A stretch of DNA of 64,000 nt from Streptomyces sp. SolWspMP-5a-2. GTDB lineage: Bacteria > Actinomycetota > Actinomycetes > Streptomycetales > Streptomycetaceae. Where the stretch lies: the NCBI RefSeq assembly GCF_900091845.1, contig NZ_FMCI01000350.1:1-64000 (forward strand), written 5' to 3'. The notes beneath the pieces were generated by a model that saw nothing but the letters and a program-made list of their open reading frames with translations, was not told where the DNA came from and made no database searches. Each line of letters begins with the position of its first letter. Within the stretch, counting starts at the first letter, position 1. Positions 1 through 64,000 of this stretch are shown here, piece by piece. Both the position numbers and the translations under genes were made by a program.

Positions 1-1
1 C

Positions 2-448
2 CTGGCCGCGCCCGCCGCCGCGGTGCTGCTGCGCCGGGCCGGGTCGCGGCCGGTGACCGGGACGGCCGCCGCCGTCCTGGCGGCCGGGATCCTGGTGCTG
101 CGCGAGGCGTCCGGCACACCCGCGCTCTGCGCCGGGTTCGCGCTGGCGGGTGCCGGGTTCGGGACCGTGATGGTGACGGCCACCCATGTGGTGGTGCGGT
201 GGGCGCCGGCCGAGTCCGCGGGGGTGGCGGGCGGTCTCCAGCAGACGGCGATGAACGTCGGTCCGGTGCTCGGCGTGGCGGGCGCGACCGCCCTGACGAC
301 CGTCGGCGGCCGTCCGGCGGCGCTGCTGGTCCTGGCGGTGACGGCCGGGGTCGCGGTACCGATCGGACTACTTCTGCCGAAACGTTCCGAACTGGCGATC
401 AAACCCGATCATCCACAGGACCGGGCCCCTCTTCCTGCGCGACCATGA
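2..448 (+). CDS. MFS transporter, C-terminal fragment
   Basis: This is the 3' end of a major facilitator superfamily transporter whose start lies left of the window. The visible 148 or so residues hold about four hydrophobic helices separated by short Arg-rich loops, including a Gly/Ala-rich helix and a segment ending in QQTAMNVGPVLG that is typical of drug-proton antiporters. The reading frame is open from base 2. It stops 64 bases before a serine hydrolase on the same strand. The substrate cannot be inferred from this part, and the family call rests on the helix pattern only. Confidence 0.7.
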   Translation: MAAPAAAVLLRRAGSRPVTGTAAAVLAAGILVLREASGTPALCAGFALAGAGFGTVMVTATHVVVRWAPAESAGVAGGLQQTAMNVGPVLGVAGATALTTVGGRPAALLVLAVTAGVAVPIGLLLPKRSELAIKPDHPQDRAPLPARP

Positions 449-512
449 GGTCTGAGGCGGGTGGGGCTGGGCAGCCGGACCTGACCTCGACGGACGCATT
501 CGGAGGAGAGCG

Positions 513-1742
513 ATGGCACAGCTGCGACAAGAGGTCGACCCGGAAGAGGTCGGGCTGGACGCGAAGGCGCTCGCCCGCCTCGACCGGCACCTGGCCACGG
601 AGGTCGACGAAGGGCGCCTGCCCGGCTTCCTGGTGGCCGTGGCCCGCGGCGGCCGCGTCGCCCACCTCACCGCGTACGGCCACCGCGACCTCGCGGCCGG
701 GACGCCCGTGGAGACGGACACCCTCTGGCGGATGTACTCGATGACCAAGCCGGTCACCACGGTGGCCGCGCTCACGCTCGTCGAGGAGGGGCGCCTCGGT
801 CTCGACGACCCGGTCCACGACCACCTCCCGGCCTTCGCCGACGCCCAGGTGTACGACGGCGGTTCGGGCAGCGGGCTGCGCACCCGCCCGGCGGCGCGGC
901 CGCCGCTGATCCGGCACCTGATGACCCACACCGCGGGCCTGACCTTCGCCTTCTACCACACCCACCCGGTCGACGCCCGCTACCGGGAGGAGGGGCTCGA
1001 CTCGTCGGTGCGGCCCGGCACCGACCTCGCCGGGACCGTCGACGTCTACGCGGGCCTGCCCCTGCAGTTCGAGCCGGGCACCCAGTGGAACTACTCGGTC
1101 GCCACCAACGTGCTGGGCCGGGTCCTGGAAGTGGTGAGCGGGCAGCCGCTCGACGTGTTCCTCGCCGAGCGGGTCTTCCGGCCGCTCGGCATGACCGACG
1201 CGGGCTTCGAGGTCTCCGCCGAACAGGCGCCCAGGCTCTCCGAGTTGTACGGCGAGACCGGTGACGGCGGCATCGAGCGGATCGCCGGGCTGCCGCTGCA
1301 CGGGCGGCCCCGGTTCCTGTCCGGCAGCGGCGGGATGGTCGCCTCCGCGCACGACATGCACCGCTTCTCCGAACTGCTGCGCCGCCGCGGCGAACTCGAC
1401 GGCGCCCGGCTGCTCGCGCCCGCGACCGTCGACCTGATGACGAGCAACCACCTGCCCGACGGCGCCGACCTGCGCGCCTTCGGCAGCAGACCGGCCCACG
1501 ACGAACCCGGCAACGAGGGCGTGGGCTTCGGCCTCGGCGTCTCCGTGGTGATCGACCCGTCCCGCACCAAGGCGCCCACCGGGCTCGGCACCTACGGCTG
1601 GAGCGGGGTGGCGACGACGACGTTCTGGGTCGACCCGAGCCGCGACCTGAGCGTGCAGTTCTACACGCAGGTGCGGCCGAAGTCGTCGCACACGCTCTAC
1701 CCGGACATCAAACGGCTGGTCCACGAGGCCGTCCTGGACTGA
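513..1742 (+). CDS. serine hydrolase (beta-lactamase/esterase family, class C-like)
   Basis: A 409-residue serine hydrolase of the Beta-lactamase (PF00144) family, which covers EstB-type esterases, D-amino-acid peptidases and class C beta-lactamases. The nucleophile motif S-x-x-K is visible as SMTK (Ser76, Lys79), followed by a Tyr motif, NYSV, near residue 193. The length fits the esterase members. No signal peptide is seen, so it is probably cytoplasmic, which argues against a true beta-lactamase. The start is supported by a GGAGGAG ribosome site about five bases upstream of the ATG. It reads alone, between an MFS gene and the divergent-sense pterin cluster. Confidence 0.85.
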   Translation: MAQLRQEVDPEEVGLDAKALARLDRHLATEVDEGRLPGFLVAVARGGRVAHLTAYGHRDLAAGTPVETDTLWRMYSMTKPVTTVAALTLVEEGRLGLDDPVHDHLPAFADAQVYDGGSGSGLRTRPAARPPLIRHLMTHTAGLTFAFYHTHPVDARYREEGLDSSVRPGTDLAGTVDVYAGLPLQFEPGTQWNYSVATNVLGRVLEVVSGQPLDVFLAERVFRPLGMTDAGFEVSAEQAPRLSELYGETGDGGIERIAGLPLHGRPRFLSGSGGMVASAHDMHRFSELLRRRGELDGARLLAPATVDLMTSNHLPDGADLRAFGSRPAHDEPGNEGVGFGLGVSVVIDPSRTKAPTGLGTYGWSGVATTTFWVDPSRDLSVQFYTQVRPKSSHTLYPDIKRLVHEAVLD

Positions 1743-1768
1743 CCGGCGCCACCGGCCGCGGTCGCCCG

Positions 1769-2428
1769 TCAGGACAGGTGGGCGACCGCGTCCAGGTGCG
1801 GCAGGTGGTGGTCGAGCCGCTCCCGCTTGGTGCGCAGGTAGGTGATGTTGCTCTCGCACGGCGGTATCAACAGCGGCACGGTCTCCGCCACTTCGATGCC
1901 GTGCCGCACCAACGCCTCGCGCTTGCGCGGGTTGTTGGACATCAGCCGCACCGAGTTCACGCCGAGGTCGTGCAGCATCCCGGCCGCCACCCCGTAGTCC
2001 CGGGAGTCGACCGGCAGCCCGAGGGCCAGGTTCGCCTCGACGGTGTCCAGGCCCTCGGCCTGCAGGGCCATCGCCCGCAGCTTGCCGAGCAGCCCGATGC
2101 CGCGCCCCTCGTGGCCGCGCAGGTAGACGACGACGCCCGCGCCCTCGGCGACCACGGCCTTGAGCGCGAAGGCCAGTTGGTCCCCGCACTCGCAGTGCTG
2201 GGACCCGAACGCGTCACCGGTCAGGCACTCCGAGTGGAGCCGGGTCAGCACGCCCTCCGCGCCGATGTCGCCGTGCACGAGGGCCACCTGCTCGTCGCCC
2301 CGGTCGTGGTCGAGGTATCCCACCGCCCGGAATTCCCCGTACACGGTGGGCAGCGGCGCATTCACGATGCGCTCCACGCCCGTGCGCTGCGCTGACTTCT
2401 TGCCGAGTACGCCGACTTTTTCTGTCAT
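1769..2428 (-). CDS. ribA: GTP cyclohydrolase II-like protein (FAPy-forming type)
   Basis: A 219-residue stand-alone RibA homologue without the RibB half of the bifunctional riboflavin enzyme. The zinc ligands are present (C68 and the CECG motif with C79, C81), as are the GRGIGL loop and the SNNPRKREAL region. The residue that is Tyr in E. coli RibA (KLRAYALQ) is Met120 here (KLRAMALQ). In S. coelicolor SCO6655 this substitution is known to give the formamidopyrimidine FAPy instead of the deformylated product. The ATG at 2428 is preceded by AGGA eight bases upstream; a longer in-frame extension to 2557 lacks RibA character. The gene diverges from a creatininase-family gene, with only 38 bases between the start codons. 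It probably supplies a pyrimidine precursor to the neighbouring cluster rather than riboflavin, which is inference. Confidence 0.88.
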   Translation of the reverse strand: MTEKVGVLGKKSAQRTGVERIVNAPLPTVYGEFRAVGYLDHDRGDEQVALVHGDIGAEGVLTRLHSECLTGDAFGSQHCECGDQLAFALKAVVAEGAGVVVYLRGHEGRGIGLLGKLRAMALQAEGLDTVEANLALGLPVDSRDYGVAAGMLHDLGVNSVRLMSNNPRKREALVRHGIEVAETVPLLIPPCESNITYLRTKRERLDHHLPHLDAVAHLS

Positions 2429-2466
2429 GATCTGATTCCTAAACAGAGACGAAAGGCCGTGGAGAA

Positions 2467-3243
2467 ATGAGTGGTTCGGGCGCGCGTGCGGCGGCGGACG
2501 GTCTGGTGCCGGCGGACACCACGGAAGAGGTACGGACCAGGGCGGCGGGCGTCTCAACGCAGGTCGCCGTTCTTCCGGTGGGGAGCTTCGAGCAGCACGG
2601 TCCGTTCCTTCCGCTGGCGACCGACACCCTGGTCGCCTGTGCCGTGGCCCGCGAGATAGCCGCGGCGTTCCCGGTGCACCTCCTTCCTCCGGTGACCGTC
2701 TCCTGTTCGCACGAGCACGCGGACTGGCCGGGCACGGTGAGCATCTCCGCCGTGACGCTGCACGCGGTGGTCACGGACATCGCCGCCTCGCTCCGCCGCT
2801 CCGGCGTCGACGCCCTGGTGGTGGTGAACGGGCACGGCGGGAACTACGTGCTGGGCAACGTCGTCCAGGAGGCCACGGCGCGCGGCGAACGGATGGCGCT
2901 CTTCCCCGCCGCCGAGGACTGGGAGGCGGCCAGGGGGCGGGCGGGGGTGGTCACCTCGCTCCTCACCGACATGCACGCCGGGGAGATCGAGACCTCCGTC
3001 CTGCTGCACGCCCATCCCGAATTCCTCCGATCCGGATATGAGACCTCGGATTTCGTCGCGGACGACCGGCGCCATCTCCTGACCCTCGGTATGTCCGGCT
3101 ATACCGATTCGGGCGTCATCGGGCGCCCTTCGCTCGGCTCGGCGGAAAAGGGGAAGGAACTCCTGGCGAGCCTGGTGGATTCCTTCGGGGCGTATTTCTC
3201 GCTGCTGTCGGAGCCGGAGACGGGAAGCGCGCGGCGCGGCTGA
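2467..3243 (+). CDS. creatininase-family amidohydrolase (candidate FAPy deformylase)
   Basis: A 258-residue metal-dependent hydrolase of the creatininase family. The metal-binding signatures are visible: GSFEQHGP near residue 39, the Asp of LATDTL, NGHGGN near 122 and HAGEIETS near 176. The family includes creatininase, MftE peptidase and archaeal ArfB, which deformylates the FAPy product of GTP cyclohydrolase III. Because its divergent partner is a FAPy-type RibA, an ArfB-like deformylase role is the most economical reading; a different amidase activity is possible. The start has GTGGAGAA directly before the ATG. The 3' end overlaps the convergent flippase gene by 145 bases. Confidence 0.8.
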   Translation: MSGSGARAAADGLVPADTTEEVRTRAAGVSTQVAVLPVGSFEQHGPFLPLATDTLVACAVAREIAAAFPVHLLPPVTVSCSHEHADWPGTVSISAVTLHAVVTDIAASLRRSGVDALVVVNGHGGNYVLGNVVQEATARGERMALFPAAEDWEAARGRAGVVTSLLTDMHAGEIETSVLLHAHPEFLRSGYETSDFVADDRRHLLTLGMSGYTDSGVIGRPSLGSAEKGKELLASLVDSFGAYFSLLSEPETGSARRG

Positions 3244-4613
3244 GCGCCGTCGGGTTCCGGTGCCGCGGCGGGCGTCCCCGAACCCGCCCGCAGAGCGGCG
3301 GCCCAGCGGACGACGAGGACGGCGGCGCCGGGCAGCGCGGCCACGAAGCTGAGCACCCCGTAGACGACGGCGACCGCGAGACCGCTGCCGGCGCCCAGGC
3401 CCGCGGCCCCGAACGCCCAGGCGGTGACGCCCTCCCGGGGCCCCCAGCCGCCGACGTTCAGCGGCAGGCCCATCGCGACCAGCGCGAGCACGGCGATCGG
3501 CAGCAGCAGCGCGACCGGGGCGTCCGACCCGGCGACCCGGGCCGCGACCACGAACATCCCGACGTGGCCCGCGAGCACCAGCAGCGACGAGACGACGACA
3601 CCGGGCGCGTTGCGGCGGGACAGCAGCCCCTCGCGGGCCTCGGCGAGCGTCGCGCGCAGCACCCGGCCACGGCGTGCGGGCGTTCCGTTCATGCGCAGCG
3701 CGAGACCGACCGCGAGCACCCCGACGGCCGCGAGGCCGAGCAGCGGCGCGAGATCGCGGGCCTCGGTGCGGACCGGGGACGGCAGGGTGAGCAGGACGAT
3801 CAGCCCGACGCCCGCCAACGCGACCTGTCCCGCGGCCCGTTCGAGGACGACGGTGCGCACGCCCCTTCCGAGGTCGCCCTCGCTGCGCCCGTGCCGGACG
3901 GCCCGGTGGACGTCGCCGAGGACCCCGCCGGGCAGCGCCGCGTTCAGGAACAGCGCCCGGTAGTAGTCGGCGACGGCGGCGCCGAGGGGCAGCCGCAGCC
4001 GCAGTCCCCGGGCGACGAGCGCCCACCGCCAGGCGCTGAGCACGGTGGTGGCGAGTCCGATGGCGAGGGCGAGAAGCAGGGTCGGGGTGTCGATGCGGCG
4101 CAGTCCGTCGAGGAAGACGCCGGTGCCGAGCCGCCAGAGCAGCACGGCGAGGATGACGATCCCGGCGACGGACCCGAGGTGGGTGCGCACGGCACGGGAG
4201 TCGAACCGCCCGAGCGCGCTCCGCAGCACCGCCCGCGCCCGCGATCCACCGGCGGCGCCCTCCGCCCGGACGCCGTCGCCGGTCGCTCCGGTGCGCGCGG
4301 GGGCAGGGGCGGGCGCCGACGCCGTGGGCCCCATCGCCGTGGGCCCCATCGCCGTACCCGTCGCCCGGACCGCCGTCACCGTGTCCGCCGCCGTGGCCGT
4401 GTCCGCCGCCGTGGCCGTGTCCGCCGCCGTGGCCGTCACCGACACCGACACCGTCGCCGGGAGTTCGGCCCTCGCCGACGCCGGGGCCGCAGCGGTCACC
4501 CTCGCTCCCGCCGGGACCGTCGTCGTGCGGACCGCCGCCGTCGGGAGGCTGATCGTGCGGCCCGAGCGTGCGTCGCGGCGTACTCCGCGTGCCGTCACCG
4601 TCCGTACGCTCAT
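3099..4613 (-). CDS. lysylphosphatidylglycerol-synthase-like flippase (UPF0104 membrane protein)
   Basis: A 504-residue integral membrane protein. After a roughly 130-residue low-complexity, Ala/Thr/Pro-rich cytoplasmic N-terminus comes a multi-pass region (residues about 140-440) resembling the LPG_synthase_TM / AglD domain, with the characteristic NVGGWGPREG and ALFLNAALPGGVLGD motifs. Such proteins flip or modify lipid-linked glycans. The N-terminus contains three ATAADT repeats encoded by a tandem 18-bp DNA repeat. The ATG overlaps the methyltransferase stop (ATGA), which fixes the start and implies coupling. The C-terminal tail runs 145 bases into the convergent creatininase gene. With a glycosyltransferase and a CDP-alcohol transferase nearby, a role in moving a lipid-linked product is plausible. 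Confidence 0.75.
   Translation of the reverse strand: MSVRTVTARGVRRDARSGRTISLPTAAVRTTTVPAGARVTAAAPASARAELPATVSVSVTATAADTATAADTATAADTVTAVRATGTAMGPTAMGPTASAPAPAPARTGATGDGVRAEGAAGGSRARAVLRSALGRFDSRAVRTHLGSVAGIVILAVLLWRLGTGVFLDGLRRIDTPTLLLALAIGLATTVLSAWRWALVARGLRLRLPLGAAVADYYRALFLNAALPGGVLGDVHRAVRHGRSEGDLGRGVRTVVLERAAGQVALAGVGLIVLLTLPSPVRTEARDLAPLLGLAAVGVLAVGLALRMNGTPARRGRVLRATLAEAREGLLSRRNAPGVVVSSLLVLAGHVGMFVVAARVAGSDAPVALLLPIAVLALVAMGLPLNVGGWGPREGVTAWAFGAAGLGAGSGLAVAVVYGVLSFVAALPGAAVLVVRWAAALRAGSGTPAAAPEPDGAQPRRALPVSGSDSSEKYAPKESTRLARSSFPFSAEPSEGRPMTPESV
4321..4434. repeat. short in-frame tandem repeats (15-bp x2 and 18-bp x3)
   Basis: Two exact copies of a 15-base unit (GCCGTGGGCCCCATC) begin at 4321. 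Three exact copies of an 18-base unit (GTGTCCGCCGCCGTGGCC) fill 4381-4434. Both units are multiples of three and lie inside the flippase gene, where they lengthen its disordered N-terminal region. Copy number is therefore free to vary without breaking the frame. Confidence 0.9.
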
Positions 4614-5656
4614 GCCGGGCCGCCCGGACGGGTGAGGGCGAGCAGGTCGCTGTGGTGGACCGTGACGTGGAGTTCACCGGCCTCGCAGGCCGCGAGGCGC
4701 TCGCGCAGATACGGTTCCGCACGGTCCTTGAGGTCGGGGCGCTGCTCGACGGCCGCGCCGACCCAGCCGCGCAGCCACTGCGCGGTCAGCGCGGCCTCGT
4801 CGGGGCCGAGCCGCCAAGCGCTCGGGACGACGTGCACGGTCGCGCCGCGTTCGGAGAACGCCTCGCAGGTGGCGGTGACCGCGTCCGGGCCGAGCAGGCC
4901 GCCGCGCCGCTGGTGGGCGTTGAACGCCTCGGCCAGCTCGGCGTCGAGCGGGTCGCCGGGGCCGATGTCGACGCGGCCCGCCACCGACAGGGTGAGCAGG
5001 GCCGGGCAGCCCGCGCCGGTGCAGGCGTCGGCGAGGATGTCGACCTCGGCCCGGGTGAGGACGTCGAGCAGCGCGGACGCCGTCACCAGGGAGGCGCCGA
5101 GCAGCGCCTCCGGGGTGAGCCGGGCGACGTCGCCGCGCCGGGTCTCGACGGTGACCCGGCTGCCGTCGGCGGCCGACCTCGGGGAGGCGACGGCCGCGAA
5201 GTGCAGCAGGTAGGGGTCGCGGTCGTGCAGCACCCAGTGCTGGGGGCCGTCCAGGCGCGGGGCCAGCCAGCGGCCCATGGAGCCGGTGCCGCAGCCGAGG
5301 TCGTGGACGACGAGACCGGAGCGGCCCGGCAGGTTGGCGAGCCGGATGCGCAGCGGGTCGAGCAGTTCGCCGGCGCGGGCGTCCGCGTCGGCGGGCTCGC
5401 GCAGTTGGAGCCACTCCGGCGCGTACCGGGGCTGGTCGTCGGGCCCGTCCTCGCGCAGCCGCACGGTGGCCCGCTCCCCCGGGCGCGGTGTGGGGCCCGC
5501 GCCCGGGATCACGCCGTCACCGGATCCTGCCTCCGGTGTCGGCGGCGCCAGCTCCTGCTCGGTGGGGAGTGCGGTCCCGGCGGCGTCGGTGACGTCGCGG
5601 GGACCGGGCTGGCCGGGGATCTGCCCGGCCTGCTGCGTCACGGCCGTTTCCCTCAT
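4610..5656 (-). CDS. class I SAM-dependent methyltransferase
   Basis: A 348-residue protein with a roughly 100-residue Pro/Gly-rich N-terminus followed by a Rossmann methyltransferase domain. The SAM-binding motif I is visible as VHDLGCGTGSMG near residue 123, and an acidic motif II as LHDRDPY some 30 residues later. The methyl acceptor is not evident. Translation is coupled on both sides: its ATG overlaps the glycosyltransferase stop (ATGA at 5656-5653) and its stop overlaps the flippase ATG. It therefore belongs to one operon running dehydrogenase, PTPS-like, glycosyltransferase, methyltransferase, flippase. Confidence 0.85.
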   Translation of the reverse strand: MRETAVTQQAGQIPGQPGPRDVTDAAGTALPTEQELAPPTPEAGSGDGVIPGAGPTPRPGERATVRLREDGPDDQPRYAPEWLQLREPADADARAGELLDPLRIRLANLPGRSGLVVHDLGCGTGSMGRWLAPRLDGPQHWVLHDRDPYLLHFAAVASPRSAADGSRVTVETRRGDVARLTPEALLGASLVTASALLDVLTRAEVDILADACTGAGCPALLTLSVAGRVDIGPGDPLDAELAEAFNAHQRRGGLLGPDAVTATCEAFSERGATVHVVPSAWRLGPDEAALTAQWLRGWVGAAVEQRPDLKDRAEPYLRERLAACEAGELHVTVHHSDLLALTRPGGPA

Positions 5657-6837
5657 GCCGCCCTCCGGGGTTCGCTCGGTAGCCGTCCCAGCACTCCGGC
5701 GAGGCTGCGGGCGGTGGTCGCCCAGCCGTCCAGCGCGGCGCGCCTGCCGCGGGCCGCGGCCTTGAGGCGGCGGCGCACGTCGGCCTCGCCGAACCAGCCG
5801 CGCAGCTCGTTGGCGATCGCGGCGGGGTTCTCCGGCGGGACGAGGATGCCGGGCACGCCGCCGTCGGGGGCGCGGCCGACCGCCTCGGGCAGTCCGCCGA
5901 CGTCGGTGGCGAGGACCGGGATGCCCCGGGCCAGGGCCTCGGTGACGGCCATGCCGTAGGTCTCCGCGTAGGAGGTGAGGACCATGAGGTCGGCGGCGGC
6001 GTAGCTGGCGTCGAGCGCGGCGCCCGCCTGCGCCCCGGCCAGGTGGATGCGGTCCTGGAGGCCGTGCGTGCGGATGAGTCCGCGCAGGTGGCCGACGTAG
6101 TTGGGGTCCAGGGTGAGGGCGCCGACGCAGACGCAGCTCCACGGCAGGTCGGCCGCCGCCGCGAGGGCCTCGACCAGCCGGTGCTGACCCTTGCGCGGGG
6201 TGACGGCGGCGACGCACAGCAGCCGCGAGACGCCGTCGGTGCCGGAGGCGAGGGGCGCGATGTCGGCGCCGGGCGCCGCGACGTGGACGCGCTCGGGGGC
6301 GAGTCCGTGGTGGGAGACGAGGCGGCGGACCGCCCAGTCGCTGGTGGCGATGACGGCGGGGGCGGCCCGCAGCACCTCCCGCTCGCGCGCGTCCAGTTCC
6401 GCGGCGACGGCGGGCTCCAGGCCCGTCTCGTCGCCGAGCGGCAGGTGGACGAGGACGGCGAGGCGCAGCCTGGACGCCTCGGGGACGACGACCTCGGGGA
6501 CGCCGCAGGCGACGATGCCGTCGATCAGGACGACGGTGTCGTCGGGGAACTCGGCCAGGACGCGGGCGAGTTCACCGCGGGCGGCGGCCGAGGGGCGCGG
6601 CCAGGAGCCGTCCACCGCGTGCTTGTGGACCTGCCAGCCGAAGCCGGGGAGGTCGAGGCAGATGCGGCGGTCGTAGGCGTTGCCGCCGCTGGGCACGGCC
6701 GGGTCGTCGATCCCGCCGGGCAGGACGAAGTGCACGGAGTTCAGGGACATCCGGAGCACGTTCTCCGCGTTCTTGAGGGTGGCGTGCTGGGCGGGTACGT
6801 ATCCGAGCCGGGCCCGGTCCACGGTCAGGTCGGTCAC
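5653..6837 (-). CDS. GT4-family glycosyltransferase
   Basis: A 394-residue GT-B glycosyltransferase. The C-terminal half carries the family-4 nucleotide-sugar signature with the E-x7-E motif ([14 protein letters not shown], near residue 297), preceded by [10 protein letters not shown] and followed by [14 protein letters not shown]. No membrane segment is seen, so it is cytosolic. The GTG start overlaps the stop of the PTPS-like gene (GTGA), which supports 6837. An internal ATG at [13 protein letters not shown] is an alternative that would remove an atypical 29-residue lead. It probably glycosylates the small molecule or lipid made by this cluster; donor and acceptor are unknown. Confidence 0.85.
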
Positions 6838-7232
6838 AGCGCACGCTCGTAACTCGCCCAGGCGACGTGCGATTCGTGCAGGGTGACGGAGATCCCGGCG
6901 ATGCCGCGGGCGCCCTCGCCGAGCGCGCCCTTGTGGATGCGGTCGGCGATCCGGTCGGCGATGACCTTGGCGAGGAACTCGGTCGAGGTGTTGACGCCGG
7001 CGAACTCGGGTTCGTTGTCGAGGTTCCGGTAGTTCAACTCGCTGGTGACGGCACCGAGTTCCTGGGTGGCCAGGCCGATGTCGACGACGATGCCGTCGTC
7101 GTCCAGCTGCTCGCGGCGGAACGTGGCGTCCACGAGGAACGTCGCTCCGTGCAGGCGCTGCGCGGGTCCGAAGACCTCGCCGCGGAAGCTGTGGGCGATC
7201 ATGATGTGATCGCGGACGGTGACACTGAACAA
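6834..7232 (-). CDS. 6-pyruvoyltetrahydropterin synthase fold protein lacking the catalytic site
   Basis: A 132-residue T-fold protein of the PTPS/QueD family. Active members carry C-x3-H-G-H; here the segment reads AQRLHGATF, so the catalytic Cys is Ala24 and one zinc His is Ala30. The Asp-His pair of the triad (LDH) is replaced by Asn67-Tyr68 in LNYRNL. The zinc His of IAHSF (H14), H28 and the pterin-anchoring Glu120 are kept. Loss of zinc and triad matches what was reported for the S. coelicolor homologue SCO6650, which still binds a pterin-like ligand in its fold. The TTG start has GGAGGG seven to eight bases upstream. It may be a binding protein or catalyse a different reaction in this operon. 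Confidence 0.85.
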
Positions 7233-7347
7233 CGGACGACCCTCCAGGTGCGGAGCCTCTGGTCCCCCTGCTGATCCGTGCCGGGGGTGCCGTGTAGTAC
7301 GGCTGTCGGGTTCCCCTTGTTCAGCCCGGTCTCACTCTTTTCTCAGG

Positions 7348-8319
7348 TCAGGAGTACCGGATCCGGTGACAGAGGGCCGGAATCGCTCCGTCCGCCAGCT
7401 TGGGGAGCACCTCGGGCAGCTCCTCGAAGGCGGACTCGCCGGTGATGAGGGCGTCGAGGGCCGGGTCGGCGAGGAGTTCCAGGGCCAGCGCCATCCGGTC
7501 GGCGTAACTGCGGCTGGGGCGGGCCGGGGAGACGGTGCCGACCTGGCTGCCGCGGATGACCAGGCGCCGGGAGTGGAACGCCTCGCCGAGCGGCAGGGAG
7601 ACCTTGCGGTCGCCGTACCAGGACAGTTCGAGGACGGTGCCCTCGGGCGCGAGGAGTTCGAGGGCGCGGGTGAGGCCCTGTTCGGTGGCGCTGGCGTGCA
7701 CGACGAGGTCGCGGTCGCCGCGGGCGTCGGCGGGCAGCGCGAAGGCGACGCCGAGGGCGCGCGCGACGTCGGCTCGGGCGGGGTCGGCGTCGACCAACTG
7801 GACGCGGACGCCGGGGAACCGGGCGAGCAGCGCGGCGACCGAGCAGCCGACCATGCCGCCGCCGACGACGGTGATCCGGTCGCCGATCAGCGGGGCGGCG
7901 TCCCAGAGCGCGTTGACGGCCGTCTCCACGGTCCCGGCGAGGACGGCGCGGGCGGCGGGCACGTCGTCGGGGACGACGGTGACGGCGGTGGCCGGGACGA
8001 CGTACCGGGTCTGGTGCGGGTGGAGGCAGAAGACCGTGCGTCCGGTCAGCTCCGCCGGGCCCTCCTCGACGACGCCGACGCTGAGGTAGCCGTACTTCAC
8101 CGGGCCGGGGAACTCGCCCTCCTGGAACGGCGCCCGCATGGCCGCGTGCTGGCTCTCGGGGACGCCGCCGCGGAACACCAGGGTCTCGGTGCCCCGGCTG
8201 ACCCCGGAGTACAGCGCGCGCACGACGACGTCGCCCACGCCGGGTTCCGGCAGGTCCGCCTCGCGCAGGGCGCCGTGGCCCGGGCGGTCCAGCCAGAACG
8301 CGTGGGCGGTCCGCTTCAT
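7348..8319 (-). CDS. medium-chain dehydrogenase/reductase without the zinc cysteines
   Basis: A 323-residue MDR-superfamily oxidoreductase. The nucleotide-binding GGGMVG glycine motif lies near residue 175, and the family motif SGVSRGTET stands where zinc alcohol dehydrogenases have their catalytic Cys. That Cys is Ser here and the four-Cys structural zinc lobe is absent, so the protein is probably zinc-independent, like BchC-type or quinone-reductase-type relatives. The ATG is preceded by AGGAGG about six bases upstream. It is the first gene of the minus-strand operon (115 bases before the PTPS-like gene) and diverges from the CDP-alcohol transferase across 108 bases. Confidence 0.8.
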
Positions 8320-8427
8320 CAGACGTCCTCCTGAACGATCGGGAAGTTGTTCACGTACCGAGGTGTGCACAGGCCGCGGACAGTACGCGGCGCTGATCGA
8401 CTCTGTCATACGGCCGGAGGATGTGCG

Positions 8428-9198
8428 GTGGCCCTGAACAACACGTACGACGCGAGGCTGGTCCAGCAGGAGACCGCGGTGGGAGCTGGCGTCCAGATCC
8501 TGCTGCTGGCCCTGCTCGGCTCGGCGATCGGACTGGGGCCCGCGGGCTGGCTGACCGGGATCGCCTTCGCCCTCGCCACCTGGGCGGTCCTCTCCCGGGC
8601 CCTGCACCGCACCAGGCCGCGGTCGTTCGGCCCGGCCAACCGGGTGACACTCGGCCGGGCGACCCTGGTGGGCGGGGTGACGGCGCTGGTCGCGGACTCC
8701 TTCGAGAGCGCGCCGCCGGTCACGGTCTTCGTCGGTCTGACGGCGGTGGCGCTGATCCTGGACGGTGTGGACGGCAAGGTGGCGCGGCGGACCGGCACCT
8801 CGACGCCGCTGGGTGCGCGGTTCGACATGGAGGTCGACGCGTTCCTGATCCTGGTGCTCAGCGTGTACGTCTCGACGAAGCTCGGCCCGTGGGTGCTGCT
8901 GATCGGCGGGATGCGGTACGCGTTCGTGGCGGCGGCGCGCGTCCGGCCGTGGCTGAACGCGCCGCTGCCGCCGAGCACGGCCCGCAAGACGGTGGCGGCC
9001 CTCCAGGGCGTCTTCCTGCTGCTCGCGGCCTCCGGCTACCTGCCGTTCCGGGCCACCTTCGCGGTGACCGCGATCGCCCTGGCCGCGCTGGTCTGGTCGT
9101 TCGGCCGGGACGTGCTGTGGCTGCGCAGGACCTCCAGGGCGGGCGCGGCCGAGGTGGCGCTGATGCTGGAGCTGACCCGCGAGCCGGTGGCGTCCTGA
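8428..9198 (+). CDS. CDP-alcohol phosphatidyltransferase
   Basis: A 256-residue membrane enzyme that joins a CDP-linked lipid or alcohol to a hydroxyl acceptor. The invariant CDP-OH-P signature D-G-x2-A-R-x8-G-x3-D-x3-D is complete, beginning [10 protein letters not shown] near residue 112 and ending at RFDMEVD. About six transmembrane helices surround it. The GTG start has CGGAGG seven bases upstream; longer in-frame extensions lack a ribosome site. It diverges from the dehydrogenase of the pterin-like cluster and is probably part of it, suggesting a phospholipid-anchored product. Confidence 0.88.
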
Positions 9199-9214
9199 GC
9201 GGCGGGCCGCGGGC

Positions 9215-10489
9215 TCATCGGCCGGACGGCCGGAGCCCGGTCGCCGTACGGGCGGTACGGCGCTCCGCCGCGGGTGGCAGCAGCCGGACGGCGGCCGCCG
9301 GGACCGCGGCGAGCAGCAGCCAGGGGACGGCCGGCGGCAGACCGAGGTCCATGAGGGTGCCGGTCGCGGAGCTGCCCGCGAGGACGATCAGGCCGGAGAC
9401 CGAGGAGAGCGCCCCGGTGTAGAGCCCGAGGCGGCCGGGCTCCGCGAGGTCGGGGACCAGGGCGCGGGCCACCGGGGCGACCAGCATCTGGCCGACGGTG
9501 AGCAGGACCACGAAGCCCGCGGCGGGCAACAGGCCCACCGTGCCGGTCAGTTCGGCCGGGCGGGCGGCGCCGACCAGCGCGAAGCCCGCGGAGATCAGCA
9601 GCAGCCCCGCCGCCATCGAGCGGCGTGCGGAGAGCCGGGCACCGGCCCAGTGGGTGACGGGGAGCTGGGCGGTCACGACGAGCAGCGACGACAGGGCGAA
9701 CAGCCAGGCCAGCGGCGCCTGGGAGCCCGTCGCGCGCTCCACCTCGGCGGGCAGCGCGAGATAGAGCTGGTTGTAGGCGAGGAGATAGGCGCCGTAGGCG
9801 CAACACAGCGCGAGGAAGCGGCGGTTGCGCAGCAGCGGGCCCGTCCCGCCCCTGACGGTGGTGCGTCGGCGGCCCGGGATGTGCTGGGGCAGCAGCCAGG
9901 CGTGTCCGGCGAGGACGAGGACGAAGATCCCGGCGCCCGCGAGGCAGACGGCGCGGAAGTCCACGGTCAGCAGCAGCGCGCCGAGCAGCGGTCCGACGAA
10001 CGCCCCGGCCTGTCCGGCGACGGTGAAGCGGGCGAGGACCCGGGTGCGCGGGCCGCCGCCCGCCTCCTCCAGGGCGACCGCCTGCCGGGCGACCTCGGAC
10101 TCGACGGCGGGCGAGAACAGCGCGGCGGCGAACCCGATGAGCAGCACCGCCCCGATCACCGCTCCGGCGCTGTCGGCGTACCCGAGCCAGCCGAACCCGG
10201 CGACGCGCAGCGCGCATCCGGCGAGGACGACGGGCCGGACGCCGTACCGGTCGGTGAGCGCGCCGCCGACCACGAAGAGGCCCTGCTGGCTGAAGGTCCG
10301 CAGGCCGAGGACGAATCCGACCAGCCAGCCCGCCATGCCGACGGCGGTGCCGAGGTGGGCGGAGAGGAACGGCAGGACGGCGAAGAACCCGACGTTGAAG
10401 GCGAGTTGGGTGAGGATGAGCAGCCGCAGCAGGGGCGTGGTGCGCGGCGACCCGGCCGTCGTCGGCGGCTCGGGCGGGGTGGATGTCAC
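9215..10489 (-). CDS. MFS transporter (DHA1/MdtH-like)
   Basis: A 424-residue transporter with twelve predicted helices and the MFS loop 2-3 signature in [12 protein letters not shown] near residue 80. It resembles proton-driven exporters. Its GTG start overlaps the stop of the ABC permease (GTGA), so it is the last gene of the operon acetyltransferase, binding protein, permease, MFS. An exporter coupled to a family-5 importer recalls metallophore systems such as staphylopine CntE with CntA-C; this comparison is by gene order only. It converges with the CDP-alcohol transferase, with 16 bases between. Confidence 0.82.
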
Positions 10490-12294
10490 GGGGCACCCAC
10501 CGAGGTGCGTGCCGGGGCGGGCGCCGACTCCCGTGCGGGGGACGGCCGTTCGGGACCGGGGCGGTGACGGCGTCGTCCCGGCAGACGGACTCCCCCGGCG
10601 GCGGAGACCGCGAGCGCGCCGAGCAGGGCGAGGACGACGGCGGGGGCGAGGACGGCCCAGGGCGCGCGTTCCGCGTAGGGCTGGTTCTCGGCGAGCAGCA
10701 GGCCCCACTCGGGGGCGGGCGGCTGGGCGCCGAGGCCGAGGAAGGCGAGGGAGGCGAGGGCGAGGGCGGTGCCGGGCAGCCGCAGCAGCGCGTGCCGGGC
10801 GACGGGCGGCACGACGGCGGGCAGCAGTTCGTGCCGCAGCAGGTAGCCGGGGCCCGCGCCGAGTCCGACGGTCGCGGTGAGGTGCAGGGCGGCGCGTTCC
10901 TGGCGCAGCAGCGCGGAGGTGTGCGCGGCGAGCGGCGCCCAGGCGACGACGCCCACGGCGAGCGCGGGTGTGGCGGTGCCCCCGCCCGCGACGGCGGTGA
11001 CCAGGAGGGCCCCGAGGACGGGCGGCACGGCGTTGACGGTGTCGGCGAGCGGCCCGGAGAACCGGGGCACCAGTCCGAGCAGGACCCCGGCGACGAGGGC
11101 GGCGGCGCTGATCGCGGAGGCGAGGAGCAGGGTGTCGAGGGCGCCGTGGGCGACCCGGGCGAGCAGGTCGCGGCCGAGCGCGTCGGTGCCGAAAGGGTGA
11201 CCGGCGGAGGGGGGCCGCAGGCGCTGGTCGGTGTCGAGGGCGAGCGGGTCGCGCGGCAGCCCCGCGGCGACGACGGCGAGCAGCAGGCCGCCGTACAGGA
11301 GGGGCAGGCGCCCGGCGGCGGGCGGGCGCGGGCGGTGCAGGCTGGGCAGGGCCCGGTCGCGCAGCGCGGGGCCGATCAGCAGCCGGGCGGCGAGGTGGGC
11401 GGCGCCGGTGGAGAGGGCGGCGAGCAGCAGCAGGAGCAGGGTGCCCGCCTGGAGGACGGGGAGGTCCTGGGCGAGGGCGGCCTGGAGGGTGGTGCGGCCG
11501 AGGCCGGGGATGTCGAAGATCTGCTCGACGGCGACGGCGCCGCCGGTGAGGCCGACGACGAAGAGTCCGGCGTTGGGCAGCAGCGCGGGCAGGCAGCGGC
11601 GGACGGCCTGCCGGGCGACGGCGCGCCCGCGCACGCCGCGGGCGACGGCGGCGCGCGCCCAGGGTTCGGCGAAGGCGCTGGGCAGCAGGTCGTCGAGGAG
11701 CCGTCCGAGGACGGCGCCCGCGGGCAGTCCGAGGGCGAGTCCCGGCAGGACGGTCCAGCGGGGTCCGTACCAGCCGAGGGCGGGCAGCCAGCCGAGCTGA
11801 ACCCCGACGACGGTGGCGAGGACGGAGGCGGTGAGGAACTCGGGGAGCGCGGCGAGCATCGCGGACCCGCCGCTGCCGCCGGGGCGCCGGGCGTCGAGGC
11901 GCAGCCGGGCGCCGAGCCACAGGGTGCGGGCGCAGACGGCGGTGGCGGTGAGGGCGGCGACGGCGAGGGCGGCGGCCATCAGCAGCAGGGAGGCGCCGAG
12001 GGCCTGGAGGACGGCGGGGGTGACGTCGTCGCCGGAGATCCAGGACTGTCCGGCGTCACCGCGCCACAGGCCGCCGACCCACCGCCCGAGAAGCGTCAAC
12101 GGGCTCGCGTCGAGGCCGAGTTGGCCGCGGACGGCGGCGAGGACCTCGGGGGTGGGGTCGCGGTCGGCGGAGCGCGCCTTGAGGACGGTCAGCGCCGGGT
12201 CGGTGCGGGAGAGCGTGGGCAGCAGGCCGATCCCGCAGACCAGTCCCACCGCGAGGCCGACGCGCCACAGCAGCGCGGTGGTTCGGTGCCGCAC
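10486..12294 (-). CDS. fused peptide/nickel-type ABC permease (DppB-DppC fusion)
   Basis: A 602-residue protein carrying both inner-membrane permeases of a Dpp/Nik/Opp importer in one chain. The first half (about residues 1-310) has the B-type features, including a signature loop ending in FDIPGLGRTTLQ. The second half (about 320-590) starts with the C-type HPFGTDALGRDLLARV motif and contains the LRHELLPAVVPP coupling region. Such fusions occur in actinobacteria. It begins with GTG three bases after the binding-protein stop and overlaps the MFS start. No ATP-binding subunit is encoded anywhere in the window, so ATPases must come from elsewhere. Confidence 0.85.
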   Translation of the reverse strand: MRHRTTALLWRVGLAVGLVCGIGLLPTLSRTDPALTVLKARSADRDPTPEVLAAVRGQLGLDASPLTLLGRWVGGLWRGDAGQSWISGDDVTPAVLQALGASLLLMAAALAVAALTATAVCARTLWLGARLRLDARRPGGSGGSAMLAALPEFLTASVLATVVGVQLGWLPALGWYGPRWTVLPGLALGLPAGAVLGRLLDDLLPSAFAEPWARAAVARGVRGRAVARQAVRRCLPALLPNAGLFVVGLTGGAVAVEQIFDIPGLGRTTLQAALAQDLPVLQAGTLLLLLLAALSTGAAHLAARLLIGPALRDRALPSLHRPRPPAAGRLPLLYGGLLLAVVAAGLPRDPLALDTDQRLRPPSAGHPFGTDALGRDLLARVAHGALDTLLLASAISAAALVAGVLLGLVPRFSGPLADTVNAVPPVLGALLVTAVAGGGTATPALAVGVVAWAPLAAHTSALLRQERAALHLTATVGLGAGPGYLLRHELLPAVVPPVARHALLRLPGTALALASLAFLGLGAQPPAPEWGLLLAENQPYAERAPWAVLAPAVVLALLGALAVSAAGGVRLPGRRRHRPGPERPSPARESAPAPARTSVGAP

Positions 12295-12297
12295 GGG

Positions 12298-13788
12298 TCA
12301 GCGCCGGGTGCCGGTGCCGACGAGGGTGCGCTCGTACGGGTCGAGCAGGGCGCCGCGGACACCCGTGCCGACGCCGGTGATGATGCGCTGGTGGACCAGC
12401 GGGACGACGGCGTCGGTGCGCAGGACGGCGGCCTCGGCGGCCATCGCGGCGTCCCGGCGCTCGTCGGTGTCGGCGACGCCCTCCGCCGCGGTGACGGCAC
12501 GGTCGACGGCCTTGTCGCAGAGCTGGGCGACGTTGTAGCCGCCGTCGCAAGTGTAGTCGCTGGCGAGGACGGCGACCGGGTCGCCGGTGTCGACGAGGGA
12601 GTTGCGGGCCATGACGAAGGCGTCGAACTTCCCGTCCAGGGCGTCGCTCTCCAGCCGGGAGTACTCCCGCACCTGGAGGGTGACGTCGAACCCGGCCTTC
12701 TCCAGTTGCTGCTTCAACACCTGGGCGACCTCGGGGAGTTCGGGCCGGTTGTCGTAGGTGGCGAGGGTGATCCGGGTGCCGTGGGGGGTGCTGGCCGCCG
12801 CGCGTCCCGACAGCCGCTCGCGCTTGCCCTCGGCCCAGGTGACGGCGGGTCCGTAGACCCCGGCCCCGGCGTCGGCGTGGCCCTCGTAGACGCCCTTGGC
12901 GAGGGCGGCGGTGTCGACGGCCTCGCGGGCGGCGGCGCGCAGGCCGGCGTCCTTGAACGGGCCCGAGGCGGCGTTGAGCAGGAGGCTGGTGGTGCGGGTG
13001 GTGGCCGTCTCCTTGCGGGTGGCCGCGTCGAGGGTGGCGGCCTGCGCGACCGGGACGGCCTCGGCGAGGTCGGCCTGCCCGGTGCGCAGCGCGGCGGCGC
13101 GGGCAATGCCGTCGGCGACGAAGGTGACGTCGATCCCGGCGGACTGGGCGCGGCCGCCCCAGTAGTCGTCGAACCGGTCGAGGGAGGCGGCGGTGGAGCC
13201 GGTCACCTCGGTGAGCCGGAAGGGCCCGGTGCCGGTGCCGACGGGGTCGGCGCCGCCCTTCGCGTCGTACGCCTCGGCCGCGAGCACGGCGAGGCCGGGG
13301 CTCGACATGCGCAGGGGCAGGATCGGGTCCGGCCGGTCGGTGGTGATCCGCACGTCGGTGCGGCCCGCGGCGGTCGCCTTCAGGTGGACGCCGGAGAGGG
13401 CGGCGGGGGCGGGCTTCGCGGCGGCGGCGCGGGTGAGGGCGGAGGCGACGGCGGCGGGGGTGACCTCGGTGCCGTCCTGGAAGGTGGCCTCGCGCAGGGT
13501 GAAACGCCAGGTGCTGTCGCCGTCGCGGCGCCAGGACGCGGCGAGCGCGGGGGACGCGGCGCCGTTGGCGTCCAGCGAGGTCAGGCCCTCGGTGACGCCG
13601 AGTCGGCTGAGGATGGTGGCGTCGGCGCCGTACGGGGAGAGGTGCTCGGCGGGCGGGAAGGCGAGGGCGACCCGGAGCCGGGAGCCGGACTTCGCGTCGC
13701 CGGAGGAGGCGTCGGAGCCGCCGGAGGCGAAGCAGCCGGTGACGACCGGGGCGAGCAGGAGGGCCAGGAGGTGGTGCGGGCGGCGCAT
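12298..13788 (-). CDS. ABC substrate-binding lipoprotein, family 5 (peptide/metallophore type)
   Basis: A 496-residue SBP_bac_5 protein. The N-terminus is a lipoprotein signal ending in the lipobox VTGC (Cys19), so it is anchored outside the membrane. The body follows the DppA/NikA pattern, including LTSLDANGAASPALAASW and the TWRFTLREATFQDGTEVT segment. It lies five bases after the acetyltransferase stop and three before the permease. Family 5 proteins bind oligopeptides, nickel complexes or opine-type metallophores; the ligand is not deducible here, although a Zur-like box upstream of the operon favours a metal complex. Confidence 0.87.
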   Translation of the reverse strand: MRRPHHLLALLLAPVVTGCFASGGSDASSGDAKSGSRLRVALAFPPAEHLSPYGADATILSRLGVTEGLTSLDANGAASPALAASWRRDGDSTWRFTLREATFQDGTEVTPAAVASALTRAAAAKPAPAALSGVHLKATAAGRTDVRITTDRPDPILPLRMSSPGLAVLAAEAYDAKGGADPVGTGTGPFRLTEVTGSTAASLDRFDDYWGGRAQSAGIDVTFVADGIARAAALRTGQADLAEAVPVAQAATLDAATRKETATTRTTSLLLNAASGPFKDAGLRAAAREAVDTAALAKGVYEGHADAGAGVYGPAVTWAEGKRERLSGRAAASTPHGTRITLATYDNRPELPEVAQVLKQQLEKAGFDVTLQVREYSRLESDALDGKFDAFVMARNSLVDTGDPVAVLASDYTCDGGYNVAQLCDKAVDRAVTAAEGVADTDERRDAAMAAEAAVLRTDAVVPLVHQRIITGVGTGVRGALLDPYERTLVGTGTRR

Positions 13789-13793
13789 GGGTG

Positions 13794-14327
13794 TCAGTAC
13801 CCCAGGGGTATCTCGAAGTGGACGATCCGCTGGCCGCCGCCGGGTCCGTCGCGCTCGTCGAGCACGGCCTTCCCGAGCGACCGCCAGAACGGTTCGGCGC
13901 CCGGCACGGCCGGGTCGGTGTGCAGGTAGACGGAGCGGTAGCCGCCGTCCGCCGCGGCGAAGTCGAGCAGCTCGGCGACGACCCGCCGCGCGAGGCCGCG
14001 GCGCCGGTGGTCGGGGTGGGTGTAGACACGGCGGAGCTGCGCGGTCTCTCCCGACGGGTAGCGCTCGGCGAGTTCACGGGGGTTCGGCGGGTGGGCGGGC
14101 CCCCGGGAGTCCAGGGCGCCGGTCCCGACGATCTCCCCGCCGGGTGCGACCACCACCAGCAGGGTGTGCCGGTCGGGGACCAGGTAGGCGGCCTCCGGGT
14201 CGACGATGTCCCCGTGCCAGCGCGGCACGTACCCGGTACCGAAGTCCCGGTACACGGTGTCGAGCATCACGGCTCGCGCCCCACCGAGATCGTCCTGGCC
14301 CGCGGGCCTGATGATGTAATCGCGCAC
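13794..14327 (-). CDS. GNAT-family N-acetyltransferase
   Basis: A 177-residue acetyltransferase. The acetyl-CoA binding motif A is visible as RRVYTHPDHRRRGLARRVV (R-x-x-G-x-A) near residue 100, with an AEPFWRSLGK C-terminal segment typical of GNAT enzymes. It heads the operon feeding into the family-5 ABC importer and MFS exporter. The GTG start at 14327 has no close ribosome site. A good AGGAGG lies 21 bases upstream, next to ATGs in another frame, so the true start or a coupling leader peptide is uncertain. The substrate is unknown; modification of a small amine or a metallophore precursor is possible. Confidence 0.82.
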   Translation of the reverse strand: MRDYIIRPAGQDDLGGARAVMLDTVYRDFGTGYVPRWHGDIVDPEAAYLVPDRHTLLVVVAPGGEIVGTGALDSRGPAHPPNPRELAERYPSGETAQLRRVYTHPDHRRRGLARRVVAELLDFAAADGGYRSVYLHTDPAVPGAEPFWRSLGKAVLDERDGPGGGQRIVHFEIPLGY

Positions 14328-14473
14328 TTGCGCATCATATGCATTAAGCCTCCTGGGGGGATCGGGGGTACCGGACGGGGCACCGGAGGGGATTTCCGGC
14401 GCGGGGTGGACGCGGTCGATCGGGCGTGGTCGATCGCGGGTGGTTGATCGGGCGTGATCAATTTAGCGGTTGA

Positions 14474-14488
14474 TGACATTCGTTTTCA
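14474..14488 (-). promoter_or_regulatory. candidate Zur box
   Basis: Read on the minus strand the site is TGAAAACGAATGTCA, matching 12 of 15 positions of the 7-1-7 Streptomyces Zur operator as I recall it (TGAAAATGATTTTCA). It stands in a locally AT-rich stretch between the acetyltransferase operon and a divergent small ORF, about 147 bases from the acetyltransferase start. Zinc-dependent repression of the importer/exporter operon is the inference. A chance match in this AT-rich patch cannot be excluded. Confidence 0.35.
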
Positions 14489-14500
14489 AAACGGGGAGGG

Positions 14501-14536
14501 GGCGTCCCGGCGCCGAGGGGGGCGTCCCGGCGCCGA
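14501..14536. repeat. 20-bp tandem duplication in intergenic region
   Basis: The unit GGCGTCCCGGCGCCGA occurs at 14501-14516 and again at 14521-14536, each containing the palindrome CGGCGCCG. The surrounding 14328-14729 gap has no convincing gene. It also contains repeated GATCGGGCGTG-like words at about 14416-14455 and the Zur-like site. The function is unknown. Confidence 0.6.
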
Positions 14537-14729
14537 ACCCGCCTGCCCGGCACGGCGATACGCCGATCGAGCCGTGCTGACGGTGCGCTACGATGTCCGC
14601 TCGCTGCGCACCTTCCCGGAGGGTACGAGGCGGATTCCACGGACCGGTCGCGGTCGTGGGCGAGGAGTGGACCGGATGCCCGGTAGGGCGGTCCTACCAT
14701 TCCGCAGCTCACATCGGGAGTGGTCTTTC

Positions 14730-14858
14730 ATGGAACCCATCGAGTACAAGCCTGCGCGCCGTCCCTGGGTCCGCGAGATCCTCGTCGGCACCGCGACGAA
14801 CGTGATCGCCGCTCTGGTGGTGGCCGCGGTACTCGCGGCAGCGCGCCACCTCATCTGA
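14730..14858 (+). CDS. small single-pass membrane protein (hypothetical)
   Basis: A 42-residue ORF: a charged N-terminus (MEPIEYKPARRPWVREI) followed by one hydrophobic helix of about 23 residues (from LVGTATNVIAALVVAAV) and a short HLI tail. The ATG has CGGGAG about nine bases upstream. Longer in-frame upstream starts at 14454 read through repeat DNA and are less likely. Small membrane proteins of this shape are common in Streptomyces. No family was recognised and no partner is obvious; it converges with the first nuclease-helicase gene. Confidence 0.5.
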   Translation: MEPIEYKPARRPWVREILVGTATNVIAALVVAAVLAAARHLI

Positions 14859-14928
14859 GGTCGGCATGTGGCGGGCCCGGCGAGCCCGCCACCCTTCCCC
14901 CGGCCATGTCCCGCGACCGGGCGACGGT

Positions 14929-17043
14929 TCAGAAGATGAGTCCCTGCCCGGAGTCGACGGCCTTGCCCCTCTGCCTCTTCGGACTGGGCAGGTGCGGCTG
15001 CCTCGCCTCGGGCGCGAGACGGTCCCAGGTCGGCCGCAGGTCGTGCACCAGCACCTCGCCGACACGGGACTTGAGGTACGCCTGGGTCTCCTCGTCCGTC
15101 GAGTGGAGGACCGTGGCACGGCTCGCCCGCGTCATCAGCACGTGGTACGCGTGCCGGACGGACCGCTCGAAGTCCTCCTCCCCGTCACCGTCGCCCGTCC
15201 TCTCCCTGAGCTTCATGTCGAAGGACCCCGGGGTCTTCACCCGCCTGACCCCCGTCTCCGGGTCGACCCGCCAGGTGCCCTTCTGGTAGACCCAGCGATC
15301 CCCGCGCCGCACCATGTCCTCGCCGAGGATCACCCCGCACCAGTCCCACTCGAGCCCCTGCGCCGTGTAGACGCAGCCGATCTGGTCGAGGCCGTCGGGG
15401 TGCACCGACCAGATGCTGGACGGCGGCACGGTGCGGTTCTCGCAGAACGTGTCGCTCTTGGCGTTCCAGCGCCGGTGCCAGCCGCCGATCCGCACGTCGG
15501 TCTCCAGCCGGGCCGCGGCGCCCTTGCCCCGCGGCGAGGTCCACGGCCAGCAGAAGCCCGCCACCATCCGCGCGGTGGCACCGGCTCTCGCCTCGGTCGT
15601 GATGATGTGCTCGAGTTCCTCCGGGCTGTCGGCGACCTCCACGTGCATCAGCCCGTCCGGGGTCCAGAGGGTCTCCCCCTCCTCCACTCCGAGCACCGCC
15701 CGCACCCAGCGGATGTACGCGTCGCTTCCCCCGCACCGCCACTCCTCCCGGAGCAGGTAGGGCAGCGGGGTGATGCCGCGCTTCCCCGCGGCGTCCTCGA
15801 TCAGGCCCACCGATCCGACCTCGTTGGGTCGCACGGACTGGCTCTCGTCGAGGAAGAACACGGTGAGCCGCGCGGCGTCCAGCAGATCGTCCACCTGCGG
15901 CTGGGTTCCTGACCGCTCCTCGTTCCGGTACCTGTCCACGGTCCGCTCCCGCATCCGGTGCGCCTCGTCGCAGATCAGGACGTCCAGGGGCGGTTCCGGG
16001 GCCTTCACGAAGTCGCTGAAGTAGCCGAAGCGCTCCCTGAACTCCCGCTCGGTGAAGCCCACCTGCTCCTTGATCGCGCCGTTGAAGGCACGGCTGCCAC
16101 TGGCGTAGCGGACGGTGCGCCCGGCCTTCTCGAACTCGGCCCGCAACTGCAGACCGACCGCGCTCTTCCCGGTACCGGGTCCCCCGGTCACGACGAACAC
16201 GGCACGTTCGTCTCCCTCGGGCGCGGCCGGTGCGTCCGCGGGGCCGAGGACCCGTTCGGCACGCTCCAGAACGCTGGTGGCCACCTTCTGCTGCTCGCGC
16301 CGGAGGGTGAACACGGTGTCCTCACCCCGCGATCTGGTCATCGCGTCGAGCAGCGGCGTGTTCCGCAGGTTCATCCGCTGGAGCAGGCGTTCAGCCTCCG
16401 ACGCCGCGCCGTCCTCCGCGAAGTGCTCACGCAGATCCGCGAGGAGCCGGTCCCGGCTGTCGCGGGTGTAGACCCGCTCGTAGGCACCGGTCGGCGCCAG
16501 GGTGTCGAGGAGCGGCCGCACACCCTCCTCGGTGGCGTTGTGCAGATACGCGAAGCCGCCGCACTCTACGGTCGCGCCGTGCAGCGGGCCCTGCTCCCCG
16601 GTGAACAGTCGGAAGGTCGAACGCAGTTGCAGGGCCGGATGACGCTTGGGCTTGCCGTAGCCCGGTACGTTGACGAGTTCCGCGGTGGCCGCCTCCACCC
16701 GCGTCACCGTCGACCACCGCTTCAGCTCGACGAGTTGGTAGGAGGGCAGGCCCGTCTCCGGGTGTCTGCCCACCAGCACGGCGTCGATCAGGGGCGCGAG
16801 CCCCTTCTCCGGCTTCTCCAGTGTCGCCGCGCACTCGACGACCATCTCGACGTTCCCGCGCCCCGCCCGCACCAGGTCCCCCGCCAGGTGCACCAGGCTC
16901 TCCGCCCAGGCCTTCCGTTCGCCTTCGGACACGTCCTTGCCGCGGAAGTACCGGTATCGGGCGGCCAGATGAGGCACCATCCGGCGCCTCTCGTCGAGGT
17001 TGAGCAGGTCCCGCGCGGACAGTCTCAGCAGGAGCATGGACAC
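14929..17043 (-). CDS. nuclease-helicase protein A (DUF2075-like, SF1 ATPase)
   Basis: A 704-residue protein. The N-terminal 150 residues contain a PD-(D/E)xK-like pattern, IDAVLVGRHP followed by YQLVELKRW. The helicase core follows: Walker A VTGGPGTGKSA near 290, Walker B VLICDEAHRMRE, and the motif VYTAQGLEWDW near 590, then VLMTRASR (motif VI-like). This matches DUF2075 / Schlafen group 3-type ATPases, which often occur in defence contexts. Protein B downstream of 17229 is a paralogue with the same architecture. The start is placed at GTG 17043, just after GGGGGA; ATG 17037 is an alternative because LLLRLSAR aligns with LLFRASAR of the paralogue. GTG 17064 falls inside the shared leader hairpin and is less likely. 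Confidence 0.82.
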   Translation of the reverse strand: MSMLLLRLSARDLLNLDERRRMVPHLAARYRYFRGKDVSEGERKAWAESLVHLAGDLVRAGRGNVEMVVECAATLEKPEKGLAPLIDAVLVGRHPETGLPSYQLVELKRWSTVTRVEAATAELVNVPGYGKPKRHPALQLRSTFRLFTGEQGPLHGATVECGGFAYLHNATEEGVRPLLDTLAPTGAYERVYTRDSRDRLLADLREHFAEDGAASEAERLLQRMNLRNTPLLDAMTRSRGEDTVFTLRREQQKVATSVLERAERVLGPADAPAAPEGDERAVFVVTGGPGTGKSAVGLQLRAEFEKAGRTVRYASGSRAFNGAIKEQVGFTEREFRERFGYFSDFVKAPEPPLDVLICDEAHRMRERTVDRYRNEERSGTQPQVDDLLDAARLTVFFLDESQSVRPNEVGSVGLIEDAAGKRGITPLPYLLREEWRCGGSDAYIRWVRAVLGVEEGETLWTPDGLMHVEVADSPEELEHIITTEARAGATARMVAGFCWPWTSPRGKGAAARLETDVRIGGWHRRWNAKSDTFCENRTVPPSSIWSVHPDGLDQIGCVYTAQGLEWDWCGVILGEDMVRRGDRWVYQKGTWRVDPETGVRRVKTPGSFDMKLRERTGDGDGEEDFERSVRHAYHVLMTRASRATVLHSTDEETQAYLKSRVGEVLVHDLRPTWDRLAPEARQPHLPSPKRQRGKAVDSGQGLIF

Positions 17044-17052
17044 GAGGTGGTT

Positions 17053-17122
17053 CCCCCAAGGCACGAAAGACTCGTGCGGGTGGGGGCATGTCCCTCATGT
17101 GCGGGGAAGCCCGTCGGGCCGC
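17053..17122 (-). promoter_or_regulatory. conserved hairpin leader of nuclease-helicase gene A
   Basis: On the minus strand the leader carries GGCCCGACGGGC, then GGACATGCCCCCA, then GCACGA-GTCTT-TCGTGC, and ends in TTGGGGG. CCCCCA can pair with TGGGGG around the perfect 6-bp GCACGA stem, giving one long hairpin at 17053-17086. The 3' arm contains the G-rich Shine-Dalgarno-like element before GTG 17043. The same blocks recur upstream of paralogue B. Control of ribosome access by this fold is inferred. Confidence 0.6.
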
Positions 17123-17228
17123 GACTGGTAACGGTGATCTTAGGGAGCGCTATCCGGTACCCGTCGTGCCTGCGACTGCTTTCGGCGCGTCGCCGCCGTC
17201 GTGGGCGGACGGCACCGCCCTCGCACGT

Positions 17229-19109
17229 TCATGCGGTCACGAGGTGCCGCGCTCCCACCAGTTCCCGCAGCTTCTCCTGGGTCTCCGGATCGGTCGAGTG
17301 GACGACGGTCCCGACCATGCCCCGGGTGAGCAGCACCTTGTACGTGTTGCGGATCAACCGGCGGACTTCGGCCTCCGACACGGACCGCTTGAACACGGGG
17401 TCCCTGGACGCCGCGCGGTTGATGATCCACTGGTCGCCGCGCCAGAGGAGGTCGGGACCGATGATGACGCCGGACCAGTCGTACTCGAACCCCTGGGCGG
17501 TGTAGACGCATCCGATCTGTCCGAAACCCGCCGGGTCCGTCGCCCAGAGCGCGGACGGTGGCGCCCCGGAGACGGCGCGGTCCCCGCGCAGGTTCCAGGG
17601 ACGCGCCCAGTCGCCGATCACCACGTCGAGCGGCAGCGGGCTGCCGGGCTTCGGCTCGGGGGACCACGGCCAGCAGTAACCGGCCGACATGCGGGCGCTG
17701 TAGCCCTGTGCCCGCCGAGAGTCCAGGAAGGACTCCAGGTCCGCTGGGCTCTCCGCGACGAGCAACCGCATGCGGTCGTCCGGGTCCCAGACGACCGGAC
17801 CATCGCCCTCCAGCCCCAGCAACCGCACCACCCAGCGCAGATAGGCTTCGCTGCCACCGCACCGGAACTGGCTGTCCAGCGGGACGACATGACAGGCCAG
17901 ACCGCGCAGGGCCGCCGCCGCCCGGATGTCGGCGACCGTCCCCATCTCGCCGGGACGCACCACCTGGTGCTCGTCGAGCAGGAAGACGGGCACCCGTGCG
18001 ACGTCCATCAACTCCTCGATCTGCGGCCTTCCGGTGCGGTGTGCGGCGGACGTGAAGCGGTTGGCCGACGTCTCCCGGATCCGGTGGGCCTCGTCGCAGA
18101 TCAGGACGTCGAGGGAGTTCTTCTCGGTCGCCATGAAGCTGTTGAAGTACTTGAAGAGGTCCTGCACCTCGCGCTTCCGGGCGCCGGCGACCTTGCGCAT
18201 GGTCTTCGTGAAGGACTGCGAACCGGTCGCGTGCAGGGCCGGCACCCCGCTCCGGTACAACTCGCCCAGCAGGGAGAGCGCGATGACGCTCTTTCCGGTG
18301 CCGGGGCCGCCGGTGACGACCACGACCTCCTTGGTGTCGGACCGCTTGGCCCTGTGCACGGCGTTCAGGACCGTGCGGTACGCCACCTGCTGCTCGTCGA
18401 GGAGCACGAACTGTTCGCGCTCGCGCACCTCTTGTGCCGCGACCGCCATGAGCTGCTTCGACGGTACGGTCTTTCCGGCCAGCAGCGCGTCGGCGGCCTC
18501 AGCACCCGGGCTCAGCGGGCTGAGCAGGGCGCGCAGGCAGTCGATGAACTCACCCCGCCGGTCGCCGGTGAAGAGCCGGACACCGCCTGCCCCTTCCAGC
18601 GAGCGCAGCCCGCCCACGCCGAACTCGGTCGCGTTGTGCAGGAACGCGACCCCGGTCACCCGGTGCGGATGCGTCGCGACCGCGCCGTTGAAGTTCACGA
18701 GGTACTCGCGGTACCGGCGCACCTGTTCGATGGGATTGAGCACCGGGCCGCTGTACCGCTCGAGGACGCACAGCACCGGGTCGTCCTCGGACGGCACGGC
18801 CTCGCTCCACTGCTTCAGTTCCACCAGGACGTACGACGGCTCCCCCGTGACGGGGTGCGTCCCGGCCAGGACGGCGTCGATCCGCTTGCTGTTCATCGGG
18901 AGGGCGTACTCGATCATGACCTCCACGTCACCGAGTCCGGCGTCGTCGAGCGTGGCGGCCAGAACGGGGAGGCTCTGTTCCCAGGAACGTATCTCCGCGG
19001 GTCCCGGGCGGTATCCGTGCGTGTGGACGAAGCGGTCGGTGAGCCGATGGAAGAGAGACGTGTCGAACGCCATGACGGAGATCGTTCTGGCGGACGCGCG
19101 GAACAGCAA
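17229..19109 (-). CDS. nuclease-helicase protein B (DUF2075-like, SF1 ATPase)
   Basis: A 626-residue paralogue of protein A. The nuclease-like motif reads RIDAVLAGTHP followed by YVLVELKQW. Next come Walker A VVTGGPGTGKSVIA near residue 260, Walker B VLICDEAHRIRE, VYTAQGFEYDWSG near 545 and VLLTRGM. The two proteins share the order and spacing of all motifs but differ strongly in sequence, so the duplication is not recent. The start is taken at TTG 19109, six bases after GGGGAG, because the following LLFRASAR aligns with the start of A; ATG 19073 is an alternative. It lies upstream of gene A on the same strand, with a 185-base gap that holds A's own leader. A defence or RNA/DNA repair role is possible but unproven. 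Confidence 0.82.
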   Translation of the reverse strand: MLFRASARTISVMAFDTSLFHRLTDRFVHTHGYRPGPAEIRSWEQSLPVLAATLDDAGLGDVEVMIEYALPMNSKRIDAVLAGTHPVTGEPSYVLVELKQWSEAVPSEDDPVLCVLERYSGPVLNPIEQVRRYREYLVNFNGAVATHPHRVTGVAFLHNATEFGVGGLRSLEGAGGVRLFTGDRRGEFIDCLRALLSPLSPGAEAADALLAGKTVPSKQLMAVAAQEVREREQFVLLDEQQVAYRTVLNAVHRAKRSDTKEVVVVTGGPGTGKSVIALSLLGELYRSGVPALHATGSQSFTKTMRKVAGARKREVQDLFKYFNSFMATEKNSLDVLICDEAHRIRETSANRFTSAAHRTGRPQIEELMDVARVPVFLLDEHQVVRPGEMGTVADIRAAAALRGLACHVVPLDSQFRCGGSEAYLRWVVRLLGLEGDGPVVWDPDDRMRLLVAESPADLESFLDSRRAQGYSARMSAGYCWPWSPEPKPGSPLPLDVVIGDWARPWNLRGDRAVSGAPPSALWATDPAGFGQIGCVYTAQGFEYDWSGVIIGPDLLWRGDQWIINRAASRDPVFKRSVSEAEVRRLIRNTYKVLLTRGMVGTVVHSTDPETQEKLRELVGARHLVTA

Positions 19110-19116
19110 GGACTTC

Positions 19117-19202
19117 TCCCCAGACAGCACGAAGTGACTCGTGCGGGTGGGGGCGTGTCCTTCAGAACTCCACCGGGGTGGAGCGGAAGCCCGTCGGGCC
19201 GC
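19117..19202 (-). promoter_or_regulatory. conserved hairpin leader of nuclease-helicase gene B
   Basis: The minus-strand leader repeats the blocks found before gene A in the same order: GGCCCGACGGGCTTCC, GGACACGCCCCCA, GCACGA-GTCACT-TCGTGC, then TGGGGAG. An extra hairpin (CTCCACC-CC-GGTGGAG) is inserted between the first two. The GGGGAG Shine-Dalgarno lies in the 3' arm, as in copy A. The loop and the internal bulge differ while the paired bases are kept, which suggests selection on structure. Confidence 0.6.
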
Positions 19203-19330
19203 TCTCTCGAGGTGATCCAGGGTACCCGGGGTGCGGCGGCACCCGGGGGCGGACGCCGGGTACGCCCGCCCCCGGGACCGTGCGGCACGGCGGCGACCGG
19301 CCGGCCGGGATCCGACCGGCGGTGCCCCCG

Positions 19331-21208
19331 CTACCCCTTCTGCTCCACCCGCACCCAGTCCACCTCCGCCTGCACTCCCCCGCCCGCGATGCGGTCCACG
19401 CTCGACTGGGGCAGGCCCCAGTACGGGGTGGTCGTCTGGTTCCAGCCGGCCGGGTAGGCGCCGCCCAGGGCGAGGTTGAGGATGACGTACTGGTTGTGGT
19501 CGAAGACCCACTGGCCGCGGGTCGATTCGAGCTTGTTGCGGGTCGTCTCCTGGACGACGCGGTCGTCGACGAGGAAGCGCATCCCGGTCGGGGTCCACTC
19601 CACCGCGTAGGTGTGCCACTGGTCCGCCGTGGCCCCGCCCGGGTAGGTCTGGCGGGCGCCGATGTTGCCGTCCGCCGAGTAGCCGGGGCCGTGCAGGGCC
19701 GAGCTGGTCCAGTCCCGGTAGCCGATGTTCTCCATGATGTCGGTCTCCCCGGAGGCGGGCCAGGACACCGACGGGTCGTCGACGTTGCTGCCGAGCAGCC
19801 AGAACGCGGGCCAGAAGCCGTCGCCCACGGGCAGCTTCATGCGGGCGCTGACCCGGCCGTAGGTGAAGTCGAACTTGGTGTTGGTGTCGACGCGGCCCGA
19901 CGTGAAGTCGTAGGTGCCGCCGCCCGCACGGGTGCAGCCCTTGCAGTACTTGGCACGCAGCACCAGGCTGCCGTTCTCGGTGCGGACGGTGTCGGTGGAG
20001 TCGACGTACGCCTGCGCCTCGCCGTTGACCGAGCCCATCTCCGAACCCGTCCTGACCACACGCCACTTGGAGCGGTCGAGGGTGGAGCCGGTGAAGTCGT
20101 CGAAGAAGGTGGTGCGGTAGGTGCCGGACTGCTCGCCCGGCAGCGCCGGGTAGGCGGCCGCGGCGCTGCCTCCGGTGCCCCAGACCTGGAACTCGTAGAG
20201 CGAGTAGCCGAACTGGGCCGTGGCGGGGGCCGGGTTGTAGAAAGAGCGGCGCTCCGTGCCGAGCATCCTGACGTACCGTCCGGTGACCGGCTGCGGCAGC
20301 CGCACGCTGTCGTGCAGGCCCGCCGCCTCGGCCGGTGAGGCGACGTTGGCGCGGCGCGCGGCGACCTCGGACGCGGTCGGCTGGTAGACCGTGCGCCAGG
20401 TGCGGTTGTCGTCGGAGACCTGGAGCCGGTAGTCGACCGCGAAGGCCGCCTCCCAGTACAGGTCGACGGTGTCGATCGTCGACGTCGCGCCCAGGTCGAC
20501 GGCGACCCAGCGGTCCGCGTTCCAGTCGCTCGACCAGCGGGTGGAGTCGCCCTTGAGCCCGGCCGGGTAGCCGCCGTCGGTGACGAACGCCGGTGTGTTG
20601 CCCGCGTGTTGGTAGTAGTTCGAGTAAGCGGGGTGGTTCAGGGCGAGGTTGGTCCGGGTGGTGGACGCGGGCGCGGGCTCGCCGCCGTACACCTTGAAGC
20701 TCCACAGCGAGTACCCGTAGGGCGTGGCGCGTTCGAGGCCGCGCAGGCGCAGGTAGCGGCCGGTGACCTCCTGCGGGTAGGTGCTCACGGTGACCGATCC
20801 GCCGGTGCCTGCGGTCTCCGTGTAGAACGGCGTCCAGTCGGTGCCGTTCTTCGACGCCTCCAGGACGTACCGCTTGCCGTAGGCGGCCTCCCAGTCGAGG
20901 ACCACCCGGTCGACGCGGACGGTGGTGCCGAGGTCGACGCGCAGCCACGCGTCGTCGGCGAAGTTGCTGGACCAGCGGGTGGCCCCGTCGCCGTCGAAGG
21001 CGAGACCGGGGCCGGTGCCGCCGTTCTCGCTGCCGGAGGCGGTGACGGCGGCCGGTGTCTGGGCGTAGGCGGCGGCCGCCCGGTCGGTGTCCCAGGCGGC
21101 CTGGACGGCGGCGGCTCGCCCGGCGGGCGCGGCGGCGGCCGGGGGCGGGGACAGGACGGCGACGGTGGCCAGGACGGCCAGCGCGGCCAGGAGGGTGCGG
21201 TGCGGCAT
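19331..21208 (-). CDS. secreted GH16 beta-glucanase with two F5/8 type C domains
   Basis: A 625-residue secreted enzyme. It has a Sec-type signal (cleavage near AAAAPAG, residue 28). Two tandem F5/8 type C (CBM32-like) domains follow, at about 45-175 and 185-345. The C-terminal GH16 domain (about 365-625) carries the catalytic E-x-D-x-x-E as GETDIMENIG. Family 16 members with this motif cleave internal beta-1,3 or mixed-linkage glucans, so laminarin-like polymers are likely substrates. The ATG has AAGGAGA five bases upstream. It follows the GH1 gene on the same strand after 185 bases, so extracellular depolymerisation, import and intracellular hydrolysis are encoded together. Confidence 0.9.
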   Translation of the reverse strand: MPHRTLLAALAVLATVAVLSPPPAAAAPAGRAAAVQAAWDTDRAAAAYAQTPAAVTASGSENGGTGPGLAFDGDGATRWSSNFADDAWLRVDLGTTVRVDRVVLDWEAAYGKRYVLEASKNGTDWTPFYTETAGTGGSVTVSTYPQEVTGRYLRLRGLERATPYGYSLWSFKVYGGEPAPASTTRTNLALNHPAYSNYYQHAGNTPAFVTDGGYPAGLKGDSTRWSSDWNADRWVAVDLGATSTIDTVDLYWEAAFAVDYRLQVSDDNRTWRTVYQPTASEVAARRANVASPAEAAGLHDSVRLPQPVTGRYVRMLGTERRSFYNPAPATAQFGYSLYEFQVWGTGGSAAAAYPALPGEQSGTYRTTFFDDFTGSTLDRSKWRVVRTGSEMGSVNGEAQAYVDSTDTVRTENGSLVLRAKYCKGCTRAGGGTYDFTSGRVDTNTKFDFTYGRVSARMKLPVGDGFWPAFWLLGSNVDDPSVSWPASGETDIMENIGYRDWTSSALHGPGYSADGNIGARQTYPGGATADQWHTYAVEWTPTGMRFLVDDRVVQETTRNKLESTRGQWVFDHNQYVILNLALGGAYPAGWNQTTTPYWGLPQSSVDRIAGGGVQAEVDWVRVEQKG

Positions 21209-21393
21209 GCGGCTCTCCTTGGGGTCGGGGTGGGACGGATGCGCTGTACTGACGCGTGCATGACAAATGAGACGCGTGGTGCGCGCCCCTCCGTTCTTCC
21301 GGGACGGCGGGGCCGGGCGCCGGGGACGCGTCGCTCCCGCGTCCGCGTCTCCCGGCCCCGTCCCCGCTCCCGTCCGCTCCGCGCCGCCCCGGC
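21209..21393 (-). other. intergenic gap between GH1 and GH16 genes
   Basis: No gene is seen. The stretch at about 21300-21365 can fold into a long GC-rich hairpin, in which GGGACGG..GGGGCCGGG pairs imperfectly with CCCGGCCCCGTCCC. This could be a terminator after the GH1 gene or an attenuator before the GH16 gene. Confidence 0.35.
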
Positions 21394-22781
<1,388 letters not shown>

Positions 22782-22785
<4 letters not shown>

Positions 22786-23645
22786 TTGACGGCTCCGGCC
22801 GTCAGTCCGGCGACCAGGTAGCGCTGGAGCAGCAGGAAGCCGGCGACCACGGGCACGCTGACGACCAGCGAGGCGGCCATGATCTGGTTCCAGTACACGT
22901 CGTTGAGCGTGGAGTAGCCCTGGAGTCCGACCGCGAGGGTGCGCGTGGTGTCGTTGGTCATGACGGACGCGAACAGCACCTCGCCCCAGGCGGTCATGAA
23001 GGCGTAGACGGCGACCGCGACAATGCCGGGCACGGCGGCCGGTACGACCACCCGGAACAGCGCGCCCAGCGGGCCGCAGCCGTCGACCAGCGCCGCCTCG
23101 TCCAGGTCGCGGGGCACCGAGTCGAAGTACCCGATGAGCATCCAGATCGAGAACGGCAGCGAGAACGTCAGGTACGTCAGGATCAGTCCGCCGCGCGAGC
23201 CGAACAGGGCGATGCCGGTGGCGTTGCCGATGTTGACGTAGATGAGGAACAGCGGCAGCAGGAAGAGGATGCCGGGGAACATCTGCGTCGAGAGCACGGT
23301 CACCGTGAAGACGCGCTTGCCGCGGAAGTCGTACCGGCTGACCGCGTACGCCGAGAAGACCGCGATCACCACCGACGCGACGGTCGCGACGCCCGCCACG
23401 ATCAGGGAGTTCACGAAGTAGCGGGCGAGCGGGACCGTCGACCAGATGTCGACGTACGGGCGCAGGGTCAGCCCGCTGGGCAGCCAGCGGAACTTGCCGG
23501 TGACGTCCGCGAGCGGCTTCAGGGAGCTGGAGACCATGACGTACACCGGCAGCAGGACGAATCCGGTGAGCAGGGTCAGGAAGATCCGCCGGGACCAGAG
23601 GAAGGAGCGCGGCGGCGCCATCGGTGAGGCGTGCTGGCTAGACAT
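22782..23645 (-). CDS. carbohydrate ABC transporter permease (MalG type)
   Basis: A 287-residue inner-membrane permease with six helices and the EAA loop, visible as [20 protein letters not shown] near residue 190. It pairs with the upstream MalF-type permease, overlapping it by eight bases, and overlaps the GH1 start downstream. The specificity is probably for beta-gluco-oligosaccharides, judging by its glycosidase neighbours. No ATPase gene is present. Streptomyces CUT1 importers commonly share the MsiK ATPase, which would explain this. Confidence 0.92.
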
Positions 23646-24627
23646 CTGAGGTCCTCCGTCCGCGCGAGGTGAGGACGAGGTAGACGCCGGTCACCACCAG
23701 CAGGAACAGCAGCAGGAGTACGGACATGGCGGACCCGGTGCCGAAGTTCCAGGTGACGAAGGACGCCTGGTAGATGTGGACGGAGATCAGGTCGGCCGCG
23801 GCCGGGGCGGTCTTGCCGAACAGGACGTACGGCGTGTTGAAGTCGTTGAACGTCCACAGGAACAGCACCAGGACGAGCACCTGGTTGACCGGGCGCAGCG
23901 ACGGCAGGGTGATCCGGCGGATCTGCTGCCACCGTCCGGCGCCGTCCAGCGCGGCGGCCTCGTACAGCTCGCCGGGGATGTTCTGGAGTCCGGCCATCAC
24001 GATGAGGAAGGCGAACGGCCAGCCCTTCCACACCGACACGGTGAGCAGGGCGTAGAAGCTGTTGTCGCCGATGAGCCAGAACGACGGCTTGTCGGTGAGG
24101 TGGAGCTGGTCGTGCAGGACGTGGTTCACCAGGCCGTTGTCGTGCTGGAACATGAACACCCAGGTGATGACGGCCGCGTAGACCGGCAGCGCGTACGGCA
24201 CCAGGAACAGCGCGCGCAGCAGGCCGCGGCCGCGGAAGGTCTCCTGCATGTAGACGGCGGCCGTGGTGCCGATCAGCCAGCAGAGGCCGACCGACAGCAC
24301 GGTGAACGCGATGGTGACGAGGAACGAGTGGAGCAGCGCCTCGCCGACCGGGGCGTCGAAGTCCACCGACATGCGGTAGTTGCGCAGCCCCGACCAGGGC
24401 GCGGCGCCCCAGTCGCGGATGTAGAACTGGGTCAGCTCCTTGAAGCTCATCACGATGCCGATCACCATCGGCACGAGGTGGACCAGGAGTTCGAGGAACA
24501 GGGCGGGCAGGAGCAGCAGGTACGGCAGTCCGATGCGGCGGATCCGCCCGGGGCGGCGGGGGTCACGCGCCGCCGCCCCGGGGGAGTCCTTCCGCACGTC
24601 CGCCGCGGCGGGAGCGGTGGTCGTCAT
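23638..24627 (-). CDS. carbohydrate ABC transporter permease (MalF type)
   Basis: A 329-residue permease with a Pro/Arg-rich cytoplasmic N-terminus, six helices and the EAA loop as LYEAAALDGAGRWQQIRRI near residue 230. The ATG lies five bases after the binding-protein stop. Together with the MalG-type protein it forms the CUT1 channel of the sugar importer. Confidence 0.92.
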   Translation of the reverse strand: MTTTAPAAADVRKDSPGAAARDPRRPGRIRRIGLPYLLLLPALFLELLVHLVPMVIGIVMSFKELTQFYIRDWGAAPWSGLRNYRMSVDFDAPVGEALLHSFLVTIAFTVLSVGLCWLIGTTAAVYMQETFRGRGLLRALFLVPYALPVYAAVITWVFMFQHDNGLVNHVLHDQLHLTDKPSFWLIGDNSFYALLTVSVWKGWPFAFLIVMAGLQNIPGELYEAAALDGAGRWQQIRRITLPSLRPVNQVLVLVLFLWTFNDFNTPYVLFGKTAPAAADLISVHIYQASFVTWNFGTGSAMSVLLLLFLLVVTGVYLVLTSRGRRTSDV

Positions 24628-24632
24628 CGGGC

Positions 24633-25949
24633 TCACTTCGCGGGCATCTGCTGCTGGGCCTTCTGCAGCGCCGACTTGACGGTGTCCGCGGAGACGGGGC
24701 GACCGGCCGCGGCGGTGGCGAACAGCTCCTTGATCGCGGTACCGACCGCGGTCTCGAACTGCGACTCGTCGGCGACCTGCGGCAGCGCGGCGGCGCTCTT
24801 GGCGAGGGTGTCCTTGAGGACCGCGTTGGCCGGGGAGTTGAACGCCGGGTCCTCCTGGGCCGTCTTCACCGGCGGGATCGAGGTGTAGGCGGTGTTGAGG
24901 ATCTTCTGCTCGGCGTCGCTGGTCATGAACTTCACGAACTTCGTCGCGCCGTCGGTGTTGTGGGTGTTCTTGAAGACGGCGAGGTTGATGCCCGCGACCA
25001 TGGAGTTGATCTGGTCGCCGGTTCCGGGGGTGCCGGACTGCACGGGCACCGGCGCGATGCCGTAGTCGTCCTCGCTCAGGCCCTGGGACTTGAGGTTGGC
25101 GGCGGCGGACTGCCAGAGCAGCATCGCGTTCTTGCCCTTGGCGAAGTCGCTGACGGACTGGTTCTGGGCGTACTCGGCGTTGCCGGGCGCGATGATCTTG
25201 TCCTTGGCCATCAGGTCGACGTACTGCTTGACGGCGGTCACGACCCCGTCGTTGGTGAAGTCGGCCTTGCCGTCGGCGGTGAAGAACTCGGCGCCGTGCT
25301 GGCGGGCGAAGACGAAGGCGTGGTGGATGTTCTCCGACGGGTTCGAACCCTCCGCTCCCAGGCCCCACTTACCGTCCTTGGACAGCTTCCGGCCGTCGGC
25401 GACCAGCTCGTCCCAGGTGGTCGGCGGCTTGCTGATGCCCGCCTCGGCGAACATCTTCTTGTTGTAGTAGAGCGCGTACGCCATCGAGTACAGCGGCACC
25501 GCGGCGGGGTCCTTGTCGGAGGCGCCGGTGGAGCCGAGCGCCGAGTCGACGAAGCGGTCCTTGCCGCCGATCTTGGCGAAGTTCTCGGCGTTCCAGGGCA
25601 GCAGCGCCCCGGTGGCCTGGAGCGAGGCGCTCCAGGTGTTGCCTATGTTGAGGACGTCGGGGCCCTGACCCGAGGTCGTGGCGGTCAGGATGCGGTTGAG
25701 CAGGTCCGACCAGGGGACCACCTCGAGCTTCACCTTGACGCCGGTCTGCTTCTCGAACTTGTCGAGTTCCGGCTGGAGGACCTTCTTGTCGACGGCGATG
25801 CTCGCGCCCTGGTTGGAGGCCCAGTACGTGAGGGTCTTGGGCGAGTCGTCCGACCCGCCCCCCGTCGACGAACCGCCTCCGCAGGCCGAGGCGGCAAGGG
25901 CGAGTGACATGGTGACGGCGCCGACGGCCGCGGCTCGGATGCTGCGCAT
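24633..25949 (-). CDS. extracellular sugar-binding lipoprotein (CUT1 family 1)
   Basis: A 438-residue binding protein. From the ATG at 25949 the first residues form a lipoprotein signal with the lipobox AASAC (Cys at about 23), giving a membrane-anchored receptor. The body has the SBP_bac_1 pattern LTYWASNQGAS, FEKQTGVKVKLEVVPW and YNKKMFAEAGI. An in-frame ATG at 25982 would add eleven residues before the signal and is less likely, although its ribosome site is no worse. First gene of the operon, with an AT-rich imperfect palindrome just upstream. Confidence 0.9.
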   Translation of the reverse strand: MRSIRAAAVGAVTMSLALAASACGGGSSTGGGSDDSPKTLTYWASNQGASIAVDKKVLQPELDKFEKQTGVKVKLEVVPWSDLLNRILTATTSGQGPDVLNIGNTWSASLQATGALLPWNAENFAKIGGKDRFVDSALGSTGASDKDPAAVPLYSMAYALYYNKKMFAEAGISKPPTTWDELVADGRKLSKDGKWGLGAEGSNPSENIHHAFVFARQHGAEFFTADGKADFTNDGVVTAVKQYVDLMAKDKIIAPGNAEYAQNQSVSDFAKGKNAMLLWQSAAANLKSQGLSEDDYGIAPVPVQSGTPGTGDQINSMVAGINLAVFKNTHNTDGATKFVKFMTSDAEQKILNTAYTSIPPVKTAQEDPAFNSPANAVLKDTLAKSAAALPQVADESQFETAVGTAIKELFATAAAGRPVSADTVKSALQKAQQQMPAK

Positions 25950-25985
25950 GACTCCCGGTGTCCCTTCGGGGTTAGCACTCATGAC

Positions 25986-26006
25986 TTAATTTAGGACGTG
26001 AGTTAA
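25986..26006. promoter_or_regulatory. candidate operator of the beta-glucan operon
   Basis: A 21-base AT-rich stretch with imperfect dyad symmetry, running TTAATTTAGG then a central ACGT-like core then GAGTTAA. It stands out sharply from the GC-rich surroundings and lies directly before the binding-protein start. TTAA ends of this kind resemble ROK-family operators. No regulator gene of ROK or LacI type is present in the window, so the cognate repressor would be encoded elsewhere. Confidence 0.4.
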
Positions 26007-26426
26007 ACCTCAGGAGATGCGCGCGTCAAGGGTTTCGGCAACACCCGTGGCACTCCGGACGCATGTCGCGCGGTCCGCGTTCGAGCAGTTGAGGCGAACA
26101 GCGGGGTCGGGGGCCCGCGGGACGGGTGGACGTTCACTTCCCGAAGGGGGCGGAGCGGGGGCACGGCGGGGGTGAGCCACGGAGGCGGTGAGTCGCGGGG
26201 CGGGGCCAGCAGGAGGGCGGGCCACGGGAGGCGGTGAGCCGCAGAGGCCGGGGGCGGGGTGAGGCACGGGAGGCCACGGGAAGGGACGGCGGCACCCGTT
26301 CGTCCCGCCGCCCTTCCACGCCCCGCGATCCCGCGCCTCCCCGCCCCCGCGATCCCGCCCCTCCACGCCCCCGAACCCCCGCGGTCCGTTTCACCTCCCT
26401 GCCCCGGGCCCCGCCCCGGGCCCCCG
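26007..26426. other. intergenic region with degenerate G-rich repeats
   Basis: No gene is supported. The central part (about 26140-26290) repeats words such as GGTGAGCC, CGGAGGCGGTGAG and CACGGGAGG. The part near 26320-26390 repeats CCCGCGATCCCGC. The pattern looks like slipped duplication rather than coding sequence. The left edge contains the promoter of the sugar operon. Confidence 0.5.
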
Positions 26427-28502
26427 CTAGCGGTCGGCGCCCACCGAACCCGAACCCGATGCCGCCCCCGGCCCCGACCCCGGTGCCGGGGCGTAGCCCG
26501 TCGGGCGGGCGGTGAACGTCGCCCGGCCCTGGGTGCGCCCGCGCAACCGGGTCGCGTAGCCGAAGAGTCCGGCCAGCGGCACCGTCGCGGTGACCACCGT
26601 CGCGCCGCCGCGCGCGAGCGATCCCGAGACCCGGCCGCGCCGGGCCGCGAGGTCGCCGAGGACCACGCCGACGGCGTCGTCGGGCACCGTGACGGTGACC
26701 TCCGCGACGGGTTCGAGCAGGACCATGACGCAGCCGCGCAGGGCCTCGCGGAGCCCGAGGCGGCCCGCCGTCCGGAAGGCGGCCTCCGAGGAGTCCTTCA
26801 CATGGGTCGCCCCGTCGGTGAGGGTGACCCGCAGCCCGGTCACCGGGTGACCGCCGAGCGGCCCCTCGGCGAGGGCGGCCAGACATCCGGCGCGGACCGC
26901 GCGGACGTACTCCTGCGGCACCCGCCCGCCGACCACCGTCGAGCGGAACACGAAGTCCCCCTCCCACGGCTCGACATCGAGGACGACATGCGCGAACTGC
27001 CCTGCCCCGCCGTCCTGTTTGACGTGCCGGTAGACCGTCCCGGCGACGCCCCGCCCGACCGTCTCCCGGTGGCTCACCGCGGGGCGGCCCACGGTGACCT
27101 CCACGCCGTGCACGGAACGCAGTTGCTCCACCGCGACCTCCAGGTGCAGCTCCCCCATGCCGGACAGCACGGTCTGCCCGGTCTCCGGGTCGGTCCCGGC
27201 GACCAGCGACGGGTCCTCCTCGGTGAGCCGGGCCAGCGCCGCCGCCAGCCGCCCGGTCCCGGCGGACCCGCGGGCCTCGACCGCCACCGAGACCACCGGG
27301 TCGGCGACGCCCGGCGGTTCGAGGAGCAGCGGGGCGTCCGGCGCGCAGAGGGTGGTGCCCGCGCGGGCCCCCTTCAGCCCGGCGACGGCGACGATGTCCC
27401 CGGCGACCGCTCGGTCCACCGGGACGTGGCGGTCGGCCCGTACCCGCAGGACGCGTCCGACCCGCTCGGTGCGCCCGGTGCCCGCGTCCCGCACCACGTC
27501 CCCCTTCCGTACGGTTCCCGAGTAGATCCGCAGACAGGTCAGCCGCCCGGTCGCGGCCGCCTGGACCTTGAACACCAGCGCGGCGAACGGCGCCCCAGGA
27601 TCGGCCGCGCGCTCCTGTCCGGTCCCCTCGTGCACCCCGCGGACGGCGGGCACGTCGAGGGGCGACGGCAGGTAGGACACGACGGCGTCCAGCAGCGCCT
27701 CGACGCCCCGGTCGCGGTAGGCCGAGCCGCAGAGCACGACCAGCCCTTCGCCGCTGAGGGTCAGGTCCCGCAGCGCGGCGGTCAGCGTCCCCGCCGAGAG
27801 CGTCGAGCGGGCGCAGTACTCCTCCAGGGCGGCCGGGTGCAGGGCGGCGACCGCCTCCTCCAGCAGCCGTCTGCGCCGCAGCGCCTCCTCGCGCAGGTCC
27901 TCCGGGACCGGTGCCCGCCGGACGGCGCCGTCACCGTCGTCCCTGACCAGCGCGCGCAGGTGCGGCAGGTCGACGACGCCGGTGAAGCGGTCCTCGGCGC
28001 CGATGGGCAACTGGACGACCAGCGGCGCCGGGTGCAGCCGGGTCCTGATGGACTCGACGGCGGTGTCGAGGTCGGCGCCCGGCCGGTCCAGCTTGTTGAC
28101 GAACGCGATCCTCGGCACGCCGTGCCGGTCGGCCTGCCGCCACACCGCCTCGCTCTGCGGTTCGACGCCCGCGACGGCGTCGAAGACGGCGACCGCGCCG
28201 TCGAGGACCCGCAGCGCGCGCTCCACCTCGTCGGCGAAGTCGACGTGCCCCGGGGTGTCGATGAGGTTGACGCGGTGGCCGTCCCAGACGCAGCTCACCG
28301 CCGCCGCGAAGATGGTGATCCCGCGCTCGCGCTCCTGCGGGTCGAAGTCCGTGACGGTGGTGCCGTCGTGGACCTCGCCGCGCCGGTGCGTGGCGCCGGT
28401 GGCGTACAGGATCCGCTCGGTGACGGTGGTCTTGCCCGCGTCGACGTGGGCGAGGATGCCCAGGTTGCGGACGGTGGCGAGGTGGTGGGTGTCGGTGCGC
28501 AC
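26427..28502 (-). CDS. elongation factor G paralogue
   Basis: A 691-residue translational GTPase of the EF-G family. The G motifs are intact: AHVDAGKTT (G1) near residue 18, RGIT (G2), DTPGHVDF (G3) and NKLD (G4). Domains II to V follow, with TGYAPAP near the C-terminus as in EF-G domain V and an added Gly/Ser-rich tail. Housekeeping fusA normally lies in the str operon with the tuf and rps genes, absent here, so this is a secondary copy. Secondary EF-Gs act in ribosome rescue, recycling or antibiotic protection; which applies cannot be read from sequence. It is a single-gene transcript. Confidence 0.85.
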
Positions 28503-28939
28503 GGCCGGTCGGCCTCTCTGCTGAGCTGCGGCGATCGATTCGCGGGACGGCGCGATTCCCGGACGGGCACCGGTGCCGCCGCCGGTCCGGCGGCGCGTCG
28601 GACGCGTGCCGGGGCGGGCGGGGTCAGCGGGTCGTCGCGGGTGTCCGGTGCGGGCCGCGCGGCGCGCACCGGGCGGCCGGAGACGCCAGGATCACCTCGT
28701 GGAGCGCGCGGGGGACGACGACATCGGTGCGGTGACGCACGGCCGGCCCCCCTCCGTCTCCGGGTGTGCGCCCTGCTCCCGGGCGGCACACGGTCCTCGG
28801 CGAGTGTAGGAGGACGGCGCGGGTCCCGGCACCGGATTTTCCGGGTGCTCCCCGACCGGCGTCCCGACGGGGGCGCCGCGGCCGGGACGGGCGTGAACTT
28901 CCGCGCGGAGGCGGGAACTTCTCCCCCGTCGCACTAGTT
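28503..28939. other. intergenic region between EF-G paralogue and terB
   Basis: No convincing gene is found; open frames here have atypical composition and lack ribosome sites. The right end leads into the BlaI-type operator and the terB promoter; the left end holds the leader of the EF-G paralogue. Confidence 0.5.
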
Positions 28940-28955
28940 TCTACGGTGTTGTAGA
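28940..28955. promoter_or_regulatory. BlaI-type operator upstream of terB
   Basis: The site TCTACGGTGTTGTAGA is a dyad with TCTAC/GTAGA arms, differing at one base from the site between blaI and terD. It ends 30 bases before the terB start, over the expected promoter. Repression by the nearby BlaI protein is inferred. Confidence 0.75.
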
Positions 28956-28985
28956 CACTCCCGATCCGCACACCTGGAGACGCGC

Positions 28986-29441
28986 ATGGCCCTGTGGGAC
29001 CGCATCAAGGATTCCGCGTCGACGATGCAGACCCAGCTCGTCGCGAAGAAGAACGACCTCAAGAGCGGCGCCTTCCGGGACGCCAGCATGGCCATGTGCG
29101 CGCTCGTCGCCGCCGCCGACGGCACCATCGACCCGGCGGAGCGGCAGCGCGTCGCGCAGCTCATCGCGAACAACGAGGTCCTCCAGAACTTCCCGGCCGA
29201 CGACCTGCGCCGCCGCTTCGAGGAGAACCTGAACAAGCTCACCGCCGACTTCGACTTCGGCAAGGTCAGCGTTCTCCAGGAGATCGCCAAGGCGAAGAAG
29301 AAGCCCGCCGAGGCCCGCGCCGTCATCCAGATCGGCATCGTCATCGGCGGCGCCGACGGCGACTTCGACAAGACCGAGCAGGCCGTCGTGCGGGAGGCGT
29401 GCTTCACCCTGGACCTGCCCCCGCACGAGTTCGACCTCTAG
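28986..29441 (+). CDS. terB: tellurite-resistance TerB family protein
   Basis: A 151-residue cytoplasmic TerB protein. It has the family's N-terminal MALWDRIK segment, the ALVAAADGTIDPAE motif near residue 38 and a second acidic motif GGADGDFDKTE near 120. TerB proteins bind metal ions through these acidic clusters and belong to the Ter stress-response system together with TerD proteins. The ATG follows ACCTGGAGA at good spacing. A BlaI-type dyad precedes it, linking it to terD at 30956, which has the same operator. Confidence 0.9.
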   Translation: MALWDRIKDSASTMQTQLVAKKNDLKSGAFRDASMAMCALVAAADGTIDPAERQRVAQLIANNEVLQNFPADDLRRRFEENLNKLTADFDFGKVSVLQEIAKAKKKPAEARAVIQIGIVIGGADGDFDKTEQAVVREACFTLDLPPHEFDL

Positions 29442-29469
29442 GGCGCGTCCGAAGGGGCGGCCGCCCCGG

Positions 29470-30405
29470 TCACAGCGGGGTGGCCGTCTTCAGGATCAGG
29501 AACATGGTGACCGCCGAGTTGGCGGACGACATCGCGGACAGGGCGGCGCCCGCCGCCGCGGTCCAGACGGCCATCCCGACGGTGGTGAAGGTCGGCGGCC
29601 AGGTCCGGGCGACCGGGGCGGGGCCCAGCAGCGCCGCCACCCGGCGCGGCACCGGGCCCGGCTCGCCGCCCACCGCGGCCATCGTGGGCGTGGGCGCCGG
29701 GCGCGAGACGAGCGCCGCCTTGGCGACGGCACGGGCGGTCAGCCGCCGGTCGCCGACGGCGCGGGCTGCCTCCTCGTCGGCCCACCGCTCCACCGTGTAG
29801 GCGACGGTGGTGCGCAGCGGGCGCAGGAACGGGTTGGCGCGGGCCGCGAGTCCGGCCAGCAGCAGGAAGCGGTGGTGACGGCCGGTCAGGTGCGCCCGCT
29901 CGTGGGCGAACAGGACCCGCCGCTCCCGGGAGTCGAGTCCGGCCAGCATTCCGGTGGAGACGAGGATGCGGGCCGCCCGGCCGCCGGGCAGGGTGTGCGC
30001 GTAGGGGAGGTCGTCGTCGAGGACGGCGACCTGGGTGCCGGGCAGTCCGCGCAGCGCGCGCACGGTGGCCCTGCGGACCCGGTAGTGGCGCAGCAGCAGC
30101 GCCGTGCAGGCGGTGGCCGCCGCTGCCAGGGCGCCGACGGCGGTCTTGCCGACGACCTCGTCGTGCGGCACCGCCGAGCGCACCTCCGGGTCGGACCAGC
30201 CGTCCGGGAGCGGGTTACCGGGGAGCTGCGCGGTGCCGACGATGGCCAGCAGCGCCAGGCAGAGGATGCTGCACAGGCCGAGCACCCCGGCGACCCCGGA
30301 GAGCAGCAGGGTCGCCACCCGGGGGTGCAGTCTGCTCTCGGCGAGCCGGGCGACGGGCCAGGCGGTCAGGGGCAGCACCAGCGGCAGGAACACGAACACG
30401 CCCAT
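29470..30405 (-). CDS. M56-family membrane metallopeptidase (BlaR1/MecR1-like)
   Basis: A 311-residue membrane protease. The zinc motif HExxH is present as AHERAHLTG near residue 168, flanked by two N-terminal and one or two C-terminal hydrophobic helices. There is no extracellular penicillin-binding sensor domain, so it is the short actinobacterial type. It follows blaI after three bases, forming the usual repressor-protease pair in which the protease cleaves BlaI on an unknown signal. Confidence 0.9.
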   Translation of the reverse strand: MGVFVFLPLVLPLTAWPVARLAESRLHPRVATLLLSGVAGVLGLCSILCLALLAIVGTAQLPGNPLPDGWSDPEVRSAVPHDEVVGKTAVGALAAAATACTALLLRHYRVRRATVRALRGLPGTQVAVLDDDLPYAHTLPGGRAARILVSTGMLAGLDSRERRVLFAHERAHLTGRHHRFLLLAGLAARANPFLRPLRTTVAYTVERWADEEAARAVGDRRLTARAVAKAALVSRPAPTPTMAAVGGEPGPVPRRVAALLGPAPVARTWPPTFTTVGMAVWTAAAGAALSAMSSANSAVTMFLILKTATPL

Positions 30406-30408
30406 GGT

Positions 30409-30807
30409 TCAGACGTCCCCGCTCCCGGCGGGCGCGTCGTCCCCGGCCTCCAGGAGCAGCCGGCGCAGCAGTTCCTCGTCCTGGCGCGGCAGCGAGGAGA
30501 CGAAGCTCGCGAGCACCGCCTCGCGGTCGCTCTCGCCGTCCAGGACGCGCCGCATCCGGTGGGCGGCGAGGCCCGCCTCGCCGGTGGCCGCCGTCCACGC
30601 GAAGGAGCGTCCGGCCCGGCGCCGGGTGACCACGCCCTTGGTGTGCAGCCGCGTCAGGATGGTGACGACGGTGGTGTAGGCGAGCGTGCCGCCCAGCCGT
30701 TCCAGGACCCAGGCGGCCGGTACCGGCTCCTGGGCCGCGCGCAGTGCCGTCAGCACCTGGGCCTCCAGCTCGCCCTGCCCGCGCCGGTTCCCGCCTCGCT
30801 GTTCCAC
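30409..30807 (-). CDS. blaI: BlaI/MecI-family transcriptional repressor
   Basis: A 132-residue winged-helix repressor. The recognition region LAYTTVVTILTRLHTKGVV near residue 44 matches the BlaI/CopY consensus, and the C-terminal helices fit dimerisation and protease cleavage. The GTG start has GGGAGG five bases upstream; longer in-frame starts cross the operator and are unlikely. Three BlaI-type dyads in this window (28940, 30889, 36357) mark its probable targets: terB, itself with terD, and tatA. Confidence 0.9.
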   Translation of the reverse strand: MEQRGGNRRGQGELEAQVLTALRAAQEPVPAAWVLERLGGTLAYTTVVTILTRLHTKGVVTRRRAGRSFAWTAATGEAGLAAHRMRRVLDGESDREAVLASFVSSLPRQDEELLRRLLLEAGDDAPAGSGDV

Positions 30808-30888
30808 GCCGCCTCCCTGATCGATCGCCGTCGCGTTCGGCGTCGGACCATCGTAGTGAGGTGGTCCGTCCCCGCCCGCCGTCGAACT

Positions 30889-30904
30889 TCTACAGTGTTG
30901 TAGA
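30889..30904. promoter_or_regulatory. BlaI-type operator between blaI and terD
   Basis: The site TCTACAGTGTTGTAGA lies in the divergent promoter, 82 bases from the blaI start and 52 from the terD start. It fits autoregulation of blaI plus control of terD. A separate inverted repeat, GGACCA with TGGTCC, lies at 30845-30867. Confidence 0.8.
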
Positions 30905-30955
30905 TTCGGGACAGACCGATGCGCTACCCGCAGACCGCAGCAGGAGGAGAGCACC

Positions 30956-31531
30956 GTGGGAGTTTCCCTGTCCAAAGGCGGCAATGTCTCGCTCAGCAAG
31001 GAGGCGCCCGGCCTGACGGCCGTCCTGGTCGGCCTCGGCTGGGACGTGCGGACGACGACGGGCACCGACTACGACCTCGACGCCTCCGCGCTGCTGCTCG
31101 ACGCGTCGGGCCGGGTCCCGTCCGACCGGCACTTCGTCTTCTACAACAACCTCACCAGCCCGGACGGCTCGGTCGAGCACACCGGTGACAACCTCACCGG
31201 TGAGGGCGAGGGCGACGACGAGTCGATCAAGGTGAACCTGGCCGCCGTACCGGCCGAGATCGACAAGATCGCCTTCCCGGTCTCGATCCACGACGCCGAC
31301 AACCGCGGCCAGAGCTTCGGCCAGGTCCGCAACGCGTTCATCCGGATCGTCAACCAGGCGAACAACCAGGAGATCGCGCGCTACGACCTGTCGGAGGACG
31401 CGTCGACCGAGACCGCGATGGTCTTCGGCGAGCTGTACCGGCACGGCGCCGAGTGGAAGTTCCGCGCCGTCGGCCAGGGCTACGCCTCCGGTCTGGCCGG
31501 GATCGCGGCCGACTTCGGCGTCAACGTCTGA
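30956..31531 (+). CDS. terD: TerD-family calcium-binding stress protein
   Basis: A 191-residue TerD domain protein of usual length, beginning [10 protein letters not shown] as typical members do. The calcium-binding acidic motifs are visible in [12 protein letters not shown] near residue 41 and HDADNRGQ near 108. TerD proteins form membrane-associated stress complexes that confer tellurite, phage or oxidative resistance. The GTG start follows AGGAGGAG. It is divergent from blaI, shares its operator with it, and is followed by a strong hairpin. Confidence 0.93.
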
Positions 31532-31563
31532 ATCCCGCGCGCTCCGGTTTGTGACACCGGAAA

Positions 31564-31603
31564 GCGGTGAGGCGGCGGGGATGCCCCTCCGCCACCTCAC
31601 CGC
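31564..31603 (+). terminator. hairpin terminator after terD
   Basis: GCGGTGAGG then GGCGGGG pair with CCCCTCCGCC and CCTCACCGC around an ATG loop. The 9-bp outer stem is perfect and the inner stem has small mismatches. It lies 33 bases after the terD stop and has no U-tract, as is usual in Streptomyces. Confidence 0.7.
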
Positions 31604-31666
31604 CGTGTGTCCCGCCAGACCCGTCCCCGACCGTGAGGGCCGTCCCCGTGGTGCTCAGGAGGCGTG

Positions 31667-32791
31667 GTGAGCCAGACCACGCGGACCGCCGTCCGGCCGC
31701 AGGGCGACCCGGCGGTCGAGGCGCGGCCGACGGCCGCACCGCCGGTCCGGGACGCCTTCTTCGACAACGCCAAGTACCTGGCGATCGTGCTGGTCGCCGT
31801 CGGACACGCCTGGGAGCCGCTGCGCGACGACAGCCGGACCGTGACCGCGCTGTACACCGTCGTCTACGCCTTCCACATGCCGGCCTTCATCGTGATCTCC
31901 GGCTACTTCTCCCGGAACTTCGACGGCACCCCGCGCCGCGTCCGGCGCCTGGTGACCGGCATCGCCGTCCCGTACGTCCTCTTCGAGACGGCGTACACCT
32001 TCTTCACCCGCTGGACCGACGGTGTGCCCGACCGCCCGGTCAGCCTGCTGGACCCGCTGTACCTGACCTGGTTCCTGGCCTCGCTGTTCGTCTGGCGGCT
32101 CACCACCCCGCTGTGGCGGTCGCTGCGCCGGCCGCTGCCGGTCGCCCTGGTCGTCGCGATGCTGGCGACGATGTCGCCGTCCATCGGCGAGGACCTCGAC
32201 CTGCAGCGCCTGCTCCAGTTCCTGCCGTACTTCGTGCTCGGCCTCTGCCTGCGGCCCGAGCACTTCCAGATGGTGCAGCGGCGCCGGGTGCGGCTGCTGG
32301 CCCTGCCGGTCTTCGCGGGCGCCTTCGCACTGGCGTACTTCCTGGTGCCGCGCTTCACCGGCGCCTGGCTGTTCCACCGCGCCAGCGCGGTCGAACTGGG
32401 CGCGCCCACCTGGGCCGGGCCGCTGATGACGCTCGCCCTCTTCGGCGTCTCCGTCCTGCTGACCGCCTGCTTCCTGGCCTGGGTGCCGGGGCGGACGACC
32501 TGGTTCACCGTGCTGGGCGCGGGCACCCTCTCCGGCTATCTGCTGCACGGGTTCGTCGCCCAGCTCGCCAACCACCTGGGCTGGTACCACCCCGGCTGGA
32601 TGCACGGGCCCGCGGGCGCCGTCGTCACCACCCTGGTGGCCGCCTCCGTCGTGACGGTGCTGTGCACCCCCGCGGTGCGGCGGCTGGTCCGCTTCGCCGT
32701 GGAGCCGACCATGGAGTGGGCCTTCCGCCGGTCCGCCGAGCGCCCGGCCGACCAGCCGGGAACCCGTGACCGGACCCCCTCGTTGTCCTGA
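31667..32791 (+). CDS. acyltransferase-3-like integral membrane protein
   Basis: A 374-residue membrane protein with about ten helices. The N-terminal FFDNAKYLAIVLVAVGHAWE segment supplies the His (GHAWEP) characteristic of the acyltransferase 3 / OafB fold, and AFHMPAFIVISGYFSR follows as in that family. These enzymes O-acylate sugars or other envelope components. The tandem GTG codons at 31664 and 31667 follow AGGAGG; 31667 has the better spacing. It precedes the CNNM pair on the same strand. Confidence 0.82.
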   Translation: MSQTTRTAVRPQGDPAVEARPTAAPPVRDAFFDNAKYLAIVLVAVGHAWEPLRDDSRTVTALYTVVYAFHMPAFIVISGYFSRNFDGTPRRVRRLVTGIAVPYVLFETAYTFFTRWTDGVPDRPVSLLDPLYLTWFLASLFVWRLTTPLWRSLRRPLPVALVVAMLATMSPSIGEDLDLQRLLQFLPYFVLGLCLRPEHFQMVQRRRVRLLALPVFAGAFALAYFLVPRFTGAWLFHRASAVELGAPTWAGPLMTLALFGVSVLLTACFLAWVPGRTTWFTVLGAGTLSGYLLHGFVAQLANHLGWYHPGWMHGPAGAVVTTLVAASVVTVLCTPAVRRLVRFAVEPTMEWAFRRSAERPADQPGTRDRTPSLS

Positions 32792-32817
32792 CATACCCCA
32801 CCAGAAGGAGCACCACC

Positions 32818-32922
32818 TTGTCCGCCAGACCGACGGACCCCGCGGATCCCCCGGGAGACAGTCCCCGACCACCCCGTCACAGCGAGCATGAGCGCGGCAC
32901 ACGGCGGGGTGGTGTCCGATGA
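32818..32922 (+). CDS. small coupled ORF before CNNM gene (hypothetical leader)
   Basis: A 34-residue ORF starting at TTG with AGAAGGAG eight bases upstream and ending in TGA inside the ATG of the next gene (ATGA). Its product is Pro/Arg/Asp-rich (it includes RPTDPADPPGD and HSEHERGTRRGG) and has no recognisable domain. The good ribosome site plus the stop-start overlap suggest that it drives translation of the CNNM transporter, which itself lacks a clear ribosome site. It could be a regulatory leader peptide rather than a functional protein. Confidence 0.45.
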   Translation: MSARPTDPADPPGDSPRPPRHSEHERGTRRGGVR

Positions 32923-34268
32923 GTGCCGCGACCGCGCTCCTGGGCCTCCTCGCCGTCCTGGTCCTGACGGCGGGCACCGGCTACTTCGTCGCCCAGGAGT
33001 TCGCCTACGTCTCCGTCGACCGGCTGGCCCTGGCCCGCGCCGCCGAGGCGGGCGACCGCAAGGCGGCCCGCGCCCTGAAGGTGCTGGAGCGGCTGTCGTT
33101 CATGCTCTCCGGCGCCCAGCTCGGCATCACCGTCACCGGGCTGGTCGTCGGCTTCATCGCCGAGCCGTCCGTGTCGGCGCTGCTGCGGCCCGCCCTGTCG
33201 GGGGCCGGGCTGCCGGACGCCGCGGTGAGCACCGTCTCCGTGGTGCTCGCCTTCGTCGGCGCCACCGTCGTGCAGATGGTCCTCGGCGAGCTGGCCCCCA
33301 AGAACCTCGCCATCGCGGTGCCCGAGCGGCTCGCCAAGGCGCTCGCGGGCTCCACCCTGGCGTACCTGAAGGTCGTCGGCCCGGTGGTGCGGATCTTCGA
33401 CGGCGCCGCCGACCGGCTGCTGCGCAGGGTCGGCATCGAACCCGTCGAGGAGCTGCACCACGGCGCCACCCTGGAGGAGCTGGGCCATCTGATCGGCGAG
33501 TCCCACCAGCAGGGCGAACTGCCCAAGGACACCGCCGAACTCCTCGACCACGCCCTGGAGTTCTCCGAGCGCACCCTGGCCGAGGTGATGGTGCCGCGCG
33601 CCGACGCGGTCTTCGTGCGCAGGGACGCGAGCGCCGCCGAGGCGGTCGGTCTGATCGCCCGGCACGGCCACTCCAACTACCCGGTGCTCGGCGACCATCC
33701 GGACGACGTCGCCGGAGTGGTCGGCGTGCGCGAGCTGATGCGGCTGCCCGCCGCCGACCTCCCCAGGACCACCGCGGGCGCCTTCGGACGACCGCCCCTG
33801 CTGCTCCCCGACACCCTGCCGCTGCCGGAGGCGGTCGAGCAGATGCGGGAGCGGGACGACGAGTTCGCGGTCGTCCTGGACGAGCACGGCGGGGTCGCGG
33901 GCGTCGTCACCTACGAGGACATCGCCGAGGAACTCGTCGGCGACATCGCCGACGAGTCCGACACGGTCACCGAACTCGCCGTCGCGGACGGCGCGGGCTG
34001 GCTGGTCGACGCCGGGCGCAGACTGGACGAGGTGGCCGAGGCGACGGGGGTGGAGCTGCCCGAGGAGGACGACTTCGACACCGTCGCCGGGCTGATCGTG
34101 GACCGGCTCGGCCGCTTCCCCGCCGTCGGCGACCGGCTCACGGTCGAACTGGCCGACGGGGACCGGGTGCTGGTCGACGTGCGGACCCTGGACCGGCATG
34201 TGCCCGAACGGGTACGAATCGAGCGGATCGCGGGCCCGGCCCGGGAACGGGCTGAGGAGCAGGCATGA
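32919..34268 (+). CDS. CNNM/CorC-family (hemolysin C) transporter, full length
   Basis: A 449-residue membrane protein: a CNNM (DUF21) transmembrane domain at about 1-190 (with the FVAQEFA and ELAPKNLA motifs), a CBS pair at about 200-330 (VMVPRADAVFV, FAVVLDEHGGVAGVVTYEDI), and a CorC/HlyC C-terminal domain at about 345-430. The family exports magnesium or cobalt. It is coupled upstream to a 34-residue ORF and downstream to a second CNNM gene by ATGA overlaps, so the two paralogues may form a heterodimer. Confidence 0.9.
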   Translation: MSAATALLGLLAVLVLTAGTGYFVAQEFAYVSVDRLALARAAEAGDRKAARALKVLERLSFMLSGAQLGITVTGLVVGFIAEPSVSALLRPALSGAGLPDAAVSTVSVVLAFVGATVVQMVLGELAPKNLAIAVPERLAKALAGSTLAYLKVVGPVVRIFDGAADRLLRRVGIEPVEELHHGATLEELGHLIGESHQQGELPKDTAELLDHALEFSERTLAEVMVPRADAVFVRRDASAAEAVGLIARHGHSNYPVLGDHPDDVAGVVGVRELMRLPAADLPRTTAGAFGRPPLLLPDTLPLPEAVEQMRERDDEFAVVLDEHGGVAGVVTYEDIAEELVGDIADESDTVTELAVADGAGWLVDAGRRLDEVAEATGVELPEEDDFDTVAGLIVDRLGRFPAVGDRLTVELADGDRVLVDVRTLDRHVPERVRIERIAGPARERAEEQA

Positions 34269-35284
34269 GTTTCCCGATGGCACTCTTCGTCACCGTGCTG
34301 CTGCTCATCGGCAGCGGCTTCTTCGTGGCCGCCGAGTTCGCCCTGGTCGCCGCCAGGCGCCACCGCGTGGAGAAGGCCGCGGCCGAGGGAAGGCGCGGCG
34401 CGAAGGCGGCGCTGGCCGGGATGCGCGAGCTGTCCCTGATGCTGGCGGGCGCGCAACTCGGCATCACTATCTGCACCTTGGGGCTCGGCTCGGTCTCCAA
34501 GCCCGCCATCTCCCACGAACTGGACCCGCTGCTGCACGCGTTGGGGCTGCCCAGCGCGCTCAGTTACGCGGTCGCGTTCGCGGTGGCGATGGCGGTCGTG
34601 GTGTTCCTGCACATGGTGGTCGGCGAGATGGCCCCCAAGTCGTGGGCGATCGCGCACCCGGAGCGTTCGGCGATGCTGCTCTCCCCCGCCTTCCGCGCGG
34701 TGGTGAAGGTGGTGCGCCCGCTGATCTCGCTGCTGAACCGGGTCAGCAACGCCCTGGTGCGGCTGTGCCGGGTCACCCCGCGCGACGAGCTGGCCTCGGT
34801 CCACAACCGGGAGCAACTCGCCCACCTGGTCGCGGAGTCGCAGCGGCTCGGACTGATCAGCGAGGCCGACTCGGAGCTGCTGACCCGCTCGCTGACCGAA
34901 CCGGAGACCCCGGTCTCCGCGCTGACGGTCCCGGCCGCGCTGATCACCTCGGTGGACGCCGACGCGGACGTCGAGGCGGTGCTGCGGGTGGCCGCCGGGA
35001 GCGACCGCACCCGGCTGCTGGTCCGGGACGCCACCGGCTTCGTCGGCTCGGTGCACGCCCGCGACGCCCTGGTCGCACGGGCCAGGGGCCGCGCCACGAC
35101 CGCGCGCGAACTGGCCCGCCCGGTACCGGAAGCGTCCGCGGACACCACTGTCGCCGACACGATCGACCTGCTGCGCAGGCGGCGCGCCTCGCTGGCCGTG
35201 GTCAGGGACGGCGACGGCGTCCTGCTCGGCATGGTGACCCTGGACGACCTGCTGTCCCGGTTCCTCCAGCCCCAGTCCGTGTGA
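34265..35284 (+). CDS. CNNM-family transporter lacking the CorC/HlyC domain
   Basis: A 339-residue paralogue of the preceding protein. The CNNM membrane domain (FVAAEFALV, GEMAPKSWA) and CBS repeats (up to LLGMVTLDDLLSRFL at the C-terminus) are present, but the chain ends there and lacks the CorC/HlyC domain. The ATG overlaps the previous stop. Such long-short pairs are common in actinobacteria and probably assemble together. Confidence 0.9.
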   Translation: MSFPMALFVTVLLLIGSGFFVAAEFALVAARRHRVEKAAAEGRRGAKAALAGMRELSLMLAGAQLGITICTLGLGSVSKPAISHELDPLLHALGLPSALSYAVAFAVAMAVVVFLHMVVGEMAPKSWAIAHPERSAMLLSPAFRAVVKVVRPLISLLNRVSNALVRLCRVTPRDELASVHNREQLAHLVAESQRLGLISEADSELLTRSLTEPETPVSALTVPAALITSVDADADVEAVLRVAAGSDRTRLLVRDATGFVGSVHARDALVARARGRATTARELARPVPEASADTTVADTIDLLRRRRASLAVVRDGDGVLLGMVTLDDLLSRFLQPQSV

Positions 35285-35365
35285 ACCCCGCCGGAGACCG
35301 GCTCCCGGTGGACCACCACCGGATACGGTGTCCGGCGGCGGCACGTCGGCGGCGGGAGCGGGGAC

Positions 35366-36136
35366 ATGGGCGAGCTGGGCACGACCCCACGGACCGGCGG
35401 CGCCTCCGACCGGCGCGAACGCCCCGATCCCCGGCCCCGCCGGACGCGCGGCTCCCTGCTGTGGGCCGTGGGGCTCACGGCGGCCATGGTCGTCGGCGCG
35501 GGGATCGCCCAGTGGGTGACCTGGCTCGGGGCCGTCCTGTCCCTCGCGTCGGTGGCGGTCACCGCCTGCCTCGTCGGGGGCGTCTGGCACCGGGCCGGGG
35601 CGGCGGCGGTCGCGTCCGTCGCCGGGTCAGGGCTGGTGCTGTTCGCGGGGCCCGCGCTGTACGAGGTCTACATGCGCTCGGCGGGCGAGCCAGTGCCCGC
35701 CGTGGTCACGTCGGTGGCGGAGCGCCACGGCGCGGGGCGGTGCGCGCTGCGCGAGCTGGACGGCGGGCACCGGGCGTACGAGGTCGCGCGGCAGGGCAAC
35801 TGCTTCGGCCGGGCGCGGGCCGGTGACCGGGTCGAGATCCGGGTGGACCCGCTGGGCCTGCTGGAGCCGCGCCTGCCGGACGCCACGGACCAGCCGGGCA
35901 CCACGGACGCCACGGCGGCGGTCGCCGCGTGCCTGGCCCTGACGACCGCGGCGGCCGTCCTCCACGGGGGACGACGGCGCAGGGCCGACGGCGGCCGGGC
36001 CGGGGTCGGGGCGTCACGGGGCCTGACGGTGCCGGCGCCGGGGGCCGGGGCGTCACAGGGGCCTGACGGTGCCGGCGGCCGGGGGCGAGAATCCCCCGGG
36101 GGCGCAGGTCAGACGCGCGGCGCGGATTCGTCCTGA
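35366..36136 (+). CDS. hypothetical membrane protein with repetitive tail
   Basis: A 256-residue protein with three hydrophobic helices (about 31-50, 53-72, 78-96) after an Arg/Pro-rich start, a soluble extracytoplasmic-like segment containing two Cys (GRCALREL, GNCFGRA), another helix near 190, and a Gly-rich disordered tail. The tail is encoded by a partly duplicated stretch at about 36005-36080 (GGGGCGTCAC..GGCCTGACGGTGCCGGC twice). It converges with tatA and overlaps it by 28 bases. No family was recognised. Confidence 0.7.
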   Translation: MGELGTTPRTGGASDRRERPDPRPRRTRGSLLWAVGLTAAMVVGAGIAQWVTWLGAVLSLASVAVTACLVGGVWHRAGAAAVASVAGSGLVLFAGPALYEVYMRSAGEPVPAVVTSVAERHGAGRCALRELDGGHRAYEVARQGNCFGRARAGDRVEIRVDPLGLLEPRLPDATDQPGTTDATAAVAACLALTTAAAVLHGGRRRRADGGRAGVGASRGLTVPAPGAGASQGPDGAGGRGRESPGGAGQTRGADSS

Positions 36137-36324
36137 CGTCCGACGACCCTGCCCTCGACGACCTGTCCGGCGCCGGGCGCGTCCTGCTCCTTGAGGGCCT
36201 TGGCCTCGCTCTTGAAGATCCGGGCGGCCTTCCCGGCCGAACGCGTCAGCTCGGGCAGCTTCTTGATGCCGAGCACGACCACGACCACGATCAGGATCAC
36301 GGCCAGCTCACTCAAACCGAACAT
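36109..36324 (-). CDS. tatA: TatA-family twin-arginine translocase subunit
   Basis: A 71-residue protein with the canonical TatA layout: a short N-terminus, one helix (MFGLSELAVILIVVVVV), the hinge LGIKKLPEL, an amphipathic helix and a charged tail. The usual FG pair before the helix is present. The ATG at 36324 is preferred over an upstream in-frame start because the FG-helix spacing is family-typical. A BlaI-type dyad lies just upstream, so this copy is probably an inducible TatA; housekeeping tatA normally sits elsewhere with tatC. Confidence 0.85.
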   Translation of the reverse strand: MFGLSELAVILIVVVVVLGIKKLPELTRSAGKAARIFKSEAKALKEQDAPGAGQVVEGRVVGRQDESAPRV

Positions 36325-36356
36325 CAGGTCTGCTCTCTCCCGGGCGGACGCCGCCA

Positions 36357-36372
36357 ACTACAGTGCTGTAGA
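36357..36372. promoter_or_regulatory. BlaI-type operator upstream of tatA
   Basis: The site ACTACAGTGCTGTAGA contains the perfect 14-base core CTACAGTGCTGTAG. It lies 33 bases upstream of the tatA start and matches the two other BlaI-type sites in the window. Confidence 0.72.
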
Positions 36373-36444
36373 AGTCTCTCCCGAAAGCGGACCGCGCGAC
36401 AACCCCGCCTTTCCGGCCGGGCTCCGGCAAGCCGCCGCGCGCGC

Positions 36445-36804
36445 TCAGTCGTGCGGGGCCTGCCCGCTGACCCGGTGGTCGGCGTGGCTCAGCGCCTCCA
36501 TGACCAGTCGCCGCAGATGCCCGTCACGCAGGCTGTAGTGGACGTGCCGCCCTTCCCGCCGGGCCTCCACCAGACCGGCGAGCCGCAGCTTGGCGAGGTG
36601 CTGGCTGACGGCGGTGCGGGAGGCGTCGCAGTGCTCGGCGAGGGTGCCGACGTCCGACTCGCCCTGGGCCAGCAGCCACAGCAGGTGCAGCCGGGTGGCG
36701 TCCGAGAGCAGCGCGAAGACCCCGGTCGCCTCGGCGAGCCGCGCGCTGTCGGGATCCCGCAGATGCGTACCGGGCGCAGATGGGACGGGGTCGCGTCGGG
36801 ACAT
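36445..36804 (-). CDS. ArsR/SmtB-family metal-sensing repressor (alpha-5 site)
   Basis: A 119-residue winged-helix repressor. The recognition helix reads CDASRTAVSQHLAKLRLAG. The last helix carries D-G-H, ten residues, then H-A-D-H, exactly the D-x-H-x10-H-x-x-H alpha-5 site of CzrA/NmtR-type zinc, cobalt or nickel sensors. The alpha-3 ELCVCDL site is absent. It is divergent from an MFS exporter with a His-rich tail, and an 8-2-8 palindrome lies between them. De-repression of the exporter by excess metal is the likely logic. Confidence 0.87.
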   Translation of the reverse strand: MSRRDPVPSAPGTHLRDPDSARLAEATGVFALLSDATRLHLLWLLAQGESDVGTLAEHCDASRTAVSQHLAKLRLAGLVEARREGRHVHYSLRDGHLRRLVMEALSHADHRVSGQAPHD

Positions 36805-36908
36805 GGGGCTCAGCCTAGGGCCTGCGGCACGGAACGAGCGCGGGCGGGCGGGGACCCCCGGAGGGGGCGGGGGTGCGGGGCGGGCTGGGATTCTCGTCTC
36901 GTTCTTCA

Positions 36909-36926
36909 TGTGCGCAGATGCGCACA
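36909..36926. promoter_or_regulatory. candidate ArsR-family operator
   Basis: TGTGCGCA-GA-TGCGCACA is a perfect 8-2-8 inverted repeat in the divergent promoter between the ArsR regulator and the MFS gene, 57 bases upstream of the MFS start. The geometry matches SmtB/NmtR-class operators. Confidence 0.75.
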
Positions 36927-36982
36927 CGACGACTACACTGTCGGTCTGTCGTGCCCGACCCGAGCCGTCAGGGAGTCGCCGC

Positions 36983-38320
36983 ATGCTCGCCGTCCTGCGC
37001 AACCCCACCTACCGCCGCCTCTTCACCGCCCAGGTGATCGCGCTGGTCGGCACCGGGCTCGCCACGGTCGCCCTCGGGCTGCTCGCGTACGACATCGCGG
37101 GCGCCGGGGCCGGTTCGGTGCTCGGCACCGCGCTCGCGATCAAGATGGTGGCGTACGTGGGGATCGCCCCGCTGGTCGGCGCGGTCGCCGACCGGCTGCC
37201 GCGCCGGGCGCTGCTGGCGGGCGCCGACCTCACCCGGGCCGGGGTGGCGTGCGCGCTGCCGTTCGTCCATCAGGTCTGGCAGGTGTACCTGCTGGTCTTC
37301 CTGCTCCAGTCGGCGTCGGCCGTGTTCACCCCGGCGTTCCAGTCGGTGATCCCGGACGTGCTCCCCCAAGAGCGCGACTACACACGGGCGTTGTCGATGT
37401 CACGGCTCGCGTACGACCTGGAGAGCCTCTTCTCCCCCGCGCTGGCCGCCGCCCTGCTCTCCGTCGTCACCTACAACGGGCTGTTCACCGGCACGGTCGC
37501 GGGCTTCCTCGGCTCGGCCGCGCTGGTGCTCTCCACGGCGCTCCCCAACAGGGCGGCATCGTCCGCGCGTTCGGGTCGACGGACACGGCCCACCACGGGC
37601 ATGGCCCTGTTCCTGCGGCTGCCGCCGCTGCGGGCACTGCTCGCCCTCAACCTCGCGGTGGCCGCCGCGAGCGCGATGGTCACCGTCAACTCGGTGGTCT
37701 ACGTACGGGAGACGCTCGGTCTGTCGGCGGGTGCGGTGCCGCTGGCGCTGGGCGCGTACGGCGCCGGGTCGATGGCCGTCGCGCTGGCGCTGCCCCGGCT
37801 CCTGGACCGGGTGACGGACCGTACGGTGATGCTGCGCGGCGCCCTGCCGCTGGCGGCCGTGTTCGGCGGCCTCGGCGTCATCACGGCTGCCCAGGACGGC
37901 AGTTGGCGGTTCCCGGCGCTGCTGGCGCTCTGGGCCGCGTTCGGTGCCGCCTGCTCGGCGGTGCTCACACCCGCCGGCCGGCTGGTGCGCCGCTCGGCCC
38001 CGCCGGGAAAGCGCACGGCGGCCTTCGCGGCGCAGTTCTCGCTCTCCCACGGCTGCTGGCTGCTGACGTATCCGCTGGCGGGGTGGCTGGGCGCGACCGC
38101 GGGGCTGCCGTCGGCGGTGGTGGTGCTCGGCGCCGTCACGCTGGGCGCGGCGCTGCTCGCGGTCCGGCTGTGGCGGGTGCCCGGGACCGCCGTCGAGCAC
38201 GAGCACACCGACCTGCGCTCCGGGCACCCGCATCTCGACGGCGCCACCCGGGTGGCCGCCGGGTGGCGGCACCGGCACGGGTACGGGGTGGACGGGCTGC
38301 ACCCGGTGACGCGGGGGTAG
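36983..38320 (+). CDS. MFS exporter with His-rich C-terminus (metal efflux candidate)
   Basis: A 445-residue MFS protein with twelve helices. Loop 2-3 reads VGAVADRLPRRALL. The C-terminal 40 residues are rich in His (EHEHTD, GHPHLDG, RHRHGYG), as found in metal-handling transporters. The ATG has CAGGGAG eight bases upstream. Divergent from a CzrA-type ArsR regulator with an intervening palindrome, it is probably induced by and exports a divalent metal or its complex. Confidence 0.85.
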   Translation: MLAVLRNPTYRRLFTAQVIALVGTGLATVALGLLAYDIAGAGAGSVLGTALAIKMVAYVGIAPLVGAVADRLPRRALLAGADLTRAGVACALPFVHQVWQVYLLVFLLQSASAVFTPAFQSVIPDVLPQERDYTRALSMSRLAYDLESLFSPALAAALLSVVTYNGLFTGTVAGFLGSAALVLSTALPNRAASSARSGRRTRPTTGMALFLRLPPLRALLALNLAVAAASAMVTVNSVVYVRETLGLSAGAVPLALGAYGAGSMAVALALPRLLDRVTDRTVMLRGALPLAAVFGGLGVITAAQDGSWRFPALLALWAAFGAACSAVLTPAGRLVRRSAPPGKRTAAFAAQFSLSHGCWLLTYPLAGWLGATAGLPSAVVVLGAVTLGAALLAVRLWRVPGTAVEHEHTDLRSGHPHLDGATRVAAGWRHRHGYGVDGLHPVTRG

Positions 38321-38351
38321 CCCGCCGGGGACAGACTCCCCCGTCCGGTCG

Positions 38352-39149
38352 TCAGGCGCGCTTGCGGGCCACGCCGCCGTAGAAGCCGATCTCGTGCGAG
38401 CGGGGCGGCGGCGGACCGTCCGGACGCCAGAACGGGACCTGGGACAGGCCGGGTTCGATCAGGTCGAAGCCGTCGAAGAACCGCTCGACCTCGGCGCGCG
38501 GGCGCAGGTTGAGGCTGGCGCTCGCCTTGCTGTAGACGGCCTGCGCGGCGGTCCGGTCGGCGAAATCGCTGGTGGCATGGGTGAGGACGAGGTAGCTGCC
38601 GTCCGGGAGGGCGTCGCGCAGGGTGGCGACGATGCCGGCCGGGTCGTCCGCGTCCGTGAGGAAGTGGACGACGGCGACGAGCAGCAGGGCGACCGGCCGG
38701 TCGAAGTCGATGACGGCGCGGACGTCCGGGTCCTCCAGGATCGCCCGCGGGTCGCGCAGGTCGCCGAGGACGATGCTGGTGGCGCCGGAGCGGCTGAGCA
38801 GGGCGTCCGCGTGCGCGTTGACGATCGGGTCGTTGTCGACGTACGCGACCCGGACGTCCGGCGCGACCTCCTGCGCCGTCTCGTGGACGTTGGGCGAGGT
38901 GGGCAGGCCGGTGCCGACGTCGAGGATCTGGCGGACGCCGTTCTCGACGACGTACCGGACGGCGCGGCGCATGAAGTCCCGGTTGGCGCGGACGCCGATG
39001 CGCACCTCGGGGGCCGCGGCGGCGAGCGCGTCGGCGGCTTTCCGGTCCACGTCGTAGTTGTCCTTGCCGCCGAGCAGGTAGTCGTAGATCCGCGCGGGAT
39101 GCGGCTTGCTGGTGTCGATCCCGTCGGCCCGGACGCCGTCCTGTCCCAC
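38352..39149 (-). CDS. SAM-dependent methyltransferase, DUF574 / Methyltransf_19 family
   Basis: A 265-residue protein of the actinobacteria-specific DUF574 family. Diagnostic segments are visible: HPARIYDYLLGGKDNYDVD near residue 17, QILDVGTGLPTSPN near 74, VAYVDNDPIV near 99 and a C-terminal FYGGVARK. The domain is a Rossmann methyltransferase with unknown acceptor; many paralogues exist per Streptomyces genome. It reads alone and converges with the metal MFS gene. Confidence 0.92.
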   Translation of the reverse strand: MGQDGVRADGIDTSKPHPARIYDYLLGGKDNYDVDRKAADALAAAAPEVRIGVRANRDFMRRAVRYVVENGVRQILDVGTGLPTSPNVHETAQEVAPDVRVAYVDNDPIVNAHADALLSRSGATSIVLGDLRDPRAILEDPDVRAVIDFDRPVALLLVAVVHFLTDADDPAGIVATLRDALPDGSYLVLTHATSDFADRTAAQAVYSKASASLNLRPRAEVERFFDGFDLIEPGLSQVPFWRPDGPPPPRSHEIGFYGGVARKRA

Positions 39150-39388
39150 CCTGAACTCCTCTCGGCCGCCGCGCGGCCCCTCGCCGTGTTCGGCTGCCGA
39201 CAGCTTCCCACATCAACTTCACTGCTCTTGACCGCAGTTGCCCGGGACGGACGGGGACGGGACGGGCCACGGACGAGTGCTGGAGCAAAGTGGGCGGGTG
39301 ATCGACGCCGTCGCGACGGGCGCCGCCACTCCCCCTCCCGCCGGGAGCCCCGTCCGGGCTCGACGGCGGTGGTCCGTGTCCCGGCGGG

Positions 39389-40081
39389 TCAGCCGAGGGT
39401 GAGGAGTTCCTCGTAGAAGCCGCCGAACCCGTGCTCCCGGTCCACGAGATGGATCTCCAGGATCCAGTGGCAGACGCGTCCGGCCTTGTCGGTGCGGCGC
39501 AGCGGGGTGTCGTTGGCCGGGGTGATGTACGACTCGACGTCGGCGCCGTCGATCCGCTCGTGCGGGAACTCGCCGACCAGGTGTCCGGCGTGCCAGCCGC
39601 CCAACTCCCAGCCCGCGTCGGCCGCGAGGCGCGCGACCTCGCCGTGCAGGCGGGCTCCGGTGACGTCCGGGTGGGCGGCGAAGTACCGCTTTCCCGCGGC
39701 GAACACGTCGGCGAGGTCGTCCCGCAGTCGGTGCTTGACGGGGTCGTCGCCGAGGACGAAGGTGCGGCCGAAGTCGGCCTCGTACTCCTCGAAGATGGGC
39801 CCGAAGTCGGCGAAGACGATGTCGTCGGCGCCGATCGGCCGGTCCGGCGGGTTCTCCTTGTAGGGCAGGAGCGTGTTGGGTCCCGACCGCACGATCCGCT
39901 TGTGCCAGTGGCGGGTGGTGCCGAACATCTCGTTCGCCAGATCGCGCACCCGGTCGCTGACCGCGCGCTCCCCCTCCCCGGGCGCGACCAGCCCGCGCTT
40001 GTCGATCTCCGCGAAGAGCTGCTCGGCCTTCGCCTGTGCGTCCAGCAGGCGCGTCGCGCGCGTGGATTCGTCGTCCGCCAT
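39389..40081 (-). CDS. M24-family metallopeptidase-like protein
   Basis: A 230-residue pita-bread-fold protein. Candidate dimetal ligands appear in order: FADFGP and EADFGRT (two Asp), GGWHAGHLVGEFP (His), LEIHLV (Glu) and FYEELL (Glu). It lacks the N-terminal creatinase domain, so it is closer to short aminopeptidase-P or methionine aminopeptidase-like proteins. The ligand set looks complete enough for activity. It is single, with 147 bases to the proline iminopeptidase gene upstream. Confidence 0.8.
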   Translation of the reverse strand: MADDESTRATRLLDAQAKAEQLFAEIDKRGLVAPGEGERAVSDRVRDLANEMFGTTRHWHKRIVRSGPNTLLPYKENPPDRPIGADDIVFADFGPIFEEYEADFGRTFVLGDDPVKHRLRDDLADVFAAGKRYFAAHPDVTGARLHGEVARLAADAGWELGGWHAGHLVGEFPHERIDGADVESYITPANDTPLRRTDKAGRVCHWILEIHLVDREHGFGGFYEELLTLG

Positions 40082-40228
40082 GGGGCGAACGTAGTTCGCG
40101 AGGACGCGGTCGGCAACGCGGTCCCACAGGGTGGCGGATCGTGGCCCCTCCCCCGCCCCGGCTCGGGGGCCCGCCCCTGGTCAGGGCGGCCCACCGGCAG
40201 GGGGGCACGGTCCGGGACCCCGCCGTCC

Positions 40229-41194
40229 TCAGCCGGGACGGCGGGCGAAGTCGTCCAGGGCGCGGAGCACCCGGGCGCGGGTCGTGTCGCCGCCCAGGTG
40301 CCCGGCGTCATCGACGACGGTCAGCTCCGCGCCGGGCCAGGCGCGGGCCAGCTCCCGGGCGGTGTCGAGCGGCCCGCCCAGATCGAGCCTGCCGTGGACC
40401 AGCACCCCGGGGATCCCGGCGAGGCGGTCCGCGTCCCGCAACAGCGCGCCCTCCTCGAGCCAGGCGCCGTGGGAGAAGAAGTGCGCGCAGATGCGGACGA
40501 AGGCGAGTCGCGCGGCCGGGGACCGGTCGCCGTACGGGCGAGAGGCGCCCTTCGTCTCCCCCGACACGACCGTGTCCTCCCAGTCGACCCAGTCGGCGGC
40601 GGCCCTCTCCCGCACGGCGGCGTCCGGGTGTTCCATGAGGCGGGCGTAGGCCGCGACGACGTCGCCGTCCCTCGGGGTGCCGGGGGCCCCGGCGAGGAAG
40701 CGTTCCCACTGCTCGGGGAAGTGGCGGCCGACCCCGCGGTAGAGCCAGTCGATCTCGGAGCGCCGGGTGGTGGTGACGGCGGCGATCACGATCTCCGACA
40801 CCCGCCGCGGGTGGGTCTCGGCGTAGGCGAGGATCAGCGTCGAGCCCCATGAGCCGCCGTACAGCAGCCATCGCTCGACGCCCAGGTGCGCGCGCAGCCG
40901 TTCCATGTCGGCGATCAGGTGGTGGGTGGTGTTGTGCCGCATGTCGGTGGCGGGGTCCCCGGCGTGCGGGGTGCTGCGTCCGCAGCCGCGCTGGTCGAAG
41001 AGCACGACCCGGTACCGGTCCGGGTCGAAGTACCGGCGTGCCAGCGTTCCGCACCCGGAGCCGGGACCGCCGTGCACGACGAGCGCCGGCTTGCCCGCCG
41101 GGTTGCCGCAGACCTCCCAGTAGACGTGGTTGCCGTCACCGACGTCGAGCATCCCCGTCTCGTACGGCTCGCTCGGCGGATACAACTCACCCAT
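40229..41194 (-). CDS. pip: proline iminopeptidase
   Basis: A 321-residue alpha/beta hydrolase of peptidase family S33. HGGPGSG (oxyanion loop), FDQRGCGRS and the nucleophile elbow GGSWGS near residue 110 are intact, with a later Asp (GRLDLGGP) and His (DDAGHLGG). It releases N-terminal proline from peptides in the cytoplasm. The ATG has AGGAGGTG six bases upstream, which excludes the longer in-frame extension to 41341. Confidence 0.93.
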   Translation of the reverse strand: MGELYPPSEPYETGMLDVGDGNHVYWEVCGNPAGKPALVVHGGPGSGCGTLARRYFDPDRYRVVLFDQRGCGRSTPHAGDPATDMRHNTTHHLIADMERLRAHLGVERWLLYGGSWGSTLILAYAETHPRRVSEIVIAAVTTTRRSEIDWLYRGVGRHFPEQWERFLAGAPGTPRDGDVVAAYARLMEHPDAAVRERAAADWVDWEDTVVSGETKGASRPYGDRSPAARLAFVRICAHFFSHGAWLEEGALLRDADRLAGIPGVLVHGRLDLGGPLDTARELARAWPGAELTVVDDAGHLGGDTTRARVLRALDDFARRPG

Positions 41195-41637
41195 TTCCAG
41201 CACCTCCTGAGAAGCGGACGCGCGGAGAGCCACGCCTCGCTCCACCCCGCTGCCGGGCGCGGAGCGCCCCACATCCCACCACGGACTCCCCGTCCACGGG
41301 ACCGACACCACTCCGCCGATCCCGAACTCGCCCCGGGACACCGCGGAAAGCCCGACGGCACGGCTGAACTAGGCCCGTCACAGGCACGGTTGACTCGCGC
41401 GCCGCGTGCGACGCCGCCTCGATACCGAGCGGCGCCGATCGCTGTCGCCGGGTCCGTGGTGCGGCGTCCGCGCTCCCCGTATGACTCGGGGGTGCCTCTT
41501 TCGTCGGCGCGCTGATGTGCGTGCCGCGAGGGGAGTGCCGCGTGTGCCGTCCAGGACTGCCCCGTGCGCTCTGCCGGAGCGTGCGGGGAGGGATCTAGCG
41601 TTGCAGGAAGTCAGAAACCACAACGCATGGGGGCAAC
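41195..41637. other. intergenic region upstream of secreted protein gene
   Basis: No gene is supported. The left part holds the promoter of the proline iminopeptidase gene (minus strand). The right part holds that of the secreted protein, with a possible -10 hexamer TAGCGT at about 41597. Open frames here are shadows without ribosome sites. Confidence 0.5.
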
Positions 41638-42012
41638 ATGACGTTCCGAGGTCGAATCGCCGGATCCATCGCGACGGCGGCCGTGCTGGGGGCGGGGCTG
41701 CTCGCCACCGCCGCTCCCGTCACCGCCGCGCCCGCCACCGGGGTCGCGTCCGCCGCCACGGTCTCCGCCGCCTCCGCCCCGGTCTCGGCCCGGGGTCTCA
41801 ACTGCGGCAGCCCGCGCCTGCTCACCGGCAGCGCGGGACACAAGGGCGCGTCGGTCAGCTGCACCGGCGGGTCCTTCACCGCGTCCGTGGTCTGCGACAA
41901 GCAGGGCTACCGGTACACGCACTTCGGCAACCGTGCCGTGTCCGGCGGCACGTCGACCGTCTGGTGCGACCTGGGCGCCGCCGTGGTGCAGGTGATGGTC
42001 GAGCCGACCTGA
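41638..42012 (+). CDS. small secreted protein (hypothetical, two probable disulfides)
   Basis: A 124-residue protein with a Sec signal (GRIAGSIATAAVLGAGLLAT, cleavage near TAA at about residue 30), an Ala/Ser/Thr-rich linker, and a 75-residue domain with four Cys (GLNCGSP, VSCTGG, VVCDKQG, VWCDLG), likely forming two disulfides. No family is certain. Its GGGGGC ribosome site precedes the ATG. A terminator follows about 100 bases downstream. Confidence 0.75.
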   Translation: MTFRGRIAGSIATAAVLGAGLLATAAPVTAAPATGVASAATVSAASAPVSARGLNCGSPRLLTGSAGHKGASVSCTGGSFTASVVCDKQGYRYTHFGNRAVSGGTSTVWCDLGAAVVQVMVEPT

Positions 42013-42114
42013 TCCACGGTCCGACGGAGCCGGTCCGGCGGGCACTCCCCCGCCGGACCTGCGGCACACGTCCGTGACCGCCGGGAGGCGGACGACCGGG
42101 TCTCCTGAACGCGG

Positions 42115-42150
42115 AAAATCCCAGCGCGGACGAATCCGTGCCGGGATTTT
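42115..42150. terminator. strong bidirectional hairpin terminator
   Basis: AAAATCCC-A-GC-G-CGGA pairs with TCCG-T-GC-C-GGGATTTT around CGAA. The A-tract on one side and T-tract on the other make it Rho-independent in both directions. It separates the secreted protein gene (+) from the convergent DUF262 gene (-). Confidence 0.85.
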
Positions 42151-42373
42151 CGTGAAGCCGACCTGGGCAGTCGTGAGAACTGCCGTGGTGGGACGTTCAC
42201 CAGATCCTTCGACCAGGCGCAACAGTCAGAGTCCCCCGCCGGCACGCCCTGCGGCTCGCCGTTGACCGTTACGGCCGGATCGGTCTCCGACACACGCACA
42301 GACGTGTCGATCGATGCGGGGCCGAGGAGCTCGCCCAGCGCATGACGCACCTGGGGGATGGAGGGGCCGTTCA

Positions 42374-44299
42374 CTACCGAATGCTCTGCAACAACCGTCC
42401 CGTTGCAGTGACGGTCCAGAAGTTCCATCCGTTCCGATTCGGATTGACGTGCGGGTTCAGGACGTGGACCACGGCGACCGCCGCCCCGCTGGGAGTCTCG
42501 TACTCGCCTCGCCCCGGACCGGAGGGGATCCTCACGACGCGCGACAGGGGATCGTAGTAGGCGTCGACGCGCTGGCCTTCGTAGACCGCGTGGATCTCGA
42601 CACCGCGCTTCGTGCGAAGTTCTTGGACCTCCGCCCCGACGAGTGTGGGTGCGGTCGGGCCCTCCACGATCAGCTGCTCGTCGGCAGGCAGCTCGTCGGT
42701 GTCCTGGGGGATGACCTGTGCGTCGTAGCGGGGAAGACCGAGCAACTCGTTGAGGACGTTGGCCAGCAGACTCCGGCGTGCGGCCAGGAAGTCGGGGAAG
42801 CGGTCCAAGGACCGCAGCTCCGGATCACCGGGGATCCACTGTTCGGCCAGGCGCTCCGGCGCGATCCCCGCCATGTAGTCGACGGGCAGCCCGGAGGAGA
42901 TCATCTTGTTCGTCTGACCGGTGACGAAGGCAAGGTTGGCGAGGCTGTTCCACTCCTCCTTCGCGTATGTCCCCTGGACTCTGGCGCGCGGGAACACGTG
43001 GTGGAATTCGATCTTGGAGCCGCTGTTCATCGGCTGGTCGCTGATGGCGATGTTGGTCGCCCAGTCCCGCGCCGTGCCCCGCAACGCGGCGATGTAGAGC
43101 AGTTTGAAGAAGGGATGCGTGGAGTACTTCTGCTCCAAGTCCCTCGGGTGGAGGGCGCTGTCCCGGGACCGGGTGCCGGAGGCCCGGCGAATGAGTTCGG
43201 CGAACAGGCCCTCTCCCTCACGCGATTTGATCAGCCTTGCCTCCGCGTCGAGTTTCCCCTCGACCTGCAGCGAGTAGTGACTAAACGCCGTCGCCGTGTA
43301 GACCCAGCGACGCAGCAGCTGAGCCTCTCCCGGGCGCAGCTTGCCGTCCCGGTGGTGCAGCAGCAGGGCGGGCACGATGGTGACGTTCGGTGACGAGAGG
43401 ACCTCGGACCGGGGAATGGCGCACTCGCCCTTCAAAAAGTCGATGGCGAAGCGCAGCGCCCTTTCGGTGGCGTGCCAGGCCTCCTTCAGCGCGGCTTCGT
43501 CCATGTCGGCCCCGATGAGCTTGATGTGATGGGCGCCGGTTCCCGCGAGGAGGCTCGTGAGACGCAGAACGGCTTCCCTGTTCAGGGCGAAGTTGCTGTC
43601 CTGCAGCTCTTGGTGGAAGGCGTCCATAGTGTCCAGGCCGTCGGACCACCGCGCCGCAATGGCGCTGTAGACGAGGTCCCCCTTGGACAGCCTTCGACCG
43701 CCCTTGTTCAACCGGGCGAAGAGTTCGGCGACTTCCTCATAGTCGTCGGACTCGTAGGTGATGACGGCGATCTCCTGCTTGCGGATGTCGTGCACCTTCT
43801 GCAAGCGCTGCATCCATGCGCCGAACTGCGGGGCGGAGTAATCGATCCCGGCGGCTTTGAGCACCTCGTGGTACTGCACGTTCTCCTGCAGCAAGGTGGA
43901 AACACGGAACAGGAGCGGGTCTTTGCTCTGGATCGCGCTCGGGTTGACGAACTCCTCGGTGCGCACATCGAAGCGCAGGTCGATAAGCCGGCCGTCCGCC
44001 TTTGACTCCGGCCGGTACACCCAGGCCAGGGAGGTCAACCGCTGTTGCCCATCCAGGAGGTAGAGAGGCTGATGCGCCGACTTGTCGGCCTGAATGACGG
44101 CAGCCGTCTTGAAGGGGACGGTCAGATTGGTCTTCCACAAGAGCAGGGCACCGACGGGGTAGCCCCGGTAGAGAGAATCGAAGAGATCGCGCACGTCGGG
44201 CCTCATCCAGACGAAGTCGCGCTGAATGGAGGGGATGACGACCTTGCCCTGAAGCAGCTCCTCGATTTGAGAAGCGATCTTTTGGTTTGCCAGCCCCAT
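42374..44299 (-). CDS. DUF262/DUF1524 restriction-like protein with RAMA-like C-terminus
   Basis: A 641-residue protein. The N-terminal DUF262 domain shows IPSIQRDFVW near residue 22 and LLDGQQRLTSL near 76, motifs that in GmrSD/SspE-type proteins bind and hydrolyse nucleotide. A DUF1524 HNH-like motif, EFHHVFPRAR, lies near 430. The last 80 residues (YETPSGAAVAVV, NRNGWNFW, GRLLQSIR) resemble the RAMA domain thought to read modified DNA. The combination suggests a stand-alone modification-dependent restriction enzyme. Composition is less GC-biased than the neighbours, and a transposase remnant plus a tRNA lie next to it, consistent with acquisition. No partner modification genes are present. 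Confidence 0.8.
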   Translation of the reverse strand: MGLANQKIASQIEELLQGKVVIPSIQRDFVWMRPDVRDLFDSLYRGYPVGALLLWKTNLTVPFKTAAVIQADKSAHQPLYLLDGQQRLTSLAWVYRPESKADGRLIDLRFDVRTEEFVNPSAIQSKDPLLFRVSTLLQENVQYHEVLKAAGIDYSAPQFGAWMQRLQKVHDIRKQEIAVITYESDDYEEVAELFARLNKGGRRLSKGDLVYSAIAARWSDGLDTMDAFHQELQDSNFALNREAVLRLTSLLAGTGAHHIKLIGADMDEAALKEAWHATERALRFAIDFLKGECAIPRSEVLSSPNVTIVPALLLHHRDGKLRPGEAQLLRRWVYTATAFSHYSLQVEGKLDAEARLIKSREGEGLFAELIRRASGTRSRDSALHPRDLEQKYSTHPFFKLLYIAALRGTARDWATNIAISDQPMNSGSKIEFHHVFPRARVQGTYAKEEWNSLANLAFVTGQTNKMISSGLPVDYMAGIAPERLAEQWIPGDPELRSLDRFPDFLAARRSLLANVLNELLGLPRYDAQVIPQDTDELPADEQLIVEGPTAPTLVGAEVQELRTKRGVEIHAVYEGQRVDAYYDPLSRVVRIPSGPGRGEYETPSGAAVAVVHVLNPHVNPNRNGWNFWTVTATGRLLQSIR

Positions 44300-44529
44300 G
44301 CTGCCCCCAGCCCGTGTGTGCTCCGTCACACACACGCTATCAACTGCCGAGGAGGGCCAACTGCGGCCGAGAGCAACCACTTTCGCTTGCCGGGGTCGCC
44401 GCATACTCCACGCGACCCTGCGCGGTGTCGGGCCACGCGTTCGCGCAGCGGAGATGGAGGAGGCTGAACTCGACGACCGGGTCGGAGCAGGTACGTGAGT
44501 TGGCGGTCGGGCAGGAAGTCTGGTCCGGA

Positions 44530-44820
44530 CTGCGCAGTCAGAACGAGGGCGGCAACGGCAACCTCAAGAAGTCCGCCCTCGACAGCATCGGCAATCCCCA
44601 GCTCCGCCTGCCGCACGGACACGTCGCACAGACCCTGCTCACTGCCGTCATCATCTTCGAGGCGAACCTCAGAGCCATCCGACGGTTCCTCCGCGATCAG
44701 GGCATCCAGCCCCGCAATGCCAGCCCGCAGAGCGCCGCAACCCAACCCGGTGACCTCTCCGACCCGCCCCTGGCGCGACCCCTTCCGACCGAGCAAGTCG
44801 AGCCGCCGCCACACGAGTGA
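44530..44820 (+). pseudogene. C-terminal remnant of a transposase
   Basis: The frame encodes LRSQNEGGNGNLKKSALDS, LPHGHVAQTLLTAVIIFE and ANLRAIRRFLRD. This recalls the C-terminal segment of actinobacterial transposases that reads R-x-R-x-E-x-x-N-G-x-x-K followed by an A-Q-T-L-hydrophobic helix and ANLRKI. No catalytic core is encoded upstream and the frame extends back without a start or ribosome site, so it is a 5'-truncated relic. It lies between the restriction-like gene and tRNA-Leu. The family identity is from memory of the motif. Confidence 0.5.
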
Positions 44821-44990
44821 CACACCCCCGCCGCGCTCCATGCCCTGAAAACCCCATATGCCTGCGCCACGGCTACCAGCCGTCGCGCAGGCATGTCCTG
44901 TTTCCACAGGTGAGAGGCGCAGCACCTGGACCGCCACCGCCCCACACCCTCACCGAGCCGATCACGAGGCTCTAAGGCCCCAGGAACGAC

Positions 44991-45021
44991 AAAAAACCGG
45001 TGAGTCGCATGACTCACCGGT
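44991..45021 (-). terminator. Rho-independent terminator downstream of tRNA-Leu
   Basis: On the minus strand a perfect 11-bp stem (ACCGGTGAGTC with GACTCACCGGT, loop ATGC) is followed by a run of T residues. It ends the tRNA-Leu transcript about 40 bases after the tRNA 3' end. Confidence 0.88.
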
Positions 45022-45061
45022 AACTCGTGAACGCTTCGGGACGATCTCGCGAAGTCCCTTT

Positions 45062-45149
45062 TGGTGTCCGAGGGGGGACTTGAACCCCCACGCCCGATAA
45101 AGGGCACTAGCACCTCAAGCTAGCGCGTCTGCCATTCCGCCACCCGGAC
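45062..45149 (-). tRNA. tRNA-Leu (anticodon GAG)
   Basis: A class II tRNA of about 88 bases including an encoded CCA. The acceptor stem GTCCGGG pairs with CTCGGAC (one G-U). The anticodon arm is CTAGC-TTGAGGT-GCTAG, so the anticodon is GAG and it reads CUC/CUU. The long variable arm (TGCCCTTTATCGGGCG) and the T arm GGGGGTTCAAGTCCCCC are intact. Confidence 0.95.
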
Positions 45150-45350
45150 CAGGTGTCTGCCGCCTGGCCGGGGGTGTTCCCCGCGGCGACATGGACAACA
45201 ATACCAAGCTTTCGGAGCGCCTTTCACCTGCGTTTCCACCCCGCGGGCGGCGACGCGACACGGGTCGTGCGGCGGACCGGGGGCGGTCACCCGGGGCGAC
45301 ACGCCGGCACCGGGGAGTGAGCGAGGGCCCGCGTCCGCGTGATCGCCCGC

Positions 45351-45800
45351 TCACTCACGGCCCCGGTCCTCCGCGACCAGCACCTGGAGCGCCCGCAGCA
45401 GGGTCGCCGCCGTCTCCTCGCCGAGGGGCGCGAGGAAGCGGCGCTCGGCCGCCAGGCGCGCGCCCTCCGCGTGCCGCAGGCACTCCTCCCCGTACGGGGT
45501 CAGTCCGACGATGTTCTTGCGCCGGTCCTGGACGTTGCGGCGGCGGACCACTAGGCCGTGGTCCTCCAGGCCGTCGATGAGGGCGACCATCGTGGTGCGG
45601 TCGACGCCGAGCCGTCCCGCCGCCTCCACCTGGGACAGCGGCTCGCCGCAGGCGAGCACGGCGAGGACCGCCAGTTCCTGCCCGTCCACCCCGTGGCGCG
45701 CGAGGGCCAGGGCGGACGCCCGCGCGAGTCGGGCGTGCACCCGGGCGAGGAGGTGACCCAGCCGGGGTTCGACGGGTAAGGGGGACGTGTCCGCTGTCAT
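45351..45800 (-). CDS. MarR-family transcriptional regulator
   Basis: A 149-residue winged-helix regulator. The helix-turn-helix and wing are visible as LSQVEAAGRLGVDRTTMVAL, then the wing RRRNVQDRRKNIVGLTPYG near residue 85, which holds the conserved D-x-R. The start at ATG 45800 gives the family length; in-frame GTGs upstream lie beyond a probable operator. The gene is adjacent to, and on the same strand as, the CoA-ligase genes upstream, but the 109-base gap does not show a shared transcript. The ligand is unknown. Confidence 0.88.
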   Translation of the reverse strand: MTADTSPLPVEPRLGHLLARVHARLARASALALARHGVDGQELAVLAVLACGEPLSQVEAAGRLGVDRTTMVALIDGLEDHGLVVRRRNVQDRRKNIVGLTPYGEECLRHAEGARLAAERRFLAPLGEETAATLLRALQVLVAEDRGRE

Positions 45801-45812
45801 GCGCCGACTGTA

Positions 45813-45824
45813 GTCAGAGCTGAC
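45813..45824. promoter_or_regulatory. possible autoregulatory operator of the MarR gene
   Basis: GTCAG-AG-CTGAC, a 5-2-5 inverted repeat, lies 13 bases upstream of the MarR start. The location fits autorepression, but the arms are short and no second copy is seen. Confidence 0.3.
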
Positions 45825-45909
45825 GGTGGGTGAGGACGGGACGGACGAGGTGCCGGGCCCGGGGTCCGGCCGGGGCCGGTGCGCCGGGGCGCGCGGCACG
45901 CTCGCGGCG

Positions 45910-46809
45910 TCAATCGGGCGCCGTGCGCATCCCCCGTCCGAGGCGGGCGCGGACGAGCCGTGCCGTCTCCGTCGGGGTCCGGCCGACCTGGACGCCCGCC
46001 GCCTCCAGCGCCTCCCGCTTCGCCCGCGCGGTGCCGGACGAGCCGGAGACGATCGCGCCCGCGTGCCCCATCGTCCGGCCCTCGGGAGCGGTGAACCCGG
46101 CGACGTACCCGACGACCGGCTTGGTGACGTGCGCGCGGATGTGCGCGGCGGCGCGCTCCTCCGCGTCGCCGCCGATCTCGCCGACGAGGACGATCAGTTC
46201 GGTGTCGGGATCGTCCTCAAAGGCCGTGAGGCAGTCGATGTGGGTGGTGCCGACGACGGGGTCGCCGCCGATGCCGACGCAGGTCGAGAAACCGATGTCC
46301 CGCAGTTCGTGCATGAGTTGGTAGGTGAGGGTGCCCGACCTGGAGACCAGGCCGACGCGGCCGGGACCGGCGATGTCGGCGGGGATGATGCCCGCTCCGG
46401 AGCGTCCGGGCGAGATCAGGCCGGGGCAGTTGGGACCGATCACGCGGGTGCCGCGGGCTCGGGCGTGGGCGTGGAAGGCGACGGCGTCGTGGACGGGGAC
46501 GCCCTCGGTGACGACGACGGCGAGGCGGATCCCGGCGTCGGCGGCCTCCATGACGGCCGCCCTCGTGGAGGCGGGCGGCACGAGGACGACCGTGACGTCG
46601 GCGCCGGTGGCCTCGACGCCCTCGCGCACGGTGCCGAAGACGGGCAGGACGCGTCCTTCGGCGTCGACCGTGCCGCCCGCCTTGCGCGGGTTGACGCCGC
46701 CGACGACGTCCGACCCGGCCGCGAGCATCCGCCGGGTGTGTCTCCCGCCCTCGGCACCGGTGATGCCCTGGACGAGGATCCTGCTCTGCTCGGTGAGGTA
46801 GATGGCCAT
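45910..46809 (-). CDS. sucD: succinyl-CoA synthetase-like alpha subunit
   Basis: A 299-residue alpha subunit. The CoA-binding Rossmann domain begins [32 protein letters not shown] near residue 123 and the phosphorylated His in [11 protein letters not shown] near 246 are intact. Next to the beta gene and the oxalate-type enzymes it may activate an organic acid other than succinate, such as formate or oxalate; this is inference. The housekeeping sucCD copy would be elsewhere. It follows the beta gene after 14 bases. Confidence 0.88.
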
Positions 46810-46823
46810 GGGATCCCGTCTCC

Positions 46824-47955
46824 CTAGGCGGTGGTGGCGAGCCGGGCGGCGCGGCGGGCGGCGCCGTCCATCGTGGTGGCCTGCTCGACCAGGGGGTGGG
46901 CCCGGTCGGCGAGGATCGCCCGGCCGCGGGCGGCGTTGTTGCCGTCGAGGCGGACGACGATCGGTCTGGTCGGCGCGACGGCGTCGAGGGCCGTGACGAT
47001 GCCCTCGGCGACGGTGTCGCAGGCGGTGATGCCGCCGAAGACGTTGACGAGGACGCAGCGGACGCCGGGATCGGAGAGGACCACGGAGAGCCCGTCCGCC
47101 ATGGTCCGCGCGGAGGCGCCGCCGCCGATGTCGAGGAAGTCGGCGGGGCGGGCGCCGCAGTCGGCGATCGCGTCGAGGGTGGACATGACGAGGCCCGCGC
47201 CGTTGCCGATGACGCCGACCTCGCCGTCGAGCCGGACGTAGCTGAGCCCCTTGGCCGCGGCCGCCGCCTCCAGCGGGTCCCGGTGCTCCGCCCCGGCGTC
47301 ACCCGGACGTGCCCTGCGGAAGCGGGCGTTGTCGTCCAGGGTGACCTTGCCGTCGAGCGCGACGATCCGGTCGTCGTCGGTGCGCACCAGCGGGTTGACC
47401 TCCACGAGGAGGGCGTCCTCGCGGACCGTGACCTGCCAGAGCCGGACCAGGACGTCGACGGTCCGCGGCGGCAGGCCGGCGGCCTCGGCGATCGCGCGCG
47501 CCCTCGCCGGGGTGACGCCCTCCACGGGGTCGACGGGGGATCCGGGCCACGGCCTCGGGGTGCGCGGCGGCCGTCTCCTCGATGGCGGTGCCGCCGCGGG
47601 CCGAGGCGATCGCGAGGAAGGTCCCGCGCCCGCGGTCGAGGACGTAGGCGACGTAGAACTCCTCCGCGACGGCGACGGGTTGGGCCAGCATCACGGTGCG
47701 GACCGGGTGGCCCCCGATCTCGGTGCCGAGGATCCGGCGGGCCGTCAGTTCCGCGGCGGCCGGTCCCTCGGCCGTCCGCACGCCTCCCGCTCTGCCGCGG
47801 CCGCCCGTCCTGACCTGGGCCTTGACGACGACCCTGCCGCCGAGCCGGCGGGCGATCGCGCGGGCCTCCCGGGGCGAGTCGGTGATCTCGGCCCGCGGGA
47901 CCACGATGCCGTGCGCCGCGAAGAGGTCCCTTGCCTGGTGCTCGTACAGGTCCAT
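46824..47955 (-). pseudogene. sucC: succinyl-CoA synthetase-like beta subunit, frameshifted
   Basis: The ATP-grasp beta subunit is split over two frames. The first (from ATG 47955, with AGGAG five bases upstream) encodes MDLYEHQARDLFAAHGI through HPEAVARIP. The second continues [17 protein letters not shown] to the end, with [11 protein letters not shown] and GGITACD. Removing one base from the five-G run at 47535-47539 restores a continuous, family-typical reading ([12 protein letters not shown]). The rest shows no decay, so a sequencing indel is at least as likely as a true mutation. If intact it would pair with the alpha subunit downstream. Confidence 0.85.
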
Positions 47956-48023
47956 CCCGGCTCCTGTCTGAAAGTGCCGCACGCCCCCTGGACACCACCC
48001 ACCGGATGCGGGATAACAAGCTT

Positions 48024-48047
48024 CATACAGTATTCGTCGACTGTATG
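48024..48047. promoter_or_regulatory. palindromic operator in the divergent oxalate-locus promoter
   Basis: CATACAGT, eight bases (ATTCGTCG), then ACTGTATG: a perfect 8-8-8 inverted repeat in an AT-rich patch between the beta-subunit gene (-) and the ThDP decarboxylase gene (+). The ATACAGT/ACTGTAT arms resemble GntR-family operators. No GntR gene lies in the window. Confidence 0.65.
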
Positions 48048-48097
48048 CAATCTATCGCGAGCCGTTCCAACCACCCACGAAGGGACAGGACTTCGCC

Positions 48098-49780
48098 ATG
48101 CCCGACGACACCCAGGACGTCATCTCCGGAGGCCATCTCGTTGCCAGGGCGCTGAAGGCCGAGGGGGTCGAGCGGATCTACACCCTGTGCGGCGGCCACA
48201 TCATCGACATCTACGACGGCTGCGCGGACGAGGGCATCGAGGTCGTCGACGTCCGCCACGAACAGGTCGCCGCGCACGCGGCCGACGGGTACGCCCGAAT
48301 CACCGGCAAACCCGGCTGCGCCGTCGTCACCGCGGGTCCCGGCACCACCGACGCCGTCACCGGGGTCGCCAACGCCTTCCGCGCGGAGTCCCCCATGCTG
48401 CTCATCGGCGGCCAGGGAGCCCTCGCCCAGCACCGGATGGGCTCCCTCCAGGACCTCCCGCACGTCGACATGATGACGCCGATCACCAAGTTCGCGGCGA
48501 CCGTGCCGGACACCGCGCGCGCCGCCGACCTGGTGTCCATGGCGTTCCGCGAGTGCTACCACGGCGCCCCGGGCCCCTCCTTCCTGGAGATCCCGCGCGA
48601 CGTGCTGGACGCGAAGGTCCCGGTCGACCGGGCGCGGGTGCCCAGGCCGGGCGCCTACCGTGCCTCCACCCGCTCCCCGGGCGACCCGGACGCCGTCGAA
48701 CGGCTCGCCGACCTGCTGGTGCACGCCCGCAAGCCCGCCGTCCTGCTGGGCAGCCAGGTGTGGACGACCCGGGCCACCGCGGCGGCCGTCGACCTGGTCC
48801 GCGCCCTCGACGTCCCCGCCTACATGAACGGCGCGGGGCGCGGCACCCTCCCGCCCGGCGACCCGCACCACTTCCAGCTCTCGCGCCGGTACGCCTTCTC
48901 CCACGCGGACGTCATCGTCGTCGTCGGAACCCCCTTCGACTTCCGGATGGGCTACGGCAGGCGCCTCTCGCCGGAGGCGACCGTCGTCCAGATCGACCTC
49001 GACTACCGGACCGTCGGCAAGAACCGGGACGTCGACCTCGGGATCGTCGGCGACGCCGGGCTGGTGCTGAAGGCGGTGGCCGAGGCCGCCTCCGGACGGA
49101 TCGCCGACGGGGCGTCCCGGCGCAAGGAGTGGCGCGACGAACTGCGCGCCGTCGAGCAGGCCGCGCTGGCGAAACGGCTGCCGAGCCTGCGCTCCGAGGC
49201 CGCGCCGATCCACCCGTACCGGCTGGTGAGCGAGATCAACGACTTCCTCACCGAGGACTCGATCTACATCGGCGACGGCGGCGACATCGTCACCTTCTCC
49301 GGGCAGGTCGTGCAGCCCAAGTCGCCCGGACACTGGATGGATCCGGGCCCGCTGGGCACCCTCGGTGTCGGTGTCCCCTTCGTGCTGGCCGCCAAGCAGG
49401 CCCGCCCGGACAAGGAGGTTGTCGCCCTCTTCGGGGACGGCGCCTTCTCCCTCACCGGCTGGGACTTCGAGACGCTCGTGCGCTACGACCTCCCCTTCGT
49501 CGGCATCGTCGGCAACAACTCCTCGATGAACCAGATCCGTTACGGCCAGGCCCAGAAGTACGGCCGGGCCCGCGAGCGGATCGGCAACACCCTCGGCGAC
49601 GTCCCCTACGACCGGTTCGCCCAGATGCTGGGCGGCTACGGCGAGGAGGTCCGCGACCCCGCCGACATCGCCCCCGCGCTGCGGCGGGCCCGGGAGTCGG
49701 GGAAACCGTCCCTGATCAACGTCTGGGTCGACCCGGACGCGTACGCACCCGGAACCGTGAACCAGACGATGTACAAGTGA
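48098..49780 (+). CDS. ThDP-dependent decarboxylase (candidate oxalyl-CoA decarboxylase)
   Basis: A 560-residue enzyme of the acetolactate synthase/oxalyl-CoA decarboxylase superfamily. The catalytic Glu of ThDP activation is in [17 protein letters not shown] (E55). The ThDP/Mg motif GDGAFSLTG followed by GIVGNNSS lies in the C-terminal domain (about 450-475). Sequence alone does not separate acetolactate synthase-like from oxalyl-CoA decarboxylase, but the next gene is a clear formyl-CoA transferase, which makes oxalyl-CoA decarboxylation the best reading. It would release CO2 from oxalyl-CoA and yield formyl-CoA. A palindrome lies 50 bases upstream. Confidence 0.85.
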
Positions 49781-49790
49781 GGTGGCCCCG

Positions 49791-51035
49791 ATGACCGGCA
49801 CAGCAGCCGCCAAGGCACTCGAAGGAATCCGCGTCCTCGACATGACGCACGTCCAGTCCGGGCCCTCGGCCACCCAGTTGCTCGCCTGGCTCGGCGCGGA
49901 CGTCGTCAAGCTGGAGGCGCCGTCCGGTGACATCACGCGCGGGCAGTTGCGCGACCTCCCCGACGTCGACTCCCTCTACTTCACGATGCTCAACTGCAAC
50001 AAGCGGAGCATCACCCTCGACACCAAGACCCCGCGCGGCAAGGAGATCCTCACCGAGCTGATCCGCCGCTCGGACGTCCTGGTCGAGAACTTCGGCCCAG
50101 GCGCCGTCGACCGGATGGGGTTCACCTGGGAGCGGGTCAAGGAGATCAATCCACGGATCGTCTATGCCTCCGTCAAGGGGTTCGGCGAGGGCCCGTACAC
50201 CGGCTTCAAGGCGTACGAGGTCGTCGCGCAGGCGATGGGCGGGTCGATGTCGACCACCGGTTTCGAGGACGGGCCGCCGCTGGCGACGGGGGCCCAGATC
50301 GGGGACTCGGGGACAGGCGTCCACGTCGTGGCGGGGATACTCGCCGCGCTATTCCAGCGTGAGCGCACCGGACGTGGTCAGCGGGTGAACGTGGCCATGC
50401 AGCACGCTGTGCTCAACCTCTGCCGGGTGAAGCTGCGCGACCAGCAGCGCCTGGCACACGGCCCGCTCTCTGAATACCCGAACGAGGACTTCGGCGCGGA
50501 AGTTCCCCGGTCCGGGAACGCGTCCGGCGGCGGGCAGCCCGGCTGGGCGGTCAGGTGCGCGCCGGGCGGCCCCAACGACTACGTGTACGTCATCGTGCAG
50601 CCGGTCGGCTGGCGGCCGCTCTGCGCGCTGATCGGCCGCCCCGAACTCGCCGACGACCCCGACTGGGTGACCCCGGCGGACCGGCTGCCCAAGCTCGGCA
50701 AGATGTTCCAGCTCATCGAGGAGTGGTCGGCGACGCTCCCCAAGTGGGAGGTGCTGGAACGGCTCAACTCCCGCGCCATCCCGTGCGGACCGATCCTGTC
50801 GACCAGGGAGATCATCGAGGACGCCTCACTGGCCGCCAACGGGATGATCGTCACCGTGCCGCACCCCGAGCGCGGCTCGTTCGTGACCGTGGGCAGCCCC
50901 CTCAAGCTCTCCGACTCCCCCGTGGACGTGACGAGTTCACCACTGCTGGGCGAGCACAACGCGGAGGTGTACGGCGGCGAGCTGGGCCTCGGCGACGACG
51001 AACTGCGCCTGCTCGCCTCGGACGGGGTGATCTGA
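49791..51035 (+). CDS. frc: formyl-CoA:oxalate CoA-transferase
   Basis: A 414-residue class III CoA-transferase very close to E. coli Frc as I recall that sequence. [37 protein letters not shown] and LLGEHNAEV are all kept, and the catalytic Asp is in [10 protein letters not shown] (D172). It moves CoA from formyl-CoA to oxalate, feeding oxalyl-CoA to the decarboxylase upstream. The GAGGTGG ribosome site precedes ATG 49791; a GTG nine bases earlier is less well placed. It follows the decarboxylase by 10 bases and precedes the acyl-CoA synthetase by one base. Confidence 0.92.
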
Positions 51036-51036
51036 G

Positions 51037-53184
51037 GTGCCCGCGCAGGACCGGAAGCGGACGGTCCGCGCGCTCCTCGACGCGGTGCGGGCCGAGGGAC
51101 GGCGCACGCTGACCGCGCCCGAGGGCAAGGTGCTCGCGGACGCCTACGGGATCGCCGTCCCCGGCGAGGCGGTGGCCACCGACGTCGACGAGGCGGTGGC
51201 CTGCGCGGATCGTTTCGGCGGGCCCGTCGTGATGAAGATCGTCTCGCCCGACATCCCGCACAAGACCGAGGCGGGCGGGGTGGTCGTCGGCGTGCGGGGC
51301 GCCGCCGAGGTACGGGCCGCGTTCCACCGGATCGTCGGGAACGCGCGCGCCCACGACGCCACCGCGCGCGTGGAGGGCGTCCAGATCCAGGAGTTGCTGC
51401 CGCCGGGTCTCGAGGTCATCGTCGGGGCGGTCACCGATCCGACGTTCGGGAAGGTCGTCGCGTTCGGGCTCGGCGGGGTGCTCGTCGAGGTCCTCAGGGA
51501 CGTCACGTTCCGGCTGGCGCCCGTCAGCGGCGACGAGGCGACGTCGATGCTGGACTCCGTCCGGGCGGCGGAGGTGCTGCGCGGCGTCCGCGGGCAGGCG
51601 GGCGTGGACCGGCGGGCGCTCGCCGCGCAGATCGAGCGGGTGTCCCATCTGGTGACGGACTTCCCGGAGATCGGGGAGGTCGACCTCAACCCGGTGATCG
51701 CGACCCCGGAGGGCGCCGTCGCGGCGGACGTCCGCGTGATCCTCGCGGAGCGGCAGCCGCCGTCCCGGCGCCGGTACACGCGCGAGGAGATCCTCACCTC
51801 GATGCGGCGTCTGATGGAGCCGTCGTCGGTCGCCGTGATCGGCGCCTCCGCCGAGGCGGGCAAGATCGGCAACTCGGTGATGCGCAACCTCCTCGACGGC
51901 GGGTTCGCCGGGGAGATCCACCCGGTCAACCCCAGGGCGCACGACATCCTCGGCCGCAAGGCGTACCGGAGCGTCACCGACGTCCCCGGGGACGTGGACG
52001 TCGCGGTCTTCGCGATCCCCGCCAGGGCCGTGCCCGCCGCCCTCGACGAGGTGGGCCGCAGAGGGATCCCCAACGCCGTGCTGATCCCCTCGGGGTTCGC
52101 GGAGACCGGCGAGGACGCCCTCCAGGACGAGATCGTGACGATCGCCGAACGGCACGGCGTCCGGGTGCTCGGGCCGAACATCTACGGCTACTACGCGACC
52201 TGGCAGGACCTCTGCGCCACGTTCTGCACGCCCTACGACGTCAAGGGCGGGGTCGCGCTGACCTCGCAGTCCGGCGGCATCGGCATGGCGATCCTGGGGT
52301 TCGCGCGGACCACGGGGACGGGCGTGTCGGCCATCGTGGGCCTGGGCAACAAGTCGGACCTCGACGAGGACGACCTGCTCACCTGGTTCGGTCAGGACCC
52401 GCACACCGACTGCGTCGCGATGCACCTGGAGGACCTCAAGGACGGGCGGGCCTTCGTGGCGGCGGCCCGGGAGACCGTGCCGAGGAAGCCGGTCGTGGTC
52501 CTGAAGGCGGGCCGTACGGCGGCGGGCGCGCGGGCGGCGGGCTCGCACACCGGGGCGCTCGCGGGCGACGACGCCGTCTACGACGACGTCCTGCGCCAGG
52601 CCGGGGTGATCCGGGCGCCCGGCTTGAACGACATGCTGGAGTACGCGCGCGCGTTGCCGGTCCTGCCCACCCCGAAGGGCGACAACGTCGTCGTCATCAC
52701 CGGGGCGGGCGGCAGCGGGGTGCTCCTGTCGGACGCGATCACCGACAACGGGCTCTCCCTGATGGCGATACCGCCCGACCTGGACACGGCGTTCCGGCGG
52801 TTCATCCCGCCCTTCGGGGCCGCGGGCAACCCGGTCGACATCACCGGGGGCGAGCCGCCGTCGACGTACGAGGCGACGATCCGGCTGGGCCTGGAGGATC
52901 CGCGCGTCCACGCTCTGGTGCTCGGCTACTGGCACACCGTCGTCACCCCGCCGATGGCCTTCGCGGAACTCACCGCGCGCGTGGTGGCCGAGTTCCGGGA
53001 ACGGGGCGTCGAGAAGCCGGTGGTGGCGTCGCTCGCGGGTGACGTCGAGGTCGAGGAGGCGTGCCGGTACCTCTACGCGCGCGGGGTGGTGGCGTACCCG
53101 TACACGACCGAGCGGCCGGTGGAGGTGCTCGGCGCGAAGTACCGCTGGGCACGCGCGGCGGGCCTGCTGGGCGGCCCTTCGTGA
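51037..53184 (+). CDS. fused NDP-forming acyl-CoA synthetase (acetate-CoA ligase family)
   Basis: A 715-residue protein with beta and alpha halves in one chain. An ATP-grasp domain lies at about 1-240 (GGPVVMKIVSPDIPHKTEAGG, DLNPVIA). A CoA-binding Rossmann domain at about 265-400 (VAVIGASAEAGKIGNSVMRN) and a ligase-CoA domain with the catalytic His in AAGSHTGALAGDD near residue 505 follow. The order beta then alpha is the reverse of some archaeal enzymes. In this operon it may activate formate, oxalate or another short acid with ATP. The GTG start is one base after the frc stop, implying coupling. Confidence 0.87.
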   Translation: MPAQDRKRTVRALLDAVRAEGRRTLTAPEGKVLADAYGIAVPGEAVATDVDEAVACADRFGGPVVMKIVSPDIPHKTEAGGVVVGVRGAAEVRAAFHRIVGNARAHDATARVEGVQIQELLPPGLEVIVGAVTDPTFGKVVAFGLGGVLVEVLRDVTFRLAPVSGDEATSMLDSVRAAEVLRGVRGQAGVDRRALAAQIERVSHLVTDFPEIGEVDLNPVIATPEGAVAADVRVILAERQPPSRRRYTREEILTSMRRLMEPSSVAVIGASAEAGKIGNSVMRNLLDGGFAGEIHPVNPRAHDILGRKAYRSVTDVPGDVDVAVFAIPARAVPAALDEVGRRGIPNAVLIPSGFAETGEDALQDEIVTIAERHGVRVLGPNIYGYYATWQDLCATFCTPYDVKGGVALTSQSGGIGMAILGFARTTGTGVSAIVGLGNKSDLDEDDLLTWFGQDPHTDCVAMHLEDLKDGRAFVAAARETVPRKPVVVLKAGRTAAGARAAGSHTGALAGDDAVYDDVLRQAGVIRAPGLNDMLEYARALPVLPTPKGDNVVVITGAGGSGVLLSDAITDNGLSLMAIPPDLDTAFRRFIPPFGAAGNPVDITGGEPPSTYEATIRLGLEDPRVHALVLGYWHTVVTPPMAFAELTARVVAEFRERGVEKPVVASLAGDVEVEEACRYLYARGVVAYPYTTERPVEVLGAKYRWARAAGLLGGPS

Positions 53185-53246
53185 GGTGAGCGGCCGGGAG
53201 CCGTCCGGGGAGCGCGCCGGGCGGTCCCGGACCCGCACGCGGACGC

Positions 53247-53314
53247 GTGACCCGACGACGGTCAGTGACCCGACGACGGTCAGCGGGTCGGCGGCGGTCA
53301 GCGAGTCGGCGGCG
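53247..53314. repeat. 18-bp tandem repeat, about four copies
   Basis: GTGACCCGACGACGGTCA occurs exactly twice (53247-53264, 53265-53282). Two diverged copies follow, GCGGGTCGGCGGCGGTCA and GCGAGTCGGCGGCG. It lies in the gap after the synthetase gene. Confidence 0.85.
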
Positions 53315-53316
53315 CG

Positions 53317-53580
53317 GGAACCCGGGCGCGGAAGGCACGGGGGGAGCCACAACCGGTGGCGGCTCACCCGCGAGCCGGAACCCACGCGCGGAAACCACGG
53401 GCTTCCGGAGCCGCTTGAGCCCAACGACGGCCGGCCAGGGTCCGCGCGCGCAAACCACAGGGGCAGCCCCAACCGGTGACCGCTCCCCCGCGAGCCGGAA
53501 CCCACGCGCGCAAAGCACAGGCTTCCGGAGCCGCCTGCGCCGGACGGCGGCCGGCCGGGATCCGCGCGCGGAAGGCACAG
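53317..53580. repeat. 60-bp-period minisatellite (24-bp motif x5)
   Basis: A 24-base motif, roughly GGAACCCACGCGCG then GAAACCACGG, recurs at 53317, 53377, 53437, 53497 and 53557, exactly 60 bases apart. The 36-base spacers alternate between two types, so that 53341-53460 and 53461-53580 are two tandem copies of a 120-base unit. No gene is seen in this 440-base gap, and the promoter of the following MFS gene must lie at its right end or within it. Confidence 0.9.
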
Positions 53581-53626
53581 GACAGGGGGCGCCTGCCGGA
53601 ACCTTCGACGCAAGGGGTGCTGCACG

Positions 53627-55022
53627 ATGCGAACCATCGACGGCCCGGTCCCGTACCGGGAGGTGACGGGCCGGTACGGCCGGGTCCACCGGCTCGGCGA
53701 AACCGATGCCGACATCATGGGCCGGACCCGGATCTGGATGATCGTCCTGCCCTTCGCGGGCACGGCGGGCGTCGCTCTCGCGGGCGCCGCGTTCGCGGTG
53801 GCGGGCGGGGCGCGTGCGTGGAGCGGCGGGCCGGTGCCGTGGCCGCTGGGCGTCTGGGTCTTCTGCCAGGGGGGTGGTGGCCCTCCCGGTCGGACGGCTG
53901 CGGGACGGCGGGCGGCTCCCCGCGCGCGTGGCGGTGCCGTTCGGAGCCGCGGCCACCGCGGTGGCCGGTCTGCTTCTGCTCCACGCCCCGGAGGCGACGG
54001 CCGCCCGGCTCGGCTTCGCGGTGTTCGGGGGCGCGGGCGCCGGTGCCGTCTGGGTGACCTGCGCGGCGACGGCGGGCAAGTGGTTCCCTGACCGGCGGGG
54101 CGGCGCGACAACCCTGGTGAGCGGCGGCTTCGCGTGCGGGACGGTCCCGGTGGCGTTCGTGGCCGCGGGGCACCCGTCGGCCTTCGTGGCCGCCGGGCAT
54201 CCGGGGGCGGGCGGGCGCCCGTCCCTGGCGGTGGTGCTGGGCCTCGCGCTGTGCCTGGTGGCGGCCGGGGCCGGGCGGTTCCTCGCCGACCCGCCGCGGA
54301 ACTGGTGGCCCGACCGGGTCGCGCCGCCGCGTCCGCGGGTCGGCGCCGCGGTCCGCGGGACGGAGGCGGACCCGCCCGCCGTCCGGCAGTACGGGCCGCG
54401 CGAGGCCGCCGGGACGCCCGCCCTGTGGCTGATGTGGTGCTGCCTGCTGTGCGCGGGCGGCGTCGGCGTCCTCTGCGCCGCCGTGCGGGCACCTTCCGCG
54501 CGGGAGCCGTGGGCCACGGGCGGGAACGGCACCGCGGTCCTCTGCGCCGCGCTGTGCCTCGACGTCGTCGGAGTCGGTGCCCTCGGGCTCCTCTCTGACC
54601 GATGGGGGCGGCGCGCCACGCTGACCGGCGTCTGCGTCGTGCTCGGCACCGCGCCGTTCGGGGCGCTGGAGTCGGGACGCCTGGGCGGCCCGCCGTTCCT
54701 CCTGCTCTGCGTCCTGCTGTCCGGTCTCGCGGGCGCGGCGGTCCCCGCGCTGCTCGCGTCCCTGACGGCCGACTGCTTCGGCGAGAACGACAACGCCGCG
54801 CACCTCGGCCTGGTCCACAGCGCGACGGCGGTGGCCGGACCGGCCGCCGCGGTCCTGGGCGCGGGCGTCGTCGGCGCGCGTGACCCGCACGTCGCGTACG
54901 TCCTGGCGGGTTCCCTCGGACTCGCCTCCTCCGTACTGGCGCTCTTCCTGACGGCGCCGGGCCGCATCCGGGTCCGGCGGATCGTCCCCAACCCGCAACC
55001 GCTCGGCGAGGAGATGGCCTGA
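53627..55022 (+). pseudogene. OxlT-like MFS transporter, frameshifted
   Basis: A divergent paralogue of the next gene. The first frame encodes PYREVTGRYGRVHRLGETD through LGVWVFCQG. The second continues VVALPVGRLRDGG and runs to the end, with AGKWFPDRRGGATT, DPPRNWWPD, LLSDRWGRRA and DCFGENDNAAHLG. Removing one base from the six-G run at 53869-53874 joins them and aligns with FFQAGIAFPAGWLRE of the intact neighbour without gaps. It may be a sequencing indel. If functional it would be a second oxalate/formate-family (OFA) transporter. It ends one base before the next ATG. Confidence 0.8.
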
Positions 55023-55023
55023 C

Positions 55024-56427
55024 ATGTCCGCGGACCCCACCGCAGCAGGCACGTCGTCGGCAGACCCCGACGTCGTCCGCCGCCCCTACCGTGAAGTGAC
55101 CGACCCGCGAGGCCGCGTGTACCGCGTCGGCGAGAGCGACCGGGACATCCTCGGCCACTCCCGCACGATCATGGTGTACCTGCCGTGGCTCGCCATGATG
55201 ACGATCAGCGTCTTCGAGTACGCGTACGGCTCGGCGGAGGACACCCTGTCCCACGCGCACGGCTGGACGCAGGGCAACACCTTCTGGATCCTCAGCGTCT
55301 GGGTGTTCTTCCAGGCGGGCATCGCGTTCCCGGCGGGGTGGCTGCGCGAGAAGGGCCTCCTGACGGCCCGCAGGGCCATGTTCACCGGCTCCGGGATGTG
55401 CGTGCTCGGCTTCCTCGCCCTGTCGCACCTCGACGACGTGTGGGCGGCGATCCTCGGCTTCGGCGTGATCGGCGGCGTCGGCGCCGGGCTGGTCTACGCG
55501 ACCTGCATCAACATGGTCGGCAAGTGGTTCCCCGAACGCCGGGGCGCCCGCACCGGTTTCGTCAACGGCGGCTTCGCGTACGGGTCGCTGCCGTTCATCT
55601 TCGTCTTCAACTACGCCTTCGACACCGCGAACTACCACCGCGTCCTCGACCTGATCGGCTGCTACATCCTGGTCGTGGTCCTGGGCTGCGCGTTCTTCTT
55701 CAAGGACCCGCCGAAGAACTGGTGGCCCGCGGACATCGACCCGCTGACGTTCTCCGGGGACGCGAAGAACGCGGCGAGCCTCGCGAAGAACCCTCCGGCG
55801 GTGCGGCAGTACACGCCGAAGGAGGCCATCAGGACGGGCATGCTGCCGCTGATGTGGATCTCCATCGTGATGACCGCCGGTGTGTCGATCTTCGGGATCT
55901 CCTTCCAGGTCGACTACGCGAAGGAGGTCGGCTTCGGCCCGCTGGTCGCCGCGTCCTCGATGGGCGTCATGGCGGTCGTCAACGGCGTCGGACGCGGTGT
56001 CGTGGGCTGGCTGTCGGACCGGTGGGGCCGCAGGTCGACGCTGGTCTTCGTGATCGTGGTGCTGGGGCTCTCGCAGTTCGGCGTGATCCTGGCGGGCGAG
56101 GTCAGGAGCGAGTCGCTGTTCCTGGTCTTCGCGTTCCTGTCCGGGTTCGGCGGCGGCGCGTTCTACCCGCTCTTCGCCGCCCTCACCCCGGACTACTTCG
56201 GGGAGAACTACAACGCCTCCAACTACGGTCTGGTCTACAGCGGCAAGCTGATCAGCGGACTGTTCGGCGGCGGCCTCGGCTCTCTGGTCGTCGCCGCCTG
56301 GGGCTACGACGGCGCCTACGCGCTGGCCGGGGGCGTCTCGATGGCCGCGGCGGCCATCGCGCTGCTGCTGCGCCAGCCGGGACGCGCGGCAGCGAAGACG
56401 ACGGCGGTCCCGCGCCCGACCGGCTGA
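55024..56427 (+). CDS. OxlT-like MFS transporter (oxalate/formate family)
   Basis: A 467-residue MFS transporter with twelve helices and an N-terminal cytosolic lead. The OFA-type signatures include GKWFPERRGARTGFVNGGFAYG near residue 164, LSDRWGRRST and PDYFGENYNASNYGLVYSGK near 395. OFA members exchange oxalate and formate or import monocarboxylates. Together with the formyl-CoA transferase and the decarboxylase it completes an oxalate uptake and breakdown set. Confidence 0.88.
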   Translation: MSADPTAAGTSSADPDVVRRPYREVTDPRGRVYRVGESDRDILGHSRTIMVYLPWLAMMTISVFEYAYGSAEDTLSHAHGWTQGNTFWILSVWVFFQAGIAFPAGWLREKGLLTARRAMFTGSGMCVLGFLALSHLDDVWAAILGFGVIGGVGAGLVYATCINMVGKWFPERRGARTGFVNGGFAYGSLPFIFVFNYAFDTANYHRVLDLIGCYILVVVLGCAFFFKDPPKNWWPADIDPLTFSGDAKNAASLAKNPPAVRQYTPKEAIRTGMLPLMWISIVMTAGVSIFGISFQVDYAKEVGFGPLVAASSMGVMAVVNGVGRGVVGWLSDRWGRRSTLVFVIVVLGLSQFGVILAGEVRSESLFLVFAFLSGFGGGAFYPLFAALTPDYFGENYNASNYGLVYSGKLISGLFGGGLGSLVVAAWGYDGAYALAGGVSMAAAAIALLLRQPGRAAAKTTAVPRPTG

Positions 56428-56516
56428 CGGGAGACGCACGCGCGCGAGGGGCCCTCGGAACCGCCGCTCCACAGGGCGTTCCACCGGGCGCTCCACCGGT
56501 GGAGACGCACGCGCGC

Positions 56517-56553
56517 GTGAGGGCCCTCCCCCGGTCGTGGGGAGGGCCCTCAC
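56517..56553. terminator. strong bidirectional hairpin between convergent genes
   Basis: GTGAGGGCCCTCCCC pairs perfectly with GGGGAGGGCCCTCAC around the loop CGGTCGT, a 15-bp GC-rich stem. It lies between the OFA transporter (+) and the TIM-barrel gene (-). A related word, GAGACGCACGCGCGCG, occurs twice nearby (about 56433 and 56502). Confidence 0.88.
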
Positions 56554-56576
56554 GGGTCTTCACGGGCGGGCGCGGA

Positions 56577-57625
56577 TCAGCAGCGGTCGCGCAGCGAGTG
56601 CAGGTAGGCGCTGGAACGGCGGGCGAAGCGGAGGGAGTCGGTGGGCTGGTCGTGCTCGACCTGCCAGTGGTGGGCGAGGCGTTCACCGCGCAGCCGGGTC
56701 ACCGCGGACAAGAACTTCTGGTAGTCGATGTCGCCGTCGCCGACGTCGACCATGCGGTAGCCGAACTCGTTCTGCGGGTCGCTGACGCCGTCCTTGACGT
56801 GGAAGAGCGGGTAGCGGTGCGGCTGGCGCAGGACGTACTTGATCGGGTCGAACGGCGCGGGCTTCCCGTCGGGCCGTACGGAGAAGCGGAACTGTCCGGC
56901 GTAGGCCCAGAAGATGTCCATCTCCAGGAAGACCAGGTCGGGGTCGGTCTCGGCGAGCAGCACGTCGTAGAGCCTGACCTTGGGGTTGTCGCTGGCGAAG
57001 CCGAACTCGTCGGAGTGGTTGTGCTGGTAGAACTTCATGCCGCGCGCCCGTGCCGCCGCGCCGTAGGTGTTGAAGTCCTCGGCGGCGCGCTTCCACGCGT
57101 CCACGGTGTCGCCGTAGCGGAACGGGCCCGAGGCCGTGCCGATGTGCTTGAGGCCGAGGGCCTGGGCGTCGTCGAGGACCTTGGTGAGGTTGTCGGCGAA
57201 GGTGTAGGCGTTCGGGTCGTTGGCGTAGTAGCCGACGTGGCTGCCGATCGGGTTGAGGCCGTGGTCCTTCGCCAGTCGGCGGAGCTGGGCGAGGGTGAGG
57301 GGACCGGCGGAGCCCTGGGTGTACCCGGCAAACTCGACCTCGTCGTAGCCGTACCGCTCCAGCTCGGCGAAGACGGCGGCGAAGCCGAGGGTGGAGACCT
57401 TGTCGCGCAGGCTGTACAGCTGCACGCCGAGGCGGCCGGGCGGCAGCAGCGGGGCGCCCCGGCCGTGGCCGTGCCCGGCGGCCGAGGTGCCGGGGGCCGA
57501 GGCGGCGGCGGGGTGGCCGCTGCGCCGAGCAGGGCCGCCGCGGTGCCGCCGGCGGCGACGCCGAGCATGCCCCGTCTGGTCAGGCGGTGGGTGAGTTCGG
57601 GGTCGGAGTGCGAAATGCGGCTCAT
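56577..57625 (-). pseudogene. exported sugar phosphate isomerase/epimerase-like TIM barrel, frameshifted
   Basis: The main frame encodes an AP-endonuclease-2/xylose-isomerase-like barrel: VQLYSLRDKVSTLGFA, FYQHNHSDEF, LEMDIFWAYAG and FHVKDG carry probable metal ligands. The N-terminus lies in another frame: MSRISHSDPELTHRLTRRGM followed by a hydrophobic helix, a Tat-like export signal. Adding one base near 57515 (GCCACC to GCCCACC) joins them as LLGAAAHPAAASAPG. If repaired the protein would be exported by Tat and about 349 residues long. It is near the ebo-type cluster and on the same strand, but with a 60-base gap. Confidence 0.75.
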
Positions 57626-57685
57626 GTCTGGAACTCCAAGGGGTCGCGGGCCGTTGTCAGTGGTGGGTGCTTCACTGGTGACCAG

Positions 57686-59083
57686 TCAGGAGAGACCGGC
57701 CAGTCGGAGCAGGAGCGACTTGACGTCGGTGGCCGCGAGGCGGTCGCCGACAGCACGGGGGGTGGAGCAGATGAGGAGCGGACCGTCGTCGTCGCTCGCC
57801 GGGAGGCGGCCGTGGCTGCCCCGAATAGGTGACGGGTCCAGGGGCACGACCGCCATCCGGTAGCGCATGCCGAGCTTCTTGCGGGCGAGCGCCCCGGCCG
57901 CCTTGACCTTGACGTAGGGGTCGAGCGGGTCCATGAACAGTTCGACCGGGTCGTAGCCGGGTTTGCGGTGGATCTCGACGAGCTGCGCGAAGTCGGGCGC
58001 GCGGCGGTCGTCGAGCCAGTAGTAGTACGTGAACCAGGCGTCCGGTTCCGCGACGGCGACCAGCTCTCCGGCGCGCGGGTGGTCGAGGTGGTGGGCCTTC
58101 TTGCCCTCGTCGTCCAGGAGTTGCTCGACGCCGGGCAGGTCGGCGAGGGCGGCGCGCGCGGCGTCGAGGTCCTCGGGGCGGCGCACGTACACATGGGCGA
58201 TCTGGTGGTCGGCGACCGCGAAGGCGCGGGAGGCCATCGGGTCCAGGTACTCCATGCCGTCCTGGGTGTGCACCTCCAGCAGACCGGCGCGGCGCAGGGC
58301 CCGGTTGATGTCGACGGGCCGGTCCACGCGGGTGATGCCGTACTCGGAGAGGACGACGACGGTACGGCCCTCGGCGCGGGCGTCGTCCAGGAGGGGGGCC
58401 AGGGCCGTGTCCAGGTCGGTGGCGGCCCGCAGGGAGCGCGGGTCGTCGGGGCCGTGGCGCTGGAGGTCGTAGTCGAGGTGAGGGAGGTAGCAGAGGGTCA
58501 GGTCCGGGTGGCGGGTGCGCTGGACGTGCCGGGTCGCGTCGATGATCCACTGGCTGGAGACGAGGTCGGCGCCGGGCCCCCAGAAGTGGAAGAGCGGGAA
58601 GGTGCCGAGCAGGTCGGTGAGTTCGTCGTGCAGCTCGGGCGGGCGGGTGTAGCAGTCGGGTTCCTTGCGGCCGTCGGCGTAGTAGACGGGACGGGGGGTG
58701 ACGGTGAAGTCGGTGTCGGCGCCCATGGCGTACCACCAGCAGATGTTCGCCACGGTGTAGCCGGGGTGGGCGCGGCGGGCGGCGTCCCAGAGCTTGTCGC
58801 CGGAGACGAGTCCGTTGTGCTGGCGCCACAGGAGGACGTCGCCGAGTTCGCGGAAGTACCAGCCGTTGCCGACGATGCCGTGCTCGGCCGGGTGGGCGCC
58901 GGTGAGGAAGGTCGACTGGGCGGCGCAGGTGACGGCGGGCAGCACGGTGCCGAGGGCGGCCCGGGAGCCGGTCCCGGCGAGCCGCTTGAGGTGGGGCATG
59001 TGGTCGAGGAGACGGGGGGTGAGGCCGACGACGTCCAGGACGAGGAGCGGGGTGGGCCGCGGCGCGGACCCGGGGGTGCTCAT
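57686..59083 (-). CDS. type I phosphodiesterase / nucleotide pyrophosphatase (EboF-like)
   Basis: A 465-residue alkaline-phosphatase-superfamily enzyme. The metal-binding Asp of LVLDVVGLTP near residue 16, the nucleophile Thr in PAVTCAAQSTFLTG near 50, TGAHPAEHGIVGNGWY, PHLDYDLQRHG and VLSEYGIT are all present. The family hydrolyses phosphodiester or phosphomonoester bonds. It overlaps the eboE-like gene by ATGA and occupies the position of eboF in ebo clusters. There is no signal peptide, so it is cytosolic. Confidence 0.85.
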   Translation of the reverse strand: MSTPGSAPRPTPLLVLDVVGLTPRLLDHMPHLKRLAGTGSRAALGTVLPAVTCAAQSTFLTGAHPAEHGIVGNGWYFRELGDVLLWRQHNGLVSGDKLWDAARRAHPGYTVANICWWYAMGADTDFTVTPRPVYYADGRKEPDCYTRPPELHDELTDLLGTFPLFHFWGPGADLVSSQWIIDATRHVQRTRHPDLTLCYLPHLDYDLQRHGPDDPRSLRAATDLDTALAPLLDDARAEGRTVVVLSEYGITRVDRPVDINRALRRAGLLEVHTQDGMEYLDPMASRAFAVADHQIAHVYVRRPEDLDAARAALADLPGVEQLLDDEGKKAHHLDHPRAGELVAVAEPDAWFTYYYWLDDRRAPDFAQLVEIHRKPGYDPVELFMDPLDPYVKVKAAGALARKKLGMRYRMAVVPLDPSPIRGSHGRLPASDDDGPLLICSTPRAVGDRLAATDVKSLLLRLAGLS

Positions 59084-60249
59084 GGGAGTTCCTTCAGGCC
59101 GAGGTCGGTCAGCAGATCGCGGGCGAGGGTGAGTTCGGCGGCGATGCCGTCGGCGAGCTGGGCCCGGCCGCGCGGGCGCAGTGCGGCGGGGAGGGCCTGC
59201 CAGGTGTAGGTCTCGACCTCCAGGTGCCGGGTGAGCGGGTGCGGGCCGCCGACCAGCCGGGCCAGGGCCGCTTCGAGGACGGGGAGCGTGGAGGTGAGGG
59301 GCGCGGCGGGGGCCGCGTGCAGCGGGACGTGGAAGTGGGCACGCCAGGGCGCCGCGTCGGGCAGGGTGTCGCCGGCGAGCGCCTCGCCGAGGTCGTCGGT
59401 GCCGCGCAGGTCGGCGGCGGTGGCGGTGCGGGTCTGGTGCAGGAAGCGGGGTTCGTCGAAGGCGGCGAGCGCGGCGCGCACCTCGGGGAGGTGGGGGTGT
59501 TCGGCGTGCAGGGCCGCCGACAGCTGGGACTTGACGACGGGGACGGACGCGGCGGTCAGCGCGTCCAGGGCGGTGTGCGGGTCTTCGAAGGAGGTGGCGA
59601 GATGGCAGGTGTCGACGCACACGCCGATGCGGGGGTGGGCGAGGGCGGTGAGCGGGGCGAGGGCGTCGGCGGTGGTCTCGACGACGCAGCCGGGTTCGGG
59701 CTCCAGGCCGACGCGGATGGAGCGGCCGGTGAGTTCGTGGAGGGCGTCGAGGCGTTCGGCGAGGGTGGCGAGGGCGGCGCGGGCCTTCTCGGCGCGCGGT
59801 TCGCCGTAGGCGGTGCGCCAGGCCAGCGGCAGGGTGGAGACGCTGCCCTCGGTGACGTCGTCGGGCAGCAGATGGGCGAGGACACGGGCCAGGGAGGTGG
59901 TGTGGTGGAGGCGTTCGGGGTCGGCCCAGTCGGGCCGGTAGACGCGGTACTTGACCTCTTCGGCGCCGAACCCCTCGTAGGGGAAGCCGTTGAGGGTGAC
60001 GACTTCGAGGCCGCGCCGGTCCAGTTCGGCGCGCAGGCCGCGCAGCGCGGACGGGTCGGTGACGAGGGCGTGGGCGGCGTCCCTGGCGAGCCAGAGTCCG
60101 ATGCCGAGGCGGTCGCGTCCGAGGCGGCGGCGGACGGGCTCGCAGTGGTCGCGGAGTTGGGCGAGCACGCCGTCGAGGGTCTCCGCGGGGTGGACGTTGG
60201 TGCAGTAGGCGAGGTGGACGGTGGAGCCGTCGGGGTGCCGGAAGCGCAT
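59080..60249 (-). CDS. eboE: metabolite traffic protein EboE-like TIM barrel
   Basis: A 389-residue xylose-isomerase-like TIM-barrel protein. HLAYCTNVHPAETLDGV at the N-terminus, VVTLNGFPYEGFG near residue 85, VGLEPEPGCVVETT near 180, VCVDTCHLATSFE near 210 and the C-terminal LEVETYTWQALP are the EboE hallmarks I recall. In Nostoc and Pseudomonas, ebo proteins help to deliver a secondary metabolite to the cell envelope. It is coupled to both neighbours (three bases after eboB, ATGA into the phosphodiesterase). Confidence 0.87.
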   Translation of the reverse strand: MRFRHPDGSTVHLAYCTNVHPAETLDGVLAQLRDHCEPVRRRLGRDRLGIGLWLARDAAHALVTDPSALRGLRAELDRRGLEVVTLNGFPYEGFGAEEVKYRVYRPDWADPERLHHTTSLARVLAHLLPDDVTEGSVSTLPLAWRTAYGEPRAEKARAALATLAERLDALHELTGRSIRVGLEPEPGCVVETTADALAPLTALAHPRIGVCVDTCHLATSFEDPHTALDALTAASVPVVKSQLSAALHAEHPHLPEVRAALAAFDEPRFLHQTRTATAADLRGTDDLGEALAGDTLPDAAPWRAHFHVPLHAAPAAPLTSTLPVLEAALARLVGGPHPLTRHLEVETYTWQALPAALRPRGRAQLADGIAAELTLARDLLTDLGLKELP

Positions 60250-60252
60250 CGC

Positions 60253-61101
60253 TCACTCCCCGCCGCGCAGCACGGAGTTGCCCTCGTGCGTGGGGTCGGG
60301 CGCGGCGACGTCCAGGTCGAGCCGGCCGCTCAGCCCGTAGAAGGCGACGGGGTTGCGCCACAGCACCCGGTCGACGTCGTCGTCGGTGAAGCCGCGGGCG
60401 AGCATCAGGTCGCCGACCCGCCGGGTCTTGAGGGGGTCGCTGTGGCCCCAGTCTGCGGCGGAGTTCACCAGGACCTGTTCGGGGCCGTAGGTCCGCAGGA
60501 CGGTGACCATCCGTTCCTCGTCCATCTTGGTGTCGGGATAGACGGAGAAGCCGAGCCAGCAGCCGCTGTCCTTGGCCTCCTTGACGGTGGTCTCGTTGAG
60601 GTGGTCGACGAGGACCCGCTCCGGGGGCAGCGCGGAGGCGCGGACCGCGTCGAGGGTGCGGCGCAGTCCGGCGAGCTTGTCGCGGTGCGGGGTGTGGACG
60701 AGCGCGGGGAGGCCGTGGTCGGCGGCGAGTTGGAGCTGGGCGGCGAGGGCGGTGTCCTCGGCCGGGGTCATCGAGTCGTAGCCGATCTCCCCGACGGCGA
60801 CGACCTGGTCCTTGACGAGATAGCGGGGCAGTTCGTCGAGGACGGGGGCGCAGCGCGGGTCGTTCGCCTCCTTGGGGTTGAGGGCGATCGTGCAGTGGTG
60901 GGCGATGCCGTACTGCGCGGCGCGGAAGGGCTCCCAGCCCAGGAGGGAATCGAAGTAGTCGAGGAAGGAGTGGGGCGAGGTGCGGGGCTGGCCGAGCCAG
61001 AAGGAGGGTTCGACGACGGCCCGGACGCCCGCCGCGTGCATCGCCCGGTAGTCGTCGGTGGTCCGTGACGTCATGTGGATGTGGGGGTCGAAGATGCGCA
61101 T
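60253..61101 (-). CDS. eboB: TatD-family hydrolase EboB-like
   Basis: A 282-residue metal-dependent hydrolase with TatD-type ligands: FDPHIHMTSR near residue 3, a Glu in AVGEIGYDSM near 128, LVHTPHRDK near 156 and VDHLNE near 190, with a later Asp in NSAADWG. The EboB-specific SHF-like segment is FWLGQPRTSPHSFLDYF. It starts with ATG overlapping the eboA stop by one base. Confidence 0.87.
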   Translation of the reverse strand: MRIFDPHIHMTSRTTDDYRAMHAAGVRAVVEPSFWLGQPRTSPHSFLDYFDSLLGWEPFRAAQYGIAHHCTIALNPKEANDPRCAPVLDELPRYLVKDQVVAVGEIGYDSMTPAEDTALAAQLQLAADHGLPALVHTPHRDKLAGLRRTLDAVRASALPPERVLVDHLNETTVKEAKDSGCWLGFSVYPDTKMDEERMVTVLRTYGPEQVLVNSAADWGHSDPLKTRRVGDLMLARGFTDDDVDRVLWRNPVAFYGLSGRLDLDVAAPDPTHEGNSVLRGGE

Positions 61102-61808
61102 CAGGACTCCTTGCCTTCGGTGCCTTCGGTGCCGTGCGGGCCGTGGTCGGCGGGGCGCGCGGGTGGGGTGGCCGTGGGGTCGGTGAGGGCCAGGACGCGG
61201 TTCAGGTCGGCGGGGACGGAGCGGCCGGCGGCGGTGCGTTCGGCGGCGTGGTCGCCGAGCATCCGGGCCAGTTCGGCGTCGCCGAGGGCGCGGCGTTCCA
61301 GGTCGGCGATCCCGGCGACGGGCACCCCGGTGAACAGGCACTTCAGGACGGCGTGGCGCCAGAGGTGGGCGGGGAGGTGCCGGGCCGCGTAGGGGCCGAC
61401 GGCTGCGGCGACCAGGCGGGTGTCGTTGGTGCGCAGCGCGTCCTCGACGAGCGGGAGGGCACCAGGGCCGTCGACGAGGAGCGGGAGGGAGTGGAGCACG
61501 GCGCGGCGTTCGGCGGCGGTGCCCTGGGAGTAGACGCGGCCGAGGGCCTCGGTGTCGGCGCGGGCGGCGTGCAGGATCAGGACGCGGGCGGTGTCGGCGT
61601 GCGCGTGACCGCACCGGCGTCCGGCCTCGGCCAGGCGCAGCTCCCACACCGCGAGCGGGCCGTGCACGCCGGGTTGCGCGGCGGCCTCTTCGAGGGCCCG
61701 GTCGAGCCAGGCGCGGGCGGGCGGTTCGAGGTGGGGGACGAGGTCGGCGTACAGGGTGGCGGGGTCGGTCGTCCGCGAGGTCGCCGGGGCGGGGTGCGGG
61801 TGCGTCAT
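61101..61808 (-). CDS. eboA: EboA-family metabolite traffic protein
   Basis: A 235-residue alpha-helical protein without catalytic motifs. WLDRALEEAAAQPG near residue 35, ERRAVLHSLPLL near 104, RTNDTRLVAAAVGPYAARHL near 127 and AVLKCLFTGVPVAGIADLE near 150 correspond to the EboA family. The role is unknown beyond the ebo phenotype. ATGA couplings link it to the isomerase gene upstream and it overlaps eboB downstream. Confidence 0.82.
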   Translation of the reverse strand: MTHPHPAPATSRTTDPATLYADLVPHLEPPARAWLDRALEEAAAQPGVHGPLAVWELRLAEAGRRCGHAHADTARVLILHAARADTEALGRVYSQGTAAERRAVLHSLPLLVDGPGALPLVEDALRTNDTRLVAAAVGPYAARHLPAHLWRHAVLKCLFTGVPVAGIADLERRALGDAELARMLGDHAAERTAAGRSVPADLNRVLALTDPTATPPARPADHGPHGTEGTEGKES

Positions 61809-62786
61809 GGGGTGCGGCTCCCTTCGGGGACGGCCGGGCGGTCGGCGTGGGGTGCGGCGGCGAAGGGCGCGGCGGACGCGCGGGCCGCCGCGTCGCGGAG
61901 GAAGGGGAGGGACAGTTCCGCCTGACGCGGGCCCTCGTGGGAGTGACGGGGCAGTTCGACGACGGTGAGGCCCTGGTAGCCGACGGCGGCGAGGGCCGCG
62001 AGGACGGGCGGGAAGTCGATCTCGCCGGTGCCGAACGGGAGGTGTTCGTGGACACCGCGCCGCATGTCCTCGATCTGGACGTGGCGCAGCCAGGGGGCGG
62101 CGGCGCGGACGCAGTCGGCCGGAGGGAGGGGTTCCAGGCACTGGCAGTGGCCGAGGTCGAGGGTGAGACCGAGGTGGTCCGGGTCGCCGAGGGCGTGGCG
62201 CAGGCGGTGGAAGTCGTCGAGGGTGGCGAGGAGGTGACCGGGTTCGGGCTCGACGGCCAGCGGGACGCCCGCGCGGGTGGCGGCGTCGAGGACGGGCGCG
62301 AGGGCGTCGGCCAGCCGGTCCCACGCCGCGTCGGGCGGGGTGTCGGCGGGCGGGACGCCGCTGAAGCAGTGGACGGCGTGGGCGCCGAGGTCGGCGGCGA
62401 TCCCGACGGCGCGGACCAGCAGGTCGGCGCGGCGGGCCCGGTCGCCGGGGTCGTGCTCCAGCAGGGAGGGGCCGTGCTTGCGGCGCGGGTCGAGCACGTA
62501 GCGGGCGCCGGTCTCGACGGTGACCCCGAGGGAGAGGGAGTCCAGGCGGCGGGCCACGTGCGCGACGCGGGCGGGGAGATCGGGGGCGAAGGGGTCGAGG
62601 TGCATGTGGTCGAGGGTCAGGCCGACGCCGTCGTAGCCGAGGTCGGCCAGGAGGGAGAGGGCGTCGTCCAGACGGAGGTCGGCGAGGCCGTTGGTGCCGT
62701 AGCCGAAGCGGAGGGGGCGGGCGGGAGGGGGAAGGGGAAACGGGGGTGGAGAGGGAGTCGAGGGCCAAGGGCCGCTGCGGGGTCAT
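61805..62786 (-). pseudogene. sugar phosphate isomerase/epimerase in ebo cluster, frameshifted near start
   Basis: A TIM-barrel isomerase-like protein. The ATG at 62786 overlaps the prenyltransferase stop (ATGA) and reads MTPQRPLALDSLSTP in one frame. The body (LRFGYGTNGLADLRLDD, then DHMHLDPFAPDLPARV, PEPGHLLATLDDF, LDLGHCQCLEP, VELPRHSHEGPR) is in another. Deleting one base from the five-G run at 62713-62717 joins them as SRPPLRFGYGTNG. The second frame has no start codon upstream of the conserved region except the internal ATG at 62605, which would remove the first strand of the barrel. It is an indel error or a recent mutation. Confidence 0.8.
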
Positions 62787-63958
62787 GTGACGCTCACCTT
62801 CCTCGCGAACCTCCTGGCGAGCGGGGCGAGGGCCGCGACCAGCAGGGCGGTGGGGGTTCCTCCGGCGCGGGCGGTGAGCGCGGCCTGGAGGGGGATCGTG
62901 GCGCGGATGCCGCCGCCGACGGCCCGTTGGGTGAGGGGAGGTGAGGGGTTGAGCGCGGCGTGCAGATAGGGACGGGCGGCGGTGGCCGGATAGGCGAGGG
63001 CGAACGCGAGCCGCAGGGCGTCCGAGGCGGGGGCGGGGAGACGCGGGACGGTTCGGGGCGCCCCGCTGGTCCGGGGGTGTGCCGCAACGGCACGGGGGTG
63101 CGCTCCGGCGAGGCGGGCGTGCGCCCCGGGTCGGCGTGGTCGTGCGGCGACCGCCGGTGGTGCGATGCGCGCGCCCGGGGAGGGGGCCCGCACCGGGGTC
63201 GGTCCGCCGGGAGATGGGGTGTCCGGCGGACGGTGGGGGGCTGTTCCCGGGGCATGGACGTCGGTCCGGGGGCGGCGGGCGAGCAGGTGGGTGAGGAGGC
63301 CGGTGGTGGCCAGGGCCGCCAGGGGCACCAGGGGCGCTCCGCCGGTCGTCTCGCGGCGGGAGACCGACGTCACGGCGAGGGTGTGGGTGGCGAGCAGGGC
63401 CGCGGAGGGGACCGCCTCGCGGGCCCGGCCGGTGCTCGCGGCGGCGCCCAGGAGCAGGTCGAGCCCCCGGGCGGCGGCCATGGCGACCGGGCCCGCCGGG
63501 GTGTGCTTCAGCGCGAGGTCGTAGGCCCAGACGGTGGCGGCCAGCGGCACGGCGACGGTGAGCGCGGGGCGGCCCGCCCGGGAGGCGAGGGCCAGACCGG
63601 CGGCCGTGAGGCCGCAGGCCGCGGCGAGCGCCGAGGACGGCCGGACGCGGCCGGAGGGGAGGGGGCGGTGGGGGCGGTCGCGGGCGTCCTCGTCGCGGTC
63701 GGCCCAGTCGTTGAGAGCCATGCCCGCCTCGTAGAGGCAGAGGGAGGAACCGATGGCGAGGAGGGTGCGGGAGTGGAGTCCGGCGGAGACCGTCGCGGCC
63801 CCGGCCAGGGCGTCACCGGGGACGGTGAACAGGGCGGGCAGACGCAGGAGTTCGGCCCAGGCCCTGAGGTCGGGGGCGGCGCCCGGGTTCGTCGCGGCTG
63901 CCTGCGAGACGTCCCGGCCCCCGGCGGGTTCGGGCACCCCTCCGTTCCCCGGCCTCAC
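62783..63958 (-). CDS. eboC: UbiA-family prenyltransferase EboC-like (SCO3242-type)
   Basis: A 391-residue membrane prenyltransferase. The polyprenyl-diphosphate motif is ALNDWADRDEDARDRPHRP near residue 82; a second Asp motif is weaker (around VWAYDLALKHTPAGP). A Pro/Ala/His/Arg-rich segment of about 75 residues (roughly 228-305) interrupts the helices and is unusual for UbiA proteins. The GTG start has GGAGGAGG four to five bases upstream. It is the first ebo-type gene visible; an eboD (dehydroquinate-synthase-like) gene would be expected just beyond the right edge. It is coupled by ATGA to the isomerase gene. Confidence 0.85.
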   Translation of the reverse strand: MRPGNGGVPEPAGGRDVSQAAATNPGAAPDLRAWAELLRLPALFTVPGDALAGAATVSAGLHSRTLLAIGSSLCLYEAGMALNDWADRDEDARDRPHRPLPSGRVRPSSALAAACGLTAAGLALASRAGRPALTVAVPLAATVWAYDLALKHTPAGPVAMAAARGLDLLLGAAASTGRAREAVPSAALLATHTLAVTSVSRRETTGGAPLVPLAALATTGLLTHLLARRPRTDVHAPGTAPHRPPDTPSPGGPTPVRAPSPGARIAPPAVAARPRRPGAHARLAGAHPRAVAAHPRTSGAPRTVPRLPAPASDALRLAFALAYPATAARPYLHAALNPSPPLTQRAVGGGIRATIPLQAALTARAGGTPTALLVAALAPLARRFARKVSVT

Positions 63959-64000
63959 GACGCCTCCTCCGCTCCCCCGGCTCCCGGATCCCTCTCCTCC

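Follow-up and report, generated by a model that had tools for sequence, protein, structure and literature searches.

The archaeal ArfA/ArfB/ArfC riboflavin route starts with GTP cyclohydrolase (GCH) III, passes through a formyl intermediate that is handled by a separate deformylase, and has a reductase without a deaminase. Phospholipid head-group systems, with their CDP-alcohol transferases, MprF-type flippases and LtaS/OpgB/EptC transferases, work in the order head-group, flip, transfer; we know of no phospholipid head-group made by RibA- or PTPS-like enzymes. In Streptomyces coelicolor, SCO6655 (a RibA with Met120) and SCO6650 (a zinc-free PTPS) have reportedly been studied singly.

SCO6655 is named in PMC2853524 and SCO6652 in PMC3610822. 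The signature FGPAQ defines class PTPS-IV of COG0720 (PMC5445326, PMC5041015), and a neighbourhood of PF00925 and PF01872 has been reported for a PTPS-IV cluster-node of 561 sequences, where PF00925 is labelled 'FolE2' and the accessible text names no pathway (PMC5445326). The creatininase-family enzyme BrbF is an FAPy formamidase that deformylates FAPy and serves riboflavin in alphaproteobacteria (PMC9478397). Our literature searches yielded no account of the whole cluster described below, and nothing beyond the PTPS-IV neighbours PF00925 and PF01872.

Here we describe a set of eight genes, common in large part to very different bacteria, whose products seem to convert the earliest intermediates of vitamin B2 synthesis to a sugar-bearing, methylated compound. 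In the Streptomyces version a membrane lipid probably carries this predicted compound, a link that we infer. The predicted route resembles ArfA/ArfB/ArfC in the formyl intermediate, the separate deformylase and the reductase without a deaminase, but begins with GCH II and, unlike the archaeal route, continues into glycosyltransferase, methyltransferase and lipid genes; the latter are of the same enzyme kinds as in phospholipid head-group systems. Its creatininase is like BrbF at the level of the family, with a proposed role other than riboflavin supply. The PTPS matches PTPS-IV in its signature and in both published neighbours, whereas the accessible text of the PTPS-IV papers is without the GT4, methyltransferase, MDR, CDP-alcohol transferase, flippase, creatininase and export arms found here (PMC5445326, PMC5041015). 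The counterparts of SCO6650 and SCO6655 are thereby placed in one conserved pathway.

Gene content and layout of the cluster

The window, i.e. the whole analysed stretch of 64,000 nucleotides from Streptomyces sp. SolWspMP-5a-2 (NZ_FMCI01000350.1), contains all eight genes that a preliminary description had named as sitting together, and they are one system:

513–1742, plus strand: serine hydrolase (beta-lactamase fold, PF00144), possible accessory gene, adjoining the cluster in 17/20 genus loci
1769–2428, minus strand: RibA-like GTP cyclohydrolase II whose reaction is predicted to end at FAPy (PF00925, 216.8 bits; TIGR00505, 219.9 against a cut-off of 205.85; Met120)
2429–2466, no strand: the 38 bp separating the divergent ribA-like and creatininase genes, possibly a shared promoter judging by the sequence
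2467–3243, plus strand: creatininase-family amidohydrolase, predicted FAPy deformylase (PF02633, 210 bits; conserved residues; pairing with non-Tyr RibA)
3099–4613, minus strand: LPG_synthase_TM flippase-like membrane protein (PF03706, 120.9 bits)
4610–5656, minus strand: class I SAM methyltransferase, fused to GT4 in some relatives (Pfam, 25 bits against a cut-off of 27; AlphaFold and Foldseek; fusions)
5653–6837, minus strand: GT4 glycosyltransferase (PF00534, 97.8 bits; relative 7qsg)
6834–7232, minus strand: T-fold protein of class PTPS-IV, TTG start, SCO6650 orthologue (PF01242, 84.9 bits; 3d7j, E=2e-77; FGPAQ)
7348–8319, minus strand: BchC-like MDR dehydrogenase in which the usual zinc ligands are missing (TIGR01202, 54.3 bits, below the cut-off of 291.25; SRGTE and KYGY)
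8428–9198, plus strand: CDP-alcohol phosphatidyltransferase with complete catalytic motif (PF01066, 49.6 bits, over cut-off; motif conserved in 69 sequences)

An operon of five genes, four of them joined by stop-start overlaps, had been described. Four genes are indeed joined in this way, by three 4-base overlaps: PTPS/GT4 (GTGA), GT4/methyltransferase (ATGA) and methyltransferase/flippase (ATGA). The MDR gene lies on the same strand, 115 bp upstream of this run, and is divergent from the CDP-alcohol transferase gene, with 108 bp between them. The creatininase and flippase genes overlap tail to tail. The N-terminus of the flippase is of low complexity, and its real start may be further in. The serine hydrolase gene also accompanies a plasmid copy of the cluster.

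Conservation across genomes and the RibD_C reductase

Gene content of related loci was counted as phmmer matches to family seeds drawn from the cluster itself, with rough gene calls. All eight genes occur in 20/20 fetched loci from other genomes of the genus, which were chosen for large contigs and not at random; counting one family per frame misses fusions (methyltransferase 15/20, CDP-alcohol transferase 18/20), and a fusion-aware recount gave 20/20 for each. In 20 Pseudomonadota loci (from 22 matches in 349 genomes, G247, the centre, and G617 being excluded) we found MDR in 20, GT4 and methyltransferase in 19 each, a RibD_C-type reductase in 18, and RibA, CDP-alcohol transferase and flippase in 9 each. 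The core of MDR, PTPS-like protein, GT4 and methyltransferase, together with the reductase, was thus present in 18–20 of 20 Pseudomonadota loci versus 0–1 of 20 control windows of 20 kb, taken from 11 of the same genomes. The controls contained two RibA, one GT4 and one PTPS match and no MDR, methyltransferase, reductase, CDP-alcohol transferase, flippase or creatininase. The core extends over at least five phyla, so that the scattering of the genes between genomes which the preliminary description had named as speaking against it is not what is seen. PTPS relatives are encoded in at least 556 stretches of a single species-genome scan, likewise in at least five phyla, and in 67 of 150 genomes of the genus, that of the window included. 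In an MDR tree all 37 Actinomycetota rows fall on one side of a branch (support 100/99), which makes recent spread between phyla an unlikely cause of the common gene order.

The pathway first proposed had omitted the RibD_C-type pyrimidine reductase, which is part of the cluster in most lineages; the earlier interpretation as a whole is partly supported. The reductase is absent from the window and from 20/20 genus loci, and the best match to it in the window's genome has 33% identity. Its gene in locus L114 is nearest to the 2,5-diamino-6-ribosylaminopyrimidinone-phosphate reductase 6p8c. All 22 distant Actinomycetota MDR homologues with retrieved loci (37–42% identity, the weaker matches left aside) have PTPS, GT4 and reductase matches within a 4-kb locus, some of them weak. 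Pfam confirmed reductase fusions to RibA (L136) and to creatininase (L071), which, like the GT4-methyltransferase and CDP-alcohol transferase-sulfatase-type fusions below, suggest an order of steps. The RibD deaminase, searched with the deaminase domain of the window genome's RibD, was found in 0/130 loci and matched once in 12 further loci (L140). The pair of pyrimidine deaminase and reductase characteristic of the riboflavin pathway was therefore not found in those 130 loci, and a local riboflavin operon is unlikely.

These data also bear on whether two unrelated neighbours, a RibA/creatininase pair feeding riboflavin and an independent glycolipid operon, merely lie side by side. The RibA and creatininase genes do stand as a separate divergent unit, and RibA is missing from 46/90 loci and creatininase from 54/90, counts that include 21 incomplete loci and 80 genome loci chosen as the highest-scoring of at least 556 matches. 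Such a juxtaposition is nevertheless quite improbable given the presence of both genes in every genus locus, the reductase beside the core in Pseudomonadota and distant Actinomycetota, the fusions that join it, next to the core, to RibA in one locus and to creatininase in another, and the lack of a RibD deaminase in the 130 loci.

Enzymes predicted to build the core

The window RibA scores over the TIGR00505 cut-off and carries the zinc Cys motif CLTGDAFGSQHCECG, a hallmark of GTP cyclohydrolase II. Met120 occupies what we take to be the position of E. coli Tyr105, where Tyr presumably marks enzymes that complete the reaction; having Met and not Tyr, the window enzyme falls outside that group. 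The paralogue L003 of the same genome has Tyr in an alignment made without the other paralogue, L001. SCO6655 is presumably the orthologue of the Met120 enzyme.

The creatininase has the conserved residues E42-x-H44, D53, H123 and E175. It reaches 38.5 bits against the ArfB model, far below the cut-off of 180, and the curated model that it matches best is that of the peptidase MftE, with 131 bits against a cut-off of 172. Conversion of GTP to FAPy followed by deformylation, as first proposed, fits the Actinomycetota, where creatininase is present in 26/26 loci with non-Tyr RibA versus 0/6 with Tyr-type RibA (kinship uncorrected). It fits less well elsewhere: outside Actinomycetota creatininase accompanies a Tyr-type RibA (6 of all 18 loci with Tyr-type RibA) or no RibA (L069, L090, L120 and L071), so that deformylation may not be its sole role. 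Creatininase and PTPS could alternatively act on another small molecule, for instance another cyclic amide that is opened, with the pyrimidine pool as cofactor supply only. Those ten loci and the closeness to MftE rather than ArfB are in keeping with such a substrate, which we nevertheless judge improbable in view of the match with non-Tyr RibA within Actinomycetota, the creatininase-RibD_C fusion and the existence of BrbF.

The PTPS had been described as catalytically stripped. This applies to the Cys and to one His of HGH, yet the site shows no decay: an alignment of 11 sequences (Actinomycetes, Alpha- and Gammaproteobacteria) has 27 invariant columns, and across 91 sequences 46 positions reach at least 93% conservation. 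Such conservation speaks against a dead protein and points to a PTPS that has been retooled. We take the retained Glu to be the anchor of a 2-amino-pyrimidinone. The FGPAQ region is invariant in the 11 rows, its P at least 93% conserved in the 91 sequences. The signature assigns the protein to the published class PTPS-IV, with two of its neighbours already in print, a class that the preliminary description had missed. The motifs of PTPS-I/II/III (QueD, BH4, folate), i.e. Cys or Glu before HGH and a complete HGH (PMC5041015), are not found in it, and the QueD NCBIfam model gives 36.7 against a cut-off of 89.25. Its S. coelicolor orthologue is SCO6650 (PDB 3d7j, E=2e-77). The PTPS-IV of locus L039 stands alone, without cluster partners.

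PTPS-IV is said, as unpublished work, to be involved in F420 (PMC5041015), and FO synthase is present in all 8 Actinomycetota of 30 tested carrier genomes and in one Acidobacterium. A branch of F420 or flavin synthesis is still very improbable. FO synthase exceeds its cut-off in 9/30 carriers (Pseudomonadota 0/18, Gemmatimonadota 0/2, Acidobacteriota 1/2), which speaks against F420 as the general product; the lack of a score over the cut-off in the other 21, together with the absence of the RibD deaminase from 130 loci, makes flavin and F420 unlikely products, and the glycosyltransferase, methyltransferase, CDP-alcohol transferase and flippase would be left unexplained.

Zinc MDR alcohol dehydrogenases bind catalytic zinc through a Cys and a GHE motif. 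The dehydrogenase of the window lacks these ligands, in agreement with its earlier description as zinc-free: SRGTE and KYGY stand at the ligand sites (judged by eye), are at least 93% conserved among 91 sequences, and the protein scores 28.4 bits against ADH_zinc_N (cut-off 31.8). Solved relatives of the GT4 include the D-inositol 3-phosphate glycosyltransferase 7qsg. The methyltransferase is confidently modelled by AlphaFold with a class I fold despite its Pfam score; this fold is generic and points to no particular acceptor. GT4-methyltransferase fusions, seen by Pfam in L160 and by phmmer in 7 loci, back the proposal of glycosylation followed by methylation.

Lipid genes, glucan-type loci and the predicted product

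CDP-alcohol phosphatidyltransferases share the motif DxxDGxxARx8GxxxDxxxD, which is complete in the window (D112xxDGxxAR...G129xxxD133xxxD137) and is kept at 93% or more across 69 sequences; the protein is below every NCBIfam cut-off, and the models thus name no acceptor. The flippase exceeds the PF03706 cut-off (33.4 bits) and stays below that of TIGR00374 (30 versus 43.2). The proposed lipid attachment and flipping agree with the pairing of the two genes (of 110 loci, 57 have both, 29 have neither and 24 have a single one) and with a Pfam-confirmed CDP-alcohol transferase-sulfatase-type fusion (L063), the sulfatase-type protein having a modelled LtaS/EptC/GacH-like fold at low TM-scores. They do not hold for every lineage: the transferase is absent from 31/110 loci, and some of these have an OpgH-type synthase.

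The glycosylated, methylated pyrimidine or pterin could alternatively be free or loaded onto periplasmic glucans, with phosphatidyltransferase and flippase as a separate carrier or an optional export. An OpgH/MdoH-type glucan synthase lies near 11/110 loci, and ten of these lack the CDP-alcohol transferase (Fisher 8e-6, kinship uncorrected); MdoG occurs in 3 loci (L154 confirmed by Pfam); and 10 fetched deep-branching actinobacterial loci have no CDP-alcohol transferase, flippase or LtaS-like match, one of them (L131) with a methyltransferase after the GT4 (Pfam). We consider a non-lipid product unlikely, though worth weighing, since transferase and flippase are present in 20/20 genus loci, the L063 fusion joins the transferase to a sulfatase-type protein, the MdoG loci L153 and L154 carry lipid genes too, and Actinomycetota are, to our knowledge, not makers of periplasmic glucans.

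We give about even odds to the preferred reading, an exported envelope compound with a GTP-derived 2-amino-4-oxo-pyrimidine or pterin core, its reactions and product being predicted from the observed co-occurrence, gene order, fusions and residues. The RibA-like enzyme would open GTP to FAPy, as Met120 and earlier work on SCO6655 suggest, and the creatininase would strip the formyl group, by analogy with BrbF. In most lineages the dedicated RibD_C reductase would then convert the ribosyl to a ribityl chain; as its gene is missing from the window's lineage, reduction may there be done elsewhere (e.g. by RibD on contig C33) or skipped. PTPS-IV and the zinc-free MDR dehydrogenase are predicted to reshape the deformylated, often reduced, 2-aminopyrimidine, to which GT4 would attach a sugar before methylation. 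In clusters of the window type, the CDP-alcohol transferase would attach a phosphatidyl group to the compound, which the flippase would then turn outwards; in some lineages the LtaS/EptC/GacH-like protein may move or trim the phospho-head-group, and in others export may involve the OpgH-type synthase. Against this route stand creatininase beside Tyr-type RibA, the lack of the reductase in Streptomyces, the deep-branching loci without lipid arm and the missing CDP-alcohol transferase in 11/20 Pseudomonadota.

With somewhat less confidence, we propose an ancient, previously unknown bacterial envelope molecule, a glycosylated, methylated GTP-derived 2-amino-pyrimidine or pterin whose synthesis would branch off the early riboflavin pathway, and which would be anchored in some lineages to a phospholipid and in others exported with periplasmic-glucan enzymes. 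At the outer face of the membrane this compound may serve as a head-group that is redox-active or absorbs light. The orphans SCO6650 and SCO6655 would gain a common pathway, the open function of PTPS-IV becomes testable, and a new envelope compound is predicted in easily grown laboratory strains.

YceI lies near 8 loci and GalU near 4, all with CDP-alcohol transferase. Genes for cytochrome b561 and YceI adjoin the cluster in some lineages.

Conservation of the eight-gene cluster

The preliminary description placed eight genes at 1769-9198, encoding a RibA, a creatininase, a flippase (LPG_synthase_TM), a methyltransferase, a GT4 glycosyltransferase, a PTPS, an MDR dehydrogenase and a CDP-alcohol phosphatidyltransferase; all eight were found there by sequence and family searches. 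The PTPS, GT4, methyltransferase and flippase genes are linked via three 4-base overlaps. The MDR gene, 115 bp upstream, reads in the same direction as these four and is divergent from the CDP-alcohol phosphatidyltransferase gene. At the opposite end of the cluster, RibA and creatininase form a divergent pair with a 38 bp gap. Next to the cluster, at 513-1742, is a gene for a serine hydrolase of beta-lactamase fold; it has the same neighbourhood in 17 of 20 genus loci and beside the plasmid copy of the cluster in S. fungicidicus (L041).

Of 150 genomes of the window's genus, 67 encode the PTPS, the window genome being one of them. All eight genes occurred in each of 20 loci from other genomes of the genus (selected for large contigs), in a single order wherever listed, and a RibD_C reductase in none of them (0/20).

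For wider comparison, ten plasmid loci (L034-L043) were fetched by tblastn with the PTPS and combined with the best 80 of at least 556 stretches encoding a PTPS relative, from at least 594 returned by scanning species genomes with a PTPS alignment. Independent phmmer searches for each family in these 90 loci, best 80 of at least 556 included, detected PTPS in 90, MDR in 89, GT4 in 84 and methyltransferase in 82; CDP-alcohol transferase in 71 and flippase in 51; RibD_C reductase in 56, RibA in 44 and creatininase in 36; and sulfatase-type genes in 26, FkbM in 13 and cytochrome b561 in 5. The loci, with flanks above 7.5 kb on both sides in 69 of 90, belong to Actinomycetota, Pseudomonadota, Acidobacteriota, Gemmatimonadota and Myxococcota. 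A Streptomyces anthocyanicus plasmid (L039, 9001-9396) carries a solitary PTPS-IV gene without any other cluster gene, its neighbours being MEKHLA-domain and cupin genes.

Among 349 Pseudomonadota genomes sampled, 22 encoded the PTPS (centre counted), and 20 of these 22 loci were fetched. They contained MDR (20), GT4 (19), methyltransferase (19), reductase (18), RibA (9), CDP-alcohol transferase and flippase (the identical nine loci), cytochrome b561 (6), FkbM (6), creatininase (4), sulfatase-type (4) and inositol monophosphatase (1) genes. Eleven of those genomes supplied twenty 20-kb control windows, which yielded PTPS 1, GT4 1, RibA 2, FkbM 1 and PfkB 1, and no MDR, methyltransferase, reductase, CDP-alcohol transferase, flippase or creatininase.

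An MDR search of 246 Actinomycetota genomes revealed 22 distant loci (37-42% identity), in all of which PTPS, GT4 and reductase were matched (E <= 1e-4, within about 4 kb), with RibA matched too in 7; some matches were weak: five PTPS scored 19-25 bits and one GT4 scored 19 bits, the GT4 family being a common one. No CDP-alcohol transferase, flippase or sulfatase-type gene lay within 13-18 kb at ten of these loci. In a tree of 88 MDR proteins, one branch (100/99) has all 37 Actinomycetota rows to the same side, and the named rows closest to the window's are Streptomyces.

RibA type, creatininase and PTPS

The window genome (8.95 Mb; window on contig C40) has two RibA genes besides that of the cluster. 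One, on contig C33, adjoins a RibD gene that encodes both a reductase and a deaminase domain, and the cluster RibA is thus an extra copy. At that C33 locus the RibD is divergent from a Tyr-type RibA (tyrosine at the E. coli Tyr105 position) and has its reductase ahead of its deaminase, the reverse of the usual order; the reductase domain strongly resembles cluster reductases found in Actinoplanes and Micromonospora.

The window RibA has Met120 at the site corresponding to E. coli Tyr105. SCO6655 of S. coelicolor reportedly stops its reaction at FAPy. Among the 44 RibA-bearing loci, 26 had a non-Tyr RibA (Met, His or Cys), all 26 with creatininase, and 18 had a Tyr-type RibA, 6 with creatininase (Fisher 9e-7, kinship ignored); within Actinomycetota the values were 26/26 versus 0/6 (1e-6, kinship ignored). 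Creatininase accompanied Tyr-type RibA in Pseudomonadota and Acidobacteriota (L052, L058, L062, L065, L076, L097) and occurred without RibA at four loci (L069, L090, L120, L071), which counts against a simple RibA-creatininase reading. Five of these non-actinobacterial creatininases were among the matches listed, and all five are distant from the window's (63-86 bits); two actinobacterial proteins scored 368 and 391 bits. BrbF, of the creatininase family, is a demonstrated FAPy formamidase in Sinorhizobium and Brucella (PMC9478397).

The RibA proteins of L036, L043, L058, L065 and L097 carry an extra N-terminal domain of about 150-180 residues with no Pfam match, which may be a decayed DHBP synthase; full-length L036 RibA passes NCBIfam NF006456.

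The window PTPS bears the PTPS-IV signature FGPAQ and is the orthologue of SCO6650 (3d7j), which is said to lack zinc and PTPS activity. PTPS of the distant loci kept three His, an HxH pair among them, without the Cys (L021 is incomplete there), suggesting that the FGPAQ class probably lost one zinc ligand within a pathway already in existence. E120, near the C-terminus, is conserved in cluster alignments and is presumably the pterin anchor; together with the lack of a deaminase in the loci, it points to a product retaining the 2-amino group. No account of the whole cluster was found in the open-licence papers searched. PMC5445326 describes a cluster-node of 561 PTPS-IV sequences with PF00925, there named FolE2, and PF01872 in its neighbourhood.

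Candidate products and order of steps

With the deaminase domain of the window genome's RibD as query, no match was obtained in 130 loci (90 + 20 + 20) and one (L140) in 12 further loci; the reductase domain matched in 56/90, 18/20 Pseudomonadota, 0/20 genus and 11/12 further loci. All 30 carrier genomes tested had at least two RibD_C genes. PTPS-IV has been assigned to F420 in unpublished work quoted in PMC5041015. FO synthase exceeded the cut-off in only 9 of 30 carrier genomes (Actinomycetota 8/8, Acidobacteriota 1/2, Pseudomonadota 0/18, Gemmatimonadota 0/2), a distribution that argues against F420 as the general PTPS-IV function. As judged from gene content, these data argue against both flavin and F420 as the cluster product.

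Fused genes were examined by Pfam and phmmer. GTP cyclohydrolase II is fused to RibD_C with no deaminase between in L136 (5272-6627; Pfam) and, by reading the sequence, in L137 (9358-10782) and L142 (9276-10817). Creatininase is fused to RibD_C in L071, GT4 to methyltransferase in seven loci by phmmer (L068, L071, L153, L154, L158, L160, L161; in L160, the one put through Pfam, the methyltransferase is slightly under the cut-off), and CDP-alcohol transferase to a sulfatase-type part under the Pfam cut-off in L063. The fusions support an order in which GTP opening, deformylation and reduction would be consecutive, sugar and methyl would follow, and the head-group arm would be separate. The L136, L137 and L142 fusions, from deep-branching Actinomycetota, adjoin MDR and a zinc-type PTPS.

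Putative export genes in other genomes

Across 110 loci, CDP-alcohol transferase and flippase were both present in 57, both absent from 29, and single in 22 (transferase) and 2 (flippase). An OpgH/MdoH-type synthase lay near 11 of the 110, 10 of these without CDP-alcohol transferase (Fisher 8e-6); among the 20 Pseudomonadota loci it was found in 6/11 without versus 0/9 with the transferase (p=0.014).

OpgH/MdoH-type synthase beside the PTPS-IV core: L034, L044, L057, L071, L097, L146, L150, L152, L155, L156, L162

YceI, a periplasmic lipid binder, occurred near 8 loci, each of which has the CDP-alcohol transferase. GalU lay near 4 loci, every one carrying transferase and flippase, and MdoG in three, two of which carry the lipid genes. 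Identities were verified on representatives only (YceI L161, L097; GalU L069, L158; MdoG L154; MdoH L146). A model of the sulfatase-type protein of L058 (pLDDT 83) best matched LtaS/LtaP, EptC and GacH, enzymes that move phospho-head-groups, at query TM-scores of at most 0.41. The OpgH/MdoH, YceI, GalU, MdoG and sulfatase-type genes are absent from the window and show the pathway's couplings in other genomes.
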